From Stieleria maiorica (GTDB lineage: Bacteria; Planctomycetota; Planctomycetia; Pirellulales; Pirellulaceae): a stretch of 64,000 bases of DNA. The position numbers were made by a program, and so were the translations under genes. The notes under the pieces are model-generated. The model did not search any database. It was not told where the DNA came from and saw only the letters and a list, made by a program, of their open reading frames with translations. The stretch is taken from positions 4,648,402-4,712,401 of the forward strand of contig NZ_CP036264.1 of the NCBI RefSeq assembly GCF_008035925.1. The letters are read 5' to 3'. Position 1 is the first letter of the stretch, and each line of letters starts with the position of its first letter. Of this stretch, positions 1 through 64,000 are shown piece by piece.

Positions 1-975
1 GTTATTGACCAACGTCGTTTCCGACGAGTTGGCGTCCTTCAATCCGTCCAGATCCCCGAACGCATGGCGATCCATCTCGCGAAACAAATCCACTCGATAA
101 AACTGCAACCCGACGTCGTTGGGTCGAAACTGAAACGACACGCTAAACGTCTTTTCGTTCGATCGCAGCGGCAACGATTTTTCTTCCACCACCGTTTTAA
201 GTGCGACATCAGTCAGTCGTGCGATCACCGGGCCGGGAAAGGATCCGTCGATCGCAAACTGCACCGCTAAGGTGACTGGGGAAATTTCGAAATTCGTTTG
301 CCGCACCGTCGTGCTGGTGATCCGCAAATCGTTCAGCCCTGTGGTTTGCGTCGGGATCACGGGGTAGACCGGAAATTTTTGTTCTGGCAGGTCTTCCATG
401 TCGTGCGTGGTCCCAGGCGAATTGCCATCGGTCATCAGAAGCACACCGGCGACCGGACGTCCTTCGAGCCGCCGTGACAATTCATTTAGATTCTCGATCA
501 ACCGGCTTCCGGTTCCCCCGCGGCGCAGATCCTCCACTTCACTGGCACTGGCCAATCGTTTGTCGAAGCCGTAAACCCGCGTCTCAAACGCCTGCGCCAT
601 CGATGCAAAGATGGGCGAGTCGGCGGACATGTCCGTTTCAATCCGGTCTCGCCACGATTCGCTCGAACGCCCGATCTTGAGCTCCATCGAACCGCTGGTG
701 TCGACAAGGATCGGCAACAAGTTTGCTCGCGGACGCGGGCGTTCACCACGCTGCATCGGTTGCAGCAAACAGACCGCCAAGAGCGCGATCGCGACCAATT
801 TTAAGGTGACGCCAAACCACGCCCCGCGAACCCGATTGCCACCGGTCTTGGCGTAATTCCACAGCACCAAAAACGTCAACAGCGTCCCGATGACGATGGC
901 AGGGACCGTCCAGCGGGGAGACCCGATGACCAGTTCAGCGATGACGGGGCGAAACGAATCCAATGTCCTGCTCAC
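1..975 (-). CDS. membrane vWA-domain protein (C-terminus outside window)
   Basis: Reading from a GTG at 975, the frame stays open to the window edge, giving the first 325 residues. Two hydrophobic segments (about residues 18-41 and 54-70) precede a von Willebrand A domain whose metal-binding DxSxS motif reads DTSGS near residue 91; a LLMTDGNS strand follows near residue 179. A beta-rich region follows. The same design is seen in the protein at 17415-20237, which carries an amidotransferase-like module after its vWA domain, so the missing part may hold one too. The GTG overlaps the TGA of the upstream gene by 4 bases (GTGA), a sign of translational coupling. It is the last gene seen of the minus-strand MoxR cluster. 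The exact role of the family is unknown; vWA domains usually bind protein partners through a divalent metal. Confidence 0.8.
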   Translation of the reverse strand, partial: MSRTLDSFRPVIAELVIGSPRWTVPAIVIGTLLTFLVLWNYAKTGGNRVRGAWFGVTLKLVAIALLAVCLLQPMQRGERPRPRANLLPILVDTSGSMELKIGRSSESWRDRIETDMSADSPIFASMAQAFETRVYGFDKRLASASEVEDLRRGGTGSRLIENLNELSRRLEGRPVAGVLLMTDGNSPGTTHDMEDLPEQKFPVYPVIPTQTTGLNDLRITSTTVRQTNFEISPVTLAVQFAIDGSFPGPVIARLTDVALKTVVEEKSLPLRSNEKTFSVSFQFRPNDVGLQFYRVDLFREMDRHAFGDLDGLKDANSSETTLVNN

Positions 976-3900
976 CTCCGCGACTCCGACACATCCGTTT
1001 CCAAATCTGCACTGCCAAGATTTTCGTAGTACCGACGTACGGCATCGGAGAATTGAGCCGGTACGGGGTCGCGGTCGATCGGAACCAGTTCGTTCTTGGA
1101 CGCCGTCCTGCGTAGCAACTCCGCGCGGACGTCTTGTTTCAGTTCCCGTAACGGTTCGGCCACAAGGTCTTCCACCAGTTCCCACTTCGGCGGCTCCCCG
1201 TGTCGCTTCATGTCCGCACGCATCTGACGCACCCGGTCGCGAATGCTGTTCGCACGGGCACGTAAATCGGCATCGCCGACCATTTCTTCGACGTCACGCA
1301 TCTGGTCCGACCAGGTGCGGAAATCGCCGGTTAACGGCCCGATCGGACCACCACCATCGCTCGGTGACTCCGCGGCAAAACGCCCCCCCACCGAATCTTG
1401 ACGCGATTGGCGCGAATCCGCTGATTCCTGCGGTCCGCCACGTAGGCCCGGTTGCTGCCGTTGTCCCTGTTGTTGTCCTTGTTGTTGTCCTTGTTGTTGT
1501 CCTTGTTGTTGTCCTTGTTGTTGTCCTTGTTGTTGTCCCTGCTGTTGTCCCTGTTGTTGTCCCTGTTGTTGTCCTTGTTGTTGTCCTTGTTGTTGCCCCT
1601 GCTGTTGCCCCTGCTGTTGCCCCTGCTGTTGCCCTTGTTGTTGTCCCTGTTGTTGTCCCTGTTGTTGTCCCTGTTGTTGTCCCTGTTGTTGTCCCTGTTG
1701 TTGTCCCTGTTGTTGTCCCTGTTGTTGTCCCTGTTGTTGCCCCTGTTGTTGTCCCTGTTGGGTCTCTGGAGCTTCTCGTTGGAGTTCCTGCTCTGCGCCG
1801 CGGGCGAGCTGCTCGAGTTGTTGTGCTGCCCGGCGCAGACCTTCGGTGGAATCTCCGAGGACGGCGTCGGCCGCATCATCGATACTCTGACTCAGATTCT
1901 CGATTCCCTCGGCAGCCTCCTGTTCGAATTGCTCCGCTTGTGGCATGAACCCCCGCCGGACGAGTTCGGCTGCATTTTCCAGTTGTTGCTCGGTTTGTGA
2001 TCGACGTGCCTGCCGAAAACCGTCGTACAGCTTTTCGGCGAGTAGCGGTTCAGCTTCTTGGGCGTCCTTGACGGTTTGCTCCATCTTGTCGACCAGATCG
2101 CGGAAACGTTGTGCCTGGTTTTCCAGCTGCTGCGGGGCGGCGTCGGTCTTTTCATCACCACGAAGACCTGGCGAGGCTTTTTCCACCTGCTGACGCATCG
2201 ATTGGCCGATCTTCTCCTGTTCATTTTTCAGCTCGGTGGCTTCGCGTTGCATTTGCCGCACCGCTTCGTCGAATGCCCCCGCGGCTCGTTGTCGAAACTC
2301 TTCGTGTAGCTCTTCGAATTGGCGTTCGGCACGTCGGCCGGCCGCGAGCGCCGCCGAGGCGTCGTTCTGCTCGGTCGCTTTGGTCGCTTGCTGAAGATCT
2401 TCCCGTGACTGCTGCAACTTGTCCGCTTGCTCGCTCATCCGCTCACTGTTCTCGGGGGAGCGCATTCGCGATTCCAATTCGTCTGACAGTCGGAGCAGTT
2501 CTTGTTGCTGCTCGCGCAAGCGTTTCAGCTGTCGCCGAATCTCTTCGGCTTGCTCTTCGTTCTCAGCCTGTTCGAGTGCGGATTGCAGTTTCGCCAACTC
2601 CTCGGTTAAATCTTCGGTGCGTTTGGCTAATTCGCGCAATCGACTCAGAACCTGGCGGTCTTCCGCGGCGGCCTGTTGCGCCGCGGATTGTTGCTGCGCC
2701 TGCTGTTGTGTTTCGTAGCGGTTTTCATCGTCTTCCAGTTCCAAGTCGTCGATCTGGCGTTGACGACTTTGACCGCCCCCGCCGCCTTGGCTTTGCTGTT
2801 GTCGCTGTTGGCGTGTGATTTCGAACTCGCGGGATCTCAACTTCAGCAAGTTGGAATAGCTACGTTGGGCCGACGAGCGGCTTTCGCCGAGATCACCGGC
2901 GGTCAAGTTTTTGACGGTCGACTGCATCGCTTCGAGAACCTGCACGCCGATCTTTTTCGATTCGGCATCAGTCAAGTTTCCGGCGAGCTCCTGAAACTGA
3001 GCGATCGCATCGGTTTGTGAGTCGCTGATCGTTTGAATGTCGTCAGGGGCCGGCGTCGTGCCGCTGATTTCTAAACGGATCTGGTTCCAGATCGCAGTAA
3101 TGATCTGTTTTTGCAGTTTCGCCAGTTCTTCGGCTTGCTGTTGTTGCGGCGACGGTTGGCCTTGTTGAGACGGAGGTGGCGAGTCGCCTTGTCGAAAGAT
3201 TTCTTCGAACGGGCGAACATCGGCAAAGAACAGGTCACTTTCGGTACGCCGTGGCGTCCCGTCCGGACCGATATCTTCCGCCCAGAAATAGTAAGAAACC
3301 AAGTCGTCCGGCTTTGCCTTTAACGCTTCAAAATCCAGCGTGTGATCAACGGTCGAATCGACGTTCCGCGGCAGATTCTGCGCGAGTTCGATCGTGACCT
3401 CGGGCTCCGATTCGATCGTGTAGGTGATCCCGGATTTCAGGACGCCATAATCATCACGGACATCGGCGCGCAGCGGGAGTTCCTGGAGCGCCGAGACGGT
3501 CACGTCACGAGCCTTTTCCAACTTCAATTTGGGCGGTTTGTTCGGCAGCACCTTGATCGACAATTCTGGCGGATACTTGTTCTTTCGCTGCTGGTCGTCC
3601 ACCAAATTCAACACGAATGTATCTGACTCGGCCGCTTTGACTGTTGCGAGGTACGCGGCATAGGGTTCCGATGAACCCTCCGTCTTGGCATCCACGGTTT
3701 GCGTTGCCCGCGCACACTCGATAACGTCGCCATTTGTCCGGGTCAATGTGCACGAGACGACGGTTTTGTTCAACAACAATCGCCACGTCACCTGGGTTCC
3801 TTGGACCACGCTGACCTTGACCGTGTCCTCGACGGTTCGGGAATTCATGTTCGTGTATTCCGGAAACTCCAACACGGCGTCGCTGCGCCGCAATTCCGGA

Positions 3901-4772
3901 AACTCAAAGACTTCGACCGAGTACGGTTGGCTGTTCCAATTCGGGGATTCGATTCGATACGTCAGCGGCTGGTCGACGCGTGACAGGAATCCGCCGACGA
4001 TCGGATCGCTGAGGTTTTGTTTCATCAACACTTCTGCCACTGTCCCGTCGACATACTCCGTGATCAGGGTTGCCGATTCGGGAGCGGACACGCTGAATTC
4101 GGCAGTCACAACCAGGCTGGTTCCGCGCTCGATCGACACGTTTCCCGGCAGCACGGTCACGTCCTGCTTGAAATCGCCGGCGGAGGATCGCGCCCCGGGA
4201 ATCAACATGTCGTCGGGGCTGTTGCGGAAATCGATCATCGAAACGCCGATCGCGGCCGCCAGGGCACCGGCACCAAAAAAACGCGACGCCCACAGCGAAA
4301 GGGTTGAAACGACGGTTTGCCAATCGTGCGAACGAAAGTGATCGTGCGTTTCGCCGATCAGATGCTGACCGAGCGGGCCGCTGGATTGCTGGGCGTCCAA
4401 ACAGGCAGTCGTCATCAACCGTTCCCCCAGTCCCGGGAACGCGTTTTCGATTCGCGCGACCGTCGCCTGGACTCCACCCGCTAATCGACCGGCCAGAACG
4501 CGCGAGGCGATCAAGGCGATCAGCAACGCCGCGGCGATCATTGACCAAGTGGTGGTATCGCCGATCTGTCCGCTCAATTGCGCACCGCGGAACATCAGTG
4601 CGAACAGCATCGCGAGGATCGCGAACACGGCCAGCAACGTCCAAAAATGTCTCGATCGGATGCGGCGTGAGACATGCTGCATCTCACGTTGAATCCGCGA
4701 GAGTTGACGCTCCGCCATGCCGACTTTGGAATCGAATCGGAGATCGTTACCCATTGAAGGTTTGTCACTCAT
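972..4772 (-). CDS. DUF4175-like membrane coiled-coil protein with long GQQQ repeat
   Basis: About 1266 residues. The N-terminus has three hydrophobic segments (near residues 42-61, 75-92 and 165-182), then beta-rich domains, then a long Q/E/R-rich coiled coil (about 510-990). Next comes a pure GQQQ tandem repeat of about 25 units (about 1005-1105) and a C-terminal helical domain. The layout resembles DUF4175-type proteins encoded with MoxR/vWA genes; function is unknown. The start at 4772 (MSDKPS) is chosen because upstream residues look like translated leader; a GTG at 4829 and an ATG at 4814 are alternatives. It follows the BatA gene by about 100 bases and overlaps the next gene by 4 bases. 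The paralogue at 20254-22614 lacks the long coiled coil and Q repeat, which in that cluster sit in a separate protein. Confidence 0.8.
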   Translation of the reverse strand: MSDKPSMGNDLRFDSKVGMAERQLSRIQREMQHVSRRIRSRHFWTLLAVFAILAMLFALMFRGAQLSGQIGDTTTWSMIAAALLIALIASRVLAGRLAGGVQATVARIENAFPGLGERLMTTACLDAQQSSGPLGQHLIGETHDHFRSHDWQTVVSTLSLWASRFFGAGALAAAIGVSMIDFRNSPDDMLIPGARSSAGDFKQDVTVLPGNVSIERGTSLVVTAEFSVSAPESATLITEYVDGTVAEVLMKQNLSDPIVGGFLSRVDQPLTYRIESPNWNSQPYSVEVFEFPELRRSDAVLEFPEYTNMNSRTVEDTVKVSVVQGTQVTWRLLLNKTVVSCTLTRTNGDVIECARATQTVDAKTEGSSEPYAAYLATVKAAESDTFVLNLVDDQQRKNKYPPELSIKVLPNKPPKLKLEKARDVTVSALQELPLRADVRDDYGVLKSGITYTIESEPEVTIELAQNLPRNVDSTVDHTLDFEALKAKPDDLVSYYFWAEDIGPDGTPRRTESDLFFADVRPFEEIFRQGDSPPPSQQGQPSPQQQQAEELAKLQKQIITAIWNQIRLEISGTTPAPDDIQTISDSQTDAIAQFQELAGNLTDAESKKIGVQVLEAMQSTVKNLTAGDLGESRSSAQRSYSNLLKLRSREFEITRQQRQQQSQGGGGGQSRQRQIDDLELEDDENRYETQQQAQQQSAAQQAAAEDRQVLSRLRELAKRTEDLTEELAKLQSALEQAENEEQAEEIRRQLKRLREQQQELLRLSDELESRMRSPENSERMSEQADKLQQSREDLQQATKATEQNDASAALAAGRRAERQFEELHEEFRQRAAGAFDEAVRQMQREATELKNEQEKIGQSMRQQVEKASPGLRGDEKTDAAPQQLENQAQRFRDLVDKMEQTVKDAQEAEPLLAEKLYDGFRQARRSQTEQQLENAAELVRRGFMPQAEQFEQEAAEGIENLSQSIDDAADAVLGDSTEGLRRAAQQLEQLARGAEQELQREAPETQQGQQQGQQQGQQQGQQQGQQQGQQQGQQQGQQQGQQQGQQQGQQQGQQQGQQQGQQQGQQQGQQQGQQQGQQQGQQQGQQQGQQQGQQQGQQQGQQQGQRQQPGLRGGPQESADSRQSRQDSVGGRFAAESPSDGGGPIGPLTGDFRTWSDQMRDVEEMVGDADLRARANSIRDRVRQMRADMKRHGEPPKWELVEDLVAEPLRELKQDVRAELLRRTASKNELVPIDRDPVPAQFSDAVRRYYENLGSADLETDVSESRR
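1458..1760 (-). repeat. 12-bp coding minisatellite (GQQQ units)
   Basis: About 25 tandem copies of a 12-base unit (plus strand TTGTTGTCCCTG and close variants) encode Gly-Gln-Gln-Gln in the minus-strand gene. Copies differ mainly at silent third positions, in blocks, for example CTGCTGTTGCCC versus TTGTTGTCCTTG. That pattern points to expansion by slippage or unequal exchange under protein-level constraint. Reading frame is kept whatever the copy number. Confidence 0.95.
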
Positions 4773-4871
4773 TGTTTCGTCGCCTGGGACCGAGATGATT
4801 AATCGGCGTTCCATAACAGAACGCGGCACGCGTTTTGACGGAGACCGATTGTCGTAGCTTGGAGGACCAAA

Positions 4872-6980
4872 TCATGCTTCCGCCTGCGGTACAGAACGTT
4901 CCTTTGCGGCGAGCAGTGTTTCGGCGGCAATGAATCCGAGCGTGGCCAGGATCAACCATTGCCACCAGCCTTGCTTCGCTTCCAATTCCACGTCGCGCAG
5001 CGCCCGCTGGGCGGTCTGTTCTTGCTGCCTGGCCAACGGGGAAGAGATGACAGCACCGAATTGGCTGATTCGGTCCATGTCAAAGGACGTGGTTTCACTC
5101 TCCAACGGATTCATGTTCACGGCAAAGACATCGCCGTCGATTTCAACGAACCCCGGTTCGGTCGCAATCGACCGATCCGCAAGGGCGTCGCCGATTGTTA
5201 GAGACTCCGGCGCGAGCTGCAAATTCGGTCCCAGCATTCCCAGCAGAATCGGGACAAATTTGGTCGACAAGGCGAACTGGCTTTGAGCGGGTTGCCACCC
5301 GGTTGCGAGCACCCACAACTTGCCGTTGGGAAGACCGGAGGCATCATTGACAACATCACGCCGGACCAATAGCGGCGAACCGTCATCCAGTTTCAGCGGC
5401 ACCTTCACCGAGCCGTCGAGCCCGCGCAGTCGGCGATGCTTCCAAATTCGGATGTTGCTGAAATCGTTGACGCCGGGATCGGAAAGCGGTGCGATCAACG
5501 ACGAGGTGAAATCGACGGCCGAAATCAATCGATAATCCTCCGAATCCGATTCGTCGATCATCAAGTCAGGCGTCTTCAGCATCGATGCGAGCGCACCACG
5601 GATGGCGTCGTCGGAGGGCTGGTCGAGAACTACGAGTATGCGTCCTCCGGCCGACAAATACTGCTCCACCGCGTCGCCGGCCGCCGCTGCGGCCGATGCA
5701 CCGTTGACGATCACCAAGGGTGTTTCTGAGGGCGACAATCCCTCACTCCAGTCGTCTCGCTGGAACCGTTCGAAATCGACATCGCGGGACGCGTCCGACC
5801 AAGGCAACTGCCGAGCGTAGAAGGAAAGCGTTTCTCGCGCCGCAGTCGATGGGTCCACCGACGCATCGGGTATCGACAATTCTGCGAATCGAACCTGTTG
5901 TCGAATCCGGCTGGGTCGAATGAAGTGATAGGTATTGTCAAAGCTATCGCGGTCACCGAGCACGTTCAATGTTGCGGTACGTGAAAGTGCTTCGTCGGCA
6001 TCGTCACCATCACCGGGCAGCTTGACCGTGAAAAATCGCGTTTGGCCCGGCGGCACTTGGATCACCGCGGCGTCATTTTCCTGTCCGTCGAAACGAAGCC
6101 GGAACGTCGACGATTCCCCATCGTCGGTTTGCGAAACTTGGACACGGACTGCGTTCCCGGCCGAGTCTCGAATCGAGTCGTCGGTTTCCGCGGCGGTGCG
6201 CTGTGGCATCACACGCAGGCTGACGTTGCCGCGCGTCGTCGCGCTCAGTGGTTGCACATCCAGCCAAACGCGACTGGGCCACTGGTAGCCCTGCAGCGAT
6301 TCGATCCGAGCACCGTTTTGCAGGTCGCTCAACAACACGATCCGCGTTTCGATCGCGGCGCTGGCGATCGGATTGTTCGGAGTCGCGGCAGCGTTTTCGG
6401 AATCAGCGAGTTCCAACAGCGCGGCTTGATCAGCGGCGTAGCGGATGGCTTTCCCGACGTCGGTTGCGAACCAGGTCGGTGACAGGGCATCGATCGCTTC
6501 CCGTGCGGCAGTTTTCCGAGTGTCCGCGACGAGTCGCGTTGATTCGTCGAGCGACAAAACGGAACGGGGTTCGGAATCAAAGGCGATGACCGACAGCAGC
6601 GTCTCGTCGTCGGATTCATCCAAAATCTTCTTCGCCTTGTTTTTCGCTTTGTCCCACACCCCCGTGCGTTTCATGCTGGCGCTCTGGTCGATCAACACGA
6701 CGACCGCCTGTTTGACGCCGGCGACGGAGTCCGATTCCGAGATCGGCAGGAACGGCCTGGCGAAGGCAAAGGCGAGCAGCAGAATTGCGGCACAGCGAAG
6801 TAACAGTAACGGCCAATTTTCCAATCGACTTCGCCGCGTCAGTCGCGGGGGTGTCGAATCGAGAAACATCAGCGAACTGAATTCGACTTCACCCCTGGGT
6901 TGGCGACGGATCAAGTGGAAAATGACCGGACCGGCGATCGCCAGGGCGCCCAAGAAGTACAACGGTGCAAGAAAACTCAT
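4872..6980 (-). CDS. BatA-domain vWA membrane protein
   Basis: 702 residues. The N-terminus is a typical BatA double-transmembrane domain: a first helix at about 4-24 followed by FHLIRRQPRGEVEFSSLMFL, then a second helix at about 57-78 ending in ARPFLP. The vWA domain begins at 91 and keeps the DxSxS metal site (DQSAS, 98-102). A C-terminal hydrophobic segment lies near 674-692 (WWQWLILATLGF), so most of the protein is held between two membrane anchors. The ATG overlaps the DUF58 stop codon by 4 bases. BatA-type proteins with MoxR and DUF58 partners are widely found in envelope and stress systems, but the substrate is not known. The paralogue is at 14989-17412. Confidence 0.9.
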   Translation of the reverse strand: MSFLAPLYFLGALAIAGPVIFHLIRRQPRGEVEFSSLMFLDSTPPRLTRRSRLENWPLLLLRCAAILLLAFAFARPFLPISESDSVAGVKQAVVVLIDQSASMKRTGVWDKAKNKAKKILDESDDETLLSVIAFDSEPRSVLSLDESTRLVADTRKTAAREAIDALSPTWFATDVGKAIRYAADQAALLELADSENAAATPNNPIASAAIETRIVLLSDLQNGARIESLQGYQWPSRVWLDVQPLSATTRGNVSLRVMPQRTAAETDDSIRDSAGNAVRVQVSQTDDGESSTFRLRFDGQENDAAVIQVPPGQTRFFTVKLPGDGDDADEALSRTATLNVLGDRDSFDNTYHFIRPSRIRQQVRFAELSIPDASVDPSTAARETLSFYARQLPWSDASRDVDFERFQRDDWSEGLSPSETPLVIVNGASAAAAAGDAVEQYLSAGGRILVVLDQPSDDAIRGALASMLKTPDLMIDESDSEDYRLISAVDFTSSLIAPLSDPGVNDFSNIRIWKHRRLRGLDGSVKVPLKLDDGSPLLVRRDVVNDASGLPNGKLWVLATGWQPAQSQFALSTKFVPILLGMLGPNLQLAPESLTIGDALADRSIATEPGFVEIDGDVFAVNMNPLESETTSFDMDRISQFGAVISSPLARQQEQTAQRALRDVELEAKQGWWQWLILATLGFIAAETLLAAKERSVPQAEA

Positions 6981-7953
6981 TGCCGCCTCCCTTCGCCGAT
7001 CGATCGAAATCCCGATTTCCCTAGTCGGTTGCGGGCATGGATCAGACTTGAGAGCGCCAAATCGAGCGGTTTGTCGGTGATCAGTTCATAGTTTCCGACG
7101 CCGGTGGATTCACAAATCGTTTCGATCTGGCGGCGATGCCGGGAAAATCGTTCGGCGTAGTTTGCCTTGGCCGCCTCCGGATCGACGTAGATTTGGCGTC
7201 CGGTTTCGGCATCGGTCACCATCGCCGGGTCTGAAAGGCCAAGATCGACTTCACCGGGATCGATGATCCGCAACAAGACGACTTCATGCCCCCTCGCACG
7301 CAGCGCCGCCAACTGCGTCTTCAGCATGTCCGGCGGCGCTAATAAATCGCTCATCAGGATCACCAGTCCGCGGCGGGGCACAAGCGAGGTGACTTGGCGC
7401 AGCGGTGCTTCGATGTCCGTGCCTTTGCCCTCGGCCGGCCGTGAAAGTTCCACCAGGATCTGGTGGAACTGTTTCGCACCGAGCTTGGCCGGCAAAAAAT
7501 CGCCCAGTTCGGCATCAAAGGTCAACACGCCAACGGCGTCGTGCTGCATCGTCAAGAAGTAGGCCAGGGTTGCGGCGACCGTTCGGGCATAGTCGATTTT
7601 CTTGTACTCGATCGATCCGTAGCTCATCGACCGGCTTTGATCGACGACCAGGTAGCAGCGTCGGTTCGTTTCGTCTTCGAACTTCTTGATGAAGTAGCGG
7701 TCGCTACGGGCGTAGAGCTTCCAATCCAGATTGCGCAGGTCATCGCCGGGAACGTAGGCACGGTACTCGCTGAATTCGATCGAACTGCCGTGGGTCGGGC
7801 TGCGGTGTAGCCCCGAGAAGAATCCTTCGACGACCGTCTTGGCGCGCAGCTTGAGACTCTTGATGCGCATCAGTGCCGACGGATCGACACCGGCGCGATC
7901 ATCCGCGTTGGACATCGTTTCGGGGGCAGACGGTGCGGCGGTCGAGACGGAGT

Positions 7954-7957
<4 letters not shown>
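6977..7957 (-). CDS. DUF58 domain protein, MoxR partner
   Basis: 326 residues, soluble, no signal peptide. It carries the DUF58 core: SIEFSEYRAYVPGDDLRNLD, then DWKLYARSDRY, then a vWA-like fold with DQSRSM as a metal-ion site near residue 122. About 30 extra residues precede the domain. DUF58 proteins nearly always travel with MoxR AAA+ ATPases and are thought to be recruited or remodelled by them. Start and stop overlap both neighbours by 4 bases (6977-6980 and 7954-7957), so translation is coupled to MoxR and BatA. Its closest relative in the window is the protein at 14069-14974, with the same motifs in the same order. Confidence 0.92.
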
Positions 7958-8943
<986 letters not shown>

Positions 8944-9048
8944 TGGCAAGTTGACTACGGGCTCCGAACAATGAAAAACTTCGCGGGCGAGACGCCACCG
9001 ATGGAAGTCGTGAATGGGAATAACGGAACAGGCATGGACGTGCGGGAT

Positions 9049-9882
9049 TCAGTGGGTCATGGCATAGGTGACGATGTTGATCCCCATCGGATAGGCCTTC
9101 TTGACCGAGAATTCACGAAAGTACTCCTCGTCTTCGCCTTCGCGTTCCCAGCCGTCGCCGAGGTCGGTGTTGTGGCAGATGAAGACCATGATCCGATCCT
9201 TGTCGTCGACGATCGCACGGTAGTGTGGCACGCTGTTGTCGCTGCCGTCGCGGGTGTCTTCCCACGTGACCGATCCCCACGCCCTGCCGATGGCCGGCAC
9301 CTGCGGTTTTTCTTTCATGTCGTAAACGTTGTGAAAGATCTCGTGTTCGAGCGGGACCTCGAACGGTTTGCGATCAGGAAAAACTCGTGCCAGTTCGAAC
9401 TCCAAATTTTCGTACTGGCGGTCGCCCCAGAAATCATCCACCATCAGAAAGCCGCCGTTGAAACAATAACGCCGCAGTGCCAGCACTTCCTCTTCGCTAA
9501 ACACCAGCCCCCCCGGTTCGATCATGTACAGAAACGGATAATCCGACAGGTTGTCATCGGTCAGGTTAACGATCACCGGGTCGGGGTTGACCTTGATGGT
9601 TGTCAGTTGTTGCAGCCGCAAAGAGAAATTGAGATCGCTGTCGGGATAATCCGTTCGCCACCCGCCACCGCCGCCGCGTCCATAATAGGAATCGTAACGG
9701 ACACGCGCAAACGTAAACATGTCGCCGGGGAATTGCCGATCGACTTCCCACTGCGGGACGCCGCGTCGGTCCTCTTCGATACTTCGAAAATGGCGTCTCC
9801 ATTGGGCCAACGCCATTGAAGTGGCCCCGATGATCAGCAACGCGGTGAAAAGCACCAAGATATTGGGACGTCGGCCTTTCAT
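9049..9882 (-). CDS. DUF4159 domain protein, exported
   Basis: 277 residues. A hydrophobic N-terminal segment (about 8-27, ending SMALAQW) is a signal peptide or anchor. The body matches DUF4159: FTFARVRYDSYY, a FLYMIEPGG segment, then LRRYCFNGGFLMVDDFWGD, which resembles the glutamine-amidotransferase-like fold in which the catalytic Cys is usually lost. The ATG overlaps the stop codon of the upstream TPR-peptidase gene by one base (TGATG). DUF4159 genes are often found in MoxR/BatA clusters. No enzymatic function is established. Confidence 0.88.
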   Translation of the reverse strand: MKGRRPNILVLFTALLIIGATSMALAQWRRHFRSIEEDRRGVPQWEVDRQFPGDMFTFARVRYDSYYGRGGGGGWRTDYPDSDLNFSLRLQQLTTIKVNPDPVIVNLTDDNLSDYPFLYMIEPGGLVFSEEEVLALRRYCFNGGFLMVDDFWGDRQYENLEFELARVFPDRKPFEVPLEHEIFHNVYDMKEKPQVPAIGRAWGSVTWEDTRDGSDNSVPHYRAIVDDKDRIMVFICHNTDLGDGWEREGEDEEYFREFSVKKAYPMGINIVTYAMTH

Positions 9883-12845
9883 CAGTTCTTGGACTCCGTG
9901 GCAGGTAGCTCGTTCTTGGCGGCGGGTTCTGCCGGTGCTTGTTCTGCCGGGTTGGCTTGCGTTGCCGGGTCGTTCGATTCCGACGACTCGTCCGGATCCG
10001 ATTGCCCGGGCGGATCCGATCCGGTGTCCCCCTCGGGCTCAGCCGGTATCGGCGTCTGTTTCGGCGGTGCGTGAAGTTTCAGCAGCAGGTGATGGGCGTC
10101 GCGATAGCGGGGTGCGATCAATAACGCATCCACCAGATGCCTCGTCGCCGCGTCGACATCACCGGCGGCAGCGAGCGATTCGGCCAACTGATAATTCAGC
10201 CCGGCGACATCCACCGGGTCCATGGCTTGCAACGCACGCAACGAGTTGATCGCCTTTTCGCTTTGCCCCAATTCGCGGCATGCCGTCACCAGTGATTGAT
10301 GCACGGCTTGGGAGAAGGGCTGGATCTCAAGTGCCTGGGCGGCAGACTCCAATACCGACGACCATTCGTTTCGCTCTTTCTCCATTTCGATGAAACGCTG
10401 CAAACCGGGCAAAGCATCGGAGGAAACCGAAAAAAGCTGCTTTAAGGTGTCGCGTTCCTTTGCCACGTTCCCCAATTCACGGTAACAGGCGGCCAACGAT
10501 TCCAAAACGCCTTCCTGTTCGCCGGTTGCCGCATTCTTTTCGACCAGAAACTCAAATTGCTCGGCCGCAGCGTCGTATCGGTTCAGTGCCAAGGCCGAGC
10601 GTGCCGAAGTCATTCGCGCCCAATAATTGTTGGGGTTCATCTCGGCCCACTGCAAAATCTCGTGCGCCGGGGCGTCCTCGGGCAAATCATGACGCGTGAA
10701 TTCAAGGCCGCTGCCAAATTCTTCGGCCAGGTTGCGCGCGTACTGGGCAAACCCGGATTCGATCCGTTCCATCGGCGCGATGCTTTCCGCCAGCGCCTGA
10801 TTGATCGGAATCCCTTCGGCCAGCGAATCCAGGGTTGCGTTGAGCGCTTCGGGACCGAACGTTTCGACCAGGTACCGGACCACCAGGGAGGACTCGTAAT
10901 AAGCAAACTGAAGGTGGGTGGGCGACGCCGGGCTCAGAAACGCACCGCTTAGCTGCGAGACCGGCGTGAAATCATCCCCCAAAATCATTTCTCGATAGCG
11001 GGCGGTCATCGATTGTCCCCATCGCCGGTCGCGCTCAAGTTCTTCGTACACCGAGATCCCTTCACTCAACCAACGCGGCATCCTGTTCTTGGTCTTTGTT
11101 AACGTGATCACGTGGCAAAACTCATGCCACAACACGCTTTTCCAGTTCGACGGACGCGGCCCTTGCGACGCCGGGCTGTTGGCGGTGATCACGCGGCCGA
11201 AGCAGACACCGAGGAACCCTTCACCACCCGGCAGTCCGAACGTGCGAATCGCAAAGTCACTTTGCTTGGGAAAGATCTCGACGATCACCGGTCGCGTGAG
11301 CTCCAAGTCGTACTTCTCGCACAACACTTGCTTGGCCTCGGTTAGGAGTTGGGCAACCGCATTGCCATAGACCTTCCGCTCGCGCGGGTCCATTCGGATC
11401 AGAATCTCGCCGGGTTCGCGTTGTGCTTCGCCCCCCGGTCCGGCAAGCAAGGTGTCGACGTCGTGTGCGGTCTCCATCGGATCACTCGCACGGATCGTTT
11501 CAAACCCATCGATGCGATCTTTCAACGTCATCAGGTTGTAAGCGACAACGTTGTAGGGATCTTCGGTGTTGACCTGTTCGGCCAGTTCCCATCCGACGTC
11601 GTCGTCGCCAAGCCGGAGCAGATCTTGGGCCAGTTGAAACGTCGCCGGCATGTGTGACGGCTCGAACGTCAGCGCCAATCGCTGGTAATGGGCCCCTTCG
11701 GCAAACCGATACTTGTCGGACAACTTGCGGCCGATCAAATGGTCCACGTTGGGGTTCGTCGGCCACCACTGCAACGCCTTTTCGCGGTGCCGTTTTTCTT
11801 TCTGGTAATCGCCGGCCAAATGAGCAAGGACCGCCTTGAGCGCAAACGCGGAGGGGCTGTTGGGATTAGTTTTCAAGATTTCATCGATCGTCGCTTCGGC
11901 TTGGTCGTATTGTTCGCGATCGATTTCCTGTTCCGCCTTCAAGATCAACGCCGGTTCGTAGACGGGATTTTCCTGCAGCGATCTTGCCAGCGCGAGACGG
12001 GATTGTGGTGGATCGCTAGATCGCAACGCGACGGCGAGCAGGTAATCCAACCGAGCGTCTTGCAATTCCCGTTGCTGCGCTTTGGCGACCGTTTCGGCTG
12101 CGACGGCAAAGTCACCCTTGCTGACGGCAAGCTCGGCGGTCGCGATCAGGGCTTCCAGGTTGGTCGCGTCGGTCTCCAGCACTCGATCGTAGAAGTTTTT
12201 CAGGATAATCCGGGCATCGATTCCGCTCTCAGAGAAAAATCGCCCGGCGGCGATCAGCGTGTCGCTGGTGGCGTATCTCAATTGACCGGACTGCAGGTAG
12301 CGCTCGATCATCGCCTTTTCGCTGGCCGCGCGGTCGGGCAGGTCATTGAAATGCGCGACCTCGATTCCCAGGGTGCGGAGCGGCAAACTGGTGGGATAGC
12401 GGCGGATGGCCGCGTCATAGGTTTCCAGTGCCCCCTCGTACTGACCGGTCGCCAACTGGCATCGAATCAGCAATTCGGACCAGCGACGATTCCAAATGCC
12501 GCGTTCCACCTCGGCCTCGGCAATTTCCTTTGCCTGGTCAATCTTTCCGGCCAGAAACAGCGTCTCGGCGTCGGAATAGTTGGCCGCCAACGCGGAGCGA
12601 CCGGTCAACACCATCAACAGGATTGCGGCAAACCGCAACCATCCCGATGTGACGATGGTGCAAACGCCTGTCTCAGTTCGCCCGGTCGGCGCCACATCAG
12701 TGTTGGACACTTGGTGATGAAAGCGGGTCGGCTCGCAACCGCGATAAAACGTCGGCCGACATTCCGGCACCCGACGACGCGGCCGGAGTCGACCGAACAA
12801 CACAACCTGGGAAGCGTAATGTCGAAGCACGGCGGTGGGCACCAT
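9882..12845 (-). CDS. TPR protein with gluzincin-type metallopeptidase domain
   Basis: Up to 987 residues. Tetratricopeptide-type helical repeats fill the first half. A metallopeptidase domain follows with HEFCH near residue 572 and a downstream Glu in [11 protein letters not shown] near 592, matching the HExxH...E pattern of peptidase-MA-like (gluzincin) domains. More TPR-like repeats and a Pro/Glu/Ala-rich tail close the protein. A signal-like hydrophobic stretch ([19 protein letters not shown], about 70-88) lies after roughly 65 residues that look like translated leader, so the true start may be a GTG at 12710 or 12695; no candidate has a clear ribosome site. It heads the minus-strand cluster and overlaps the DUF4159 gene by one base. 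Presumably it is exported and acts in the envelope. Confidence 0.85.
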
Positions 12846-13020
12846 TGGGCGGGTTGGGTCGAGCAGGCACTTAACGATTGTAGCGGAACCGATCGGGGCA
12901 AGGGTTATCGGGCGAGGCGACCTCAGAGTGTTCTGCCGGGGTTCCTATATCCGGAGCGTAGTCCGGCTGGTATCCTGTAGCGGTTCAGTAAGCGTGGCAC
13001 CCTTTGATTATGGGAACGGA
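12846..13020. promoter_or_regulatory. divergent control region between the two MoxR clusters
   Basis: This 175-base gap, or about 310 bases if the peptidase gene starts at 12710, separates the first genes of the two opposed clusters and must hold both promoters. No convincing -35/-10 pair or operator is recognisable by eye. The sequence GGGAACGGA directly before the ATG at 13021 is the likely ribosome site of the plus-strand MoxR gene. Confidence 0.5.
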
Positions 13021-14103
13021 ATGGATAACTCGGGCGAGGCAGCAAGCAACGATCCGGCGGCGTTGGGCGAGCTTTCGGCGGCCGACGCGGCACGTCTCAA
13101 CGACGCCAAGAAACAGATCAGTGAGGAACTCGGTAAAGTCATTGTCGGACAGCAGGACGTCATCGACGAAATCATGATCGGGCTGTTCAGCCGCGGTCAC
13201 GTGCTGTTGGAAGGCGTGCCCGGACTGGCCAAAACATTGATGATCAGCACGCTGGCCCGCACGATGGACTTGGCGTTTTCCCGTATCCAGTTCACCCCCG
13301 ACCTGATGCCCGCCGACGTGACGGGAACGGAAATCATCGAAGAGGACCGCTCCAGCGGGCACCGCGCGTTTCGGTTCATGGAGGGCCCGTTGTTTGCCAA
13401 CATCATTCTGGCCGACGAAATCAATCGGACGCCGCCGAAAACGCAAGCGTCGCTGCTCGAGGCGATGCAGGAGCGTCAGGTGACCGTCGGCCGAACCCGC
13501 CACCCGCTGCCCACACCGTTTTTCGTTCTCGCCACCCAAAACCCGATCGAACAAGAAGGGACCTACCCGTTGCCCGAGGCGCAGCAGGACCGTTTCATGT
13601 TCAAGGTGTTTGTCGAATACCCCTCGTTCGACGAGGAGTTCGAAGTCGCGCGGCGAACGACCGGGACGGAAACCGGTGACGTCCAAGCCGTGCTCAATGC
13701 CGACGAGATCATCCGGCTGCAAGACTTGGTGCGTCGCGTGCCGGTCAGCGATCACGTCGTGCGATACGCGTTGTCGTTGGTGCGGCAAACCCGCGTCGGT
13801 GACGACGGTGTTCCCGACTTCGTCAACGATCTGGTCGGCTGGGGTGCCGGACCGCGGGCGGTTCAGTTCTTGATCCTGGGCGGCAAGGCCCGGGCGCTCC
13901 TGGAAGGTCGTTTTCATGTGTCCATCGATGACATCCAGCATCTGGCCAAGCCGGTGTTGCGACACCGCATGGTGGTCAACTTCGCCGCCGAGAGTGACGG
14001 GGTGACCAGTGACAATGTGATCGATCGCATCGTGGCGGCGACACCGACGACCGAAGACGAGCTTTCGCGTGATGCCCGATTCCAAAAAATATTTGCGTCC
14101 TGA
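13021..14103 (+). CDS. MoxR-family AAA+ ATPase
   Basis: 360 residues from the ATG at 13021 (MDNSGEAAS). The frame is open upstream to 12835, but the extra residues do not resemble MoxR and a purine-rich ribosome site sits at 13012-13020. Walker A is GVPGLAKT, Walker B ILADEINR, followed by [18 protein letters not shown], then [20 protein letters not shown]. The C-terminal lid region includes the [12 protein letters not shown] segment. It is the first gene of the plus-strand cluster and overlaps the DUF58 gene by 35 bases. It pairs with the DUF58 and vWA proteins downstream, as in most MoxR systems. Confidence 0.95.
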
Positions 14104-14974
14104 AGTCACGCAGCGAATCCGTCGGATGGAATTGACGGCGCGGCGCGTCGTCGAAGGGTTCCTGTCGGGGATGCACCGCAGCCCCTACTTCGGCCAGTCG
14201 ATCGAATTCCTGCAGCACCGCCAGTACAACCCCGGTGACGAACTGCGTCACATCGATTGGAAGGTGTATGCGCGGCAGGATCGGTTGCACATCAAACAGT
14301 ACGAAGAAGAGACGAACCTGCGATTGACCTTGCTGGTCGACCGCAGCGCCAGCATGTCCTACGGCGAAGGCGATTCCAACAAGTTCGATTATTCCGCGTC
14401 GATCGCGGCTTCAATGGCCTATCTGGCGCTGCGTCAAAAGGATGCCTGCGGATTGATCACCTTCGACACCGCCGTCCGCGATACCGTCCCCGCCAAAAGC
14501 AATCAACAGCAGCTCGTGCGGATCTTGGCGATGTTGGATCAGGTGGGCGCGGACGGCCGTACCGATTTGGTTCGCGTGGCCAAACAGGTCGGCCAGGCAA
14601 TTCCGCGACGAGGGTTGGTGCTGGTCATTTCGGATCTGCTGGGAATCGACTCGTTGGTCGAAGGCTTGCGGGTGCTTCGTTCCCGCGGTCATGACGTGGC
14701 CTTGTTTCACGTCTTGCATGATGACGAGATCGAGTTTCCTTTTAATGGTGCGACACGATTCGAAGCGCTCGAAAGCGACGACCTGCTCAATTGCAATCCG
14801 CGCGCACTTCGACAAGGCTATCTCGACGCCCTGGATCAATTCTTGACTTCCACGCGCCGTGCCTGTGGCCGGCTTTCGATCGACTACATCCAAGTTCGAA
14901 CCAGTGATCCCCTGGATGCGCTGCTGGCGCGATTCTTGTCCCACCGCACCTCGCTACCCAAACTACGCCGGTAA
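14069..14974 (+). CDS. DUF58 domain protein, MoxR partner
   Basis: 301 residues. Motifs run in DUF58 order: [39 protein letters not shown], then a vWA-like metal site DRSASM near residue 91. The start is a GTG at 14069 or the adjacent ATG at 14072; both lie inside the end of the MoxR gene, giving a 32-35 base overlap. There is no signal peptide, so it is probably cytoplasmic, like its ATPase partner. A strong ribosome site for the next gene (AAGGAGG, from 14974) begins at its stop codon. Confidence 0.92.
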
Positions 14975-14988
14975 GGAGGCCGCGAAGA

Positions 14989-17412
14989 ATGTTTTTGTAT
15001 CCCGCTCTTCTGGCCGGTTTTGGGTTTGTCGCCGTCCCGTTGCTGGTGCACCTGATCAACATGCTGCGGCATCGTCGCCGCCGCTGGGCCGCGATGGATT
15101 TTCTGCTGGCCAGCTATCGCAAGCAGAAGAAGTGGTTGCGGTTGCGGCAATTGTTGCTGTTGTTGACGCGATTGGCCGTCGCCGCGGTGCTGGTGATGAT
15201 GCTGTGCGGCTGGACCGGCGGACGTCAACTGCTGGGGGCCTTGGGCGGTCAAACTACCCACCACATCGTCATCCTGGACGACAGCTATTCGATGGGAGAC
15301 GTCAGCGGCAGCGGTGAGACGACGGCCTACGACCGTGCGCTCCAGGCGTTGCAACAATTGACACAGCGTTTGGCCAGCGACGAAGGCAATCATCAGCTGA
15401 CCGTGATGCGTGCCAGCCGGGCGTCGCTGGCCGTTCAGGGTGGCAGCGAGTCGGGGGACGCGTCGGCCGACCTGTCCAGCCAAACCGTCCTCGGCGACGC
15501 CGGGGTGATCGCTCGCGTGATGGCGACAGAAGTCTCGCCGATCCGCACCGATCTGGTGCCCGCGCTGGATCTGGCCGGCGAACTGGCCGCCGCAACCGCC
15601 GCCGACAACCAATTCGTCTACATCGCCAGCGACTTCCGCGCCCGCGATTGGGGGTCGACCGAACGGCTGGCCGAATCGATGCGCAAATTTTCTGGCGATG
15701 ACCTGAAGGTGCGAATGATCGATTGCGCCAAGCGACCGGAGCGAAACCTGGCGGTCACGGATCTGGCCCCGGTCCAAGACGTCTGGGTTGCCGGCGTTCC
15801 GGTGGTCGTGCGGGCCACGATCAAGAACTACAGCGCCAGCGAAGTGAAAAGCGTCACGCTGGCCTGTCGTGTCATCCGCTACGGGGACGACGTCACCACG
15901 GTGGATCCGTCACGACGCGTCAGTGGAGTCGTTGAAGCGTTGCCCGGATTGGTAATCGAATCCCTGGCCGCCGGCGCTGAAATCACAAAGTCGTTCCAGG
16001 TCTTCGTCGCCGAGACGGGAACACACGCGATCGAAGTCGAATTGCCGTCCGATGCGTTGGGCGTCGACAATCAACGAAGTTGCACCTTGCCGTTGACCGA
16101 CGTCGAACGCGTGCTGGTGATCGACTCGGACGTCGACGAAGCAGGCGCGTACACCGTCGCCGCGGTCTTGGACCCCGGCAGCCAGGTGCGGATCGGTGCC
16201 CAGCCGGACATCAAGCCGCCGGCGTTCCTGCGGAGTGCGACGATGGAAATGTTGGCACCTTATCGTGCGATCTATCTGCTGGATCTGCCGCAGATCAACG
16301 AGACCGCCGCGACCGCGTTGCAGCAATACGTTCAAAATGGTGGCGGGATCGCATGGTTCCTTGGTGATTCGGTCGCGGCCGAAGACTACAACCGGATCTT
16401 GCTTTCGCAGGACCGACAGTTGCTGCCCGCGCCGCTCGATTCCATCGGCAACTTGGCCGTCGGCGGGACCGACAAAACTGGCGATGTCCTGTTCGGTGAC
16501 ACCGACACGTTGCTGGATCCATTGCGTAGTGCGGGGGATGCGTCGCTGTCGATGATCGGCGTCGCGAAAGGGTGGACTCTGGACGACCAAGCGGACAACA
16601 ACGGGCCGACGCGCCGGTATCGCAATGTACTGGTTCGCCGTGACGGGGCCCCACTGGTCACCGAACACGCGGTCGGCACCGGAACGGTCGTGACGGTCTT
16701 AACCAGCCTGGACGGCAGTTGGACCAACTGGCCGGGCGACCCGACCTTCGTGCCCTTCATGTTGCTTGCCAACGCTAGACTTTGGAGCGGCGCGAGTGCA
16801 TCGACATCGCGTACCGTCATCGATGCGTTGCAAAAAACCGTTTCTACCCGAGCGTATTTTCCAGAGATGAAGTTGCTGGCACCGTCGCAGTCCCCTCCGC
16901 GTGTGTTGATGGAGGTGATCGGCAGCGAAGCGGGGACGGACACCGTCCAAGTCGCACTTGACCCCGTGGAACGATTGATCGCCGGTGAATCGAACATCGA
17001 TGACTTGTTGCGGCCGGGGCTGTTCGAATGGGGGTTGCTGAAAGCCGACGGCGGCAGCGAAGTCATTCCGTCGGCAAGCACCATCGTCACCGGCGAAGGC
17101 GACCTGGAACGGGCCGATGCCGCGGAAATCCGCCGGGCGCTGCTTCCGATCGACGTGCAGTTTGTTTCCAGTGACGATTGGCGCCAGCAGAATCAATTTG
17201 CCGGCAGTTCCACGCTCGGGTTGATGCTGTTGGCGCTGCTGGGGCTGTTGTTGGCCGCCGAACAGGCACTGGCCTACTGGGCCAGCTACCACGCCCGGGC
17301 GTCGACACCGGTTCGCGGGGCCGGCGGCAAGCGAGGCTCGGGTGCCGGAGCAAGTGATCCGCATGACGGCTCGGAACGTCACGCATTTGGTTTGGCGGCG
17401 GGAGGGCGATAG
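14989..17412 (+). CDS. BatA-domain vWA membrane protein
   Basis: 807 residues, preceded by the strong ribosome site AAGGAGG. The N-terminal BatA domain has two helices (about 3-25 and 52-74) with the basic LINMLRHRRRRWAAMDFLLA stretch between them. The vWA metal site reads DDSYS (97-101). A long beta-rich region and an amidotransferase-like segment (YLLDLPQINETAATALQQYV, near 426) follow. A C-terminal helix lies near 744-764 (STLGLMLLALLGLLLAAEQA). It is longer than the minus-strand paralogue (702). It ends 2 bases before the next start codon. Confidence 0.9.
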   Translation: MFLYPALLAGFGFVAVPLLVHLINMLRHRRRRWAAMDFLLASYRKQKKWLRLRQLLLLLTRLAVAAVLVMMLCGWTGGRQLLGALGGQTTHHIVILDDSYSMGDVSGSGETTAYDRALQALQQLTQRLASDEGNHQLTVMRASRASLAVQGGSESGDASADLSSQTVLGDAGVIARVMATEVSPIRTDLVPALDLAGELAAATAADNQFVYIASDFRARDWGSTERLAESMRKFSGDDLKVRMIDCAKRPERNLAVTDLAPVQDVWVAGVPVVVRATIKNYSASEVKSVTLACRVIRYGDDVTTVDPSRRVSGVVEALPGLVIESLAAGAEITKSFQVFVAETGTHAIEVELPSDALGVDNQRSCTLPLTDVERVLVIDSDVDEAGAYTVAAVLDPGSQVRIGAQPDIKPPAFLRSATMEMLAPYRAIYLLDLPQINETAATALQQYVQNGGGIAWFLGDSVAAEDYNRILLSQDRQLLPAPLDSIGNLAVGGTDKTGDVLFGDTDTLLDPLRSAGDASLSMIGVAKGWTLDDQADNNGPTRRYRNVLVRRDGAPLVTEHAVGTGTVVTVLTSLDGSWTNWPGDPTFVPFMLLANARLWSGASASTSRTVIDALQKTVSTRAYFPEMKLLAPSQSPPRVLMEVIGSEAGTDTVQVALDPVERLIAGESNIDDLLRPGLFEWGLLKADGGSEVIPSASTIVTGEGDLERADAAEIRRALLPIDVQFVSSDDWRQQNQFAGSSTLGLMLLALLGLLLAAEQALAYWASYHARASTPVRGAGGKRGSGAGASDPHDGSERHAFGLAAGGR

Positions 17413-17414
17413 GC

Positions 17415-20237
17415 GTGCAAGAAACACTGGACCAGTCCACTCTCCCGGGCGACGGCGGGATGGCATTAGAAAGCACCGTCTATGAATTCGCCCGCGCCGG
17501 TTCGATCGAAGGCTGGTGGTGGTGGGCCCTGCTGCTGATCTCGACCGCGGTGGTGATCTTTGGTTGTGCGCGTTTCTATCGTCGCGACACCGCCGAGTTG
17601 TCACGATCGGTCGGCATCACGCTGATCTTCCTTCGATTGACGATCGTCGTCGCCTTGCTGTTCTTCTTTTTCGACCTTCAACGTCGTACCCAACGCGAAG
17701 TCTTGCGTCCCAGCGAAGTCGTCGTGTTGGTCGATACCAGCCAAAGCATGTCGCTGGCGGAATCCGATACGCTCGGCAGCGACAGCCGTGCCAAACGCGC
17801 CGCGGAGATTCTGGCGGACCATGAATTGATCAATCGTCTCGGCCAACAACACCGCGTCAACGTGTACAGCTTCGGCGACGCCCCCGAGCCGCTGCTGCTG
17901 CAAACCAATGGCGGTAACACCGAGGGGTCGGTGCAGGCCGAAGATTCGGTTGACAATCTCGCTCCACCGCGCCGTCCGTCACCGGTCGCCGTCACCGGAA
18001 TGATTCTATTGGGGCTGGCGTTTGTCCTGTCGCTTTCCTCGCTGTTGGTGGGTGGCTTGTCCGCTCCGACGCCGGATTCTCAAACCGGAGGCGGCCGCGA
18101 GGGCCTGGGATGGTTGCTGGGGGCAACCGCAGTCACCATGTGCGTCGGTATTTTGATGTGCGGTTTTGCATACAGCAGTTCGACGACGCGTTCGTTTGCA
18201 TCGCTGGTCGGATTTGCCGACGACGAATTGTCACAACAGGACGATGCCGAGGGGTCTGAATCGGGCGACGACGCCGAGCCGGCACAGCCACCGATCAAAG
18301 TGCTCAACTGGGAAGAAGCGATCGCGGCCTCTGCATCGCAAAGCCGCATCGGTGATGCGATTAGCAACGTCTTGGCCAGCCATGATCCGACGACGTTAGC
18401 CGGGATCGTGCTGATGACCGACGGGCAAAACAATGGTGGCAGCAACGTCGCCTCCGCGATGGCGCTCGCCAAGCGAGGTGAAGTGTCGGTTTACCCGGTC
18501 GGACTGGGCAGCAGCGAGCCGCCGACAAATGTACGGGTGGTCGATCTGGACGCGCCCAAACGGGTTTATCCCAACGACAAGTTCGCCGTCTCCGCCGTGC
18601 TTCAGGCCACCGGTGGCGACTCATTGAAAATCCAAGTGCAGCTGCTCGATGGATTGGATTCCACCACGACCGACGGCAACGCCTCGGGCGCGTTGCCGAC
18701 CGAAGTGGTCGATTCCCAAAGTGTGACGCTGTCCGGCGATGGTTCGCTGGTCGGGATCAAATTCGAAATGGAACCCGAGTCGGTGGGACGTCGTCGATTA
18801 GCGATTCGCATCTTGCCGGTCGAAAAGGACCAAAACCAAAAGGACGACGTCAGTGACGCGCGGTATGAGGTTGTCGCACGAAAGCTACGCGTTCTGACCA
18901 TCGCCGGTGGTCCGACACGCGAATACCGCTTCGTTCGAAACCTGTTGCACCGCGAAAAATCAATCCGCCTGGACACCTGGTTGCAAACCGGACAACCGGG
19001 GATGAGCCAGGATGCCGATCAGTTGTTGACGGAGTTTCCCGCGACCCCGGCTGAGTTGTTCGAGTATGACGCGATCGCGATGTTCGATCCCGATTGGACA
19101 CAGATCCCCGCCGCGTCGATCGATCTTTTGGACCGTTGGTTGGCGTCGCAGTCGGGCGGGCTGATCATCGTCGGCGGTCCGGTTTATCACCCGCGTTGGT
19201 TGCGGCTGCGGACCGATCCCCGTGTCGCCCGCATCGCGAGTTTCTTTCCGGTCACGTTTTCCAGCCGCGGGCTGATGATGGGATCGGGCCGTGAGGGCGG
19301 CGAAACGGCGTGGCCGTTGGAATTCACCCCCGAAGCACGGCGTGCCGAATTTCTGTGGGTGACCGATGATCCGGCAACCAGCTTCGAAGCCTGGGATTCC
19401 TTCGGCGGCGTCTACGATTACGTCGGTGTCAAAGCTGCCAAACCGATCGCCAAGGTGTATGCGTATTTCTCTGACCCGACCACGCGGATTTCCGATTCGC
19501 TGCCGGTGTACATGGCCAGCCAGTTCTACGGCGCCGGCCGCGTGTTTTTCCAAGGCAGTGGGGAGATGTGGCGGATGCGGCGTGAAAGCGATGCGTACTT
19601 TGACAGTTACTACACCAAATTGATCCGCTGGGTCAGCGAAGGTCGATTGCTGCGCGACAGCAACCGCGGATTGTTGTTGGTCGACACGCCCCGGGCGATG
19701 GTAGGCGACACCATCACGGTCCGCGCCGTCTTGACCGACGAACAATTCGAACCGCTGACGCTGCCGGAGGTGAAGGCAAAGCTGATCACACCCAAGGGGG
19801 TCGAAGATGTCCGCTTGACGCCCGTCGAAGGCGAATCGCGACCGGGAATCTACAGCGGACGATTCGTGGTCCGGACCGACGGCAATCACGAATTGCGGCT
19901 GACCCTGGGAGACGCTTTGAACGAAGAGGTGTTTCGGCAAAACGTGCAAGTTCGCTTGCCGACCGTCGAATTGGAACGGCCACGGCGCAACGATGAAGAC
20001 CTGGACAGCCTGGCCCGGACCACCGGCGGAAAATACTGGAAAGTTGACGCGGATGCCTCCGGTCAAACACTGGCTGAAGACATTGTCAGCACCATTCGCC
20101 CCCAACCCCAAATCACGATTCTGCCCGGGACGCCCGACGCCATTTTCACCGAACGGCGAAACGCGATGCTGTTGTGGCTGATCGCCAGTGCGCTGACAAT
20201 GGAATGGGTGATCCGCCGACTCCACCGACTCGCGTAG
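17415..20237 (+). CDS. vWA / amidotransferase-like membrane protein with inserted helices
   Basis: 940 residues from a GTG with GGAGG nine bases upstream; an ATG at 17460 is the alternative. Two membrane helices (about 34-52 and 67-86) precede a vWA domain with DTSQS at 107-111. The vWA domain is interrupted: after VYSFGDAPEP comes a stretch with two strongly hydrophobic segments (about 191-213 and 231-253) and an acidic linker (268-290), before the domain resumes at IVLMTDGQNN (331-340). An amidotransferase-like region (GLIIVGGPVYHPR, about 575) follows, then beta domains and a C-terminal helix (about 911-930). It is the counterpart of the partial gene at 1-975, which lacks the insertion. 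Confidence 0.88.
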   Translation: MQETLDQSTLPGDGGMALESTVYEFARAGSIEGWWWWALLLISTAVVIFGCARFYRRDTAELSRSVGITLIFLRLTIVVALLFFFFDLQRRTQREVLRPSEVVVLVDTSQSMSLAESDTLGSDSRAKRAAEILADHELINRLGQQHRVNVYSFGDAPEPLLLQTNGGNTEGSVQAEDSVDNLAPPRRPSPVAVTGMILLGLAFVLSLSSLLVGGLSAPTPDSQTGGGREGLGWLLGATAVTMCVGILMCGFAYSSSTTRSFASLVGFADDELSQQDDAEGSESGDDAEPAQPPIKVLNWEEAIAASASQSRIGDAISNVLASHDPTTLAGIVLMTDGQNNGGSNVASAMALAKRGEVSVYPVGLGSSEPPTNVRVVDLDAPKRVYPNDKFAVSAVLQATGGDSLKIQVQLLDGLDSTTTDGNASGALPTEVVDSQSVTLSGDGSLVGIKFEMEPESVGRRRLAIRILPVEKDQNQKDDVSDARYEVVARKLRVLTIAGGPTREYRFVRNLLHREKSIRLDTWLQTGQPGMSQDADQLLTEFPATPAELFEYDAIAMFDPDWTQIPAASIDLLDRWLASQSGGLIIVGGPVYHPRWLRLRTDPRVARIASFFPVTFSSRGLMMGSGREGGETAWPLEFTPEARRAEFLWVTDDPATSFEAWDSFGGVYDYVGVKAAKPIAKVYAYFSDPTTRISDSLPVYMASQFYGAGRVFFQGSGEMWRMRRESDAYFDSYYTKLIRWVSEGRLLRDSNRGLLLVDTPRAMVGDTITVRAVLTDEQFEPLTLPEVKAKLITPKGVEDVRLTPVEGESRPGIYSGRFVVRTDGNHELRLTLGDALNEEVFRQNVQVRLPTVELERPRRNDEDLDSLARTTGGKYWKVDADASGQTLAEDIVSTIRPQPQITILPGTPDAIFTERRNAMLLWLIASALTMEWVIRRLHRLA

Positions 20238-20253
20238 GTAAAACCTGAATCGA

Positions 20254-22614
20254 ATGCTTGATCCTGAACTCCAATCGTTGCTTCAATCGCTCCGTGGGCG
20301 GATTCGCCGCTACGTGGTTTGGGATTCGGTGTTGGCGATTCTGGCGGTAGTACTGTCGGCGTTTTGGGTCGGGCTGCTGGTTGACTACGTGCCGGTCACG
20401 CTCGGGGGCACCGAGATGCCGCGTTCGGCGCGTGGGATCCTGTTGTCCGCGGTCGGTTTGGCGGTGTTTGTGATCGTGGTTCGGATGTTGATCGATCGGT
20501 TGGTCCGTCCGTTGCCCGATGACAGTTTGGCGCTGTTGGTCGAACGTCACCATCCGAAATTGGCGGGCCGTTTGGTGACGGCCGTTCAACTCAGCCGCCC
20601 CGGTCGTTCGGGCGATTCACATTCACCTGATCTGTTGCGTCTGGTTCACCGCGAAGCGTCGCAATCGGTGGACGAAGTGGACCCGGGACGCGTGTTTCGA
20701 ATGCAGCCGCTGTTACAAAAGGCGGCCATCGCGGGACCGTTGTTGTTGTTGGCATTGGTGTTTGCGGCCTACAGCCCCAACGCGTTTGCCCGCGCGGCGG
20801 CTCGTTTGACGCTGTTGTCGGACGCTCGTTGGCCGCGGCGGGCGAAGTTGGAAATGGTCGGCGTGGATTTGCCAACCGTCAGCGCATCGAACATCCAAGA
20901 TTCCGATCCTGACAGACTCGCGTTTGAAAACGGAGTGATGCGTTTGCCCACCGGCAGCAGCGGTACGCTTCGGATCCGCGCCGCAGCCGAGGATGCCGAA
21001 GTCCCCTCGGCCTGCACCGTCTACTATGAAACCGATGACGGCACGCGCGGACAATCCAACATGCGGCGGGTGGGACGTGAGCGGGACGGTTACCAGTCCT
21101 TTGTGCTCGATGGGCCGCCGCTCAGCAATCTGGCTTCGTCGTTCTCGTTTTCAATCCAGGGGCTCGACGATCGACTGACCGACTACCGGATCGAAGCGGT
21201 TGAACCGCCCGCGATCGCGTCGATGGAGGTCAATGTCCGCTATCCGGAATACCTTCGTGACGCCGGCGGCGAAAACGGGGCCGCCTATGACTTGGAAACG
21301 ACTTACCAAGCGGGGTTGCGAATCAGCGAAGGCAGTCGCGTGACGTTGGAGGCCGTTTCAAGTCTGCCGCTCGGTGACATGGATGCAGTCCTCGAATCCG
21401 ACGGCCAGGAAACGCGGCTGACCAATCTGCAGTTTTCCGATGACCGCCGTTCGGTGAAGTTAAACCTGGACCATTTCCGCAGCCCGACTGCCATCCGACT
21501 CGTTCCCTCTGACCCCAGCGGGATCAGCGCTCAAGCTCCGTTTCGCTATTTTCTCGGCGCCATCCTTGATGAACCGCCCAGCGTTTCGCTGTCGCTGGTA
21601 GGGATCCAGTCCGCGGTCACTCCGATCGCTCGTTTGCCGCTGGAATGCGTCGCCGAAGATGATTACGGAGTCGAGTCGGTGACGGCGCTGGTCGCGCCCA
21701 GCACCGGCGCACAGCAAGACGACGGACCCGAGGATGAGAACCGCGAAGCCGGCGATTTGCCGACGACAGCAGACGAGCCGATCGCTCAACCCCTGCAACC
21801 GGACCGCGACGGACACGCCGAAGCCGTCATCGATCTGCGTGAATTGACCAATTCCGGACGCATTCCCGCACTCAAACCCGGCGGCGCCATCAGTGTCTAC
21901 GCCGAAGCGCGCGACGGATACGATCTGGAAGGCACCCATTTGACCTCCAGCGAGATTTTTCGGCTGCAGGTCGTCACCCCCGAAGAACTGTTGACGTTGC
22001 TGGAGCGTCGAGAACTGGGACTTCGCACGCGATTGGAACAGACCGTCACCGAAACCCAAGGGCTTCGCGAGCAGCTGGCGGGATTTCAAGCCGACCGATT
22101 CGAACTATCGATGGAACGCCAGCAAGGGGAAACAGAACAGCAAACGCGTCAGCGCGAGCTCCGGATCATCGGATTGCGAGTCCAGCAAAGCGGTTTGCAG
22201 GCGAGCAAAACAACCGAAGAATTAACCGGAATCGCCGAGTCACTCGACGACCTGCTGCTGGAGATGGTCAACAACCGGGTCGACTCCAAAGACCGCCAGG
22301 AAAGACTCGGCAGCGGGGTCCGCGACCCGCTACGGCAAATTGTGAACGATTCCATGGATCAGCTACAACAGCAGATCCGCGCAATCGAAGATTCCATCGA
22401 CCAACCGCAGTCGGCCCTGAACCACACCGAAGCAGCGATTCAAACGACCGACCAGGTGCTATTGGAGCTGACGGCCGTTTTGGAGAAGATGCTGGACTTG
22501 GAAAGCTACAATGAATTGCTGGATTTGGTTCGCGGTCTGATTCAGGACCAAGAACAGCTCAAGGAAGATACCCAGGAAGAACGCAAAAACCGTGTCAAAG
22601 ACCTCTTCAAATAG
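20254..22614 (+). CDS. DUF4175-like membrane protein
   Basis: 786 residues. Three hydrophobic segments near the N-terminus (about 23-46, 63-82 and 156-175) match the arrangement in the 972-4772 protein, with a charged stretch HHPKLAGRLVTAVQLS between the second and third. Beta-rich domains follow (about 190-560), including EYLRDAGGENGAAYDLETTY. A C-terminal coiled-coil region (about 575-780) is rich in Gln, Glu and Arg. It follows the vWA gene by 16 bases and precedes the repeat protein by about 20, so it is co-transcribed. The periplasmic role is unknown. The minus-strand paralogue carries the Q repeat as part of the same chain. Confidence 0.85.
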   Translation: MLDPELQSLLQSLRGRIRRYVVWDSVLAILAVVLSAFWVGLLVDYVPVTLGGTEMPRSARGILLSAVGLAVFVIVVRMLIDRLVRPLPDDSLALLVERHHPKLAGRLVTAVQLSRPGRSGDSHSPDLLRLVHREASQSVDEVDPGRVFRMQPLLQKAAIAGPLLLLALVFAAYSPNAFARAAARLTLLSDARWPRRAKLEMVGVDLPTVSASNIQDSDPDRLAFENGVMRLPTGSSGTLRIRAAAEDAEVPSACTVYYETDDGTRGQSNMRRVGRERDGYQSFVLDGPPLSNLASSFSFSIQGLDDRLTDYRIEAVEPPAIASMEVNVRYPEYLRDAGGENGAAYDLETTYQAGLRISEGSRVTLEAVSSLPLGDMDAVLESDGQETRLTNLQFSDDRRSVKLNLDHFRSPTAIRLVPSDPSGISAQAPFRYFLGAILDEPPSVSLSLVGIQSAVTPIARLPLECVAEDDYGVESVTALVAPSTGAQQDDGPEDENREAGDLPTTADEPIAQPLQPDRDGHAEAVIDLRELTNSGRIPALKPGGAISVYAEARDGYDLEGTHLTSSEIFRLQVVTPEELLTLLERRELGLRTRLEQTVTETQGLREQLAGFQADRFELSMERQQGETEQQTRQRELRIIGLRVQQSGLQASKTTEELTGIAESLDDLLLEMVNNRVDSKDRQERLGSGVRDPLRQIVNDSMDQLQQQIRAIEDSIDQPQSALNHTEAAIQTTDQVLLELTAVLEKMLDLESYNELLDLVRGLIQDQEQLKEDTQEERKNRVKDLFK

Positions 22615-22637
22615 CCGCAACTGACGTGGAAAACACA

Positions 22638-24464
22638 ATGTGGAACTACGCCTCGACGGGTCAGTCGAATCGCCAAGCCCCGCATCTGCGTCGGCGGTGC
22701 AGCTTGGCCGTCCTATGCGTCGTCCTGGTCTCGTTTTTGTGCTGCGATATCGGCGACGCCCAAGAGTCCGATTTAGTGCTCCGCCAAGCCGGTGTCGCTG
22801 ACCGCTACCAAAAGCTGGAAGAACTGCTGTTGCGTCTGGCAGATGTCGAAGCCGCTGAGAATCCCGATCGAGCGGCGTTGTTGCGTCAGGCGGCAAAGCA
22901 GTCACGCGAAAAATTTGTGCTGCAACAGCTGCGCAAGGCGAGTGACGCGCTCCGCAATGAAAAATTCTCCGATGCAGTCGCCAACCAGGATTCCGCCAGT
23001 GCGGGTCTCGCCGAGATCTTGAAACTGCTGACCAGCGAGGATCGCGCCAACCGAATCCGCGATGAAAAAGAACGGTTGGCGAAAATGATCAAGGACCTGA
23101 AACGAATCGAACGCTCCCAGCGAAGTACCCGAGCGCGAACCGAAAATGGAGCGGACCTGGATCAACTCGAAAAAGAGCAGGAGTCCATCGGTGACCGTGG
23201 CGAAGCGTTGAAAGAGCAACTCGCGGACAAGAACGGAGAATCGTCGGAAGGGGAGTCCAAAGAAGGGGGGTCCAAGGAAGGGGAGTCCAAGGAAGGGGAG
23301 TCCAAGGAAGGGGAGTCCAAGGAAGGAGAGTCCAAGGAAGGAGAGTCCAAGGAAGGAGAGTCCAAGGAAGGAGAGTCCAAGGAAGGAGAGTCCAAGGAAG
23401 GAGAGTCCAAGGAAGGGGAGTCCAAGGAAGGAGAGTCCAAGGAAGGGGAGTCCAAGGAAGGAGAGTCCAAGGAAGGAGAGTCCAAGGAAGGAGAGTCCAA
23501 GGAAGGGGAATCCGGCCAGCAGGGCCAGCAGGGACAGCAGGGACAGCAGGGACAGCAGGGACAGCAGGGACAGCAGGGACAGCAGGGACAGCAGGGACAG
23601 CAGGGACAGCAGGGACAGCAGGGACAGCAGCCTAAGACGCCGCAGCAGCAGGCGGAAGAGAAACTGCAGCAGGCGATCGAAAAGATGCGGCAGGCCGAAC
23701 AGGATCTCGAGCAGTCGAAACGTGACGAAGCGATCGAGGACCAGTTGGCGGCCGAGGAGAATCTGCGGCAGGCGATTGACGAATTGGAGCAAATCCTGCG
23801 TCAGCTACGCGAAGAAGAGATGCAGAGGGAACTTGCCCGACTGGAAAGTCGTCTCAAGAAAATGGCTGCAATGCAATCCAAACTGATCGACGACACGGCC
23901 GAGTTGGCCGCAACGCCGAAATCGCAACGCAATCGCCAAACAGACTTGAAGTCCGGTGACCTGTCCTTCGACCAGAAACAGGTCACCGTCGAAGCCGATC
24001 GGGCCATGCTGCTCCTCCGCGAAGAGGGGTCCAGTGTTGCCTTCCCCGAGGTGGTGGCGCAGATCCGTGACGAGAGTGACCGCATTGCCCAGCGATTGAG
24101 CAAAACTCAGATTGATGCCATCACACAAGGCATTCAACAAGATGTCCTCGCCGCGATCGAAGAAATGATTGCGGCTTTGCAACAAGCGCAGCGCGACTTG
24201 GAGAAGCAAAAACAACAGGGCCAATCGGCGCCCCAACAAGCCGGACAGCCGGGAGAACAGCCGTTGGTGGGCGCGATTTCCGAGCTGAAACTGATCCGAA
24301 CCATGGAAACAAGGATCAAATCGACGACACAACGTTATGCCGAACTCCTACAATCGGATGAGACATCGGCACAGGATGTGCTTCCTCTGCTAAAGAACTT
24401 GTCCGATCGCCAGGCCAAACTGTACAAAATAACGCGTGACTTGGTGATGCAGCGCAATCAGTAA
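22638..24464 (+). CDS. exported coiled-coil protein with KEGES and GQQ repeats
   Basis: About 608 residues from the ATG at 22638; an in-frame GTG at 22626 is possible. A signal peptide (hydrophobic LAVLCVVLVSFLCC, ending near DAQ) leads into a helical domain (about 45-195). A highly charged KEGES repeat of about 18 units follows (about 202-291), then 13 GQQ units (about 292-331), then a long Q/E/R-rich coiled coil. Both repeats are flexible and hydrophilic and look like an extended periplasmic linker between two coiled coils. The coiled-coil plus GQQ region resembles the C-terminal half of the 972-4772 protein, suggesting gene fission or fusion between the clusters. No enzymatic motif is seen. 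Confidence 0.85.
   Translation: MWNYASTGQSNRQAPHLRRRCSLAVLCVVLVSFLCCDIGDAQESDLVLRQAGVADRYQKLEELLLRLADVEAAENPDRAALLRQAAKQSREKFVLQQLRKASDALRNEKFSDAVANQDSASAGLAEILKLLTSEDRANRIRDEKERLAKMIKDLKRIERSQRSTRARTENGADLDQLEKEQESIGDRGEALKEQLADKNGESSEGESKEGGSKEGESKEGESKEGESKEGESKEGESKEGESKEGESKEGESKEGESKEGESKEGESKEGESKEGESKEGESKEGESKEGESGQQGQQGQQGQQGQQGQQGQQGQQGQQGQQGQQGQQGQQPKTPQQQAEEKLQQAIEKMRQAEQDLEQSKRDEAIEDQLAAEENLRQAIDELEQILRQLREEEMQRELARLESRLKKMAAMQSKLIDDTAELAATPKSQRNRQTDLKSGDLSFDQKQVTVEADRAMLLLREEGSSVAFPEVVAQIRDESDRIAQRLSKTQIDAITQGIQQDVLAAIEEMIAALQQAQRDLEKQKQQGQSAPQQAGQPGEQPLVGAISELKLIRTMETRIKSTTQRYAELLQSDETSAQDVLPLLKNLSDRQAKLYKITRDLVMQRNQ
23244..23512 (+). repeat. 15-bp coding minisatellite (KEGES units)
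   Basis: About 18 tandem copies of a 15-base unit (GAGTCCAAGGAAGGG and variants differing at one silent purine, GGAGAG versus GGGGAG) encode Glu-Ser-Lys-Glu-Gly. One early unit has Gly for Glu. The copies are nearly identical at the DNA level, which indicates recent expansion. Confidence 0.95.
23513..23631 (+). repeat. 9-bp coding minisatellite (GQQ units)
   Basis: Thirteen tandem copies of GGACAGCAG (the first two GGCCAGCAG) encode Gly-Gln-Gln and directly abut the 15-bp repeat. The units are practically identical, so copy number could change by slippage without a frameshift. Confidence 0.95.
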
Positions 24465-24489
24465 GCGACTCCAACACAGGCGGACCATT

Positions 24490-25584
24490 GTGATTCGTAA
24501 CCGAACCTTCCAGAAGCGGCGGAGTTTTCTCTGTACTGTCCCGGCTTACTGTTTCGCGGTCTTCCTGCTGGCGTCGTCCGCGATGGCGGATCAGTCGCTG
24601 GAGAGTCGGCAGAGCTGGAAGGTGCTTGACGGCGATCAGATGTCGATGGTGCTGCGCGGGTCACTGGACGACTACGGTGCCCTACCGGCAGCCAGCGCGG
24701 AGGCGTCTGAACGGTTTCGGCAGCAACTGGAACAAGGCGATGATGACCCGCTGGACGCCTTCGTCAGCGCGGTCGCAAGCCTGACCGAAGCGGTCGAGCG
24801 GCTCGCCGAAATTGCCGCCAAAGACCCTCTCGCCGCCGCAGCCAGCATCGATCCGTCGGCCGCGGACTATGCCGAAATCGAATCGCTGCCCAAGCCGATC
24901 CGGATGAGCGTTCGAACCTGGTTGGGACGACTGCTGGTGCGCTCTCGCTTGTACGACGAGGCACTGCCGGTGATCGCCGAAGTCGATGTGACCGAGTCGG
25001 TCGATCCGGCCAGTTCACTGTTCTATCGCGGTGCCTGCTATCACGCGCTACTGATGAAAAACGAAGCGCTCGCGGATTTGCGGATGCTGCTCGAAAACGA
25101 ACAGGATTGCCCGGTGCGATTTTCCCGGCTGGCAAAACTGATGGTCGCCGACATCAAACCGTTGAAAGAAGATTCGCTCGATGAGATTTCACGACTGATG
25201 ACCGACGTCACCCGGCGGCTGGATCTGGGTCGCAGCGACGAAACAGTCGAAAATCAGGAGCAGAAGATCATCGACAAGCTCACCAAGCTGATCGACAAGC
25301 TTGAAGAGCAACAACAGCAGCAGCAACAGCAACAACAGTCCGGCGGCAGCGGTTCGGGGGGCGATCCGCAAAGCGGTCAGGAATCACCGATGCAGGACAG
25401 CCAAATTGCCGGCGGCAGCGGTGACGGAAACGTCAAGAAAAAGAATCTGGGCGACGATGACGGCTGGGGAAATCTGCCACCGGCCGAGCGGAAAGAGGCC
25501 CTGCAAAAGATCAGCCGGGATCTGCCCACCCATTACCGCGACGCCATCGAAGCCTACTTCCGCAAACGAGCCACCGACGGCTAA
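24490..25584 (+). CDS. exported TPR-like protein with poly-Gln stretch
   Basis: 364 residues from a GTG with AGGCGG six bases upstream. A signal peptide (hydrophobic VPAYCFAVFLLASSAMA, about 18-34) is followed by helical, TPR-like sequence including FYRGACYHALLMKNEALADL near residue 178. A poly-Gln stretch of about 10 residues (near 275-285) and a Gly/Ser-rich linker precede a short conserved end (GWGNLPPAERKEALQKISRD) that closes with a helical tail. That end resembles C-terminal pieces of other planctomycete MoxR-cluster proteins. It is the last gene of the plus-strand cluster, 25 bases after the repeat protein, and converges on lysS across a large hairpin. Confidence 0.82.
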   Translation: MIRNRTFQKRRSFLCTVPAYCFAVFLLASSAMADQSLESRQSWKVLDGDQMSMVLRGSLDDYGALPAASAEASERFRQQLEQGDDDPLDAFVSAVASLTEAVERLAEIAAKDPLAAAASIDPSAADYAEIESLPKPIRMSVRTWLGRLLVRSRLYDEALPVIAEVDVTESVDPASSLFYRGACYHALLMKNEALADLRMLLENEQDCPVRFSRLAKLMVADIKPLKEDSLDEISRLMTDVTRRLDLGRSDETVENQEQKIIDKLTKLIDKLEEQQQQQQQQQQSGGSGSGGDPQSGQESPMQDSQIAGGSGDGNVKKKNLGDDDGWGNLPPAERKEALQKISRDLPTHYRDAIEAYFRKRATDG

Positions 25585-25622
25585 CTGGCGCCGTTGGTGT
25601 CTAGACTTTAGCCGATCTCTTT

Positions 25623-25685
25623 GTACGGCGGCCCTTCCGGGCGGTCGCCTTCACGATCGACGGCCCGGAAGGGCCGCCTACGTAC
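25623..25685. terminator. GC-rich inverted repeat between convergent genes, likely bidirectional terminator
   Basis: Arms of about 25 bases (25623-25647 and 25658-25685) built around GGCCCTTCCGGGC pair with few mismatches across a 10-base loop. The element fills the gap between the end of the plus-strand cluster (25584) and the end of lysS (25689). A related sequence lies at 59947-60020, so it belongs to a dispersed repeat family that may have been adopted as a terminator. There is no long T tract. Confidence 0.6.
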
Positions 25686-25688
25686 GGA

Positions 25689-27296
25689 TCACCCGTTTTC
25701 CGACCGTTTGCTCGGCCGCAATACCGGGAACAGAATCACGTCGCGAATCGATTTCTGGCCGGTCAGGATCATCACCAGCCGATCGATTCCGATTCCCAGC
25801 CCACCGGCCGGCGGCATCGCGTGACGCAGCGCCCGGATGAAATCGTGGTCCATCTTGGCCATCGATTCTTCGTCATCCAAACCTTCTAACTGCGTTTCAA
25901 ACAGTTTCTGTTGCAAGTCGGGGTCGTTCAATTCGGTGTAGGCGTTGGCCAACTCCATGCCACTGATAAACAACTCAAATCGTTCCGCGATCGCCGGGTT
26001 ATCTCGCTTGCGTTTGGTCAGCGGACAAATACTGGCCGGGTAATCGATCACAAAGATCGGGCCTTCCAGCGTGTCTTCGACCTTCTCTTCAAAGATCTCG
26101 TTGCGGATCACATCGGGGTGTTTGTGTTCCGGATCCAGCCCCAGCTTCTTGGCATACTCGATCACGGCCGCGTCGTCGGTTTCATCGATCCCGGTCGCTT
26201 CTTGGAAGAGCTCGGCATAGGTGGCCCGTTTAAACGGCGGAGTGAAGTCAATCGTTTTGCCGCCGTACTCGCGTTGGTAACCACCACCGATGGCTTCGAT
26301 CGCGTCACAGATCACCCGCTCGGTCAAATCCATCATCGAAACGTAGTCGCCATAGGCCTGATAGACCTCCAGCATCGTGAATTCGGGGTTGTGGCGCGGA
26401 CTCAGGCCTTCGTTGCGATAAACGCGACCGAGTTCATAGACGCGTTCCATGCCCCCGACCATCAGACGTTTCAGGTGCAGTTCGAGGGCGATTCGCATGG
26501 TCAACCCCATGTCGAGCGCGTTGTGGTGCGTTTCAAAGGGTCGCGCCGCGGCTCCCCCGGCCACGGTGTGCAACGTCGGGCCTTCGACTTCGCAAAACCC
26601 GTCGGCGTCGAGCGTCGCGCGGACCGATTTGATGATTCGCGTTCGGTTCAGGAACGTTTCCATGGTGCCGTCGTTGAACGCCAAGTCGGCGTAGCGCATC
26701 CGCTGCTTCAGCTCGGGGTTGGTCAGCCCGGCGTGTTTTTCCGGCGGCGGATCCAGCATCTTGGTCTGGAACGTCAGTTTTTCGGCAAACACCGTCAGCT
26801 CGCCCGTGTTGGTACGGCCCAACCGACCTTCGGCGGCGATCAAATCCCCCAGATCGAACAGTTTTGCCAGCGCGAAGTCGTTTTCACCGACCTGTTTTTT
26901 GCCGATGAAAATCTGAATCGAACCCGTCCAATCTTTGATGTTCAGAAAGATCAGCTTGCCGGCCGGCCGGGCCAGCATGATTCGGCCGGCGACACGCACG
27001 GTCGGCCCGATCTCTTCACCCGGACCGTTGTCGGATTTCCACTGGCGGTAGTCGACGTCGTCGGATTCGACATCGGGTAACTCCAGCAGCGTGCCGTCTT
27101 TGGTTTGAAACTTGATTTCCGAGATCCGCTTGCGGCAATCGCCGATCAGCGTGCGGTCGTCAAAGCGAGAGCCATAGGGATCGATCCCCATCGCTTCAAT
27201 CTGTCGCAGTTTTTCGCGGCGAGCCACTCTCGGATCGGTCACATCACCGTCGTCGGAAGTTCCATTTCCGTTGCCGCCGTCGGGGTTTTGATTCAT
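25689..27296 (-). CDS. lysS: lysyl-tRNA synthetase (class II)
   Basis: 535 residues; it charges tRNA-Lys with lysine in the cytoplasm. The N-terminal OB-fold anticodon-binding domain is visible (VAGRIMLARPAGKLIFLNIK, near 82-101). Class II motif 2 is ELGRVYRNEGLSPRHNPEFT, followed by MLEVYQAYGDY. Motif 3 is GGLGIGIDRLVMILTGQKSI near the C-terminus. Length is slightly above the usual 490-510 because of a Gly/Asn/Asp-rich N-terminal tail. The ATG at 27296 fits; the OB domain follows at the normal distance. It stands alone, convergent with the MoxR cluster. Confidence 0.98.
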   Translation of the reverse strand: MNQNPDGGNGNGTSDDGDVTDPRVARREKLRQIEAMGIDPYGSRFDDRTLIGDCRKRISEIKFQTKDGTLLELPDVESDDVDYRQWKSDNGPGEEIGPTVRVAGRIMLARPAGKLIFLNIKDWTGSIQIFIGKKQVGENDFALAKLFDLGDLIAAEGRLGRTNTGELTVFAEKLTFQTKMLDPPPEKHAGLTNPELKQRMRYADLAFNDGTMETFLNRTRIIKSVRATLDADGFCEVEGPTLHTVAGGAAARPFETHHNALDMGLTMRIALELHLKRLMVGGMERVYELGRVYRNEGLSPRHNPEFTMLEVYQAYGDYVSMMDLTERVICDAIEAIGGGYQREYGGKTIDFTPPFKRATYAELFQEATGIDETDDAAVIEYAKKLGLDPEHKHPDVIRNEIFEEKVEDTLEGPIFVIDYPASICPLTKRKRDNPAIAERFELFISGMELANAYTELNDPDLQQKLFETQLEGLDDEESMAKMDHDFIRALRHAMPPAGGLGIGIDRLVMILTGQKSIRDVILFPVLRPSKRSENG

Positions 27297-27528
27297 CTTG
27301 ACTGCTGATTGGGTATGAAAATGCCGCCGAAACCAACCGGATTTCCGACGCTTTGGGGGCGAATTGTCGAGTCGAACGCCCGTTTTGACAAGGCGAGGGG
27401 CGAGCGAGTTGTCTTGACCTGGATCAGGGCGGTCGACTATTCAGACCACTCGTATTCCGTGTTCGCCGTCATCCTAACGTTGCGACATGCCCTTTCCCCT
27501 CCCACCAACGATCGAATCCGAGTCCCCC

Positions 27529-27855
27529 ATGCATCGTTTTCTCGCCCTCGCCCTGATCCTCGTTGCAAGCAGTCTGGTGACCGCCTCGAGCGACGTCTCG
27601 GCAGCCGAAGTGGTCCATTTCCAGTGCAAGGAATGGAAAGCCAAGCACATCCATGACGAAAAAAAGGCCGACACGATCGCCGCAACCCTGAAAAAGCTGG
27701 GCTGTGAAGTGAAAAAGGAGCAGCACAACGGTCACATGGACGTCAAATACCGCTGCCCCAAGGAGCGGACCCTGCCGGTCAAAACCCACGCCGAAGCGGT
27801 CAAGTGGGAAAAATGGTTCAAAGAATTTGGGTTCAAGGTCTACCACACCCATTAA
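27529..27855 (+). CDS. small exported protein, unknown function
   Basis: 108 residues from the ATG at 27529, chosen because the next residues form a clean signal peptide (MHRFLALALILVASSLVTAS, ending near VSAAEV). The mature part is about 83 residues, Lys- and His-rich, with three cysteines (FQCKEW, KLGCEV, YRCPKE) and ends in HTH. The sequence reads as one small alpha-beta domain. I do not recognise a named family. It is divergent from lysS with a 232-base gap that should contain both promoters. Confidence 0.75.
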   Translation: MHRFLALALILVASSLVTASSDVSAAEVVHFQCKEWKAKHIHDEKKADTIAATLKKLGCEVKKEQHNGHMDVKYRCPKERTLPVKTHAEAVKWEKWFKEFGFKVYHTH

Positions 27856-27999
27856 TAAATAAATCGGCGAGTGACGGCGCCGATGAGTCTTGCTCCCCGC
27901 AAGAATCACGCGTCGACCGGCACTTGCCCTGAACCCGAAGTGTGATTTACACTTCTCTCTACACCGGCAGCGACCGCACAAGTCGCTGCCGTCCTGCCA

Positions 28000-28082
28000 G
28001 GAGGATAAGCGAATTGGCAAGCAGACTGATTCGAAATCAGTTGCCGGGCAACCGGTTGCGGGTTCGAGTCCCGTGTCCTCCG
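28000..28082 (+). tRNA. tRNA-Ser (CGA anticodon)
   Basis: The acceptor stem pairs 28000-28006 (GGAGGAT) with 28075-28081 (GTCCTCC, one T-G pair), with discriminator G at 28082 as in bacterial tRNA-Ser. The D loop holds AATTGGCAAG. The anticodon stem ACTGA/TCAGT encloses TTCGAAA, anticodon CGA at 28032-28034, reading UCG. A long variable arm (GCCGG-GCAA-CCGGT) marks it as class II, and the T arm is GCGGG-TTCGAGT-CCCGT. CCA is not encoded. Confidence 0.95.
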
Positions 28083-28090
28083 CTGTGATC

Positions 28091-28132
28091 AAAACACCTC
28101 GAAAACCACCGTGTTTTCGAGGTGTTTTTTTT
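28091..28132 (+). terminator. Rho-independent terminator of tRNA-Ser
   Basis: A perfect 16-bp stem (28091-28106 with 28113-28128) with a 6-base loop ends in a run of eight T (28125-28132), 8 bases after the tRNA. The stem contains ACACCTCGAAAAC and its complement. Confidence 0.92.
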
Positions 28133-28156
28133 GGCACGCTCCTGTGTGCCAAGAGA

Positions 28157-28324
28157 GTCAATTGGTGCCACCAGTCAATTGGTGCCACCCATCCACCAGT
28201 CAATTGGTGCCACCCATCAATTTCACGGCCAACGCTCGGCTGCTAGCAATTCCAAGGTACTCGTTGAATTCGTGGGTGGCACCATTCCCAACTCCATTCC
28301 CAGTGGGTGGCACCATTCCCAACT
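28157..28324. repeat. clustered direct and inverted repeats around GGTGCCACC
   Basis: Three copies of AGTCAATTGGTGCCACC (28157-28173, 28173-28189, 28198-28214) are followed by two copies of a 22-base unit beginning GTGGGTGGCACCATTCCC (28272-28293, 28303-28324). The second unit is partly the inverse of the first (TTGGTGCCACCC against GGGTGGCACCA). The stretch is non-coding, just downstream of the tRNA terminator. Spacing is irregular, so it is not a CRISPR array. Confidence 0.85.
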
Positions 28325-28379
28325 GGGTGCGCCCTTCACAGGCCCATCGCTTCGACGACTAATGCGCTTGGTTGTGGTT

Positions 28380-28964
28380 CTAATCCTCAATCGCACGCAG
28401 AATTCTCGCAGGGTTGCCGACAGCAACAACGTTTGCGGGAAGGTCGCGAGTTACGACCGCACCGGCACCGACGACCGTATTGGCACCAATGGTAACACCC
28501 GGGCAGACGATGACGCCGCCCGCAAGCCAGACGTTGTCTGCGATCGTGATCGGCCGTGATCCTTCCCACTTCGCTCGACGTGGTTCGGGTTCAATCGGGT
28601 GCGTCGCAGTGAGGAGCTGCACATTGGGACCGATTTGGACATCATCACCGATCTCAATCCGAGCCACGTCGAGACAGATCAGCCCCCAGTTGGCGAAAAC
28701 CCGCGTCCCGAGGTGTGTCTGGTATCCATAATCACATCGGAAGGGAGGGCGAACAACAGTCCCTTTGCCAACACGACCGAGCAATTTGCGAAGAATGCGA
28801 TCGCGGCCGGAATGGTCGTCGCCTGCCAATGTGTTGAATGCAGCAACCAGGTTCGCCGCACGATCGGCTTCCCGCTGAAGCTCAGGATCATCCGCGATGT
28901 ATTGATCACCACTGAGCATCCGCTCGCGATTCGACCGACCATCGGATTGAAAGCGTTGATCCAT
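28380..28964 (-). CDS. hexapeptide-repeat sugar O-acetyltransferase (maa/nodL/lacA-like)
   Basis: 194 residues. An N-terminal maltose-acetyltransferase-type motif (REKML-like RERMLSGDQYIADDPELQRE) is followed by left-handed beta-helix hexapeptide repeats (IEIGDDVQIGPNVQLLT; ITIADNVWLAGGVIVCPG; VTIGANTVVGAGAVVTRD). The expected active-site His is in LTATHPIEP. Members move an acetyl group from acetyl-CoA to a sugar hydroxyl; the sugar cannot be told from sequence. The gene stands alone, transcribed toward the tRNA. The start at 28964 fits the usual distance to the RERML motif. Confidence 0.93.
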   Translation of the reverse strand: MDQRFQSDGRSNRERMLSGDQYIADDPELQREADRAANLVAAFNTLAGDDHSGRDRILRKLLGRVGKGTVVRPPFRCDYGYQTHLGTRVFANWGLICLDVARIEIGDDVQIGPNVQLLTATHPIEPEPRRAKWEGSRPITIADNVWLAGGVIVCPGVTIGANTVVGAGAVVTRDLPANVVAVGNPARILRAIED

Positions 28965-29049
28965 GCCAGCGTGATGATCGAATCGCGATGAAGGGTTGGC
29001 GGCGCTTCGCCTCAGACGCCGTCGAATGATAGGATCCTACGCATTTCTG

Positions 29050-29493
29050 TTAATCTGCCGTCCGTCCATTGGTGTCGTCCATCATTTGGCGTTTCGTGCC
29101 GCTGACAAGTATACCGCAGGCGACCGACCCGCCGACCACAGCGCCGATAAACGCGTAGGCGATCGCTTGACCTTCATCATTTGCAGTGAGGGCGAGTACA
29201 AGAGGAGGAAGGACCGCAGCAATGAACGCGTAAATGAGCTGGCGACGGCGAACAGTTTCGTCAACGGGCCAACCACTCGATACCGATCGGTAGAGCAAGC
29301 CGCCGGACACACAACCAACGAGTATCGTGACGAACGCCAATGGGCTTCGCACCGCAAGAAAGGGTAAAGATGCAAATCCGCCAACCAAGGCGCCAATGAC
29401 GATGTAGAGCGCTGGCCCACGTCGATCACGCACGGTCCCCGCGACATCACTTGTATTGTCGAGCGATTCGGACGGAGGATCGTAAGGATTCAC
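29050..29493 (-). CDS. small membrane protein, NPYDPP N-terminus
   Basis: 147 residues if begun at the GTG at 29493, which gives NPYDPPSESLDN directly after the start, a beginning common in small planctomycete membrane proteins. An ATG at 29586 would add 31 residues. Four hydrophobic segments are visible, arranged as two pairs (ALYIVIGALVGGFASLPFLA, LAFVTILVGCVSGGLLY, LIYAFIAAVLPPLVLALT and AYAFIGAVVGGSVACGILV). There are no catalytic motifs. Function is unknown. Confidence 0.65.
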   Translation of the reverse strand: MNPYDPPSESLDNTSDVAGTVRDRRGPALYIVIGALVGGFASLPFLAVRSPLAFVTILVGCVSGGLLYRSVSSGWPVDETVRRRQLIYAFIAAVLPPLVLALTANDEGQAIAYAFIGAVVGGSVACGILVSGTKRQMMDDTNGRTAD

Positions 29494-29703
29494 TTCACTG
29501 GCCGAAATAACGAACGCCTGCCGTAACCGGTCGGCGAAGATCGATGGTCCATTGCAGAATCGCCCGACTTCGCCGCTCCGGTTCATGGCTTTGATCGTCG
29601 GTTTTGCGTGTTGCGTTCAGTATGTCACATCGCCAACGTCTCGCAAGAACGACTGCTCAGATGAAGCCTGCCCGGAAAGACCATCCATCAGGACGTCGCC
29701 GGG

Positions 29704-30195
29704 TCAGTCTGGAGGAGGATGGTTCGTTGCGTCCACACGGACGTTCGGAAGTAGATCACGTAGTTCAGCAAGTCTTTCGGCGCTGATGTCGGTGTAATCG
29801 AGATAGACAAGCTCTAAGTTTGGAAGCTCAGCCAAGGGCGCGAAGTTGAGTTTGTCATCGATCTCGATATGAATGGCAAGTTGCCGCAAACTGTACAAAT
29901 CCGTAATCGGAGACAAGTCGGTCACCTCCATGTTGTCCAGCACCACCGTATCGACAGTATCAAAGAAGTCGATGCCGACGGCGTCGATTAGCCATCCGGG
30001 CGCGTTAGGCGACGCGTTGTGGTCCCACTCATTCGTCAGCGCATTGTATTTGCAAGAGAAACTAACATGGCCGCTTTGAGAGGCCACCCATTCGCGTCCG
30101 CGTTTCTGATCAATGGCACGCCGGATCGGAAATGCCATGAGCACAGCAATCACAGCCGTAGCGATCAAAAGTGTTCGTAGCGAAAAGCGTGTCAT
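29704..30195 (-). CDS. membrane-anchored leucine-rich-repeat-like protein
   Basis: 163 residues from the ATG at 30195, where the planctomycete-typical N-terminus MTRFSLRTLLIATAVIAVLM begins: a short basic run and one membrane helix. The mature part contains leucine-rich-repeat-like units (LYSLRQLAIHIEIDD, LPNLELVYLDYTDI, AERLAELRDLLPNVRV). The frame is open upstream to 30285, but those 30 residues are unlike the family start. Probably a small envelope protein with a binding surface; the role is unknown. Confidence 0.72.
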   Translation of the reverse strand: MTRFSLRTLLIATAVIAVLMAFPIRRAIDQKRGREWVASQSGHVSFSCKYNALTNEWDHNASPNAPGWLIDAVGIDFFDTVDTVVLDNMEVTDLSPITDLYSLRQLAIHIEIDDKLNFAPLAELPNLELVYLDYTDISAERLAELRDLLPNVRVDATNHPPPD

Positions 30196-30442
30196 AGACG
30201 AAAACAGAACGGTGAATACCTGGCAGTCCGTCTGCCGTGATCGACGCATCTTATCAGCAGTCGGACTGCTGATCATGGGCTCCACCCGCTTTGGGGAGCT
30301 GGCGGACTTTGATGCGTCGATGATGAAGTGCGTTGACAGGGCTCTATTTTCGTGGCGGGGCGATTGGGACAGTGCGTGCCAGGGCGGAGCCTGGCTATGA
30401 GGGTGATTCGCAGTGTGGAATCGTCGTCCCTATTTGGCCTCG

Positions 30443-30463
30443 GCTCAGCCGCCGCGGCTGAGC
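30443..30463. repeat. perfect 10-bp-arm palindrome
   Basis: GCTCAGCCGC and its complement GCGGCTGAGC flank a single central C, in the gap between two minus-strand genes. It may be a hairpin in the transcript that starts or ends here. The rest of the 30196-30518 gap shows only the direct repeat at 30508-30549. Confidence 0.7.
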
Positions 30464-30507
30464 GGTATGATCGGGTGACCGCGCTGCGGTCAGTGGGGAA
30501 CAGTTGG

Positions 30508-30549
30508 GGACAACGGTTCTACACTTGGCCGGACAACGGTTCTACACTT
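30508..30549. repeat. 19-bp direct repeat spanning a stop codon
   Basis: GGACAACGGTTCTACACTT occurs at 30508-30526 and again at 30531-30549, 4 bases apart. The second copy encodes the last residues of the LEPR-type protein, and the first contains its TAG stop (30519-30521). The duplicated segment would carry the same in-frame stop. Confidence 0.9.
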
Positions 30550-31907
30550 TGTCGTGTGCGGCGGCGGGTGCTGATAGCGAGTAGGCCGGCGACGATGAGG
30601 GCGCCGGGGTAGGCGATCCCGGAATGTCGGATCGGGGACGGGGCGTCGACGGAATCCACACGCGGCTGTCCCTCGCTGGCGATCGCGCCGGCAAACTCCT
30701 CTGCGATGACCGCGAGGATTTCGCCGCGGAGTTTGCTCGCCGGACTCTCTTCGCCGTCGACTCCCGAGTCGGCGATCAGCCCGACGCTGCGGTGCATTCC
30801 GACCGTCGCATCCAGGACGACTTCGACCAGCGACGCGTTGATGTTTTGGGCGATTGCGGGCAGTTCCGTTTCACAGCGGATGTCGTCGATCAAACCGGTC
30901 GCCCCGCCGAACCAATCGACGATCGCTTGATCGACCACACGAAGCTCGGTGCGGCTCGCACCATCGCTGGTGTCATCGGCGATGTCACGAAGTCGCTGCA
31001 ACGCCTCGATGCCTAGTTCCCACGACGAGTCGGAGGCGGATGCGTCGGACGATTGAGTTTCACCATGGAAGGAGTGAAGGTGAATGATCGTTACGTCAAA
31101 CATCTGATCGACGTTCACCGTTTTCAATCGCAGCGGATCGGCCGGCAGCGTCAACTCCGCCACCGCATCGGTTGTCCGTGTGCTGGTCGATTTGGGCGTG
31201 TCCGACGCTGAAATCGCGTCACTGACGACCCCTCGGGCGCGAACGAGGACATCGGCCTGTGTCTGCGGCACGTTGCGACCGTTCGCTGTCGCGGGTCCAG
31301 GATTGGAAACCTGTGCCTCAGAAAAGGTTTCGGGCGCGTCGCTCTTAGAGCTCGCCACACTTTCTTCGCTGATCGTGTCGCCGATTACTCCGGTACCAAG
31401 ATTTCCGACCTGGACGCTGATCGATGTCCCTTGCCGCTCGGCAGCGGACACGGTTGGGAACCCACGTTCCGAACGAGCCGTCGTTTCCTCCGAGACAAAG
31501 AACTGCACGCGGATCACATTGAAAGCCGGTAAAGACGATGCCCGCTGCACACTGAAACTTTGTCGTTGATGTCCAACGTGCGCGGACACATTGCGGAACC
31601 AATCTCCCTGCGAAGTCACCAAGTGTGGGGACTCGACACGCGGTCGCTCTCCATCCAATTTCGCATGTGAACGGAGCGGCGATGATTGATGAACCAGTCC
31701 ACGATCGAGACGCGACGATTGCTTTTGCGAAATGGAACTGAACGCACCGGAGATGATTGCGGGCTGATCGAGACGGTCGCGTGAATCGAAACGTTCATTT
31801 TGCCTGGGCTGCCAATGCGCGGCATGCAACAGCGTTTCGCCGGCGAGCATGCAGCGGGATTCCAGTCGTTCGAGCAACAGGGCTCGTGGTGCGTCGGCGA
31901 CACTCAT
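30519..31907 (-). CDS. LEPR-type surface protein, membrane-anchored at C-terminus
   Basis: 462 residues. The N-terminus LLLERLESRCMLAGETLL matches the LEPR-xLL pattern seen at the start of large planctomycete exported proteins. The middle is low-complexity, Ser/Thr/Ala-rich and without recognisable domains. Near the C-terminus one hydrophobic helix (GIAYPGALIVAGLLAI) is followed by STRRRTRQ, a stop-transfer-like end. The ATG overlaps the kinase stop by 4 bases (ATGA), so it is translated with the sigma-kinase pair. It could be a sensor or target for that pair; this is inference from position only. Confidence 0.75.
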   Translation of the reverse strand: MSVADAPRALLLERLESRCMLAGETLLHAAHWQPRQNERFDSRDRLDQPAIISGAFSSISQKQSSRLDRGLVHQSSPLRSHAKLDGERPRVESPHLVTSQGDWFRNVSAHVGHQRQSFSVQRASSLPAFNVIRVQFFVSEETTARSERGFPTVSAAERQGTSISVQVGNLGTGVIGDTISEESVASSKSDAPETFSEAQVSNPGPATANGRNVPQTQADVLVRARGVVSDAISASDTPKSTSTRTTDAVAELTLPADPLRLKTVNVDQMFDVTIIHLHSFHGETQSSDASASDSSWELGIEALQRLRDIADDTSDGASRTELRVVDQAIVDWFGGATGLIDDIRCETELPAIAQNINASLVEVVLDATVGMHRSVGLIADSGVDGEESPASKLRGEILAVIAEEFAGAIASEGQPRVDSVDAPSPIRHSGIAYPGALIVAGLLAISTRRRTRQSVEPLSGQV

Positions 31908-34450
31908 GAGGCGGCCTTTTGAATCGAGGTGTCGGTCGAAGCGACCGTGCGATAGTTCTGCTGATGCTTTTTCAAATAGTCTCGGAATCGCTTCACTTGC
32001 GGAGCCAGTCGCACGGCGGCGGATTGATGTTGGATCGCCTCTTGGTAGGCCTGGGCGGCGGCCGAATCGTCGCCGCGTTGTTGGTGCAAGAACCCGAGGT
32101 TGTTCAGCACTCCACCGAGCATGCTGCGAGTTTCCGCATCGGTGCTGAACCGGGTCGCGAGCGGACGACCGAGCGTGAGCGCTTCGTCAAACGCCGCCCG
32201 GGCATTGGCGACGCCTCCGGCCTTGGAATACGCCAATCCCAAATGGTTGTAGCTGAGGACCAGATCGCGGCGATAAGCGGCGTGTTCGGGCCAGCGGGCG
32301 AGCAGTTCGTGGCCGATTTCGATCGCACGATTGAAGGTATTGATGGCGTCCAGAGGATGCTGTGCGGCCGATTGCGCGGCACCGAGTGTGTTGAGCGTAA
32401 CGATCGTTTGAGTCGCCAGTTTCGCGTTGCCACGATCGGCCTGGAGGGTATCGAGTTGGCCGGAAAGAGCCTGCAGAGCATACTCGACCGCGCGGTCGGG
32501 TGACGTGCTGGTCAGCAAACCACTCAGGTTGGCGCGGACGGTGGCGAGTTGTTGTCGAAAACCATTGTCGGTCGGTGCCCCATCGGCGGTCAGCAGATCG
32601 ATAGCTTCCATGTACGTCTCTTCGGCCTTCGCGCTCGCATCGGTTTGGCTGAGCAACAAGCCGAGATTGTTTAAAGTGGTCGCCAGCGCCAAAGTCGTTG
32701 TCAGTTTTTGTTCGCCACGTGTCCGATCGGCGATCGTTCGTTGGGTGGCGATTGCGCGGGCAAAGTAGCGGGCCGCTTCGGTGAGGTTTCCGGATCGAAC
32801 GTGTGCTTGGGCCAGATTGTTTTGGCTGGTGGACCAATCCAGACGGATGCCATCGGTGGCGTTCGGCCGGCCGGCGAGATGTGCGTAGAGCGACTCGCTT
32901 TCGGTCAGCGAGACAAGCGCGTTGTCACTGTCGCCCAGTTCCGCATGCAGCGAACCGATCTTGCCGAGCGTCACCGCCAAGTCTTCGCGCAATTGCGGAT
33001 CACTCATCGCTCCGGCAGCGAACCGCTGGTAGTAGTCCAGGGTGTCGATCAGCAATTGACGGCGCACCGAATCGGCGGCGGGGATGTTGGCAAGCTGTTC
33101 AGCACCTCGCAAACCGAGTCGATCGACGGCATCCCGAGCTTCCGCCTCGCCCCGCATCGCGCGGATGGCGCTGGCATCGGATTCCTGTTTCGCCGCCGCC
33201 AGTTTGGCGTTCATGAATGCGGAACCGATAAAGCCCAGCGAGACGACCACCGCACCGGTCATCACCACGCTGCGATGCATGGCTGCAAAGCGGCCGACGC
33301 GATCGGCGATCGAAGGCGGTCGAGCGATGGTCGGTTGGCCTTCGAGGATGCGGGTCAAATCGGCGGCGAAGTCCGCCGCGGTGTCATAGCGTCCCTCGCG
33401 GCATTTTGACATCGCTTTGGCGATCACGGTTTCCAGATCGCGAGGAAGATCGGGGCGAAGACTGCGTAACGGCGTGACCTCTTGTTGATCGATCTGTTTC
33501 AAAATCGTCGGTGCGTCCGCCCCGTCGTGGGCCGGACGCAGTGTCAGCATTTCGTACAACGTCGCTGCGAGCGAATAAACGTCCGCCCGTCCGTCGATCA
33601 GGGCGGTCTGACCACGCGCCTGCTCGGGGCTCATGTACCGCATCGTTCCGATCACGTCACCGGACCGCGTCAAGGTGACATCCGTTTGGCGGCGTGCAAG
33701 ACCGAAGTCGGTGATCCAGATTTTCCCCGCCTGATCCAGCATCAAGTTGGATGGTTTGACGTCTCGATGGATCACGCCGTTCTCATGAGCGACCTGAAGC
33801 GCGCCGGCGATGTCGATCGCCCAGCGGATGATCTGCGTCGCCCCTGCCTGCAATCCCGCCGAAGACCCCGTGCGGCCGCGCGACACCACCTCGTCGATCG
33901 TCTCGCCGTCGATGAACTGCATCGCGTAATAATGCACGCCACGCTCGCTGCCGACGCTGTAAATCGGAACGATGTTTGGATGTTGAAGTAATCCGGCGGC
34001 GTGGGCTTCGTTTCTAAAGCGAGCGATTTGACGCGCATCGAGCAGCGACGCCAACGGCAGCAGCTTGATCGCGACGCGACGATCGAGTGATTGCTGGCTG
34101 GCTTCATAGACGATCCCCATTCCGCCGCGACCGATTTCACGCAGAATCGTGTAATCGCCCAGGGTCATCTTGTCCGTGTGTTCCGGCGAGGGCGTTTCCG
34201 TCGGATCCTGGAACCCAGGCACTACGCCGTACAACGCATCCAGTTTTTCCAAATAGCTCGCGAAGACTTCCGCAAGGTCCGGGTTCTCGCGGGACACCTG
34301 GTCGACATTCAATCGTTGTCCGTTCTCCAGCGCGATCAGATACTGATCGAGCAACTCGGTCAATCGCGATTGCTGTTCTTCGCTCAGATGCTCCAGCCCC
34401 AAAGGATCCGAGCGACTGTCATCCAGCTGAGATTGGTTCAACGCTACCAT
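31904..34450 (-). CDS. Ser/Thr protein kinase with TPR sensor region
   Basis: 848 residues. The PknB-type kinase domain (about 95-375) shows the glycine loop IGRGGMGIVYEA, the lysine in VAIKLLPLAS, catalytic HRDVKPSNLM, metal-binding DFGLAR and GTMRYMSPEQARG. A hydrophobic helix near 394-414 (VVMTGAVVVSLGFIGSAFM) anchors it, leaving about 430 TPR-like residues (about 430-830) on the far side. The start codon overlaps the sigma factor stop codon by one base (TGATG), and its own stop overlaps the LEPR gene. Sigma-kinase pairs are characteristic of planctomycetes and are thought to link outside signals to transcription. Confidence 0.95.
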   Translation of the reverse strand: MVALNQSQLDDSRSDPLGLEHLSEEQQSRLTELLDQYLIALENGQRLNVDQVSRENPDLAEVFASYLEKLDALYGVVPGFQDPTETPSPEHTDKMTLGDYTILREIGRGGMGIVYEASQQSLDRRVAIKLLPLASLLDARQIARFRNEAHAAGLLQHPNIVPIYSVGSERGVHYYAMQFIDGETIDEVVSRGRTGSSAGLQAGATQIIRWAIDIAGALQVAHENGVIHRDVKPSNLMLDQAGKIWITDFGLARRQTDVTLTRSGDVIGTMRYMSPEQARGQTALIDGRADVYSLAATLYEMLTLRPAHDGADAPTILKQIDQQEVTPLRSLRPDLPRDLETVIAKAMSKCREGRYDTAADFAADLTRILEGQPTIARPPSIADRVGRFAAMHRSVVMTGAVVVSLGFIGSAFMNAKLAAAKQESDASAIRAMRGEAEARDAVDRLGLRGAEQLANIPAADSVRRQLLIDTLDYYQRFAAGAMSDPQLREDLAVTLGKIGSLHAELGDSDNALVSLTESESLYAHLAGRPNATDGIRLDWSTSQNNLAQAHVRSGNLTEAARYFARAIATQRTIADRTRGEQKLTTTLALATTLNNLGLLLSQTDASAKAEETYMEAIDLLTADGAPTDNGFRQQLATVRANLSGLLTSTSPDRAVEYALQALSGQLDTLQADRGNAKLATQTIVTLNTLGAAQSAAQHPLDAINTFNRAIEIGHELLARWPEHAAYRRDLVLSYNHLGLAYSKAGGVANARAAFDEALTLGRPLATRFSTDAETRSMLGGVLNNLGFLHQQRGDDSAAAQAYQEAIQHQSAAVRLAPQVKRFRDYLKKHQQNYRTVASTDTSIQKAAS

Positions 34451-35127
34451 CAGTTCGCCGCAACCGTGGTTTTGAAGCTATCCAGTGCCCGCAGCCAAAG
34501 CATTCGGACGGCGCCGCAGTTTCGGTCCATCCGTTGGGCGATCTCGTCAAACGAAAGGCCTTGCAGGACACGCAACACGATGACCTCGCGGTACTGGGGC
34601 CGAAGCTGGCTGAGCTGATCGGCCAATCGCACGGCATCTTCACGCTCCCGCAGCGGGGCACTGGGCGAAGGATCTCTGGCCGGCAACAGTCCGGCCAAGT
34701 TGCACGCCGAATTCTCCATCCGCTGGCTGACCGATTCCAAGGAAACCTCGCGGCGGATATCCCGCTTTTCCACCTTGACGTGCATTTTAAAACTGCGGTG
34801 CAACGTGTGGATCAAAATGGTTCGCAACCAACACAGCAATTCGCCCTGACTGGTGCCACGAAAGCACGCAAAGTCCTGATGGGCCGCCAGCATCGCTTCT
34901 TGCACGATGTCCGACGGGTTTAACCGGCGGCGGAGGCGGCGGTCGAGCTGTGAGCTGGCCAATATCGTCAGGTAGTTGCTGTACCACTGCAACAATTGCC
35001 CGAGCGCGTCGCGGTTGCCGCTACGGGCGTGGGCGAGCAGTTCCAGGAATTCCGCATCGCAGTCGACTTCGATTGCCGACGGCGTCTGGGAGGAACGGGA
35101 TGGTAGTGAGGATTCGGTGGCGACCAT
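34450..35127 (-). CDS. ECF-type RNA polymerase sigma factor
   Basis: 225 residues. Region 2 is LGQLLQWYSNYLTILASSQL followed by RRLNPSDIVQEAMLAAHQDF, the classic core-binding and -10 contact sequence. Region 4 is LSQLRPQYREVIVLRVLQGL and then SFDEIAQRMDRNCGAVRMLW, a helix-turn-helix for -35 recognition. The linker of about 70 residues is long for an ECF sigma factor. It is the first gene of the sigma-kinase-LEPR operon; no anti-sigma factor is adjacent, so the kinase is the likely controller. Confidence 0.95.
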   Translation of the reverse strand: MVATESSLPSRSSQTPSAIEVDCDAEFLELLAHARSGNRDALGQLLQWYSNYLTILASSQLDRRLRRRLNPSDIVQEAMLAAHQDFACFRGTSQGELLCWLRTILIHTLHRSFKMHVKVEKRDIRREVSLESVSQRMENSACNLAGLLPARDPSPSAPLREREDAVRLADQLSQLRPQYREVIVLRVLQGLSFDEIAQRMDRNCGAVRMLWLRALDSFKTTVAAN

Positions 35128-35879
35128 GGTGCTGATTGAGGAGTAGAAAAACGCGAGGTCGTTAGAAAAGTGTTTTCAGTCGATTTTTACCGGCGACGGT
35201 TGATCAGGGAACCGAACACCCGCTGCACCGGTTCGGATCGACCACCAGGCCGAGGGGCAAAAGGCGGCGGTTGGTGATGGCAGAATGCTTGGTTTTACCC
35301 GTCCTGGAGTGCAATGCGCACTTTCAACGTCAAAAGGGACATTCATCTTTGATGGTGTCACGCTATTTGCGTCAAAAGGTGGGAAAGATGTCAGCGGTTT
35401 TTACCCCCGTGCTGCCAGAGGTTTACGCCCCTTTCCCCTCCATGCCGCGTTCGATGGCACCGCCTGGGCTGCGCAATATCGCCCGATTCGTTGGGGGTTT
35501 TCGATTCCGCGAAACCCGCTTGGGATCAGCCGTTTGACGCCAGCCCAATGCCACCTACTTTATGAGCCGACGGCGCTAGCCGCGGGCCTTGGATTGCCCT
35601 TCAAGACTTTTAAGGCCCGAGGCTAGCGCCTACGGCTCAGTTTGTGATCGAAAGAAGGTGGCATTGGCGTTGGACTACGGGCCTCCATCGACGCTGGTAC
35701 CCAAACGCCAGAGGGCCCGAACGCTTGCGCGAATCGGCTGATGTCACTGGTGTTTCGTCGCCCCATGGCTGCGGTGAGTCGAAGCTTCATCGCGGTATGA
35801 TTTCGCTGGGTTTCTGAACCACCGCAAAATCCACGGATTGCACAGCCCAGGCAGCGACGTCGCGGTGGAGCTGCCCAAA
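35128..35879. other. 752-bp intergenic region without a supported gene
   Basis: Short frames here show no family features. The region holds the promoter of the sigma factor operon at its left end and a compound inverted repeat in the middle (35563-35639). Sequence around that repeat is itself inverted: CCAATGCCACCT near 35545 returns as AGGTGGCATTGG near 35655. Confidence 0.6.
35563..35639. repeat. 28-bp imperfect inverted repeat
   Basis: TGAGCCGACGGCGCTAGCC (from 35563, arm to 35590) returns in inverse form at 35612-35639, around GGCTAGCGCC, with a 21-base loop. The arms differ at only a few positions. It is one of several hairpin-forming intergenic repeats in the window. Confidence 0.85.
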
Positions 35880-37541
35880 TCAAAGGTCTTCAGCGCCCGA
35901 CTCTGGATCGTACAGCGGCATGTGGCGGTAGTAGACTTCCAGGCAGTACAGGGAGAAGCAGGTCGTGTAGAGCCGTCCGGCGTGGCGGCCCCAGGCGTCG
36001 TTTTGCGGGGACCAACTGCCGCGCTCGCGCCCCCGAACCACCTGGTGGACCGGCAGTTCGGTTTTCAGTTTGTCGTTCCACTGCGTCCAGAGCGGGCCGC
36101 CGTAGTGATGCAGGGCCTGGGTGGCGTAGTACCAATAATAGACATCGGGTTCACGAAAGCTGATCGGATGGTTGCGGACCAACGCCCCCAAGCCTTGGGT
36201 CATGCCGGGCACATTGCGATGCCATCCCATGTATTGACGACACAGCAACGCTTCGGCGGTCATCGACGGTGACGCCACATCGCCGACCATGTACGAATAG
36301 CCCACTGCGTAGTAGTCGTCGTTTTGCCGGCTCGCACTGACCGAATCGAGGTACCGCCCAACAGCGGGCCAGACCGATGGATCGACATCCAACCCGGCCG
36401 CTTCGCCGCTTTTCAGCCCCATCACAAACCAGCCGGTGACCGAGGTGTCGCTATCGAAACGTGGCTGATACCGCCAACCGCCTTGTGATGACTGGGCCTG
36501 GACGGCAAAGTCACACGAGCGTTGAGCGTAGGTGAGAAGCCAAGTGTCACGGCTCATCGCGTACAACTCGCACAGTGCGATCATGGCCTGAGCTTGTGCG
36601 TACATCTTTTCGTGCGGCGCCGCTCGGACCGCCATGAATCCTTGGCGGTCTTGTTGTTTGACCAGCCAGCGGACGGCGCGCATCAATTCCTTCCGGTACG
36701 GACCTTTCTCGTGCGTGCTGCCCGCCCCCATCATCGCGATCATGGCCATCGCGGTCGCGCTGACCTTGTTCTCCGTTCGGGCGCCGTCGGAATACGGCCC
36801 GCGCAGACTCCAACTGCCGTCACCGAGTTGCTGGCGTTTCAACCATTCCAGCCCCAACGCAACGGCGTCTTCGGTCGCCTGCGTCCCACCGGACTTTCGA
36901 AGCAATTCTTGTTTCATCGCACCGCTGCGGCCGCCAAACATATTTTGCCGAGACGGTGGCAGTTCGATGATCGAGGGCTGGGCGGCCAGCTCGTCGGACT
37001 TCAGCACCGGTGCCAGTGAAGCTAATTCGATCGACGCAGCCGTGTCTAAGGGATCGATGTCCATTTCCGGCTCAAGCACCGTTTCGGCCGTCAAATCCTC
37101 CAGCTGGATCGGTTCGATCGAAAACTCGACAAACTCGTCCGTTGCTGCGTCGGTGCCTTGAGTGATGGTCAAAACCAGGTCTCCGATCTGGCCGGACGAG
37201 GTGCTGATGAAGGCCAGCAACAGCAGCAACAGCAGGTGGACGATCAAACTGAACAGCCACGCCGGCATCTCTTCGAGCTTGCGTTGAAGCGTTCGGTAGT
37301 GAAAACGACCTTCGAATGATTCCGTGCCGTCAGCCGTTGGTGTAGAGGGCGTTGGTGTAGCGGGCGGCGGTGTGTCGGCCGTTGGTTGCTCCAGCGGCGA
37401 TGGGAACGCGGCCGCGCCACTGGACCTTTCACCCCCCCAGCGACTCTGACGCGGCGGGTTGATCCGTGTCGGCCGCCGAGGAGGCGTCACGACGGGGGGC
37501 AGCATCGGCGTCATGACCGTGGAGTGCGAAGAGTTTTGCAT
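35880..37541 (-). CDS. prenyltransferase/squalene-oxidase-repeat membrane protein
   Basis: About 553 residues from the ATG at 37541 (MQNSSHSTVM); the frame is open to 37658 but those residues look like leader. A Pro/Thr-rich N-terminus (about 1-75) precedes one membrane helix (LFSLIVHLLLLLLLAFIST). The C-terminal 320 residues are alpha/alpha-toroid repeats: ALGLEWLKRQQLGDGSWSLR, AVRWLVKQQDRQGF, FAVQAQSSQGGWRYQP. The QxxDGSW-like elements match the prenyltransferase and squalene oxidase repeat. There is no DxDD motif of a real cyclase, so a structural or binding role is more likely than terpene chemistry. Confidence 0.87.
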   Translation of the reverse strand: MQNSSHSTVMTPMLPPVVTPPRRPTRINPPRQSRWGGERSSGAAAFPSPLEQPTADTPPPATPTPSTPTADGTESFEGRFHYRTLQRKLEEMPAWLFSLIVHLLLLLLLAFISTSSGQIGDLVLTITQGTDAATDEFVEFSIEPIQLEDLTAETVLEPEMDIDPLDTAASIELASLAPVLKSDELAAQPSIIELPPSRQNMFGGRSGAMKQELLRKSGGTQATEDAVALGLEWLKRQQLGDGSWSLRGPYSDGARTENKVSATAMAMIAMMGAGSTHEKGPYRKELMRAVRWLVKQQDRQGFMAVRAAPHEKMYAQAQAMIALCELYAMSRDTWLLTYAQRSCDFAVQAQSSQGGWRYQPRFDSDTSVTGWFVMGLKSGEAAGLDVDPSVWPAVGRYLDSVSASRQNDDYYAVGYSYMVGDVASPSMTAEALLCRQYMGWHRNVPGMTQGLGALVRNHPISFREPDVYYWYYATQALHHYGGPLWTQWNDKLKTELPVHQVVRGRERGSWSPQNDAWGRHAGRLYTTCFSLYCLEVYYRHMPLYDPESGAEDL

Positions 37542-37703
37542 CGAGCGGTCTATGCGTGAGAGAAGCAAGTTGGGCCGCGCAGGACGACTGAATGAAATGC
37601 TACGACGGCGGGCGTTCAATTGCCCAATGCGATGGAGCGGTTCGGCGGGCAACTCCACAACGGCGAAATACCACGTGCCAAAGGGTTGAAACCAAGTCAG
37701 ACC

Positions 37704-37770
37704 ACCTTCTGGTGAAGGTAGCTACGATTGGTGACGGGGGCTACCTTCTGGCGAAGGTAGCTACGATTGG
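37704..37770. repeat. two copies of a 28-bp hairpin repeat
   Basis: ACCTTCTGGTGAAGGTAGCT (37704-37731) and ACCTTCTGGCGAAGGTAGCT (37743-37770), both followed by ACGATTGG, sit in tandem between two minus-strand genes. Each contains a small palindrome (ACCTTC...GAAGGT). A third copy lies at 52311-52333. Confidence 0.9.
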
Positions 37771-37809
37771 CGGTCATCGTGGCGCTGCCCTGTCAATGAA
37801 ACGTCGCGG

Positions 37810-38271
37810 CTACTTGGCGGTGGTCGAAACAAACGCGTAGCGATCGCTGGAATCCCCACCGGACTCGCGATTCTGCTTTTCAACCAGCGCGGCGATCCGA
37901 GCAGCGCGCGCCGCCCGTTTGGCTTCGGCCCGCGCCAGCCGCATCGGCAAGATGCGTTCTTCGTATTCGGCGCGCGCCAGACGCTGACGCAGCGCGTTTT
38001 GGTACGCCAACGCCTGAATCTGGTTTTGGACGCCGGCGGCATACTGCTGGGGCGTCAAAACCGTCGATTGGGGATAAAGAGACGCCAGCGTGTTGGTGGC
38101 GTAAGGATTCGTCTGGATCAGCGGCGTCGCGCTGCCGGTCGGCATTCCACCTCCCCGCCCACCGCCGCTGCCTCCGCCGCCGTTGCATTGGGCAACGGCC
38201 TGACCGGACGAGAACATCATTAAGGACGCCAACCCCACACCCAAGAACAAGACTGATTGTCGACCGATCAC
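37810..38271 (-). CDS. small exported Ala/Arg-rich protein
   Basis: 153 residues from the GTG at 38271, chosen because GGAGG sits six bases upstream and a signal peptide follows (hydrophobic VLFLGVGLASLMMFSSGQAVAQC). The mature start is Cys/Gly-rich (CNGGGGSGGGRGGG). The remainder is helical and rich in Ala, Arg and Gln (YAAGVQNQIQALAYQNALRQ, then repeated LARAE units). No family is recognised. The divergent neighbour at 38479 is 207 bases away. Confidence 0.7.
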   Translation of the reverse strand: MIGRQSVLFLGVGLASLMMFSSGQAVAQCNGGGGSGGGRGGGMPTGSATPLIQTNPYATNTLASLYPQSTVLTPQQYAAGVQNQIQALAYQNALRQRLARAEYEERILPMRLARAEAKRAARAARIAALVEKQNRESGGDSSDRYAFVSTTAK

Positions 38272-38478
38272 GATACACCTCCGCGCGTGCGCTGATTTGA
38301 GAAAAGACGGAGCCGCTGTCGGGCTCACTGTTTCATTAGGGGAACATCCGCGAAGTGAGCGTCACGACGAATTTGAAATTCGACGAAATGCCCCGTGTCG
38401 CCGACCGAACGCATGCCCCCCTGCGTTCTGGTTAGAATGATGCTTCGTTTTTCACATCACCGGTTGGGCAGGAAACCG

Positions 38479-41307
38479 ATGCACCGAAGTTTTTGGCAAG
38501 CTGCTTGGGGGCCGTTTTGGTTGACGGTCGTGCTGTCAGTTGGAATTCAAGCCGCGGAGATCGATTTTGTCCGCGACGTGCAACCGATCTTTCAGAAACA
38601 TTGCGTCTCCTGTCATGGGGCGGAGAGCCAGAAAAGCGGATTGCGGCTGGACATCAAATCGGAGGCGTTCAAGGGAGTTGACGGATGGGGGCCGAGTCTG
38701 GTTGCCGGGCGAGCGAGCGAGAGCCCGATCATCGAACTGGTCACCAGCGAAGACGTTGATTCACGCATGCCGCCTGAGGGGGATCCGCTCTCAGCAGCTG
38801 AGATCGCAGTGTTAACCGAGTGGATCGATTCCGGAGCCCTGTGGCCCGATGGGGTGGATCTGGCCGAATTGGAAGATCGGCTGGATCACTGGTCGTTCAA
38901 ACCGATGACGTCTCCGACCGCTCCCGAAGTCCAACGTGGCGATTGGCCTCGCGGTTCGATCGATCGCTTCGTGCTCTCGCGATTGGAGCAGGACGGTTTG
39001 TCGCCAGCGCCCGAAGCGGACGTGGTGAGCTGGTTGCGACGCGTCAGTGTTGACTTGACCGGACTGCCACCGACGCCGCGGGAGGTCAACGAGTTCATCG
39101 AGCAGGCCCGACGCGGCGAAGCGGCCTACGCCATCGCGGTGAACCGGTTGCTTCAATCGCCTCGTTACGGCGAACGCTGGGCACAACACTGGTTGGACGT
39201 CGTGCGTTATGCGGACACCCATGGGTTTGAAGTCAACACCGAGCGACCCAACGCGTGGCCTTACCGAGACTACGTGATCGCCGCGATGAACGCGGACACG
39301 CCCTACGACCGATTCATCAAAGAACAGATCGCCGGCGATGCTCTGGGGGCTGACGCGGCAACGGGGTTTCTGGTGACCGCGTCGGTCTTGCTGCCTGGAC
39401 AGATCGGCAAGGACGCGCCGTCGATGCGGTTGGCTCGCCAAGACGCATTGGACGAAATCGTGAACAACGTCTCGCAGACCTTTCTGGGGATGAGTGTCGG
39501 TTGTGCCCGTTGTCACGACCACAAATTCGATCCGATCACCGCGAAGGACTATTACAGCATGCAGGCGTTTGTCGCCGGTGTGGAATACGGCGATCGCAAA
39601 CTGCGCACGCCACACAGCGAGGCGTTGGAGCGACAGGCGGATGCGTTTCGCGAGCGTGTGGCGGAGATCGACGATCGATTGGCCTTGCTGGTCCCGCCGG
39701 CCAGACCACGCGTCGATCAGGAACTGGAAACGTACACCAGCAATGCTCGTGAGAATACCGAGACGTTTGAACCGCTGGATGCAAGGTTCGTGCGTTTTAC
39801 GATTCATGATGCCAATTTGCATCCCAGCCTGGGATTGATCGAACCGTGTCTGGATGAGGTTCAAATCTTCACCGACGAAGCGGAACCGCGCAACGTGGCA
39901 CTGGCATCCCACGGCACCAAGGTGACCGCGTCTGGCAGCCGTATGTCGTCCAACCACAAACTGGAACACATCAACGATGGCCAATTCGGTAACTCGCGAA
40001 GTTGGATGTCCGATTCCAAAGGCACCGGATGGGTGATGTTTGAATTGCCCGATTCCGCTCGGATCGCGAAGGTCGTCTGGAGTCGTGATCGAAACGGCAA
40101 ATTCACCGATCGGCTTGCCACGGCGTACACCTTGGAAGCCGGCTCATCGATCGATCAACTGCGGACGGTGAAACACGTCCCGCCCCAGCGAGCGAGCGTC
40201 AATGCTGCCATCAACATCGACCGATTTTCGACCGTGGGGCTAAACGACGATGAAACGCGACTGGCAAATCGCTTGCTAGGTGAAAAGCGTTCGCTGGAAC
40301 AAAGGATCAAGGCTGCCGAGCGTGGCCAGGTCGCGTTTGCGGGGACCTTTCGCCAACCTGACGAGATTCACCGACTCCACCGCGGCGATCCCGAGCAGCC
40401 TCGCGAGGCCGTTGCTCCCGCGGTATTGAGTGCAATCGGCGAGCTGGCCCTGCCGATCGAGGCCGCTGAACAACAACGCCGTCGCGCACTGGCTGACTGG
40501 ATCGCCGACCCACAGAACCCGCTCACCGCCCGGGTGATGGTCAACCGGATCTGGCAAGGGCACTTCGGCATCGGACTGGTCGACACCCCAAATGATTTCG
40601 GCCGCAACGGGACGGCTCCCACGCACCCAAGGCTGTTGGACTGGCTGGCACAGGAATTCATTCGTTCGGGCTGGTCGATCAAACACATGCACCGGCTGAT
40701 CGTTTTGTCATCGACTTACCGGCAATCGAACCAGTTCGATCCCCAAGCGGCGGCGGTGGACGCCGATGTTCGGCTGTTGTGGCGTTATCCATCGCGACGC
40801 TTAGAAGCCGAAGCCATTCGCGATGCGATGCTAGCCGCCAGCGGCCAATTGAACCTGAAAATGGGCGGTCGTGGATTCAATCTGTTCAACAAACGCGGTG
40901 GATTGTCCGGGTTTACGCCGGTCGACTCGTTCGGAGATGATGGTTTGCGGCGGATGATCTACGCGCACAAAGTCCGACGGGAGCGAGATGCTGTATTCGG
41001 CGCATTTGATTGCCCCGACGCAGGCCAAAGCACTGCCCGCCGGATCGAATCCACCACGCCGATTCAGGCATTGAACCTGTTGAACAGTCGGTTCACGATC
41101 GAGACCGCGGCGGCGTTGGCCGAGCGAGTGGCGGCGGAAGCGGGCGACGAAATTGGCGACCAGATAAGACGTGCCTATCAAGTCGTTTTCAATCGAGATC
41201 CCGAACACGACGAATTGCACCAGGCAATCCCTGTCATACGCGAGTTTGGCTTGGAAACACTTTGCCGAGCGATGTTCAACAGCAACGAGTTTTTATTCTA
41301 TCCCTGA
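38479..41307 (+). CDS. PSCyt1 / DUF1549 / DUF1553 cytochrome-domain protein
   Basis: 942 residues from the ATG at 38479, preceded by CAGGA and followed by a signal peptide (AAWGPFWLTVVLSVGIQAAE). The N-terminal cytochrome module has the heme site CVSCHG near residue 44. DUF1549 follows (RWAQHWLDVVRYADTHGFEV), then a second CxxCH (CARCHDHKFDPI). A discoidin-like insertion comes next (near ARFVRFTIHDANLHPSLGLI). DUF1553 closes it (ADWIADPQNPLTARVMVNRI). These large planctomycete proteins are exported and paired with DUF1501 proteins; they are suspected to act on polysaccharides, but no activity is proven. The DUF1501 partner is 165 bases downstream. Confidence 0.93.
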   Translation: MHRSFWQAAWGPFWLTVVLSVGIQAAEIDFVRDVQPIFQKHCVSCHGAESQKSGLRLDIKSEAFKGVDGWGPSLVAGRASESPIIELVTSEDVDSRMPPEGDPLSAAEIAVLTEWIDSGALWPDGVDLAELEDRLDHWSFKPMTSPTAPEVQRGDWPRGSIDRFVLSRLEQDGLSPAPEADVVSWLRRVSVDLTGLPPTPREVNEFIEQARRGEAAYAIAVNRLLQSPRYGERWAQHWLDVVRYADTHGFEVNTERPNAWPYRDYVIAAMNADTPYDRFIKEQIAGDALGADAATGFLVTASVLLPGQIGKDAPSMRLARQDALDEIVNNVSQTFLGMSVGCARCHDHKFDPITAKDYYSMQAFVAGVEYGDRKLRTPHSEALERQADAFRERVAEIDDRLALLVPPARPRVDQELETYTSNARENTETFEPLDARFVRFTIHDANLHPSLGLIEPCLDEVQIFTDEAEPRNVALASHGTKVTASGSRMSSNHKLEHINDGQFGNSRSWMSDSKGTGWVMFELPDSARIAKVVWSRDRNGKFTDRLATAYTLEAGSSIDQLRTVKHVPPQRASVNAAINIDRFSTVGLNDDETRLANRLLGEKRSLEQRIKAAERGQVAFAGTFRQPDEIHRLHRGDPEQPREAVAPAVLSAIGELALPIEAAEQQRRRALADWIADPQNPLTARVMVNRIWQGHFGIGLVDTPNDFGRNGTAPTHPRLLDWLAQEFIRSGWSIKHMHRLIVLSSTYRQSNQFDPQAAAVDADVRLLWRYPSRRLEAEAIRDAMLAASGQLNLKMGGRGFNLFNKRGGLSGFTPVDSFGDDGLRRMIYAHKVRRERDAVFGAFDCPDAGQSTARRIESTTPIQALNLLNSRFTIETAAALAERVAAEAGDEIGDQIRRAYQVVFNRDPEHDELHQAIPVIREFGLETLCRAMFNSNEFLFYP

Positions 41308-41341
41308 TCAATCTTCCCCGGGCATACGTGTTGTGTTCAGG

Positions 41342-41406
41342 ATTTAGCCGCCCGCGGTCGCTGCTTCGCAGCGACCGGGAATCGCCTCAAGGCTAAACAC
41401 CAACGG
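41342..41406. repeat. dispersed hairpin repeat, copy 1 (TTAGCC family)
   Basis: The core CGGTCGCTGCTTCGCAGCGACCG is a near-perfect hairpin flanked by TTTAGCCGCC and GGCTAAACACCAACGG. Related copies lie at 52434-52497 and 59882-59940 in the opposite orientation. All three are intergenic. Confidence 0.85.
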
Positions 41407-41472
41407 TTGCTGAATTACATTCAACTGCTGCCCCGCGCCTTTCATTCCTAATACGCTTTCAATCATCGCGAA

Positions 41473-42927
41473 ATGACTTCACTCTCACCCAACGGACGTC
41501 AATTCCTCAATCGACGCAACTTCCTGGGCGGGTCCGCCGGGGCGTTGGGTTCGATCGCGTTATTGGATTTATTGTCCGGCGATCACCTGCTGGCGGCGCG
41601 TCCGCTGATTGATCCGGCGCGTCCGTTCGCGCCCCGTGAAAGTCACTTTCCCGGAAAGGCGAAACGCGTCGTCGTGATCTTCTGTGCCGGAGCGGTCAGC
41701 CAGCTTGAAACCTGGGACTACAAACCGGAACTGATCAAATTCGACGGCCAACCGCTTCCAGATGGGCCGGCGGTAACCTTTCAAGGTCCCGCGGGAAACT
41801 TGGCCCGGCCACAATACACGTTTCGACAACGCGGCCAGACGGGCAAGTGGGTTAGTGACATGATCCCGCACCTGGCGGAATTGACCGACGACATCGCGTT
41901 CATCCACTCGCTGACCAGCAAGAGCAACACGCACGGCCCGGCGGAAAACTTTCTTTCGACCGGGACGCCGCTGGACGGGTTCCCCAGTCTGGGATCCTGG
42001 GCCAGTTATGCGTTGGGCAGCGAGAATCAGGACTTACCCGCATATGTCGCAATCCCCGATCCACGTGGCGTCCCGCAAAATGGATCCAACAACTGGGGGC
42101 CGGGGTTCTTGCCCGCCGCGTTTCAGGGCACACCGCTCAGTTCGAAGGAGCCGATTCGACATCTGAAGGCGCCGATCGTATCGCCCGGAGCCGATCGTGC
42201 CGCACGTTCCTTGCTCCAGCAGATGAACCAACGCCATTTGCAGCAACATCCCGGCGATAACAAACTGGCCGCGCGGATCGCCAGCTATGAACTCGCAGCC
42301 AGAATGCAATTGAGTGTGCCGGAGATCACCGATTTGAGTTCCGAACCGGAGTACCTGTTGAAGAGCTACGGGGCCGATGATGAATCGAATCCGGTTCGCG
42401 CCGCATTCGCACGCAACTGCCTTCTTGCCCGCCGGTTGATCGAAAGCGGTGTCCGGTTTGTGCAGTTGTTTAACGGTGCGTATGCCAGCGGCGGGGAACT
42501 CAACTGGGACGGACACAACAAGCTAAAGGAACAATACGACAAGCACGCCGCAATCCTGGATCAACCCGCCGCCGCGATGATCAAGGACATGAAGGCGCGG
42601 GGATTGCTGGAAGACACGTTGGTGATTTGGTGCACCGAGTTCGGCCGGATGCCATTTTTCCAAAAAGGATCCAAGGGACGGGACCACAATCCCGACGGAT
42701 TCACGTGCTGGATGACCGGTGCGGGAGTCAAGCCGGGTGTCAGCCACGGTGTGACCGACGATCTGGGACAAAAGGCCGTCCAAGACGTTCATCCGTTGTA
42801 CGACTTCAACGCCACCATCCTGCATCTGCTGGGTCTGGATCATGAACGATTGACGTTCCAGCACAACGGCATCGAGCGTCGTCTGACGAATGTCGAAGGC
42901 CACGTCATCCGTGAGATCCTGGCGTAA
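41473..42927 (+). CDS. DUF1501 protein, twin-arginine exported
   Basis: 484 residues. The N-terminus [20 protein letters not shown] is a twin-arginine-type signal. DUF1501 features include [20 protein letters not shown] near residue 56, [20 protein letters not shown], and the [11 protein letters not shown] segment followed by GRDHNPDGF. The fold is alkaline phosphatase/sulfatase-like. DUF1501 and PSCyt1/DUF1549/DUF1553 genes are neighbours across planctomycetes and are likely to work together outside the cytoplasm. Length is normal for the family. Confidence 0.95.
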
Positions 42928-42961
42928 GCAGCGTCGCGGTATTCGCATGCGGTGTGTTGAT

Positions 42962-43058
42962 GCCAGCCCGCACGCGTTAGCAAGGGGCCACGCGGCGCCC
43001 CTCGCTCACGCAGCATCCCTCGCTCGCGGGGAGCCCCTCGCTCACGCGTCGGGCTGGC
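42962..43058. repeat. imperfect inverted repeat with internal CCCCTCGCTCACGC units
   Basis: GCCAGCCCGCACGCGTTAGC (42962 onward) and its near complement ending GCGTCGGGCTGGC (43033-43058) flank repeats of CCCTCGCTCACGC. It lies between the convergent ends of the DUF1501 gene and the PEP-CTERM gene and overlaps the last codons of the latter, so those residues (TVQCQPDA) derive from the repeat. Confidence 0.82.
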
Positions 43059-43956
43059 ATTGCACTGTTGGTTTTAGAGTGCGGGGGACACGTTTGCGGC
43101 GTATCGATCCGATTCCGGCGATCAACCCCAGCAGCGCGAAACACCCAGGTTCGGGGACCGCGGAAATATTCATCACCCCGACGCCCAGTCCTTCGCCGAG
43201 TCGAAAATCGAATCCGCCCGATCCGCTGGTCAGCCAGTTGTCGACGATCGGATTGCCTTGACTGTCCAGAAACGACCCGTCGCCGGGGATGTCGACCAGT
43301 CGCACGTATTGAATATTGTCCAGATCCAACAATCCCGCGGCCACCAATGCGTCGCCTTGCAATTCATCCAGATCGAACGGCGTTCCAAAGCCAGCTGCGT
43401 GTTTGCCGGCCAGGTTGTAGACATTGGTGACGTCAAAGGGCGAAAAGTTGGTTCCGAAACCTCCCGGCAAGGGACCGGTGTTTAGGCTGATACTTGGGAA
43501 TCGAGCGAAGTCGGAGCCGTTGGTGGAGACGTCGACATAGGCGAATTCGGCAAACAAGCCCGATGTGCCATTAGCATTGGTGCCGAAGGCGAACCCATTT
43601 TCGAAAATCGCAAAATCGTGTCCGGCTCCGTTGCCGATTCCGGAGGGAAACAGGACGGTCAAAAACCCCGGCGAGACGCCCGCGGCGATTTCCGCGGCAT
43701 CCAAGTCGCCCAGGCTGTTGAAACCGCCGTTTTGGTCGATCGCTGTGCTGCCACGCGGGCCGAACATCGTCCGCGTCGAATCAATCACGTCGGCCCACTC
43801 GACGATTCGTTGGTCATCGGCGGCAACAGCGCCGTCGATGGCGTGATCGGTCTCTCTCGGACCCGAATAGATTTCGGCGGACAAGGGTGACACGGACAGC
43901 AACAGCAGGATGCCGCTGAGGACACCGCTGGGACGAAAGGTGTGAAAATACTTCAT
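43042..43956 (-). CDS. PEP-CTERM surface protein under cobalamin riboswitch
   Basis: 304 residues from the ATG at 43956 (MKYFHTF); a GTG at 43977 is in frame. A signal peptide (GILLLLSVSPLSA) leads to a beta-rich body with GHDFAIFENGFAFGTNANGT and FAEFAYVDVSTNGSDFARFP. The C-terminus VPEPGCFALLGLIAGIGSIR then RKR is a PEP-CTERM sorting signal: Pro-Glu-Pro, membrane helix, basic tail. The transcript leader contains a full cobalamin aptamer (44164-44370), so expression should respond to vitamin B12. A surface role in B12 capture is the obvious inference, but no transporter gene is adjacent. Confidence 0.88.
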   Translation of the reverse strand: MKYFHTFRPSGVLSGILLLLSVSPLSAEIYSGPRETDHAIDGAVAADDQRIVEWADVIDSTRTMFGPRGSTAIDQNGGFNSLGDLDAAEIAAGVSPGFLTVLFPSGIGNGAGHDFAIFENGFAFGTNANGTSGLFAEFAYVDVSTNGSDFARFPSISLNTGPLPGGFGTNFSPFDVTNVYNLAGKHAAGFGTPFDLDELQGDALVAAGLLDLDNIQYVRLVDIPGDGSFLDSQGNPIVDNWLTSGSGGFDFRLGEGLGVGVMNISAVPEPGCFALLGLIAGIGSIRRKRVPRTLKPTVQCQPDA

Positions 43957-44009
43957 TGTAAGTCCATTGCCGAGCACGCCCCCGATCGCCGGTGCGGACC
44001 TTCACCACT

Positions 44010-44031
44010 TTTCCTTCATCGATGAAGGAAA
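44010..44031. promoter_or_regulatory. 22-bp perfect palindrome in riboswitch leader
   Basis: TTTCCTTCATC followed by GATGAAGGAAA is perfectly self-complementary. It lies about 55 bases upstream of the PEP-CTERM start codon and about 130 bases after the cobalamin aptamer on the minus-strand transcript. It could be an expression-platform hairpin or a protein operator. Confidence 0.6.
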
Positions 44032-44163
44032 CCACGGCGTGATGGAACGCGAACGCGCGGATTCGTCACAACGGCGGAAAGCAGGGAACTGTCGGTCCAA
44101 TGCGCGATTCGACTCACGCATTGCAACGTTTGCCTCAATCCAGGAAGGCACGAAAACGTCTTG

Positions 44164-44370
44164 TCGAGATAGGTCTTCTGACTCACCACCGTTTCCGTTT
44201 GCTCACAGCCTTCTCATTCGCGCACCCCGCGAACAATGGCTCTTCTTTAGAACGAAGCAACGGATGCGATTCGTTAGGATCGCGAGTGGCACACAGCGGC
44301 CGGACCGTCCCGGAATTTCACCGGAGTTCCCTGTTCACTCGCCCGGAAGCATCCGGGCGAGTCATCTCGA
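44164..44370 (-). promoter_or_regulatory. cobalamin riboswitch aptamer
   Basis: Read on the minus strand, the closing P1 stem pairs TCGAGAT (44370-44364) with ATCTCGA (44170-44164). A hairpin at 44337-44362 (ACTCGCCCGG and its complement) precedes AACAGGGAA. Next come the conserved core CCGGTGAAATTCCGGG (44309-44324), GGACGG, and CGGCCGCTGTG just after. The 3' consensus AGTCAGAAGACCTATC lies at 44168-44183. These parts are in the right order and spacing for the B12 element, and the next minus-strand gene is the PEP-CTERM protein 207 bases downstream. Confidence 0.93.
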
Positions 44371-44470
44371 ACGGCGGCTAGGATAGAACAAGATGCCCGG
44401 CTGTCAACACGGTGTTCGATCACGCGACAAACCGTCCGTCATCTCGCAGATTGCGGGCCGATGGGTGGAG

Positions 44471-45043
44471 TCACTCATGCCCAGCGTCAGCGTGATCATG
44501 GCCGGCGTGGTCGTGGCCCGCGTGGTCGTGGCCCGCGTGGTCATGGTCATGTGCCACATTTCCCGTGTAGGACTTGCCGTCGATTTCGATCACGACGGCA
44601 CCTTCGGCTCCGGCGTCGAGCCAGTCGTGCAATTTCTCGTCGGCGGAATTGAACCGCGAGGACTGTCCCGGCGGGTCATCGGAGTCTGGATCGGCCGCCA
44701 AGTCGAACGACGCGACTTGGCCGTCATGCTTCAAACTGAGCATCAGCTTTTCCGCCGCGATCGGGACCTGTTTGCTGGCCGATCCGTCCAAGACATACAT
44801 CATAATGCCGTCTTCGCCGTGCACCAGTTCGGCATGATAGGCCTCTTTCCCCAGCTCCACCAAGTCGCCGCCGTGGGGGCCGTGCTCGGGGTGCCCATGG
44901 TGATCGTGGCTTGTCGCGTGATCGCTACTGTCACTCTGGGACGTCGGACCGCCGCTGTCCGATGACGGATCACTCGTGCCTCCGCATCCAGCCAACACCA
45001 CGACCAGACCGAGCAATGACATAAGACGAAAGGTGAACTTCAT
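44471..45043 (-). CDS. His-rich lipoprotein of metal-efflux locus
   Basis: 190 residues from the ATG at 45043 (MKFTFRL). The signal peptide ends in a lipobox (VVVLAGCGG), so the mature protein is probably lipid-anchored. His clusters occur at both ends: HATSHDHHGHPEHGPHGG near residue 40 and HDHAGHDHAGHDHAGHDHAD at the C-terminus, the latter encoded by a 15-base tandem repeat. The middle (about 60-165) is a small beta-rich domain. It lies 50 bases downstream of the RND pump gene in the same direction. Binding of zinc, copper or nickel is likely; which one cannot be told. Confidence 0.83.
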   Translation of the reverse strand: MKFTFRLMSLLGLVVVLAGCGGTSDPSSDSGGPTSQSDSSDHATSHDHHGHPEHGPHGGDLVELGKEAYHAELVHGEDGIMMYVLDGSASKQVPIAAEKLMLSLKHDGQVASFDLAADPDSDDPPGQSSRFNSADEKLHDWLDAGAEGAVVIEIDGKSYTGNVAHDHDHAGHDHAGHDHAGHDHADAGHE

Positions 45044-45093
45044 TTCAATCTCTTTCAAAAGGGGGAAGACTTATTGGAATCGAACAGGTCCTG

Positions 45094-48000
45094 TTACGAC
45101 CTGTCTTTGAGAATCTGACGGCTGGCGTGGCGACCGACCGACCAAAACAGCGCCGGGCGGACGAAAAACTCGGCCAACGTGCTGGTGATCAGCCCGCCGA
45201 CGATGACCGTCGCGATCGGATACAGAATTTCTTTGCCCGGTTCTCCTGCGGCCAAAGCCAAGGGCAGCAAACCGATGCCGCTGGTCAGCGCGGTCATCAA
45301 CACCGGTGCCATGCGCTCCTGCCCGGCTCGTTTAACCATCTGACGCGTCCACGATTCGCCTTCGTGTTCGACCAGATGCAAATAGTGGTTCAGCAACAAG
45401 ATGCCGTTGCGGCTGGCGATGCCACACAAGGAGATGAATCCGACCATCGCCGCGACGGTCAGGTTTTGGTCGGTGATCACCAAAGCGGCGACGGCACCGA
45501 TGAATGCGGTCGGTAGCGCGACCAAGACCTGCAGCGAGAAATTCACATTGCCGAACAATGTGTACAGCACCAAAAACATCCCGATCAGCGCCACGACCGA
45601 CAAAACGGCCAGACGTCGCGATGCCGACTGCTGGCTTTCGAATTGCCCGCCGTACTCGATGAAGTAGCCCGGTTCCAGTTCCATCTCGGCCAGCTTGGTT
45701 TTGATTTCATTGACCACATCGACGACTCCCCGCTGGGACACGTTGGCCTGCAGGACGATCCGGCGGCGCACTTGCTCGCGTTTGATCATGTTCGGTCCGC
45801 TGCTTTCGTAAATCCGAGCGACAGCCTCCAAGGGAACGACGCCGCCGTCAGAAAGGGGAATGACGAGCCGGCGGAGTTTGGAGACGTCTTCGCGGAACGG
45901 TTCGTCCAAACGCACCAACAAATCAAAGGTGCGTTGCCCGAGCAACACCTGACTGACAACTTCTCCGTTCATCGCGGTTTGCACGATCTCCATCACGTGT
46001 GCCGGCCGCAAACCGTTTTGCGTTAAAGCGCTCCGATCGAGTTCGATGCGCAATTGAGGAATATTGGTCTGTTGTTCGATCAACACATCCGTCAAACCAT
46101 CGATGTTCGCGATCCGCCGTTTCATCTCCTCCGCCTTGTTGCGAAGCACGTCCAGGTCATCGCCGTAGAGTTTGATCCCGATTTGGGCCTTCACCCCGGA
46201 GATCATGTGGCTGATCAAATGGGCGAGCGGCTGTTCGGTGCTGGAGACGACGCCGGGAATCTCGTCCATCGCGTGTCGGATCTCTCGGATCGTTTCTTCG
46301 CGATCGGCATCCTCGGCGATTTCCAAATACAGTTCCGAGACGTTGACGCCTTCGGCATGTTCGTCCAGCTCCGCGCGACCGGTGCGCCGGGCGATGGATT
46401 TGACGTTCTCGACTTCCATCAACCGTTGCTGCACGGATTGACCGATCTTGTTGCTCGTCGCCAACGAAGTCCCGGGGGCAAGCAGCGCGTTGACTTGTAC
46501 GGAACCTTCGTTGAAAGGCGGCAAAAAATCACGCTCCAATTGCGTCACGGCAAACATTGCAAACGCCACCAACACCGCGGCGATTCCCAAGACGGGACCG
46601 GGCATCCGGGTGCTGAGATCGATCATCAATCCGGCAATCCCCTTAAACCGTTCCAGCAATCGGCCTTCGGTTGTTGTTTCACCGCCGAGCCATGATTCGA
46701 GGACACGAATCAGGATCCAGATGATCGGCGCCAATCCGATCGCCCACCAGATCGCGGCGCCGAGCAAACCGACGGACCAGCCGATCAGCTCGGTCGCACG
46801 CGGTAAAACCCAGTAGACGGCCAAGGCGGAGATCCCCAGCGACAACACCGGCACGACGTACCGCCAGAACTTGCGCCCGGTCAACAGCAGCGATGCCAGT
46901 ACCGGCGTCACCGTCAGCGACACGGCCAAAGAGACGACGAGAGAGACGACGTAGCCGGTTGCCAAGGGGACGAACAACTTGCCTTCCATCCCTTCCAGGG
47001 CGAACAGCGGAAGAAAGACCAGCACGACGATCGCTGTTCCGTAAACGACACTGCTGCGGATTTCGATGCTAGCGTCGTAAACAACTTTCAACACCGGCCG
47101 CGGGTTGTCGCTCGCGCGGTTCTCTTTCAATCGCCGAAAGATGTTCTCCACATCAACGATCGCGTCATCGACCAGTTCACCGATGCCAACCGCCAATCCG
47201 CCCAGTGTCATCGTGTTGATCGACAATCCGAACGCGGCGAACACGCACGCGGTGGCGATGATCGAAAGCGGGATCGCGGTCAGCGTGATGAACGTCGTGC
47301 GGAAATTCAACAAGAATAGAAACAGAATCACCAACACCAAAACCCCGCCGTCGGCCAACGCTTCCACAACGTTTTCAATCGCACGGTCGATGAAGGATCG
47401 CTGGGAATAGACGTTGGCGACGCGGATGTCGTCCGGCAGTGCCGTTTTTAATTCCTCCAACGCTTCTTCAATCGCACGATCGACGGTCCGCGTATCGCTG
47501 CCCGGTTGTTTGTTGACGGTCAGCACCACCGCGGGGCCGCCATCGACGTTGCCAGCGCGATCCCGGACATAGGCGGATGAGTCGCCGCGCATCTCCTGGA
47601 CGCCCTGGACAACCCGGGCGACATCCCCGAGCGTGATCGGGCGCCCGGAACGCAACGTGATCGCGATCTCGTTCAATTCGCTGAGACTGGTGATCCGTCC
47701 CAGACCGCGGACCAGCAACTCATTGGGACCGCGCTGGTCCAAGTAACCGCCGGTGGCGTTCAAGTTCGCCTCGGCCACGGCGGTGTGAACGTCGTGCATC
47801 GTCAGATCAAACGAACGCAATTTGTCGGGATCCACCAGGACCTGGTACTGCATCCGTCCACCGCCGATCGTGAACACTTGCGACACGCCGGGGATGGTCA
47901 ACAGACGCTGGCGGACGACCCAATCGGCCAAGGTCCGCACCTCCATCGGCGGCGTTGTTCCTCCTTCGCTCCACATCCCATACATCAGGATCTGGCCCAT

Positions 48001-48405
48001 GATCGATGAAATCGGTGCCAGCGTCGGCTTGATGCCTTCGGGCAGCTGCTCGGTGGCCAATTGCAACCGCTCGTTGACGATCTGGCGATCGTTATAGATG
48101 TCGGTGCCCCAACCGAATTCGACGTCGATGACCGACAGCCCGATGCCGCTGCTGCTACGCACCGCTTCGACACCACTGGCCCCGTTGAACGCGGTTTCCA
48201 GCGGGAACGTGATCAGTGCTTCGACCTCCTCGGGCGCCATCCCGGGCGCTTCGGTGATGACGACGACGCGGGGGCGATTCAGGTTCGGAAAGACGTCGAT
48301 CGGCAGACGCGTCGTTTGATAACCGCCGACGGTCAGCAGGATGACCGCAGCGGCCAACACGATCAGCCGATTTCCTAGTGAGAGTGAAATGATTTTGTCT
48401 AACAT
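45094..48405 (-). CDS. heavy-metal efflux RND permease (CzcA/CusA-type)
   Basis: 1103 residues. The start MLDKIISLSLGNRLIVLAAA, the porter sequence PIDVFPNLNRPRVVVITEAP and the TM4 motif GIGELVDDAIVDVENIFRRL mark the HME-RND family, proton-driven pumps for divalent or monovalent metals. About 12 helices are visible in the usual two blocks. Length exceeds the usual 1020-1070 because of added hydrophobic sequence between the halves (about 510-585). The HlyD adaptor gene is 67 bases upstream. No outer-membrane TolC-like gene is present in the window. The metal cannot be read from the sequence. Confidence 0.95.
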   Translation of the reverse strand: MLDKIISLSLGNRLIVLAAAVILLTVGGYQTTRLPIDVFPNLNRPRVVVITEAPGMAPEEVEALITFPLETAFNGASGVEAVRSSSGIGLSVIDVEFGWGTDIYNDRQIVNERLQLATEQLPEGIKPTLAPISSIMGQILMYGMWSEGGTTPPMEVRTLADWVVRQRLLTIPGVSQVFTIGGGRMQYQVLVDPDKLRSFDLTMHDVHTAVAEANLNATGGYLDQRGPNELLVRGLGRITSLSELNEIAITLRSGRPITLGDVARVVQGVQEMRGDSSAYVRDRAGNVDGGPAVVLTVNKQPGSDTRTVDRAIEEALEELKTALPDDIRVANVYSQRSFIDRAIENVVEALADGGVLVLVILFLFLLNFRTTFITLTAIPLSIIATACVFAAFGLSINTMTLGGLAVGIGELVDDAIVDVENIFRRLKENRASDNPRPVLKVVYDASIEIRSSVVYGTAIVVLVFLPLFALEGMEGKLFVPLATGYVVSLVVSLAVSLTVTPVLASLLLTGRKFWRYVVPVLSLGISALAVYWVLPRATELIGWSVGLLGAAIWWAIGLAPIIWILIRVLESWLGGETTTEGRLLERFKGIAGLMIDLSTRMPGPVLGIAAVLVAFAMFAVTQLERDFLPPFNEGSVQVNALLAPGTSLATSNKIGQSVQQRLMEVENVKSIARRTGRAELDEHAEGVNVSELYLEIAEDADREETIREIRHAMDEIPGVVSSTEQPLAHLISHMISGVKAQIGIKLYGDDLDVLRNKAEEMKRRIANIDGLTDVLIEQQTNIPQLRIELDRSALTQNGLRPAHVMEIVQTAMNGEVVSQVLLGQRTFDLLVRLDEPFREDVSKLRRLVIPLSDGGVVPLEAVARIYESSGPNMIKREQVRRRIVLQANVSQRGVVDVVNEIKTKLAEMELEPGYFIEYGGQFESQQSASRRLAVLSVVALIGMFLVLYTLFGNVNFSLQVLVALPTAFIGAVAALVITDQNLTVAAMVGFISLCGIASRNGILLLNHYLHLVEHEGESWTRQMVKRAGQERMAPVLMTALTSGIGLLPLALAAGEPGKEILYPIATVIVGGLITSTLAEFFVRPALFWSVGRHASRQILKDRS

Positions 48406-48472
48406 GGGCGCCGAGCGCGGAGTGGCCGTTGGATGATTGAGTACGTGCGTTGCGGGACGGGGACGCGGTCGA

Positions 48473-49978
48473 TCAGTGATTGTGCCCGGCGTGGGGATCG
48501 ATCGCGCCGCCCGACCGGTTCTTCATCGCCATCTGCAATTGATGGGCGCCGCCCACGACGATCGTTTGCCCAGGCCAGACCTGACCGTCGTTGGCAACCG
48601 CCACGTGCAGCGAATCGCGGGCGAGGACAGAAACGGGCACGCGGTCAAAGTGATCGCCGTTTTCGACGAACAGATAACGCTCGGCACCTTCCTCGGCCAC
48701 GGCGTCTTTGGGGACGACGATTGCGTCGTCGATCTGTGAAACAGGCAGCCGCACGGTCAGCCGCTGGCCAGGCTTGTAACGCCAGCTGATGTAGCGTTTC
48801 TCACCGTGCTGCTCGGTCCGTTCGACCTTGTTGGTCAACGAAACGTAGAACGGCAGGGCGCGCGACCGGCGATCCACTTCGGTTCCGATGTAGATCACCT
48901 TTAGCCCGTCGATCAGCTCCGGCCCTTCGCCGGACGATTCAATCACCGCTTGGACATTCGCGCCGTGATCGGCCGCATCTCGCAAGGCTTTTCCGTCGCG
49001 TTGAAACGCTTGGCCTTCGATCAACACCTTGCTGAAGTCTGAGAGTTGAGCCAATTCGTCGCCCGCGGCAACCGATTCCCCACGGCGAGCAAGCAACTCG
49101 GTGACCAAGAATTCTGCGTCCACGTGCCGATGGTCCTCGGTCACGGCCGGTGGCTGCAAAAGCGACGCGTATCGATGTGGGGACGATTCCGACAGACGAT
49201 CGTTTGCGTCGCCGAGCGATTCGTGGTGCAACGAGTCGTCTTCGTGAATCAGCGGAGCGTAGACCGTGATCTCACGAATCAAAACCCGCGTGCGCTCGAT
49301 CTCTTTGATTTGGTTTTCCGTCAATCCGTGCAACAACATCGCCTGCCGAGCCGCACGCACACCTGCCATCAATTTGTCGCGTTCGTACTGGCGTGCGAGC
49401 AATGTTTTTCCGGCGATCGCGCCTGAAGTGGCGATCGACGACAACCGATCGATCTCCCGCTGTTCCACGTCCAATTCACCAAGCTTCGTCAGAAACGTTT
49501 CCTGCGTGTTGACCAGGTCTTGGTGGGTCAACCGAAGTGTGAACAGCGGTGCACCGCTTTGGACCAACTCGCCTCGGGAAACCAGAATTGAATTCAAAAC
49601 TCCCGTCAGCGGCGATGTGACCGCGATGTGCGTTCGTCCCGGCCACTGCGTCACCACACCGGGGACTTCGATGTATTGCGTGTACGGTTTCACCTCGATC
49701 GGTGATGTGCGCAGCCGCAGGTTGGCGCGTGCTTGCTTGCTCAATTCGATCGACTGGGCGTCGGAGTGGCCCTCGTGGCCGTGGTCGTGACCTTGGTGGG
49801 CGTCGCCTTCGTGATCTGCATGATCCGAGTGATCATCCACCGTTTGACGATTGTCTTTACCAATCCCCAGCATCGGTGTGGTGGTCACCCAAACACCGAC
49901 GGCGATGGTCACGATGATTGCGACGACCGTCGTCGACACGGTACGAACGCGCGCAGGCGAAAGGTTTAACCCAGGCAT
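48473..49978 (-). CDS. RND efflux adaptor (HlyD/CusB-type) with His-rich ends
   Basis: 501 residues from the ATG at 49978 (MPGLNLSPARV); the frame runs on to 50080 without family features. One N-terminal helix (TVVAIIVTIAVGVWV) anchors it. A His-rich segment follows (DHSDHADHEGDAHQGHDHGH), then the lipoyl-like half (VTSPLTGVLNSILVSRGELV), a helical hairpin, beta-barrel and membrane-proximal domains. It ends in HAGHNH. Such adaptors join the RND pump to an outer-membrane channel; the His-rich parts suggest that it binds the exported metal. It is co-directional with the pump gene. Confidence 0.93.
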   Translation of the reverse strand: MPGLNLSPARVRTVSTTVVAIIVTIAVGVWVTTTPMLGIGKDNRQTVDDHSDHADHEGDAHQGHDHGHEGHSDAQSIELSKQARANLRLRTSPIEVKPYTQYIEVPGVVTQWPGRTHIAVTSPLTGVLNSILVSRGELVQSGAPLFTLRLTHQDLVNTQETFLTKLGELDVEQREIDRLSSIATSGAIAGKTLLARQYERDKLMAGVRAARQAMLLHGLTENQIKEIERTRVLIREITVYAPLIHEDDSLHHESLGDANDRLSESSPHRYASLLQPPAVTEDHRHVDAEFLVTELLARRGESVAAGDELAQLSDFSKVLIEGQAFQRDGKALRDAADHGANVQAVIESSGEGPELIDGLKVIYIGTEVDRRSRALPFYVSLTNKVERTEQHGEKRYISWRYKPGQRLTVRLPVSQIDDAIVVPKDAVAEEGAERYLFVENGDHFDRVPVSVLARDSLHVAVANDGQVWPGQTIVVGGAHQLQMAMKNRSGGAIDPHAGHNH

Positions 49979-50113
49979 GGTGTGGCTTCCAAACAGGGGA
50001 GCTCGTCCGCGTTGAAGCGAAATCCAACGCGGCGGATCACCGCAATGCGTTGCTGACATCAGCGGCGACAGAAATGGCAAAAAGGATCGAACGCAATGAC
50101 GTCGATCGCGTGA

Positions 50114-50629
50114 TCAAATCTGCCAAGAGCAGTGCAGCGCGCACCGGGATTGCGAGTCGTCCGGTAACCAGAGGGGTCTGAGTGGTTGGTTCGCGCACCC
50201 GTGGCGTGAGGTTCCGATGCGCGATGCGTCGGCGCCAGCCCACGCATGGGGGACTTGGACCGATTCCAGCGAAAATGCAATGCCGCTGGAAGTCAGGTAA
50301 CTGCACTGAACAACCGAGCAACACGGTGAATCACCCTGTCGGCAGGGCGTTTTCGGACAGCAGCGTTGCCCGCCCGCCAACCACGACAACGCGACAGAAG
50401 CCCCTGCGCCGAATGCATCAGCGGACGAAGAATCCTGGCAGCCGCCCCCCCGCTTGGGAGCATGGTCGTGTTGATGGCAGCCGTGTTCGGCGCAGGCGTC
50501 CGCCTCGAGCACCGATTCCCGTTGTCCGTGCTCGTGCGGTACACCGGCGCACGCGTGATGGAAACTGCACCCGAGAATCGAGTGCAGCAACATCGCTGCG
50601 ACGGTGATGAAATTGCACGAGGCGTTCAC
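50114..50629 (-). CDS. small exported Cys/His-rich protein
   Basis: 171 residues. A signal-like start (MNASCNFITVAAMLLHSILG) leads to a mature part with 14 or so cysteines and many histidines: CSFHHACAGVPHEH, ACAEHGCHQHDHAP, QRCCPKTPCRQGDSPCC. The pattern resembles metal-binding small proteins encoded beside efflux genes in planctomycetes. It lies 135 bases upstream of the adaptor gene on the same strand and probably opens the metal operon. The ORF is long for chance, but the family is unnamed, so confidence is moderate. Confidence 0.65.
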   Translation of the reverse strand: MNASCNFITVAAMLLHSILGCSFHHACAGVPHEHGQRESVLEADACAEHGCHQHDHAPKRGGGCQDSSSADAFGAGASVALSWLAGGQRCCPKTPCRQGDSPCCSVVQCSYLTSSGIAFSLESVQVPHAWAGADASRIGTSRHGCANQPLRPLWLPDDSQSRCALHCSWQI

Positions 50630-51076
50630 GTGAGGATTCCTGGTCGAGAACCGATCATTTTTGTTATCGGCGATCGGGTCGTCCGGGTAAAGCCGATTTT
50701 TCTACGATGAGGGGGAGGCAGCAAAAGTGTCAGTGCAGCTGAGATGCCGAACTTCTGGATTTACAGGGTACGATCGTCGTTGTCCGCCGCTGATCGGTGC
50801 ATTTTTTTGGGTCGCTGTCCCTCATCCCCAGCACCTTTCCCCCACAAATCCGGGGGAAAACCATGCCATCGCGACTGATTTGCTTGATCATGCAGCCAGA
50901 GAGAGGGGGACGTTTGTCGGTCGAATGCTTGGGATGAGAAGTCTGACGACAGCGATCAATTCGATTACAGTTTTCTTCCGCCGCGGTATCATGCTGCGAC
51001 CGTGGCTGGTCAATCAATGACGGCTTGTCGGTACCAGTTTCGGTGCCATCAGCCCGTCCAACCGAGATTCCCAATT
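50630..51076. promoter_or_regulatory. 447-bp divergent intergenic region
   Basis: This gap holds the start-side regions of the metal-efflux genes (left) and the MscS gene (right). A short hairpin (CCCCC-ACAAAT-CCGGGGG near 50840) is visible. No operator, binding site or small gene is recognised. Confidence 0.45.
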
Positions 51077-52117
51077 ATGGAAATCCTACAGCGATATCTC
51101 CTGGACGTCTCGGGTTTCGTTCCGTTGCTGGTGACGATTGCTCTCGTTCTGGTCGGACTGTTTCTGGTCGACCGAATTCTCAAACGGCGTTGGAAAGATG
51201 ATCCGGAGGCGCAGTTTCGCTTCCAGTTGATCATGCTGGCGCTGACGTTCGCCGGTTTGCTGTTGGTCGTTCTGGCGCTGCCGGTCAGCGATGAAACGCG
51301 CGGCCAACTGCTCAGCTTGATCGGCATCTTGTTCAGTGCCGCGATTGCGCTCTCTTCGACCACGTTCATCGGCAACATTCTGGCCGGGATCATGATGAAG
51401 GCCGTCGGCAGCGCCCGTCCAGGAGATTTTATCACCGTCGCAGATTTGACCGGACGAATCACCGAGATGGGCTTGCTGCATACGGAAATTCAAACGGAAT
51501 TGCGAGATCTGGTGACGGTGCCCAATCTGTTCATGGTGACCCAACCGATGAAGGTCGTGCGTTCTTCCGGGACCATCATCACGATGGAGGTATCCTTGGG
51601 CTATGACATCTCCCACCGGGACGTTTCGCGCGTGATGTGTGATGCGGCCAGTCGATCGGGGCTGACGGATTGTTTCGTCCACGTAAGACAATTGGGCGAT
51701 TTCTCCATCACCTATCGTGTCGCGGGGCTGTTGGAGGATGTCAAAAGCCTGATTTCGGCGCGTTCGCGATTGGCGGAATTCGTGCTCGATGCGTTGCACG
51801 CCGCGGATATCGAAATCGTTTCACCCACCTTCATGAACACGCGAGCGATTCCCGACGACAAACAGTTTATCCCCCAGCCGACACTAAAGATGGCCCGCCC
51901 CATGGTGACGAAAGCGGAGGACGTGGCGTTTGACAAGGCCGAAGAAGCCGCTTCGGTCGAACAGATTCGTCACGCCATCGACCTGATCGATCGCGAATTG
52001 GCAGCGAAGCCGGATGCATCGGACGATACGACCGGACCGACGGTCGAACAATTGAACGCCCGCAAGGAACGGCTGATACAACAGCTAAAAGATGCGCAGG
52101 ACCATCTGAGTGACTAG
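51077..52117 (+). CDS. MscS-type mechanosensitive channel
   Basis: 346 residues from the ATG at 51077 (MEILQRYLLD); the frame continues upstream to 51002 without hydrophobic or family sequence. Three helices are visible (FVPLLVTIALVLVGLFLVD, LALTFAGLLLVVLAL and the pore-lining IGILFSAAIALSSTTFIGNI). The MscS beta domain follows: ARPGDFITVADLTGRITEMG and TVPNLFMVTQPMKV. A charged C-terminal helix (about 290-340) closes it. Such channels release solutes when membrane tension rises. It stands alone. Confidence 0.9.
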   Translation: MEILQRYLLDVSGFVPLLVTIALVLVGLFLVDRILKRRWKDDPEAQFRFQLIMLALTFAGLLLVVLALPVSDETRGQLLSLIGILFSAAIALSSTTFIGNILAGIMMKAVGSARPGDFITVADLTGRITEMGLLHTEIQTELRDLVTVPNLFMVTQPMKVVRSSGTIITMEVSLGYDISHRDVSRVMCDAASRSGLTDCFVHVRQLGDFSITYRVAGLLEDVKSLISARSRLAEFVLDALHAADIEIVSPTFMNTRAIPDDKQFIPQPTLKMARPMVTKAEDVAFDKAEEAASVEQIRHAIDLIDRELAAKPDASDDTTGPTVEQLNARKERLIQQLKDAQDHLSD

Positions 52118-52249
52118 GCCTTGGGCCTAATCCCGTAGCGGAAGCCGCCGAAGCTTTCGACTCGCAGCAGTCCACACGGGAGAAGCCGAAATTTTTGGCC
52201 AATTCCGCTACCACATACGACCCTTGCCGGACATTAGGGACGATGCCTA

Positions 52250-52382
52250 GCTGGACAGCGCCACTTAGGCGTAGCTACGCTCGCCAGAGCGTGGAGAACC
52301 CTGGGAATCCACCTTCTGGCGAAGGTAGCTACGTTCGACCGGCGATTCACGGTGTTTCTTGACCAAAGTGGCGCTGTCCAGC
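52250..52382. repeat. compound inverted repeat element (52118-52512 gap)
   Basis: Outer arms GCTGGACAGCGCCACTT (52250-52266) and AAGTGGCGCTGTCCAGC (52366-52382) are perfect complements 99 bases apart. Between them lie ACCTTCTGGCGAAGGTAGCT (52311 on), the third copy of the 37704 repeat, and an inverted variant around GTAGCTACGCTCGCCAGAGC (from 52271). No protein frame fits, so this is a mosaic of mobile-looking intergenic repeats. Confidence 0.85.
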
Positions 52383-52433
52383 CAGGCTTTGGCCGCAACT
52401 TGGTTTCGGGCAAGGCTGCCCCAAGGGGAGCAA

Positions 52434-52497
52434 TCGTTGGTGTTTAGCCTTCAGGCGATTCCCATCGCTGCGACGCAGCGGCAATGGGCGGCTAATG
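52434..52497. repeat. dispersed hairpin repeat, copy 2 (TTAGCC family)
   Basis: CGTTGGTGTTTAGCC, then a hairpin around ATCGCTGCGACGCAGCGGC, then GGGCGGCTAATGG. It is in the opposite orientation to copy 1 (41342-41406) and ends just before the stop codon of the CoA-binding gene. Confidence 0.85.
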
Positions 52498-52512
52498 GCT
52501 AGACATCAACAC

Positions 52513-52902
52513 TTACATCCGTGCCAACAACACCAGAATACAACTGCCGTCGTCGATGACGTTGATGCCCGCGTCGCGGGCCGCCTTGCTGGCCTGTTCG
52601 TCTTCGGCACCGGGTTGCATCCAGATGTGCTTCACGCCAGCGGTGATCGCGTCGGCAACGACTTTGCGGGTGACGACCGGCGGCGTGATGATCGAAAGCG
52701 CGTCGGGGACCACCGGCAGGTCCGCGATCGTGGCGAATGCGCGGTGCCCCTCGATTTCATCCTGAGCCGGGTTCAGCGGAAACACCTCACGGCCGGACGC
52801 CAGGAGCGCGCGGAAGACCTTGTTGCCATACTTCTCGCGACGCGTCGATGCCCCCGCGACCGCGTAGGTGTTTGACGCCAAAAAGCGTTCGATGTGGTTC
52901 AT
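52513..52902 (-). CDS. CoA-binding domain protein (YccU-like)
   Basis: 129 residues from the ATG at 52902 (MNHIERFL). It is a single Rossmann-like CoA-binding domain: TYAVAGASTRREKYGNKVFR near the start, VFPLNPAQDEIEGHRAF, ALSIITPPVVTRKVV, and VKHIWMQPGAEDEQASKAAR near the end. Length matches the stand-alone YccU family. These proteins bind CoA or a nucleotide in the cytoplasm; their function is not established. It is at the 3' end of a run of minus-strand redox and sulfur genes. Confidence 0.93.
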   Translation of the reverse strand: MNHIERFLASNTYAVAGASTRREKYGNKVFRALLASGREVFPLNPAQDEIEGHRAFATIADLPVVPDALSIITPPVVTRKVVADAITAGVKHIWMQPGAEDEQASKAARDAGINVIDDGSCILVLLARM

Positions 52903-52996
52903 GGCGTTTACGTGCCTCAAAAAACCATCGTCTCATTGATGCCCGAACACCTCCAACAGATGTTCTACAATTCTGGATCATCGGTCGCCGGCGACT

Positions 52997-53563
52997 TCAC
53001 GTTGCCGGCTGTGCGTCTGCATTCCATTCGTTCTTTGCAAATTGCTTGTCCAACGGCGTGTCGGCGATGTGATTGGTGTAATTGGACAGGACTTTGAACG
53101 CAGTCCCCACGATCACGTCCAGAACCGTCTGCTTGGTGTATCCGGCAGAAAGCAAGGCATTGATGTCGCTATCGTCCACCCAGCCGCGTTTTTGATTGAC
53201 CTGCTCGGAAAACACGCGCAACGCCTCCAGTTTCGGGTCGGCAATCGGGGTTCCGTCTCGAAGTGATTCGATCACGTCTTGCGGGACCTTCAACCCTTGC
53301 ATGATCGACGTGTGCGCCGCCATGCAATAGGTGCACCCGTTCAGCCGGTTGTTGGTCATCGCGATGATCTGGCGTTCCGTCGGCGACAAATCGGTTTTCG
53401 TATCGAAAATGTCCGCGACCGAGCGGTAGGCCGCCAACAGTGCCGGCGATTCCGCCATGACGGCATGCAAGTTGGGCACAAACCCATACGTTTTTTGGCT
53501 CTTTTCCAACATCGGCTTGCTTTCGCCGGCGGATTCGATCGTGTGAACGGTGAAGTCTGACAT
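52997..53563 (-). CDS. carboxymuconolactone decarboxylase / AhpD-like protein
   Basis: 188 residues. The family motif LSPTERQIIAMTNNRLNGCT is followed by YCMAAHT, giving the redox pair Cys-x-x-Cys and a nearby His typical of AhpD-like peroxidase-related proteins. Two further helices (FSEQVNQKRG, LDVIVGTAFKVLSNYTNHIA) complete the fold. It probably works with a thiol in peroxide or organic-radical detoxification; the exact partner is unknown. The start is MSDFTVH at 53563. The gap of 243 bases to the next gene holds no convincing gene. Confidence 0.92.
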   Translation of the reverse strand: MSDFTVHTIESAGESKPMLEKSQKTYGFVPNLHAVMAESPALLAAYRSVADIFDTKTDLSPTERQIIAMTNNRLNGCTYCMAAHTSIMQGLKVPQDVIESLRDGTPIADPKLEALRVFSEQVNQKRGWVDDSDINALLSAGYTKQTVLDVIVGTAFKVLSNYTNHIADTPLDKQFAKNEWNADAQPAT

Positions 53564-53806
53564 GGTCATTCCCTACTCTGTATTGACCTGTTAATCGGGG
53601 AGAAACAATGGCGATGTGAGCTGAATGATTAATTGCAGTTCCTGTCCGCCAGAAAGATCGAGATCGCCCCCGGAAAACGTCTCTAGCGACCACCGATCGG
53701 CGATGATCGCGGATCGCTGCGAGGTGCCACGATGGCGAAACATCCGGCGGCACCGTCGATACCTCCGTGCTGTCGGATACAAGACGCCGAGGCGACGCCC
53801 GCGAAA

Positions 53807-54436
53807 CTACCGCGTCGTCGTGAACTCCAACACGACCAGCACGACCACCAACAATGCCGCCGTGCCGAATGTGATCGCAGTTCGCCCGAGCGGCAACAGG
53901 TCCATCAACGTCAACTTGCCCTTGTCTCCGATCGGATCCAAATGACGACTGATCCAGCCGGATGCTTCGGCGAACACGTAGGAGCCGGCGACCATTCCGG
54001 CCATCATCGCGATCGCATCGAAATTCCCCTGTCCTACCGCGGCAGCTCCCGTGCCGGGACAGTACGCGGACAACGCAAAACCACAACCGAACAACAGACC
54101 ACCGATGACATTCGAGGCCAGCCGCGTCGGCTTGATATGGAACTCGACCAGATTTGCTCGGTGAAGCGAATAGATCCCCAACATTCCGACCACGACAGCG
54201 GACAGCATCACTTTCACGACGGTGAAATCCGCCAACAGCAGCTGCCCGATCAACACGTGGTATTTCGCGACGCCACCTTTTTGCAGCAAGAAACCGAAGA
54301 TGATTCCAAACAACAGTCCCAGCATCAGTGACTTCGTCGGCGCGGAAACGGAAACCGGATTCTCGTCCTGGGCTTCGTGATGGGGTTCCGAGTGGGGCGT
54401 CGCAGTATCCTGCGATTTATCAGTGATCGTCGACAT
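53807..54436 (-). CDS. YeeE/YedE-type transporter (DUF6691-like)
   Basis: 209 residues with an unusually long, charged N-terminal tail (about 35 residues, His/Asp-rich). Four or five helices follow: SLMLGLLFGIIFGFLLQKGG, VVKVMLSAVVVGMLGIYSL, NVIGGLLFGCGFALSAYCPG (with the conserved Cys and GTG), and a C-terminal pair. The family is linked to thiosulfate and sulfur-compound uptake. Here the transporter is split over two genes (this and 54468-55025), as is common, with an MBL/rhodanese gene upstream. A sulfur-handling role follows from both. Confidence 0.9.
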   Translation of the reverse strand: MSTITDKSQDTATPHSEPHHEAQDENPVSVSAPTKSLMLGLLFGIIFGFLLQKGGVAKYHVLIGQLLLADFTVVKVMLSAVVVGMLGIYSLHRANLVEFHIKPTRLASNVIGGLLFGCGFALSAYCPGTGAAAVGQGNFDAIAMMAGMVAGSYVFAEASGWISRHLDPIGDKGKLTLMDLLPLGRTAITFGTAALLVVVLVVLEFTTTR

Positions 54437-54467
54437 GCTAAATCTCCAATGGGTCGTAGGCTGCCTA

Positions 54468-55025
54468 TCAGGCGAACATCAGCATCGCGGTGACGATGCC
54501 GCCGATGAAAAAGAAGATTGCTGCAATCCACGAACCGACAGCCAACTGCAGCGTGCCGCTGATCCCGTGGCCACTCGTGCAGCCTCCGGCCATCCGCGCA
54601 CCGAAAGCCATCAGACCGCCACCCAAGAACGCGACAACGATTCGCAACAACCCGCTGTCGACGCCGAAGCGTTCTTGCCACATCAGCGGCAACAGCCGCC
54701 CGGTCAATTCGCCGCCGCTCCAGGCCGCCGCAAACGCGCCGAACATGACGCCCGAGACCAGCATCAGTTCCCAGCCGACTTTCGGCGGATTGTCTCGAAA
54801 ATACTTGAGCCGCCCGGTGTGTTGCGGCGCAGCCAAATTGCCCAACATTCCGGCGACGCGTGCGTAAGCGGTCGACGCCCCCAACGGTTTGTTTGAAAAA
54901 TAGAACGTCAACATCGAGAGGCACCCGATCAGCGCGCCGACCAAGTAGGGCGACCATGCCGGACCGGAATACTCCAACGGATTGACGTTGGCCACGATCA
55001 AGAATGACATAGTTTGAATCATCAT
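54468..55025 (-). CDS. YeeE/YedE-type transporter, partner half
   Basis: 185 residues. The signature GGGLMAFGARMAGGCTSGHG then ISG carries the conserved Cys and GxG of the YeeE family; other helices are PYLVGALIGCLSMLTFYFS, LMLVSGVMFGAFAAAWSGGE and the C-terminal IAAIFFFIGGIVTAMLMF. The ATG overlaps the stop codon of the upstream MBL/rhodanese gene by 4 bases (ATGA), so the two are translated together. With its downstream partner (31-base gap) it likely forms one sulfur-compound transporter. Confidence 0.92.
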   Translation of the reverse strand: MMIQTMSFLIVANVNPLEYSGPAWSPYLVGALIGCLSMLTFYFSNKPLGASTAYARVAGMLGNLAAPQHTGRLKYFRDNPPKVGWELMLVSGVMFGAFAAAWSGGELTGRLLPLMWQERFGVDSGLLRIVVAFLGGGLMAFGARMAGGCTSGHGISGTLQLAVGSWIAAIFFFIGGIVTAMLMFA

Positions 55026-56434
55026 GCGGTTGCCTCCTCCGGTTTTTCACTCGCGAAGCCGGCGGCCGACCACGCACTCCAGCTTCCCGGTACATTACTG
55101 ACATCGCGGAAACCACGTGCCTTCATCAAACTCGCTGCAATGCTGGCGCGGTACCCGCTGGCACAGTAGGTCGCGTAGCGTGCCTCTTTGTCCAGACCAT
55201 TGATCCGCTCGCGCATGTCGGCGACGAAGTAGTGTTTCGCGCCGGGAATGTGCCCGGTTTTCCACTCGTCTGGCCCGCGGACATCCAATATTGTCAGCCC
55301 CTGATCGGTGACCTGCAACTCGCGCAATCGCTGGACAGGAATCTGCTCCAACGTCTCCAGCGGCAGCCCGGCGGTTTCCCACGCCTTCATCCCGCCGCTC
55401 AGATACCCCGCGAAGCTGCAATGACCGGTCCGGACCAGCAACCGCTGGATCCGATCCAGGTCCTCTTCGCTATCGACGACCAGCAACAAACGTTGATCGA
55501 GATCGAACATTTGACCGGCCCACGCCGACAACTCCGAACGCCCCGCGATATTGATCGCGCCGGGCACGTGACCGCCCCCGAACGCCAGGATCGACCGTGT
55601 GTCCAACACATGCACACCAGGCTCGCGTGCCACGCGGCGGAACTTCTCCGGCGGCAGAGCCGGCAGGGTTGGCAAGCGATCCATGATCTCCGGCCCGGCC
55701 GCATTGACCTTCTTTAGTTGCGGGTAGTGCCAAGGAACGGGAGGCGCTTCGTCGACCACGAAGCGACAAAACGATTCCAGGTCGGGATAGCGAAGGAACG
55801 GATTCGTCCGCCGTTCATACCCGATCGTACTCTGCAGCCGATCACCGATGGCTGCCCCGCAGGCCGAACCGGCCCCGTGCCCTGGGAAGACCGTCACAAA
55901 GTCGTCCAGTTTCAAAAAATAGTCGTACAGCGTGTGGTACAACGCCTCGGCCAACTCCGCGGTCTGGCCTTCGCCGAGCAAGTCCGGTCGCCCGGCGGAT
56001 CCGACGAACAATGAGTCTCCGGTAAACACCGCCCACGGCGTGTCGGGGCGATCGCTCTCACAAATCTCGAACGTCATGTGCTCGGGCGTGTGTCCGGGCG
56101 TATGTCGGGCCGTCAAGCGAAACGAGCCGAAATCGAACACGTCTCCGTCGGTAACACCCTGACCGTCAAACCGGTAATCGGCACCGTCGCTGCTGAGGAA
56201 AACTTGAGCCCCGCCGACCCGCTCGGCGAGTGATCGGCTTCCCGACAAAAAGTCGGCGTGAATGTGCGTTTCGAAAATGTGTGTGATCGACAGGCCGTGC
56301 TTCCGCGCGAGTTGTTCGTAGATCTCGACATCGGTTCGCGGATCGATCACCGCGGCGCGGCCGGAGTCTGTGTCACCAAGCAGATAGGAAAGTTGTGCGA
56401 TGCCATCGGTCAAAATAGTTTCTTGGACAAACAT
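55022..56434 (-). CDS. MBL-fold hydrolase with two rhodanese domains
   Basis: 470 residues. The metallo-beta-lactamase domain (about 1-235) has the metal site ETHIHADFLSGSRSLAERVG, then GHTPEHM, FTGDSLFVGSAGRPDL and VFPGHGAG, matching persulfide dioxygenase and related enzymes. Two rhodanese domains follow. The first (about 260-350) has VDSEED where the active Cys loop should be, so it is inactive; the second (about 360-465) has the full loop YCASGYRAS. The design suits cytoplasmic persulfide or polysulfide metabolism. It heads the operon with the YeeE/YedE genes. Confidence 0.93.
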   Translation of the reverse strand: MFVQETILTDGIAQLSYLLGDTDSGRAAVIDPRTDVEIYEQLARKHGLSITHIFETHIHADFLSGSRSLAERVGGAQVFLSSDGADYRFDGQGVTDGDVFDFGSFRLTARHTPGHTPEHMTFEICESDRPDTPWAVFTGDSLFVGSAGRPDLLGEGQTAELAEALYHTLYDYFLKLDDFVTVFPGHGAGSACGAAIGDRLQSTIGYERRTNPFLRYPDLESFCRFVVDEAPPVPWHYPQLKKVNAAGPEIMDRLPTLPALPPEKFRRVAREPGVHVLDTRSILAFGGGHVPGAINIAGRSELSAWAGQMFDLDQRLLLVVDSEEDLDRIQRLLVRTGHCSFAGYLSGGMKAWETAGLPLETLEQIPVQRLRELQVTDQGLTILDVRGPDEWKTGHIPGAKHYFVADMRERINGLDKEARYATYCASGYRASIAASLMKARGFRDVSNVPGSWSAWSAAGFASEKPEEATA

Positions 56435-56627
56435 CCAGAAATCCCTCCGTTACAGTTGCATTGGTTGTCAAATCCCTTGCGGTGGGATCGTCCCCACCGC
56501 TCGCCCCGCCCCAATCGAAAAGCGGCGGTCCTTCCACTGCGTCGCACAGCGACGCGATGAAGGCGTTATCCATCGTTGCATCCAATCATCTCGGTAATCC
56601 AATTGTGAATGGTCAATCAACCACCAC

Positions 56628-56951
56628 TCACGATGCAGACCTTTGATTCGGGATGCCACGCGTCTTCCGGATCGCGTCGATCAATTCCGCCTTGTTCATC
56701 TTGCTGCGCCCCTTGACGCCTAGTTCGGAAGCCAAATTCTGTAGCTGGTCGACCGTCCGGTCTTCGAGCTTGGAGTTGGGGTTTCCCGTCCCCTGCGTCG
56801 TCCGGTTAGGCGTACGCCCCTCGATTCGTCGCTGTTGATTGACGGTGCGAGCGGCAACTTCCTTGGCCGATTCTTCTTCTTTCCCGCGATCCAATTCACT
56901 TTCTTTGATGTGTTCGTATTGCCGCCTGTCTTTTTCTCTCCACTTTGGCAT
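56628..56951 (-). CDS. Rho-N-terminal (SAP-like) domain small protein
   Basis: 107 residues, highly charged. The first 60 residues are Lys/Glu/Arg-rich and probably disordered. The end, LEDRTVDQLQNLASELGVKG then RSKMNKAELIDAIRK, is a Rho-N (SAP-like) nucleic-acid-binding helical domain. Similar small proteins are sometimes annotated as plasmid stabilisation or Rho-N proteins, but function is not known. Its first 56 bases overlap the 3' end of the YheT-type gene (56896-58071) in another frame. Confidence 0.8.
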   Translation of the reverse strand: MPKWREKDRRQYEHIKESELDRGKEEESAKEVAARTVNQQRRIEGRTPNRTTQGTGNPNSKLEDRTVDQLQNLASELGVKGRSKMNKAELIDAIRKTRGIPNQRSAS

Positions 56952-58071
56952 GCTTCATCTCCTTTTCTGTACGGCCCGCGTCTGGCGACGAATTTGGATT
57001 GAGAGTCAGTTGTTCCAAGAAGCTCGCGATACAACTCTCGTGCCAGCGCAGTGTGGCGTGCGGCAATGAGCCTTGTTCGGCATAGAACCCGACATGACCG
57101 CCATCGGGCACGATCGCGCGATGCAGCTTTTGATTACCCTTTCCGTCGTACTGCCGATAGTCGTTCGTGCTGACAACGGGATCGTTCTCGGCGAAGATCA
57201 ACAGGGTGGGGACGTCGATCTCGGACAGAAGCGGGCCGGCGGAGTTTTCTCGATAGTACTCTTCCACCGATGCGAATCCGCAGCGTGGGGCGGTAAACGT
57301 TTCGTCAAACATCCATACGCTGCGTGCCTGCCGGATCGCAGCGCATTCATCGTCCGTCAAATCCGCCGGACCATCCAATACCTCTGACTTCATCCGACGC
57401 AACAAATACCTTTGGATCGGCCAGACCGACGGCTTGGACAGGTTGAGCGCGGTCGAACGCAAATCAAGCGGCGCGGAAACCGTTATAGCGCCCACGACTC
57501 GACGATCGATGTCCTCTTCGGCGAGAAACTTCAACAGCACGCTACCGCCGAGCGAAAAACCGACCAGAACGACTCCATCGTCAAGTTCACCTTGCGCCCA
57601 GTCATCACGCTGTACCGCTCGCATCAGCGCGCTCAAGTCGCCGGTGCGACCGGGATGGTGAATCCCATCCGACTTCGGATCGGCGTCTCCGCATCCACGA
57701 AAATCGAGGCAAACGACACGGTTGCCCTCATCGCACAGCAGTCGCGCCGCGCTGACGATGTAATCACTTTGCGATGTCCCGCCCAGGCCATGCAGCAAGA
57801 CCACCAGCGGACGATCCGCTACCGGATGGTCGGGGCGATAGAAATCGCCCGCCAAGATATCGCCGGAACCGTCTCGGATCGGCAACTCGATCGACGTGCA
57901 ATCGAACCGATCAAGCGCAGACTCTGGCGTCGGCCTGAATTTGTTCCCCACGGTCTGCAACATTCCGCCCAGGGTATTGCCGGCCAGAAAGGGACGAGTC
58001 GCGCGCGGCCAGAACGGCTTGTAGTCAGGCAAACGCAACGAAGACGGCCGGCGGTTCATGAATAATTCCAA
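56896..58071 (-). CDS. alpha/beta-hydrolase, YheT family
   Basis: 391 residues. The N-terminus SLRLPDYKPFWPRATRPFLA and the sequence VVLLHGLGGTSQSDYIVSAA match YheT. The nucleophile elbow is VGFSLGGSVLLKFLAEE (Ser in GFSLGG), the acid is in FAENDPVVS, and the catalytic His is in PDGGHVGFY. Members hydrolyse short- or medium-chain esters; the natural substrate is unknown. The start is MELF at 58071 or MNRR at 58059. It has a longer, basic C-terminal tail (about 360-391) that lies in the overlap with the Rho-N gene. Confidence 0.93.
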   Translation of the reverse strand: MELFMNRRPSSLRLPDYKPFWPRATRPFLAGNTLGGMLQTVGNKFRPTPESALDRFDCTSIELPIRDGSGDILAGDFYRPDHPVADRPLVVLLHGLGGTSQSDYIVSAARLLCDEGNRVVCLDFRGCGDADPKSDGIHHPGRTGDLSALMRAVQRDDWAQGELDDGVVLVGFSLGGSVLLKFLAEEDIDRRVVGAITVSAPLDLRSTALNLSKPSVWPIQRYLLRRMKSEVLDGPADLTDDECAAIRQARSVWMFDETFTAPRCGFASVEEYYRENSAGPLLSEIDVPTLLIFAENDPVVSTNDYRQYDGKGNQKLHRAIVPDGGHVGFYAEQGSLPHATLRWHESCIASFLEQLTLNPNSSPDAGRTEKEMKHAKVERKRQAAIRTHQRK

Positions 58072-58321
58072 ACAAATCGGTTCCCCAAAAGCTCGGTGAA
58101 GTGAATCTCAACCCGAGTGCATTGCCCGCTGTAATGCGATTGTCATGCCAAATCCGCACCGGAGGGAAACTTTCGCAGGACTGGCATCCTGCCTGTCAAC
58201 CCAAAACTGACAAACCCGGAGCCTTTTCGATCGCAGAAGCCTGACGTCCATTCACTACCTGACCGCGAAAGGACCAATCAGAACGAAATTTGACCAGCCC
58301 TCTTCCACGCTGTCTGGCTAT

Positions 58322-58918
58322 TCAGCTTCCTATCAGCTGAAATGCCACCAGACCGACCGTTGCCAGCGACAACACGATCGCAAAAGCGGCGACCAGGCCA
58401 TCTTTCGCCAACAACGCAACCGCCAACGCGGCGATAGCGCCCCCCGCCAAGTTCGCACTAAATGGAATGAATTCCAAAACGGGAGTTGTCATGGCAATCA
58501 GGATCGACGCGACGGCGACCAACGACGCTCCGGCGTGTCGCATGAGCCATTGGTACCTTGGTTTAGTAACTCGATCCATCCAATGGGCCGGCTTGCGGAC
58601 CCATGAGATCATCTTCTTAGCGCGCTCCGCGCTTACCTTTCGACGTTCCACCCAGTCCGGAATCCAAAGATGATCACGGTACATCACAATTTGCACCGCC
58701 ACCACAATGACAAGCAAGCCGAGAATAACGGGGACTCCAGGGATATCCGCCGGACCTGGTACCACCATGACCAGACCAATGACCAGCAACAACGGCGCGA
58801 AAGAATGCTGGCCAAGGATATCCATCACTTCGCCGAACGTCAGCGGATCATGATGCTCCGCCGCATCGTCCAACTCGTCCAAAATGCCTTCGGTGGGGTG
58901 TTGCGGTGAAACGGCCAT
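58322..58918 (-). CDS. ExoD family membrane protein
   Basis: 198 residues. The start of the domain FGEVMDILGQHSFAPLLLVI followed by GLVMVVPGPADIPGVPVILG is the ExoD signature. Later helices include AGASLVAVASILIAMTTPVL and NLAGGAIAALAVALLAKDGL. ExoD was named for a role in exopolysaccharide synthesis and alkali tolerance in rhizobia; its biochemical function is unclear. The gene stands alone with about 250-base gaps on both sides that show no gene. Confidence 0.93.
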   Translation of the reverse strand: MAVSPQHPTEGILDELDDAAEHHDPLTFGEVMDILGQHSFAPLLLVIGLVMVVPGPADIPGVPVILGLLVIVVAVQIVMYRDHLWIPDWVERRKVSAERAKKMISWVRKPAHWMDRVTKPRYQWLMRHAGASLVAVASILIAMTTPVLEFIPFSANLAGGAIAALAVALLAKDGLVAAFAIVLSLATVGLVAFQLIGS

Positions 58919-59183
58919 CGATTACTGGATTTCTCTGTTTGGCGTGCTTTGGTATTTGTGACGGATCCTCTTCGCGAGGCAATTCACGTACCAAACACTC
59001 CACCGAAAACCACCAATGCCCTGGGCCGAATCAAATTCTCCGGCGTTGCTGGATCGGACCGGACATTCGCCGTCCAATCCGAGGTCGGCGCACTGCACCC
59101 CTTCGCTTTTCCGACCCGCGGATTCCAAAGAACGCGGCGACCCTCGCACCGCATCGTCAACCTGAGAATTGAGCCGCGGTCGC

Positions 59184-59855
59184 CTACTCGTGGGAAGCGG
59201 CCGTTTTTTCGCAGCACCCGCACAAGCAGCCGTAGTGCTGGTTGAGCAGATGCGCCAGTACGAGCACAAACCCGCCCAACGGAGTGATCCAGGGCATTAA
59301 TCGCCCCACCCAAGCGGGCAGCGTCGGGGGCGTGGAAGGGTTCAAACCGGCCAACACCGGGTCGGGATGGGCTGCGTGATCGTCGGCCGCACAGAATGGG
59401 CAACAGGCGTCGGTGCAGACCTCCGTGGAGGTCGCCAAAGCCAAATCGCCTGAAACACTCGTGGCGTCCATCGGAGCTGAAACCACTTCGCTTTCACAGC
59501 TCGCACAGCACTCTCCGGCGAACCCGAAGGCGGCAACCGAAATCAGCACCAGTCCGACGCTGCCGATGATGACCGGCTTCAACCGTCCGTGTTTCCGGAA
59601 TCCGGGCACGAACGCGGTCAAGGCGATGATAAAACAACCAACGGCCATCCATTGGTGAAACGCCTCGTCGGCCAGAAAGCTTAGCCCCAACGCCGGCAAA
59701 TACGCGATCACGAACGGCATCGCGGCGCAGTGAATCGCACACCCGATCGAGGCGACCATCCCGGCCCAATCGCTCCACCCGATCCAAGCCGATCGAGCAG
59801 GTTGTCCCGTCGGTCCCGCCGAGACGACATCAATCACACACAACTCGCGACTCAC
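59184..59855 (-). CDS. MerC-type membrane protein with extra Cys-rich loop
   Basis: 223 residues from the GTG at 59855, with GAAGGA six bases upstream (a TTG at 59861 is in frame). MerC features: WAGMVASIGCAIHCAAMPFV, with a Cys pair in the first helix, and LSFLADEAFHQWMAVGCFII. The protein is much longer than typical MerC (about 140) because a Cys-rich stretch (ECCASCESE...VCTDACCPFC) separates the third and fourth helices. The C-terminus GCLCGCCEK is also Cys-rich. MerC proteins carry mercury or other metals, but no merA or merR lies nearby, so a different metal is likely. Confidence 0.85.
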   Translation of the reverse strand: MSRELCVIDVVSAGPTGQPARSAWIGWSDWAGMVASIGCAIHCAAMPFVIAYLPALGLSFLADEAFHQWMAVGCFIIALTAFVPGFRKHGRLKPVIIGSVGLVLISVAAFGFAGECCASCESEVVSAPMDATSVSGDLALATSTEVCTDACCPFCAADDHAAHPDPVLAGLNPSTPPTLPAWVGRLMPWITPLGGFVLVLAHLLNQHYGCLCGCCEKTAASHE

Positions 59856-59881
59856 TGACAATCCTTCATTTAATCGAAAAC

Positions 59882-59940
59882 CGTTGGTGTTTCGCCTTAT
59901 GGCGACTCCCGATCGCCGCGGCGCAGCGATCCTAGGCGGC
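59882..59940. repeat. dispersed hairpin repeat, copy 3 (TTAGCC family)
   Basis: CGTTGGTGTTTCGCC, then a hairpin around GATCGCCGCGGCGCAGCGATC, then CTAGGCGGC. It is the most divergent of the three copies. It shares the flanks of copy 2 in the same orientation. Confidence 0.75.
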
Positions 59941-59946
59941 TCAAGG

Positions 59947-60020
59947 GGCCGCCCTACGTCGGACGCTCAATCTTCTCTGTACGATCTTCTCTGTACGATG
60001 GCCCTTCCGGGCCGTCGTCC
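59947..60020. repeat. repeat related to the 25623 hairpin, with internal tandem
   Basis: GGCCGCCCTACGTCGG and GATGGCCCTTCCGGGCCGTC match the arms of the hairpin at 25623-25685. They are separated by two tandem copies of TCTTCTCTGTACGA (59971-59984 and 59985-59998). The rest of the gap to 60204 holds nothing recognisable. Confidence 0.75.
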
Positions 60021-60204
60021 GCGGAACTCAATGCGACACCCCAGCATGGACGTCGTACAGCCCTTCCCACCGGAGTGCATCACACAAGCCAAATTATCGC
60101 AGATGCAAACAGCTTGCAAGTACCTATCGGATCGATTCTCCGCTGCATTGAGTAAATCGCCGGAAACCGATGCACTCCCGGGAGGGGTAAACGGTAGGAC
60201 CGGC

Positions 60205-60393
60205 TCATAGCACCGCCTGGAGTCTGGTGAACTGTTCCGAAATCACGTCGGATATTTCATCCACATTCGCGGGCTCGCCACCGTGCAATGAATCGTCGAG
60301 CTTTCCGAAACCATCCATCAATTCTTCGATGACGTTTTTCACCGCCGCCAAGCCTCCGCTCGATAACCCCGCCTTTTCCGCGAGCTCCGGCAC
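60205..60393 (-). CDS. possible small protein downstream of PEP-CTERM gene
   Basis: A 62-residue frame with a GTG start, 7 bases after the PEP-CTERM gene stop on the same strand. Its composition is protein-like (AAVKNVIEELMDGFGKLDDS, then an acidic, helical end) and it would be co-transcribed. No family is recognised, no signal peptide is seen and no ribosome site is obvious. It could be a real small gene or a remnant. Confidence 0.3.
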   Translation of the reverse strand: MPELAEKAGLSSGGLAAVKNVIEELMDGFGKLDDSLHGGEPANVDEISDVISEQFTRLQAVL

Positions 60394-60400
60394 GAAACGA

Positions 60401-61054
60401 TTAAATCAACAGGCTGTTACGGCGACGGCGTCGGAACAGCGTCATTCCCGAAACCGCGAACCCCAACGCGGCGAAACCGGACGGTTCGGGAATTGCCGTG
60501 ATGGTGACCGTCCCAAAATTGGAAAAGGACTCGGCGGCGATCGGCAGCGATGCGAACCCGTCATCCAGAAAGTCGGTGTCGGCGTCATCGACCATCGAGA
60601 TTTGAAATTGCGAGCCCACGGCTGCCTGAGACGTATCAAAATCGAGCGTGACCAACAGCCGATTTTCGGCGGTCACCTCCACCACACCGGCCGGCCCCAT
60701 GGTGCCGTCGCCGGCGACAATCGTGTTCGGCGCGGTCACCGTGCTTGAGAGACCATCGTGCGTCGTGCCGGCAAAAATGTAATTCGAATCGCCGTAGTGC
60801 GCATCCCGTGGAGGATCCAGGAATGAAAGTCCGCCGCCCGCGATGGGCGTGATTCGGAACTTCGCCGAGTAGATGCCCAGAAAGTCGGTTTGGGCAGCAG
60901 TGCTTCGAATGAAGACGTCAAGCTGCCCGGTTTCACCCTGGTTGATCGCCACTTGTGGCTCAAATGCAATCACGATCTCCGCAGCCGAATCCGTGCTGAT
61001 GAAGACACAGGCGATCAGGGTCGTGATGCAACAAATGCAGTTTCGAATTGACAT
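60401..61054 (-). CDS. PEP-CTERM surface protein
   Basis: 217 residues. The signal peptide (CCITTLIACVFISTDSAAE) precedes a beta-sandwich-like body starting IVIAFEPQVAINQGETGQLD, typical of cohesin-like or similar adhesive folds. The end AIPEPSGFAALGFAVSGMTL then FRRRRR is a PEP-CTERM sorting signal. Such proteins are exported, anchored and processed by an exosortase elsewhere in the genome. It lies 35 bases downstream of the adhesin gene on the same strand, so the two may be co-transcribed. Confidence 0.88.
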   Translation of the reverse strand: MSIRNCICCITTLIACVFISTDSAAEIVIAFEPQVAINQGETGQLDVFIRSTAAQTDFLGIYSAKFRITPIAGGGLSFLDPPRDAHYGDSNYIFAGTTHDGLSSTVTAPNTIVAGDGTMGPAGVVEVTAENRLLVTLDFDTSQAAVGSQFQISMVDDADTDFLDDGFASLPIAAESFSNFGTVTITAIPEPSGFAALGFAVSGMTLFRRRRRNSLLI

Positions 61055-61089
61055 GGTTGTTCCTCGTAGAGAATGTTTTGATATTGCGG

Positions 61090-64000
61090 TCAGTCATCCA
61101 GCCCGATTCCATCGGCCAACTGTTGTCCGAGCGAACGTGACGCGAGAATTCGGTCGATCGCGTTGACACGGCGGCTTCCATCGACATCGGACTCGGGATC
61201 ATTTGTCCCGATGGCGGCGATGATCTGATCCAGGTCCGACTGGCTCACCGCACCATCGCCGTCGACGTCTCCGAACAACCGATGGAAGTACTTATCGACG
61301 TCATAAGCTCCATCTCCGTCGACATCGACGGACACTCGGTAAAGGCCGTTGCCCAGGGTGGTTGAACGGTTCCCACCGATCCCGTGCGATCCGAAGTCCA
61401 GGTGAAGCACGTTTCCGGCAACGGACAGCGCGGGGATCCTGGCCGGATCAAGTACGTCGAACCCGTTCTCACCATTGACGTCGTACTGGGTCAATCGAAT
61501 GCGACGCTGATCGGCGATCTCGCTCAGCCCTTCGTCGCTCGCAAAGGTCAGATCCAAACTGCGGACGAAGGAGCGTTGTTGCTGACCACCCGCCACATCG
61601 ATCTCAGACACGGTGTTTCCGACCTGGAAGAAGTAGGTGACATCTTCACTGACGAGGGTGTCTCCATCGGCCAGGGTCCCGGTCGCTTGAACCGTAATCT
61701 CATACAAGCCGGATTTGGAGAATCCATAGTTGACGTGGCGATGAGCGTGCTCTTGAACAACGACATGATCGGCGTGGTTCGTTCCGTCCGACGTCGCCAT
61801 CAGAACACGTACACCTTCTGGCCCGGTTTCCCAAAGCGAAAACTCTCCGGGACCGTTGACGCTCTTGAGTTGCAAGCGGGCGATCCCGTCCAGTAGCGTC
61901 CCTTCGGCGATTTCTTCGGTGCCCAATCCTAAGAACAATAGTCCGGGCGTTTCAATCGCTGGCAGGACATAGAAGAACTCGTCCCCTGCGGCGCCCAGGA
62001 AGTCGAATTCGGGTGCCGAAATCTCACCGGTACGCTGGGTGTAGCCTCCCATTCCCACGTACAACAACGCGTCGGCGGGATCGTGTTCGGCATCGTTTTC
62101 TTCGTCATGGATGTGAAGATTCCACCGCGGATCTTCGTCGTGGTGACCGTGGTCGTGGCCATGATCATGACCGTCATCATCTGCGTGGTCGTGTTCGCCG
62201 AGTGCCAAACCGATGTCCGCGTGGCCCCCGGACAACATGGTGTCGAATGTTCTGTGCTGGGCGGCGCCGATCACAACCGTCGCCGTCGATACAGCACCGC
62301 TGCCGTCGCGCACCGAATAGACAAAACTATCCGAACCGTCGAAGCCCGACGACGGCGTGTAGACGAACGATCCGTCGGCCGCAAAGCTCAGGTTCCCCTT
62401 CATCACCGTCGCCCCCAGTTCAGCGACCAGCGGATCACCGTCGGCATCCCAATCGTTGAACAACACGTTGCCGTGAACCGAACTGCCACGTCCGACGACA
62501 TAGGCGTCGTCGACGGCCACCGGAGCATCGGGCTGCGGATTGACGTCAATCGTCACGGTCGCGACGTTGCCAAAGATACTCTCGTCATCGCGTGCCGAGA
62601 CAGGTGTGAGTAAGAAGGCCCGCGACATCCCGTCAAAGGTTCCGTAGCCCACGATACTGCGTCCATCATTGATCCCCTCGGCGCTCAAGAAGGTCCATCC
62701 CGAGCCCTGGTCGACCAATTGATTCAGATCGATCATCGCCGTCTGGCCGGCAACCAGTTCCCCCAGGACGGCGGCACCGCCGAAGGCAGCGAAGTTGTAG
62801 AAACGTGTGACCGAACCGACGAACTGATCGGTCGCATTGATGTCCTTCAACTCACTATGAACGTAGGTTGGATGGTAACCGAGAGACCCAACGTCGACCA
62901 TTTCCCCATCGTGGTACACGAATCCGTGGTACAAGCTGGTCGAGCTGGTCGGTGAAACGGTTCCGACGACGGAGGCACCGACCGCATTTCCGGAATCGTT
63001 GACCGCATGGGCGTAGCTGTAGTGGTCTTCGTCCATCAGCGCGCCCATGTCGACGACGGTATAGTTTCCATCGGCTTGGCGCTGCCACAGGCTCGCGTGC
63101 GAAAGGAATTCGGCATCGTCGGCACGCGTGACTCCGACGATGAATCGTCCATCGGGGCTGATCCCCCAAGCGCGGCCGGTCGATGCGGCATTGCCGGCGA
63201 TCGTCGGAAGCTCCAACATCAATCCATCGACGTAGACAAACGGTTTTGTCGCGGCCCCGTTGCTGCTGCTGCCGACGATTTGGCCCAGATTATTGATGTC
63301 GCTGGCAACGGCCGACGTTCCGCCGAGCGTCCCGAGATTCGCGATCACGCCGTTTTCCCAGCGGAAGGCCTTCGACGCACTGTTGTCACTTTCGCCGACA
63401 ACCACTCCTGCATCATTGATCGCGTATCCGCGGCTGAAGTTGTTGTCGCCCGTCCCTTCAACCACTCCCAAATCGATGAGCTCGCCATCGGTCCAGCGGA
63501 ACGCGTGCAGCGGGTTGCTCGAACCGCTAACAATTCCGGAATTGCCGGTGACTTGGTTCAGATTGTTGACATCCAGCGCGAAACTGGTATTCCCGCCCAG
63601 CGTTCCCAATGCGGTGACCTGGTACTGCACATCGGTCGCCGTGTAGGTGAATGAATCCGTCCCAAAGAAGTTGGCCTCGGGGACATATTCGAAGGAGCCA
63701 TCGGGATTTAGCACCAACGAGCCGTGCAATGGGGCAGAAACGAGTGCGGCTTTCAGCACATCCCCATCGGCGTCCACGTCATTGCCCAGTACTCCGTCGC
63801 CACCGACGGTCAAACTCCCGTCTTCGTCAACCGAATACGAATCGTCATTGACGATGGGAGAGTGCGTTCCGGCCAACGTCACCGTTGCGGTTGTAAACCC
63901 ACCGCGTTGATTGGTCACGCGATACGTAAAGCTGTCCGTGCCCGTGAATCCGGCGTGCGTCTGGTAGCTGAACGAACCATCGGCATGGAGTGTCAGCGTT
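61090..64000 (-). CDS. large multidomain adhesin-like surface protein (N-terminus outside window)
   Basis: About 970 residues are visible; the frame is open past 64000 and the first residues (AGFTGTDSFTYRV) are mid-domain. Cadherin-like (VCBS/Bap-type) domains with VDADGDVL calcium motifs come first. A block of HAF repeats (ALGTLGGNTSFALDVNNLNQ; ANLGTLGGTSAVASDINNLG) sits at about 63630-62595, inside the second cadherin-like domain. Another cadherin-like domain (AVDDAYVVGRGSS) and a His-rich stretch (DDDGHDHGHDHGHHDEDP) follow. Next is a choice-of-anchor-M-like domain (SGLYEITVQATGTLADGD). The end FGDVDGDGAVSQSDLDQIIA is a dockerin-like pair of calcium loops. Probably a cell-surface or secreted protein. 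Confidence 0.9.
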   Translation of the reverse strand, partial: TLTLHADGSFSYQTHAGFTGTDSFTYRVTNQRGGFTTATVTLAGTHSPIVNDDSYSVDEDGSLTVGGDGVLGNDVDADGDVLKAALVSAPLHGSLVLNPDGSFEYVPEANFFGTDSFTYTATDVQYQVTALGTLGGNTSFALDVNNLNQVTGNSGIVSGSSNPLHAFRWTDGELIDLGVVEGTGDNNFSRGYAINDAGVVVGESDNSASKAFRWENGVIANLGTLGGTSAVASDINNLGQIVGSSSNGAATKPFVYVDGLMLELPTIAGNAASTGRAWGISPDGRFIVGVTRADDAEFLSHASLWQRQADGNYTVVDMGALMDEDHYSYAHAVNDSGNAVGASVVGTVSPTSSTSLYHGFVYHDGEMVDVGSLGYHPTYVHSELKDINATDQFVGSVTRFYNFAAFGGAAVLGELVAGQTAMIDLNQLVDQGSGWTFLSAEGINDGRSIVGYGTFDGMSRAFLLTPVSARDDESIFGNVATVTIDVNPQPDAPVAVDDAYVVGRGSSVHGNVLFNDWDADGDPLVAELGATVMKGNLSFAADGSFVYTPSSGFDGSDSFVYSVRDGSGAVSTATVVIGAAQHRTFDTMLSGGHADIGLALGEHDHADDDGHDHGHDHGHHDEDPRWNLHIHDEENDAEHDPADALLYVGMGGYTQRTGEISAPEFDFLGAAGDEFFYVLPAIETPGLLFLGLGTEEIAEGTLLDGIARLQLKSVNGPGEFSLWETGPEGVRVLMATSDGTNHADHVVVQEHAHRHVNYGFSKSGLYEITVQATGTLADGDTLVSEDVTYFFQVGNTVSEIDVAGGQQQRSFVRSLDLTFASDEGLSEIADQRRIRLTQYDVNGENGFDVLDPARIPALSVAGNVLHLDFGSHGIGGNRSTTLGNGLYRVSVDVDGDGAYDVDKYFHRLFGDVDGDGAVSQSDLDQIIAAIGTNDPESDVDGSRRVNAIDRILASRSLGQQLADGIGLDD

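Follow-up and report, generated by a model that had tools for sequence, protein, structure and literature searches.

A cobalamin riboswitch in Stieleria maiorica precedes the gene of a probable PEP-CTERM-sorted, BtuH-like surface B12 binder

What does a cobalamin riboswitch control in Stieleria maiorica when the gene behind it encodes neither a recognizable B12 enzyme nor a transporter? The question arises from a stretch of 64,000 nucleotides, referred to here as the window, for which a first-pass annotation had proposed a textbook aptamer followed by a single gene for an anchored surface protein, serving to capture or deliver B12 when the cofactor is scarce. The features on which the argument depends are the following.

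44380..44407, minus strand: promoter-like site TTGACA-16-TATCCT, a consensus match only, whose -10 element abuts the aptamer 5' end
44150..44384, minus strand: cobalamin riboswitch aptamer (RF00174), found by cmscan over the full model (1-189/189)
44123..44160, minus strand: conserved hairpin just 3' of P1, UGCCUUCCUGGAUUGAGGCA, with ACGUUU/AACGUU flanks in the window
43042..43956, minus strand: gene for the putative surface protein P0001, 304 aa, of a BtuH-like domain family
43876..43956, minus strand: signal-peptide-like segment, residues 1-27, recognized by eye
43171..43863, minus strand: family domain, residues about 32-262, delimited by alignment A1, with no Pfam model found
43591..43617, minus strand: DFAIFENGF motif, residues 114-122, aligned to BtuH2 pocket residues
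43093..43161, minus strand: putative PEP-CTERM sorting tail, residues 266-288, with VPEP, a hydrophobic stretch and RRKR

A covariance-model search had been suggested as a check on the element, and cmscan, run on the whole window, returned a strong score of 68.5 bits (E 8.8e-15) where the gathering score is 31.5, so that the failure to score named as contrary to the proposal did not occur. The description of the aptamer as textbook was upheld, the alignment to RF00174 displaying P1, the CCGGUGAAAUUCCGGG core and the 3' AGUCAGAAGACCU; the riboswitch was also confirmed where it had been placed, but its 5' end lies 14 nt beyond position 44370, where it had been thought to begin. In an alignment of the leaders of five species, the aptamer core is largely invariant. 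One promoter-like site was found in 43900-44560, in comparison with 0.2 expected in shuffles, and since this sigma-70-like site ends at the aptamer start, transcription probably begins with the aptamer itself. The core of the hairpin that follows P1 is invariant in the five leaders, and the hairpin is also present in the computed fold. A kissing contact between L5 and L13 is typical of the cobalamin riboswitch class, and the hairpin loop CUGGAUU can pair with the aptamer loop GGUCCGG, as judged by eye from the printed loops, which makes the two a candidate L5-L13 kissing loop. A simple terminator scan of the leader (43900-44560) found no intrinsic terminator and the folding of the stretch 3' of the aptamer is no stronger than that of shuffled sequences (z -0.86), neither result pointing to an expression platform. 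Just upstream, the same strand carries RND-type heavy-metal efflux genes (44471-50080, minus strand, assigned by eye), and the region also encodes a small protein that ends in a His-rich tail, HDHAGHDH; elsewhere in the window, a tRNA-Ser (CGA) was found by ARAGORN and Rfam at 28000-28083 on the plus strand.

The P0001 gene is indeed the only downstream gene on its strand. The next one, at 41473-42927, is convergent on the opposite strand, so that the riboswitch transcript probably carries the P0001 gene alone. An alternative in-frame GTG start at 43977 would yield a protein of 311 aa. Pfam and NCBIfam scans of P0001 show no enzyme or transporter domain, as the first-pass annotation had stated. 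The VPEP, hydrophobic and RRKR elements of the tail are visible, but the PEP-CTERM scores (15.5 of 20.7 bits with Pfam, 15.7 of 16 with NCBIfam) fall slightly under the curated cut-offs. Two relatives, at loci L049 and L063, exceed the Pfam PEP-CTERM cut-off. The signal-like segment of P0001 contains no Cys, and no lipobox was seen by eye. Within the genome of 9,894,293 bases, assembled as one contig, there is no second full-length copy of P0001; named close relatives come from Planctomycetes bacterium TBK1r and Rhodopirellula sp. JC639, and a scan of viral contigs with the family profile A1 (27 members, L052 being omitted for its unclear 5' frame) found no relatives there. A structure model built from five sequences, those of the window and of loci L040-L043, reached a mean pLDDT of 34.2 and a pTM of 0.36.

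The association of this family with the riboswitch was then surveyed. Among 98 genomes searched, including that of the window, 26 contain a homologue at E 1e-5 or better, and the neighbourhoods of all 25 homologues other than the window's were examined for RF00174. The element was found at gathering score, upstream and on the same strand, in 24 of the 25; at the single miss (L054) 25 bases separate the match from the contig end. To avoid picking loci by nearness, an even draw of 392 genomes from the phylum was also used. With no more than six candidates scored in each genome, at least 35 of these genomes reached a family match at E 1e-8, and removal of the three that had contributed to the profile left 32 for the linkage count. 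In 28 of the 32, an RF00174 site precedes the family match on its own strand at a distance of no more than 5 kb, where 0.03 would be expected given how many sites there are and how large the genomes are; by itself the riboswitch is widespread, being present in 337 of the 392 genomes at E 0.001. The four misses comprise a weak family match inside a 5,243-aa frame (G050), a genome that is 73% complete and in which no RF00174 was found (G150), a match 137 bases from the contig start (G188), and a locus with 975 upstream bases in its contig, within which a DUF4465 is located (G411). RF00174 also occurs at three of the four named loci L040-L043, of which L040 is the same locus as L046 and L041 the same as L044, and the verrucomicrobial L042 shows none at gathering score within 12.6 kb. 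The survey of homologues that had been recommended thus came out in favour of the proposal, with riboswitch linkage in most loci examined and B12-type genes in many. Two unusual arrangements were seen along the way: two RF00174 sites in tandem upstream of a family gene (G170:C200:1189-1767) and a pair of divergent sites (G473:C53:19018-19393).

Outside Planctomycetota, the family was followed into the phylum of the Flavobacteriales locus L043, taken as Bacteroidota, in which 40 of 345 genomes match at E 1e-6. Thirteen of the 40 matching neighbourhoods were examined, and nine contain RF00174, each time upstream on the same strand; at L110, L113, L116 and L118 none was found at gathering score in the stretch examined. 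With the L043 proteins as queries, a TonB receptor was found on the same strand in six of the 13 and a DUF5074-type propeller in eight, and five neighbourhoods (L106, L107, L108, L115 and L117) combine riboswitch, TonB receptor, DUF5074 propeller and family member. L043 itself reads, in order, riboswitch, a T9SS-tailed protein, a T9SS-tailed family member, a TonB receptor, a DUF5074 protein (BtuG-like) and a Peripla_BP_2 protein (BtuF-like), the last found by these queries in no other of the Bacteroidota neighbourhoods. The sorting tail seems to follow the host, with PEP-CTERM in planctomycetes and type IX in L043 and, as recognized by eye, in others of these Bacteroidota neighbourhoods. At L106, a CobS-like (cobalamin synthase) gene, assigned by eye, stands at 336-1217, just upstream of the operon of riboswitch, BtuB, BtuG and family gene.

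What the family domain is was approached by comparison of profiles with the PDB. Profile A1 gave one significant match, to residues 379-477 of 8BLW chain B (E 1.4e-4). Profile A3, with 24 members of which two are common to A1, draws on 14 of the 21 distant loci L085-L105, leaving out L087, L091, L092, L098, L099, L101 and L102; it matched 8BLW_B (E 1.6e-5) and 7BIZ_A (E 0.042) and nothing else up to E 10. According to PMC10404256, 8BLW is the BtuB1G1 complex, in which the C-terminal part of BtuG1 is an H-domain homologous to BtuH2, and 7BIZ is BtuH2 with B12. Profile A4, built from nine close Bacteroidota members, found no BtuH at E up to 10, nor did a single-sequence phmmer search with P0001, so the homology to BtuH is a remote one.

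The alignment nevertheless reaches into the ligand pocket. According to PMC8941943, Asn399 and Gln333 of BtuH2 contact the phosphate and ribose of B12, and Phe401 lies beside the lower ligand. Residues N299, Q233 and F301 of the aligned chain fit this numbering with one offset of 100, deduced from these three residues. In an ungapped part of the alignment, N120 and F122 of DFAIFENGF stand opposite N299 and F301, which would place them at BtuH2 Asn399 and Phe401. Asn occupies the Asn399 position in 27 of 27 members of A1 and 24 of 24 of A3, and Phe the Phe401 position in 22 of 27 and 24 of 24, respectively. For Gln333 no clear conserved counterpart was seen by eye in the family, and the further contacts given for BtuH2, His476, Tyr510, Trp511 and Trp577, fall outside the alignable part. 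Membership of P0001 in the BtuH family is, on this sequence comparison, plausible but remote, and it is probable that the protein works like BtuH. Like BtuH2 and the BtuG1 H-domain of B. thetaiotaomicron (7BIZ, 8BLW), P0001 appears to be exported and is encoded in a cobalamin-riboswitch locus; unlike BtuH, it has a putative PEP-CTERM tail instead of a lipid anchor, no PKD/Ig domain was found in it, and the nearest host TonB-plug gene lies about 90 kb from its locus.

Two other identities were considered. P0001 as a DUF4465 protein was rejected, there being no match to PF14717 at E 1, and the 24 members of A3 have no match to PF14717 or any other Pfam model at E 0.01. Seven DUF4465 proteins from the same set of loci, which served as positive control, match 9HMU (E 9.1e-42) and 9FCT (E 5.1e-32). 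P0001 resembles BtuJ/DUF4465 (IPR027828, a B12-binding jelly-roll) in being riboswitch-linked, apparently exported and part of the same regulon, and differs in that its domain has no Pfam match. A weak similarity to the LIC_13355 family lipoprotein (NF033170) has an E of 6.3e-4 and 19 bits against a curated cut-off of 120; seven of the nine Bacteroidota members match this model at E 0.01, the best at 2.3e-9. A word search of a LIC_13355 paper (PMC11891782) finds no B12, cobalamin or TonB.

The planctomycete neighbourhoods add recurrent partners. DUF4465 is fused to the family gene or in one run with it in 14 of the 24 riboswitch-linked loci, and DUF1559 prepilin-like proteins are present in 17 of the 24 (that of L048 assigned by Pfam, separately from the others); in 14 of the 24, DUF1559 comes first among DUF1559, DUF4465 and family gene. 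The fusions include a single 573-aa protein with DUF4465 and family domain at L049 and an 800-aa frame in G325. The four proteins of L065-L068, 1,517-2,003 aa long, each hold a family domain with two or three DUF4465 stretches; two of them carry a dockerin, and L065 runs off its contig. By their domain content, these giants are apparent multi-site B12 binders. DUF4465 is not obligatory: when the genome of the window is added to the 32 from the phylum draw, only six of the resulting 33 contain it.

The host genome also holds this partner set. Two RF00174 sites are present in its 9.89 Mb, with 150 of 576 candidates scored; among these, the other site is G000:C1:8708091-8707834, and it precedes a DUF1559 gene and then a DUF4465 gene whose product has a PEP-CTERM-like tail (15.4 of 20.7 bits). 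The DUF1559 gene is located as follows.

L010:8822-9736, G000:C1 about 8706821-8707735: DUF1559 gene behind the second riboswitch of the host

At L047, L050 and L052 the one RF00174 of the stretch is followed by all three genes, that of the family, DUF1559 and DUF4465, so that in the window's genome the set appears to be divided between two loci with a riboswitch apiece. Of 72 DUF1559 matches in the host genome, several belong to one and the same gene; the total seems far too low for DUF1559 to recur beside the riboswitch by chance. Further unannotated proteins lie between riboswitch and family gene at L058 (5997-7019), L061 (7670-8959), L062 (5822-7165) and L064 (5953-7155). Their PEP-CTERM tails pass the Pfam cut-off at L058 and L064, stay below it at L062 and were recognized by eye at L061; by eye the four proteins show propeller-like repeats, and three of them clearly form one family. 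As to a possible BtuG-like nature, a profile of all four with the L042 N-terminus matched neither BtuG nor YncE when compared with the PDB at E up to 1. At L061, a diphthamide-synthase-like gene (PF01902, 6649-7638) lies between the 7670-8959 protein and the family gene, in one riboswitch run.

A planctomycete B12 capture with an architecture of its own may be sketched from these arrangements: a BtuH-like domain with one to three DUF4465 modules, in proteins of up to 1,500-2,000 residues, held outside the cell by exosortase sorting or dockerin instead of lipids and co-regulated with a DUF1559 pseudopilin, often the first gene of the operon, which may present the loaded proteins or pull them across the envelope. 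As a whole, such a system is possible, if doubtful.

Placement in a B12 regulon does not by itself make a protein a binder. P0001 could be a non-binding accessory comparable to BtuL, a scaffold for matrix or vesicles or an adaptor between BtuJ and the transporter. BtuL of B. theta is encoded within an uptake operon, yet no binding of cobalamin by it was seen (PMC12751083), so that membership of such an operon is no proof of binding; the protein also favours an early release of vesicles. The BtuH match of our family spans only about 90-100 residues, and the adjoining DUF4465, often present, could do the binding. Against an accessory role, the Asn and Phe positions of the BtuH2 pocket are conserved, and the genes of the window genome, L044, L045 and L046 stand behind their own riboswitch with no DUF4465 following the family gene in the stretches examined. 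We regard an accessory role as unlikely. It is highly improbable that the riboswitch controls the gene for another reason, either because P0001 helps to replace a B12-dependent process or because it is a matrix protein of the usual kind that was drawn into a B12 regulon. B12-independent isozymes, metE among them, can likewise be under cobalamin riboswitches (PMC11260477), and PEP-CTERM proteins have been tied to exopolysaccharide and floc formation; yet P0001 has no enzyme domain, operons of the Bacteroidota homologues also encode a TonB receptor, a propeller and, in one case, a BtuF-like protein, and the family domain is fused to DUF4465. That the linkage merely reflects vertical inheritance of one ancestral neighbourhood, uninformative on function, can hardly be entertained, for although two flanking genes of the window, by eye those of an RND-type pump and a DUF1501-like protein, recur at the locus of the closest relative (L044, JC639), gene order varies widely: the family gene may lead, follow DUF1559 or DUF4465, or be fused, and its linkage to the riboswitch is kept in many families of Planctomycetota as well as in Bacteroidota.

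Surface capture of B12, as the first-pass annotation had it, is therefore retained as the best explanation, its homologues being linked to cobalamin riboswitches and many of them to B12-type genes. The riboswitch-linked relatives, the fusions and operons with B12-type proteins and the distant likeness to BtuH together make P0001 probably a B12 scavenger. It is likely, in our judgement, that P0001 is a riboswitch-driven, PEP-CTERM-sorted, BtuH-like surface binder of B12 within a regulon of two loci. From this we infer B12 binding, OFF-switching, a surface location and hand-over to a transporter. In such a scheme, low intracellular cobalamin would let the riboswitch permit P0001 expression, the protein would be sorted to the outer surface or matrix, and its loop pocket, including the invariant Asn of the FEN-x-F motif, would bind cobamides outside the cell; surface-bound cobamides would then raise the local supply for uptake. 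The P0001 locus and the DUF1559-DUF4465 (BtuJ-type) locus would form one split B12-scavenging regulon. As candidates for the route inward, the host genome has four TonB-plug matches and a single FecCD-type permease match (38.1 bits against a cut-off of 26.5, positions 85-309 of 311) in a 623-aa frame.

Production at low B12, with cobamides held outside the cell, is suggested by analogy to the B. theta operons and to the DUF4465 binders. Mucisphaera, which contributes one of the latter, is a planctomycete. According to two papers, the promoters of the B. theta cobamide-uptake operons are nearly shut by B12 (PMC12751083), and eight distantly related DUF4465 members bind B12, among them one from Mucisphaera (PMC13398666).

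Surface B12-capture proteins under B12 riboswitches are a kind already known: gut Bacteroides have them, and a 2026 paper adds DUF4465 binders from other phyla. New here are a domain family without Pfam match, its PEP-CTERM and dockerin forms, the apparent multi-site giants and the DUF1559 partner. A search of open-licence PubMed Central found no publication joining these proteins, planctomycetes and B12, which does not prove their absence from print. The analysis thus adds a riboswitch-linked domain family in Planctomycetota and Bacteroidota, remotely tied to BtuH, and draws attention to DUF1559, a large family without known function, whose members recur in B12 regulons. A PEP-CTERM protein of unknown function becomes directly testable by biochemistry, and the proposal predicts how free-living planctomycetes may compete for a scarce cofactor.
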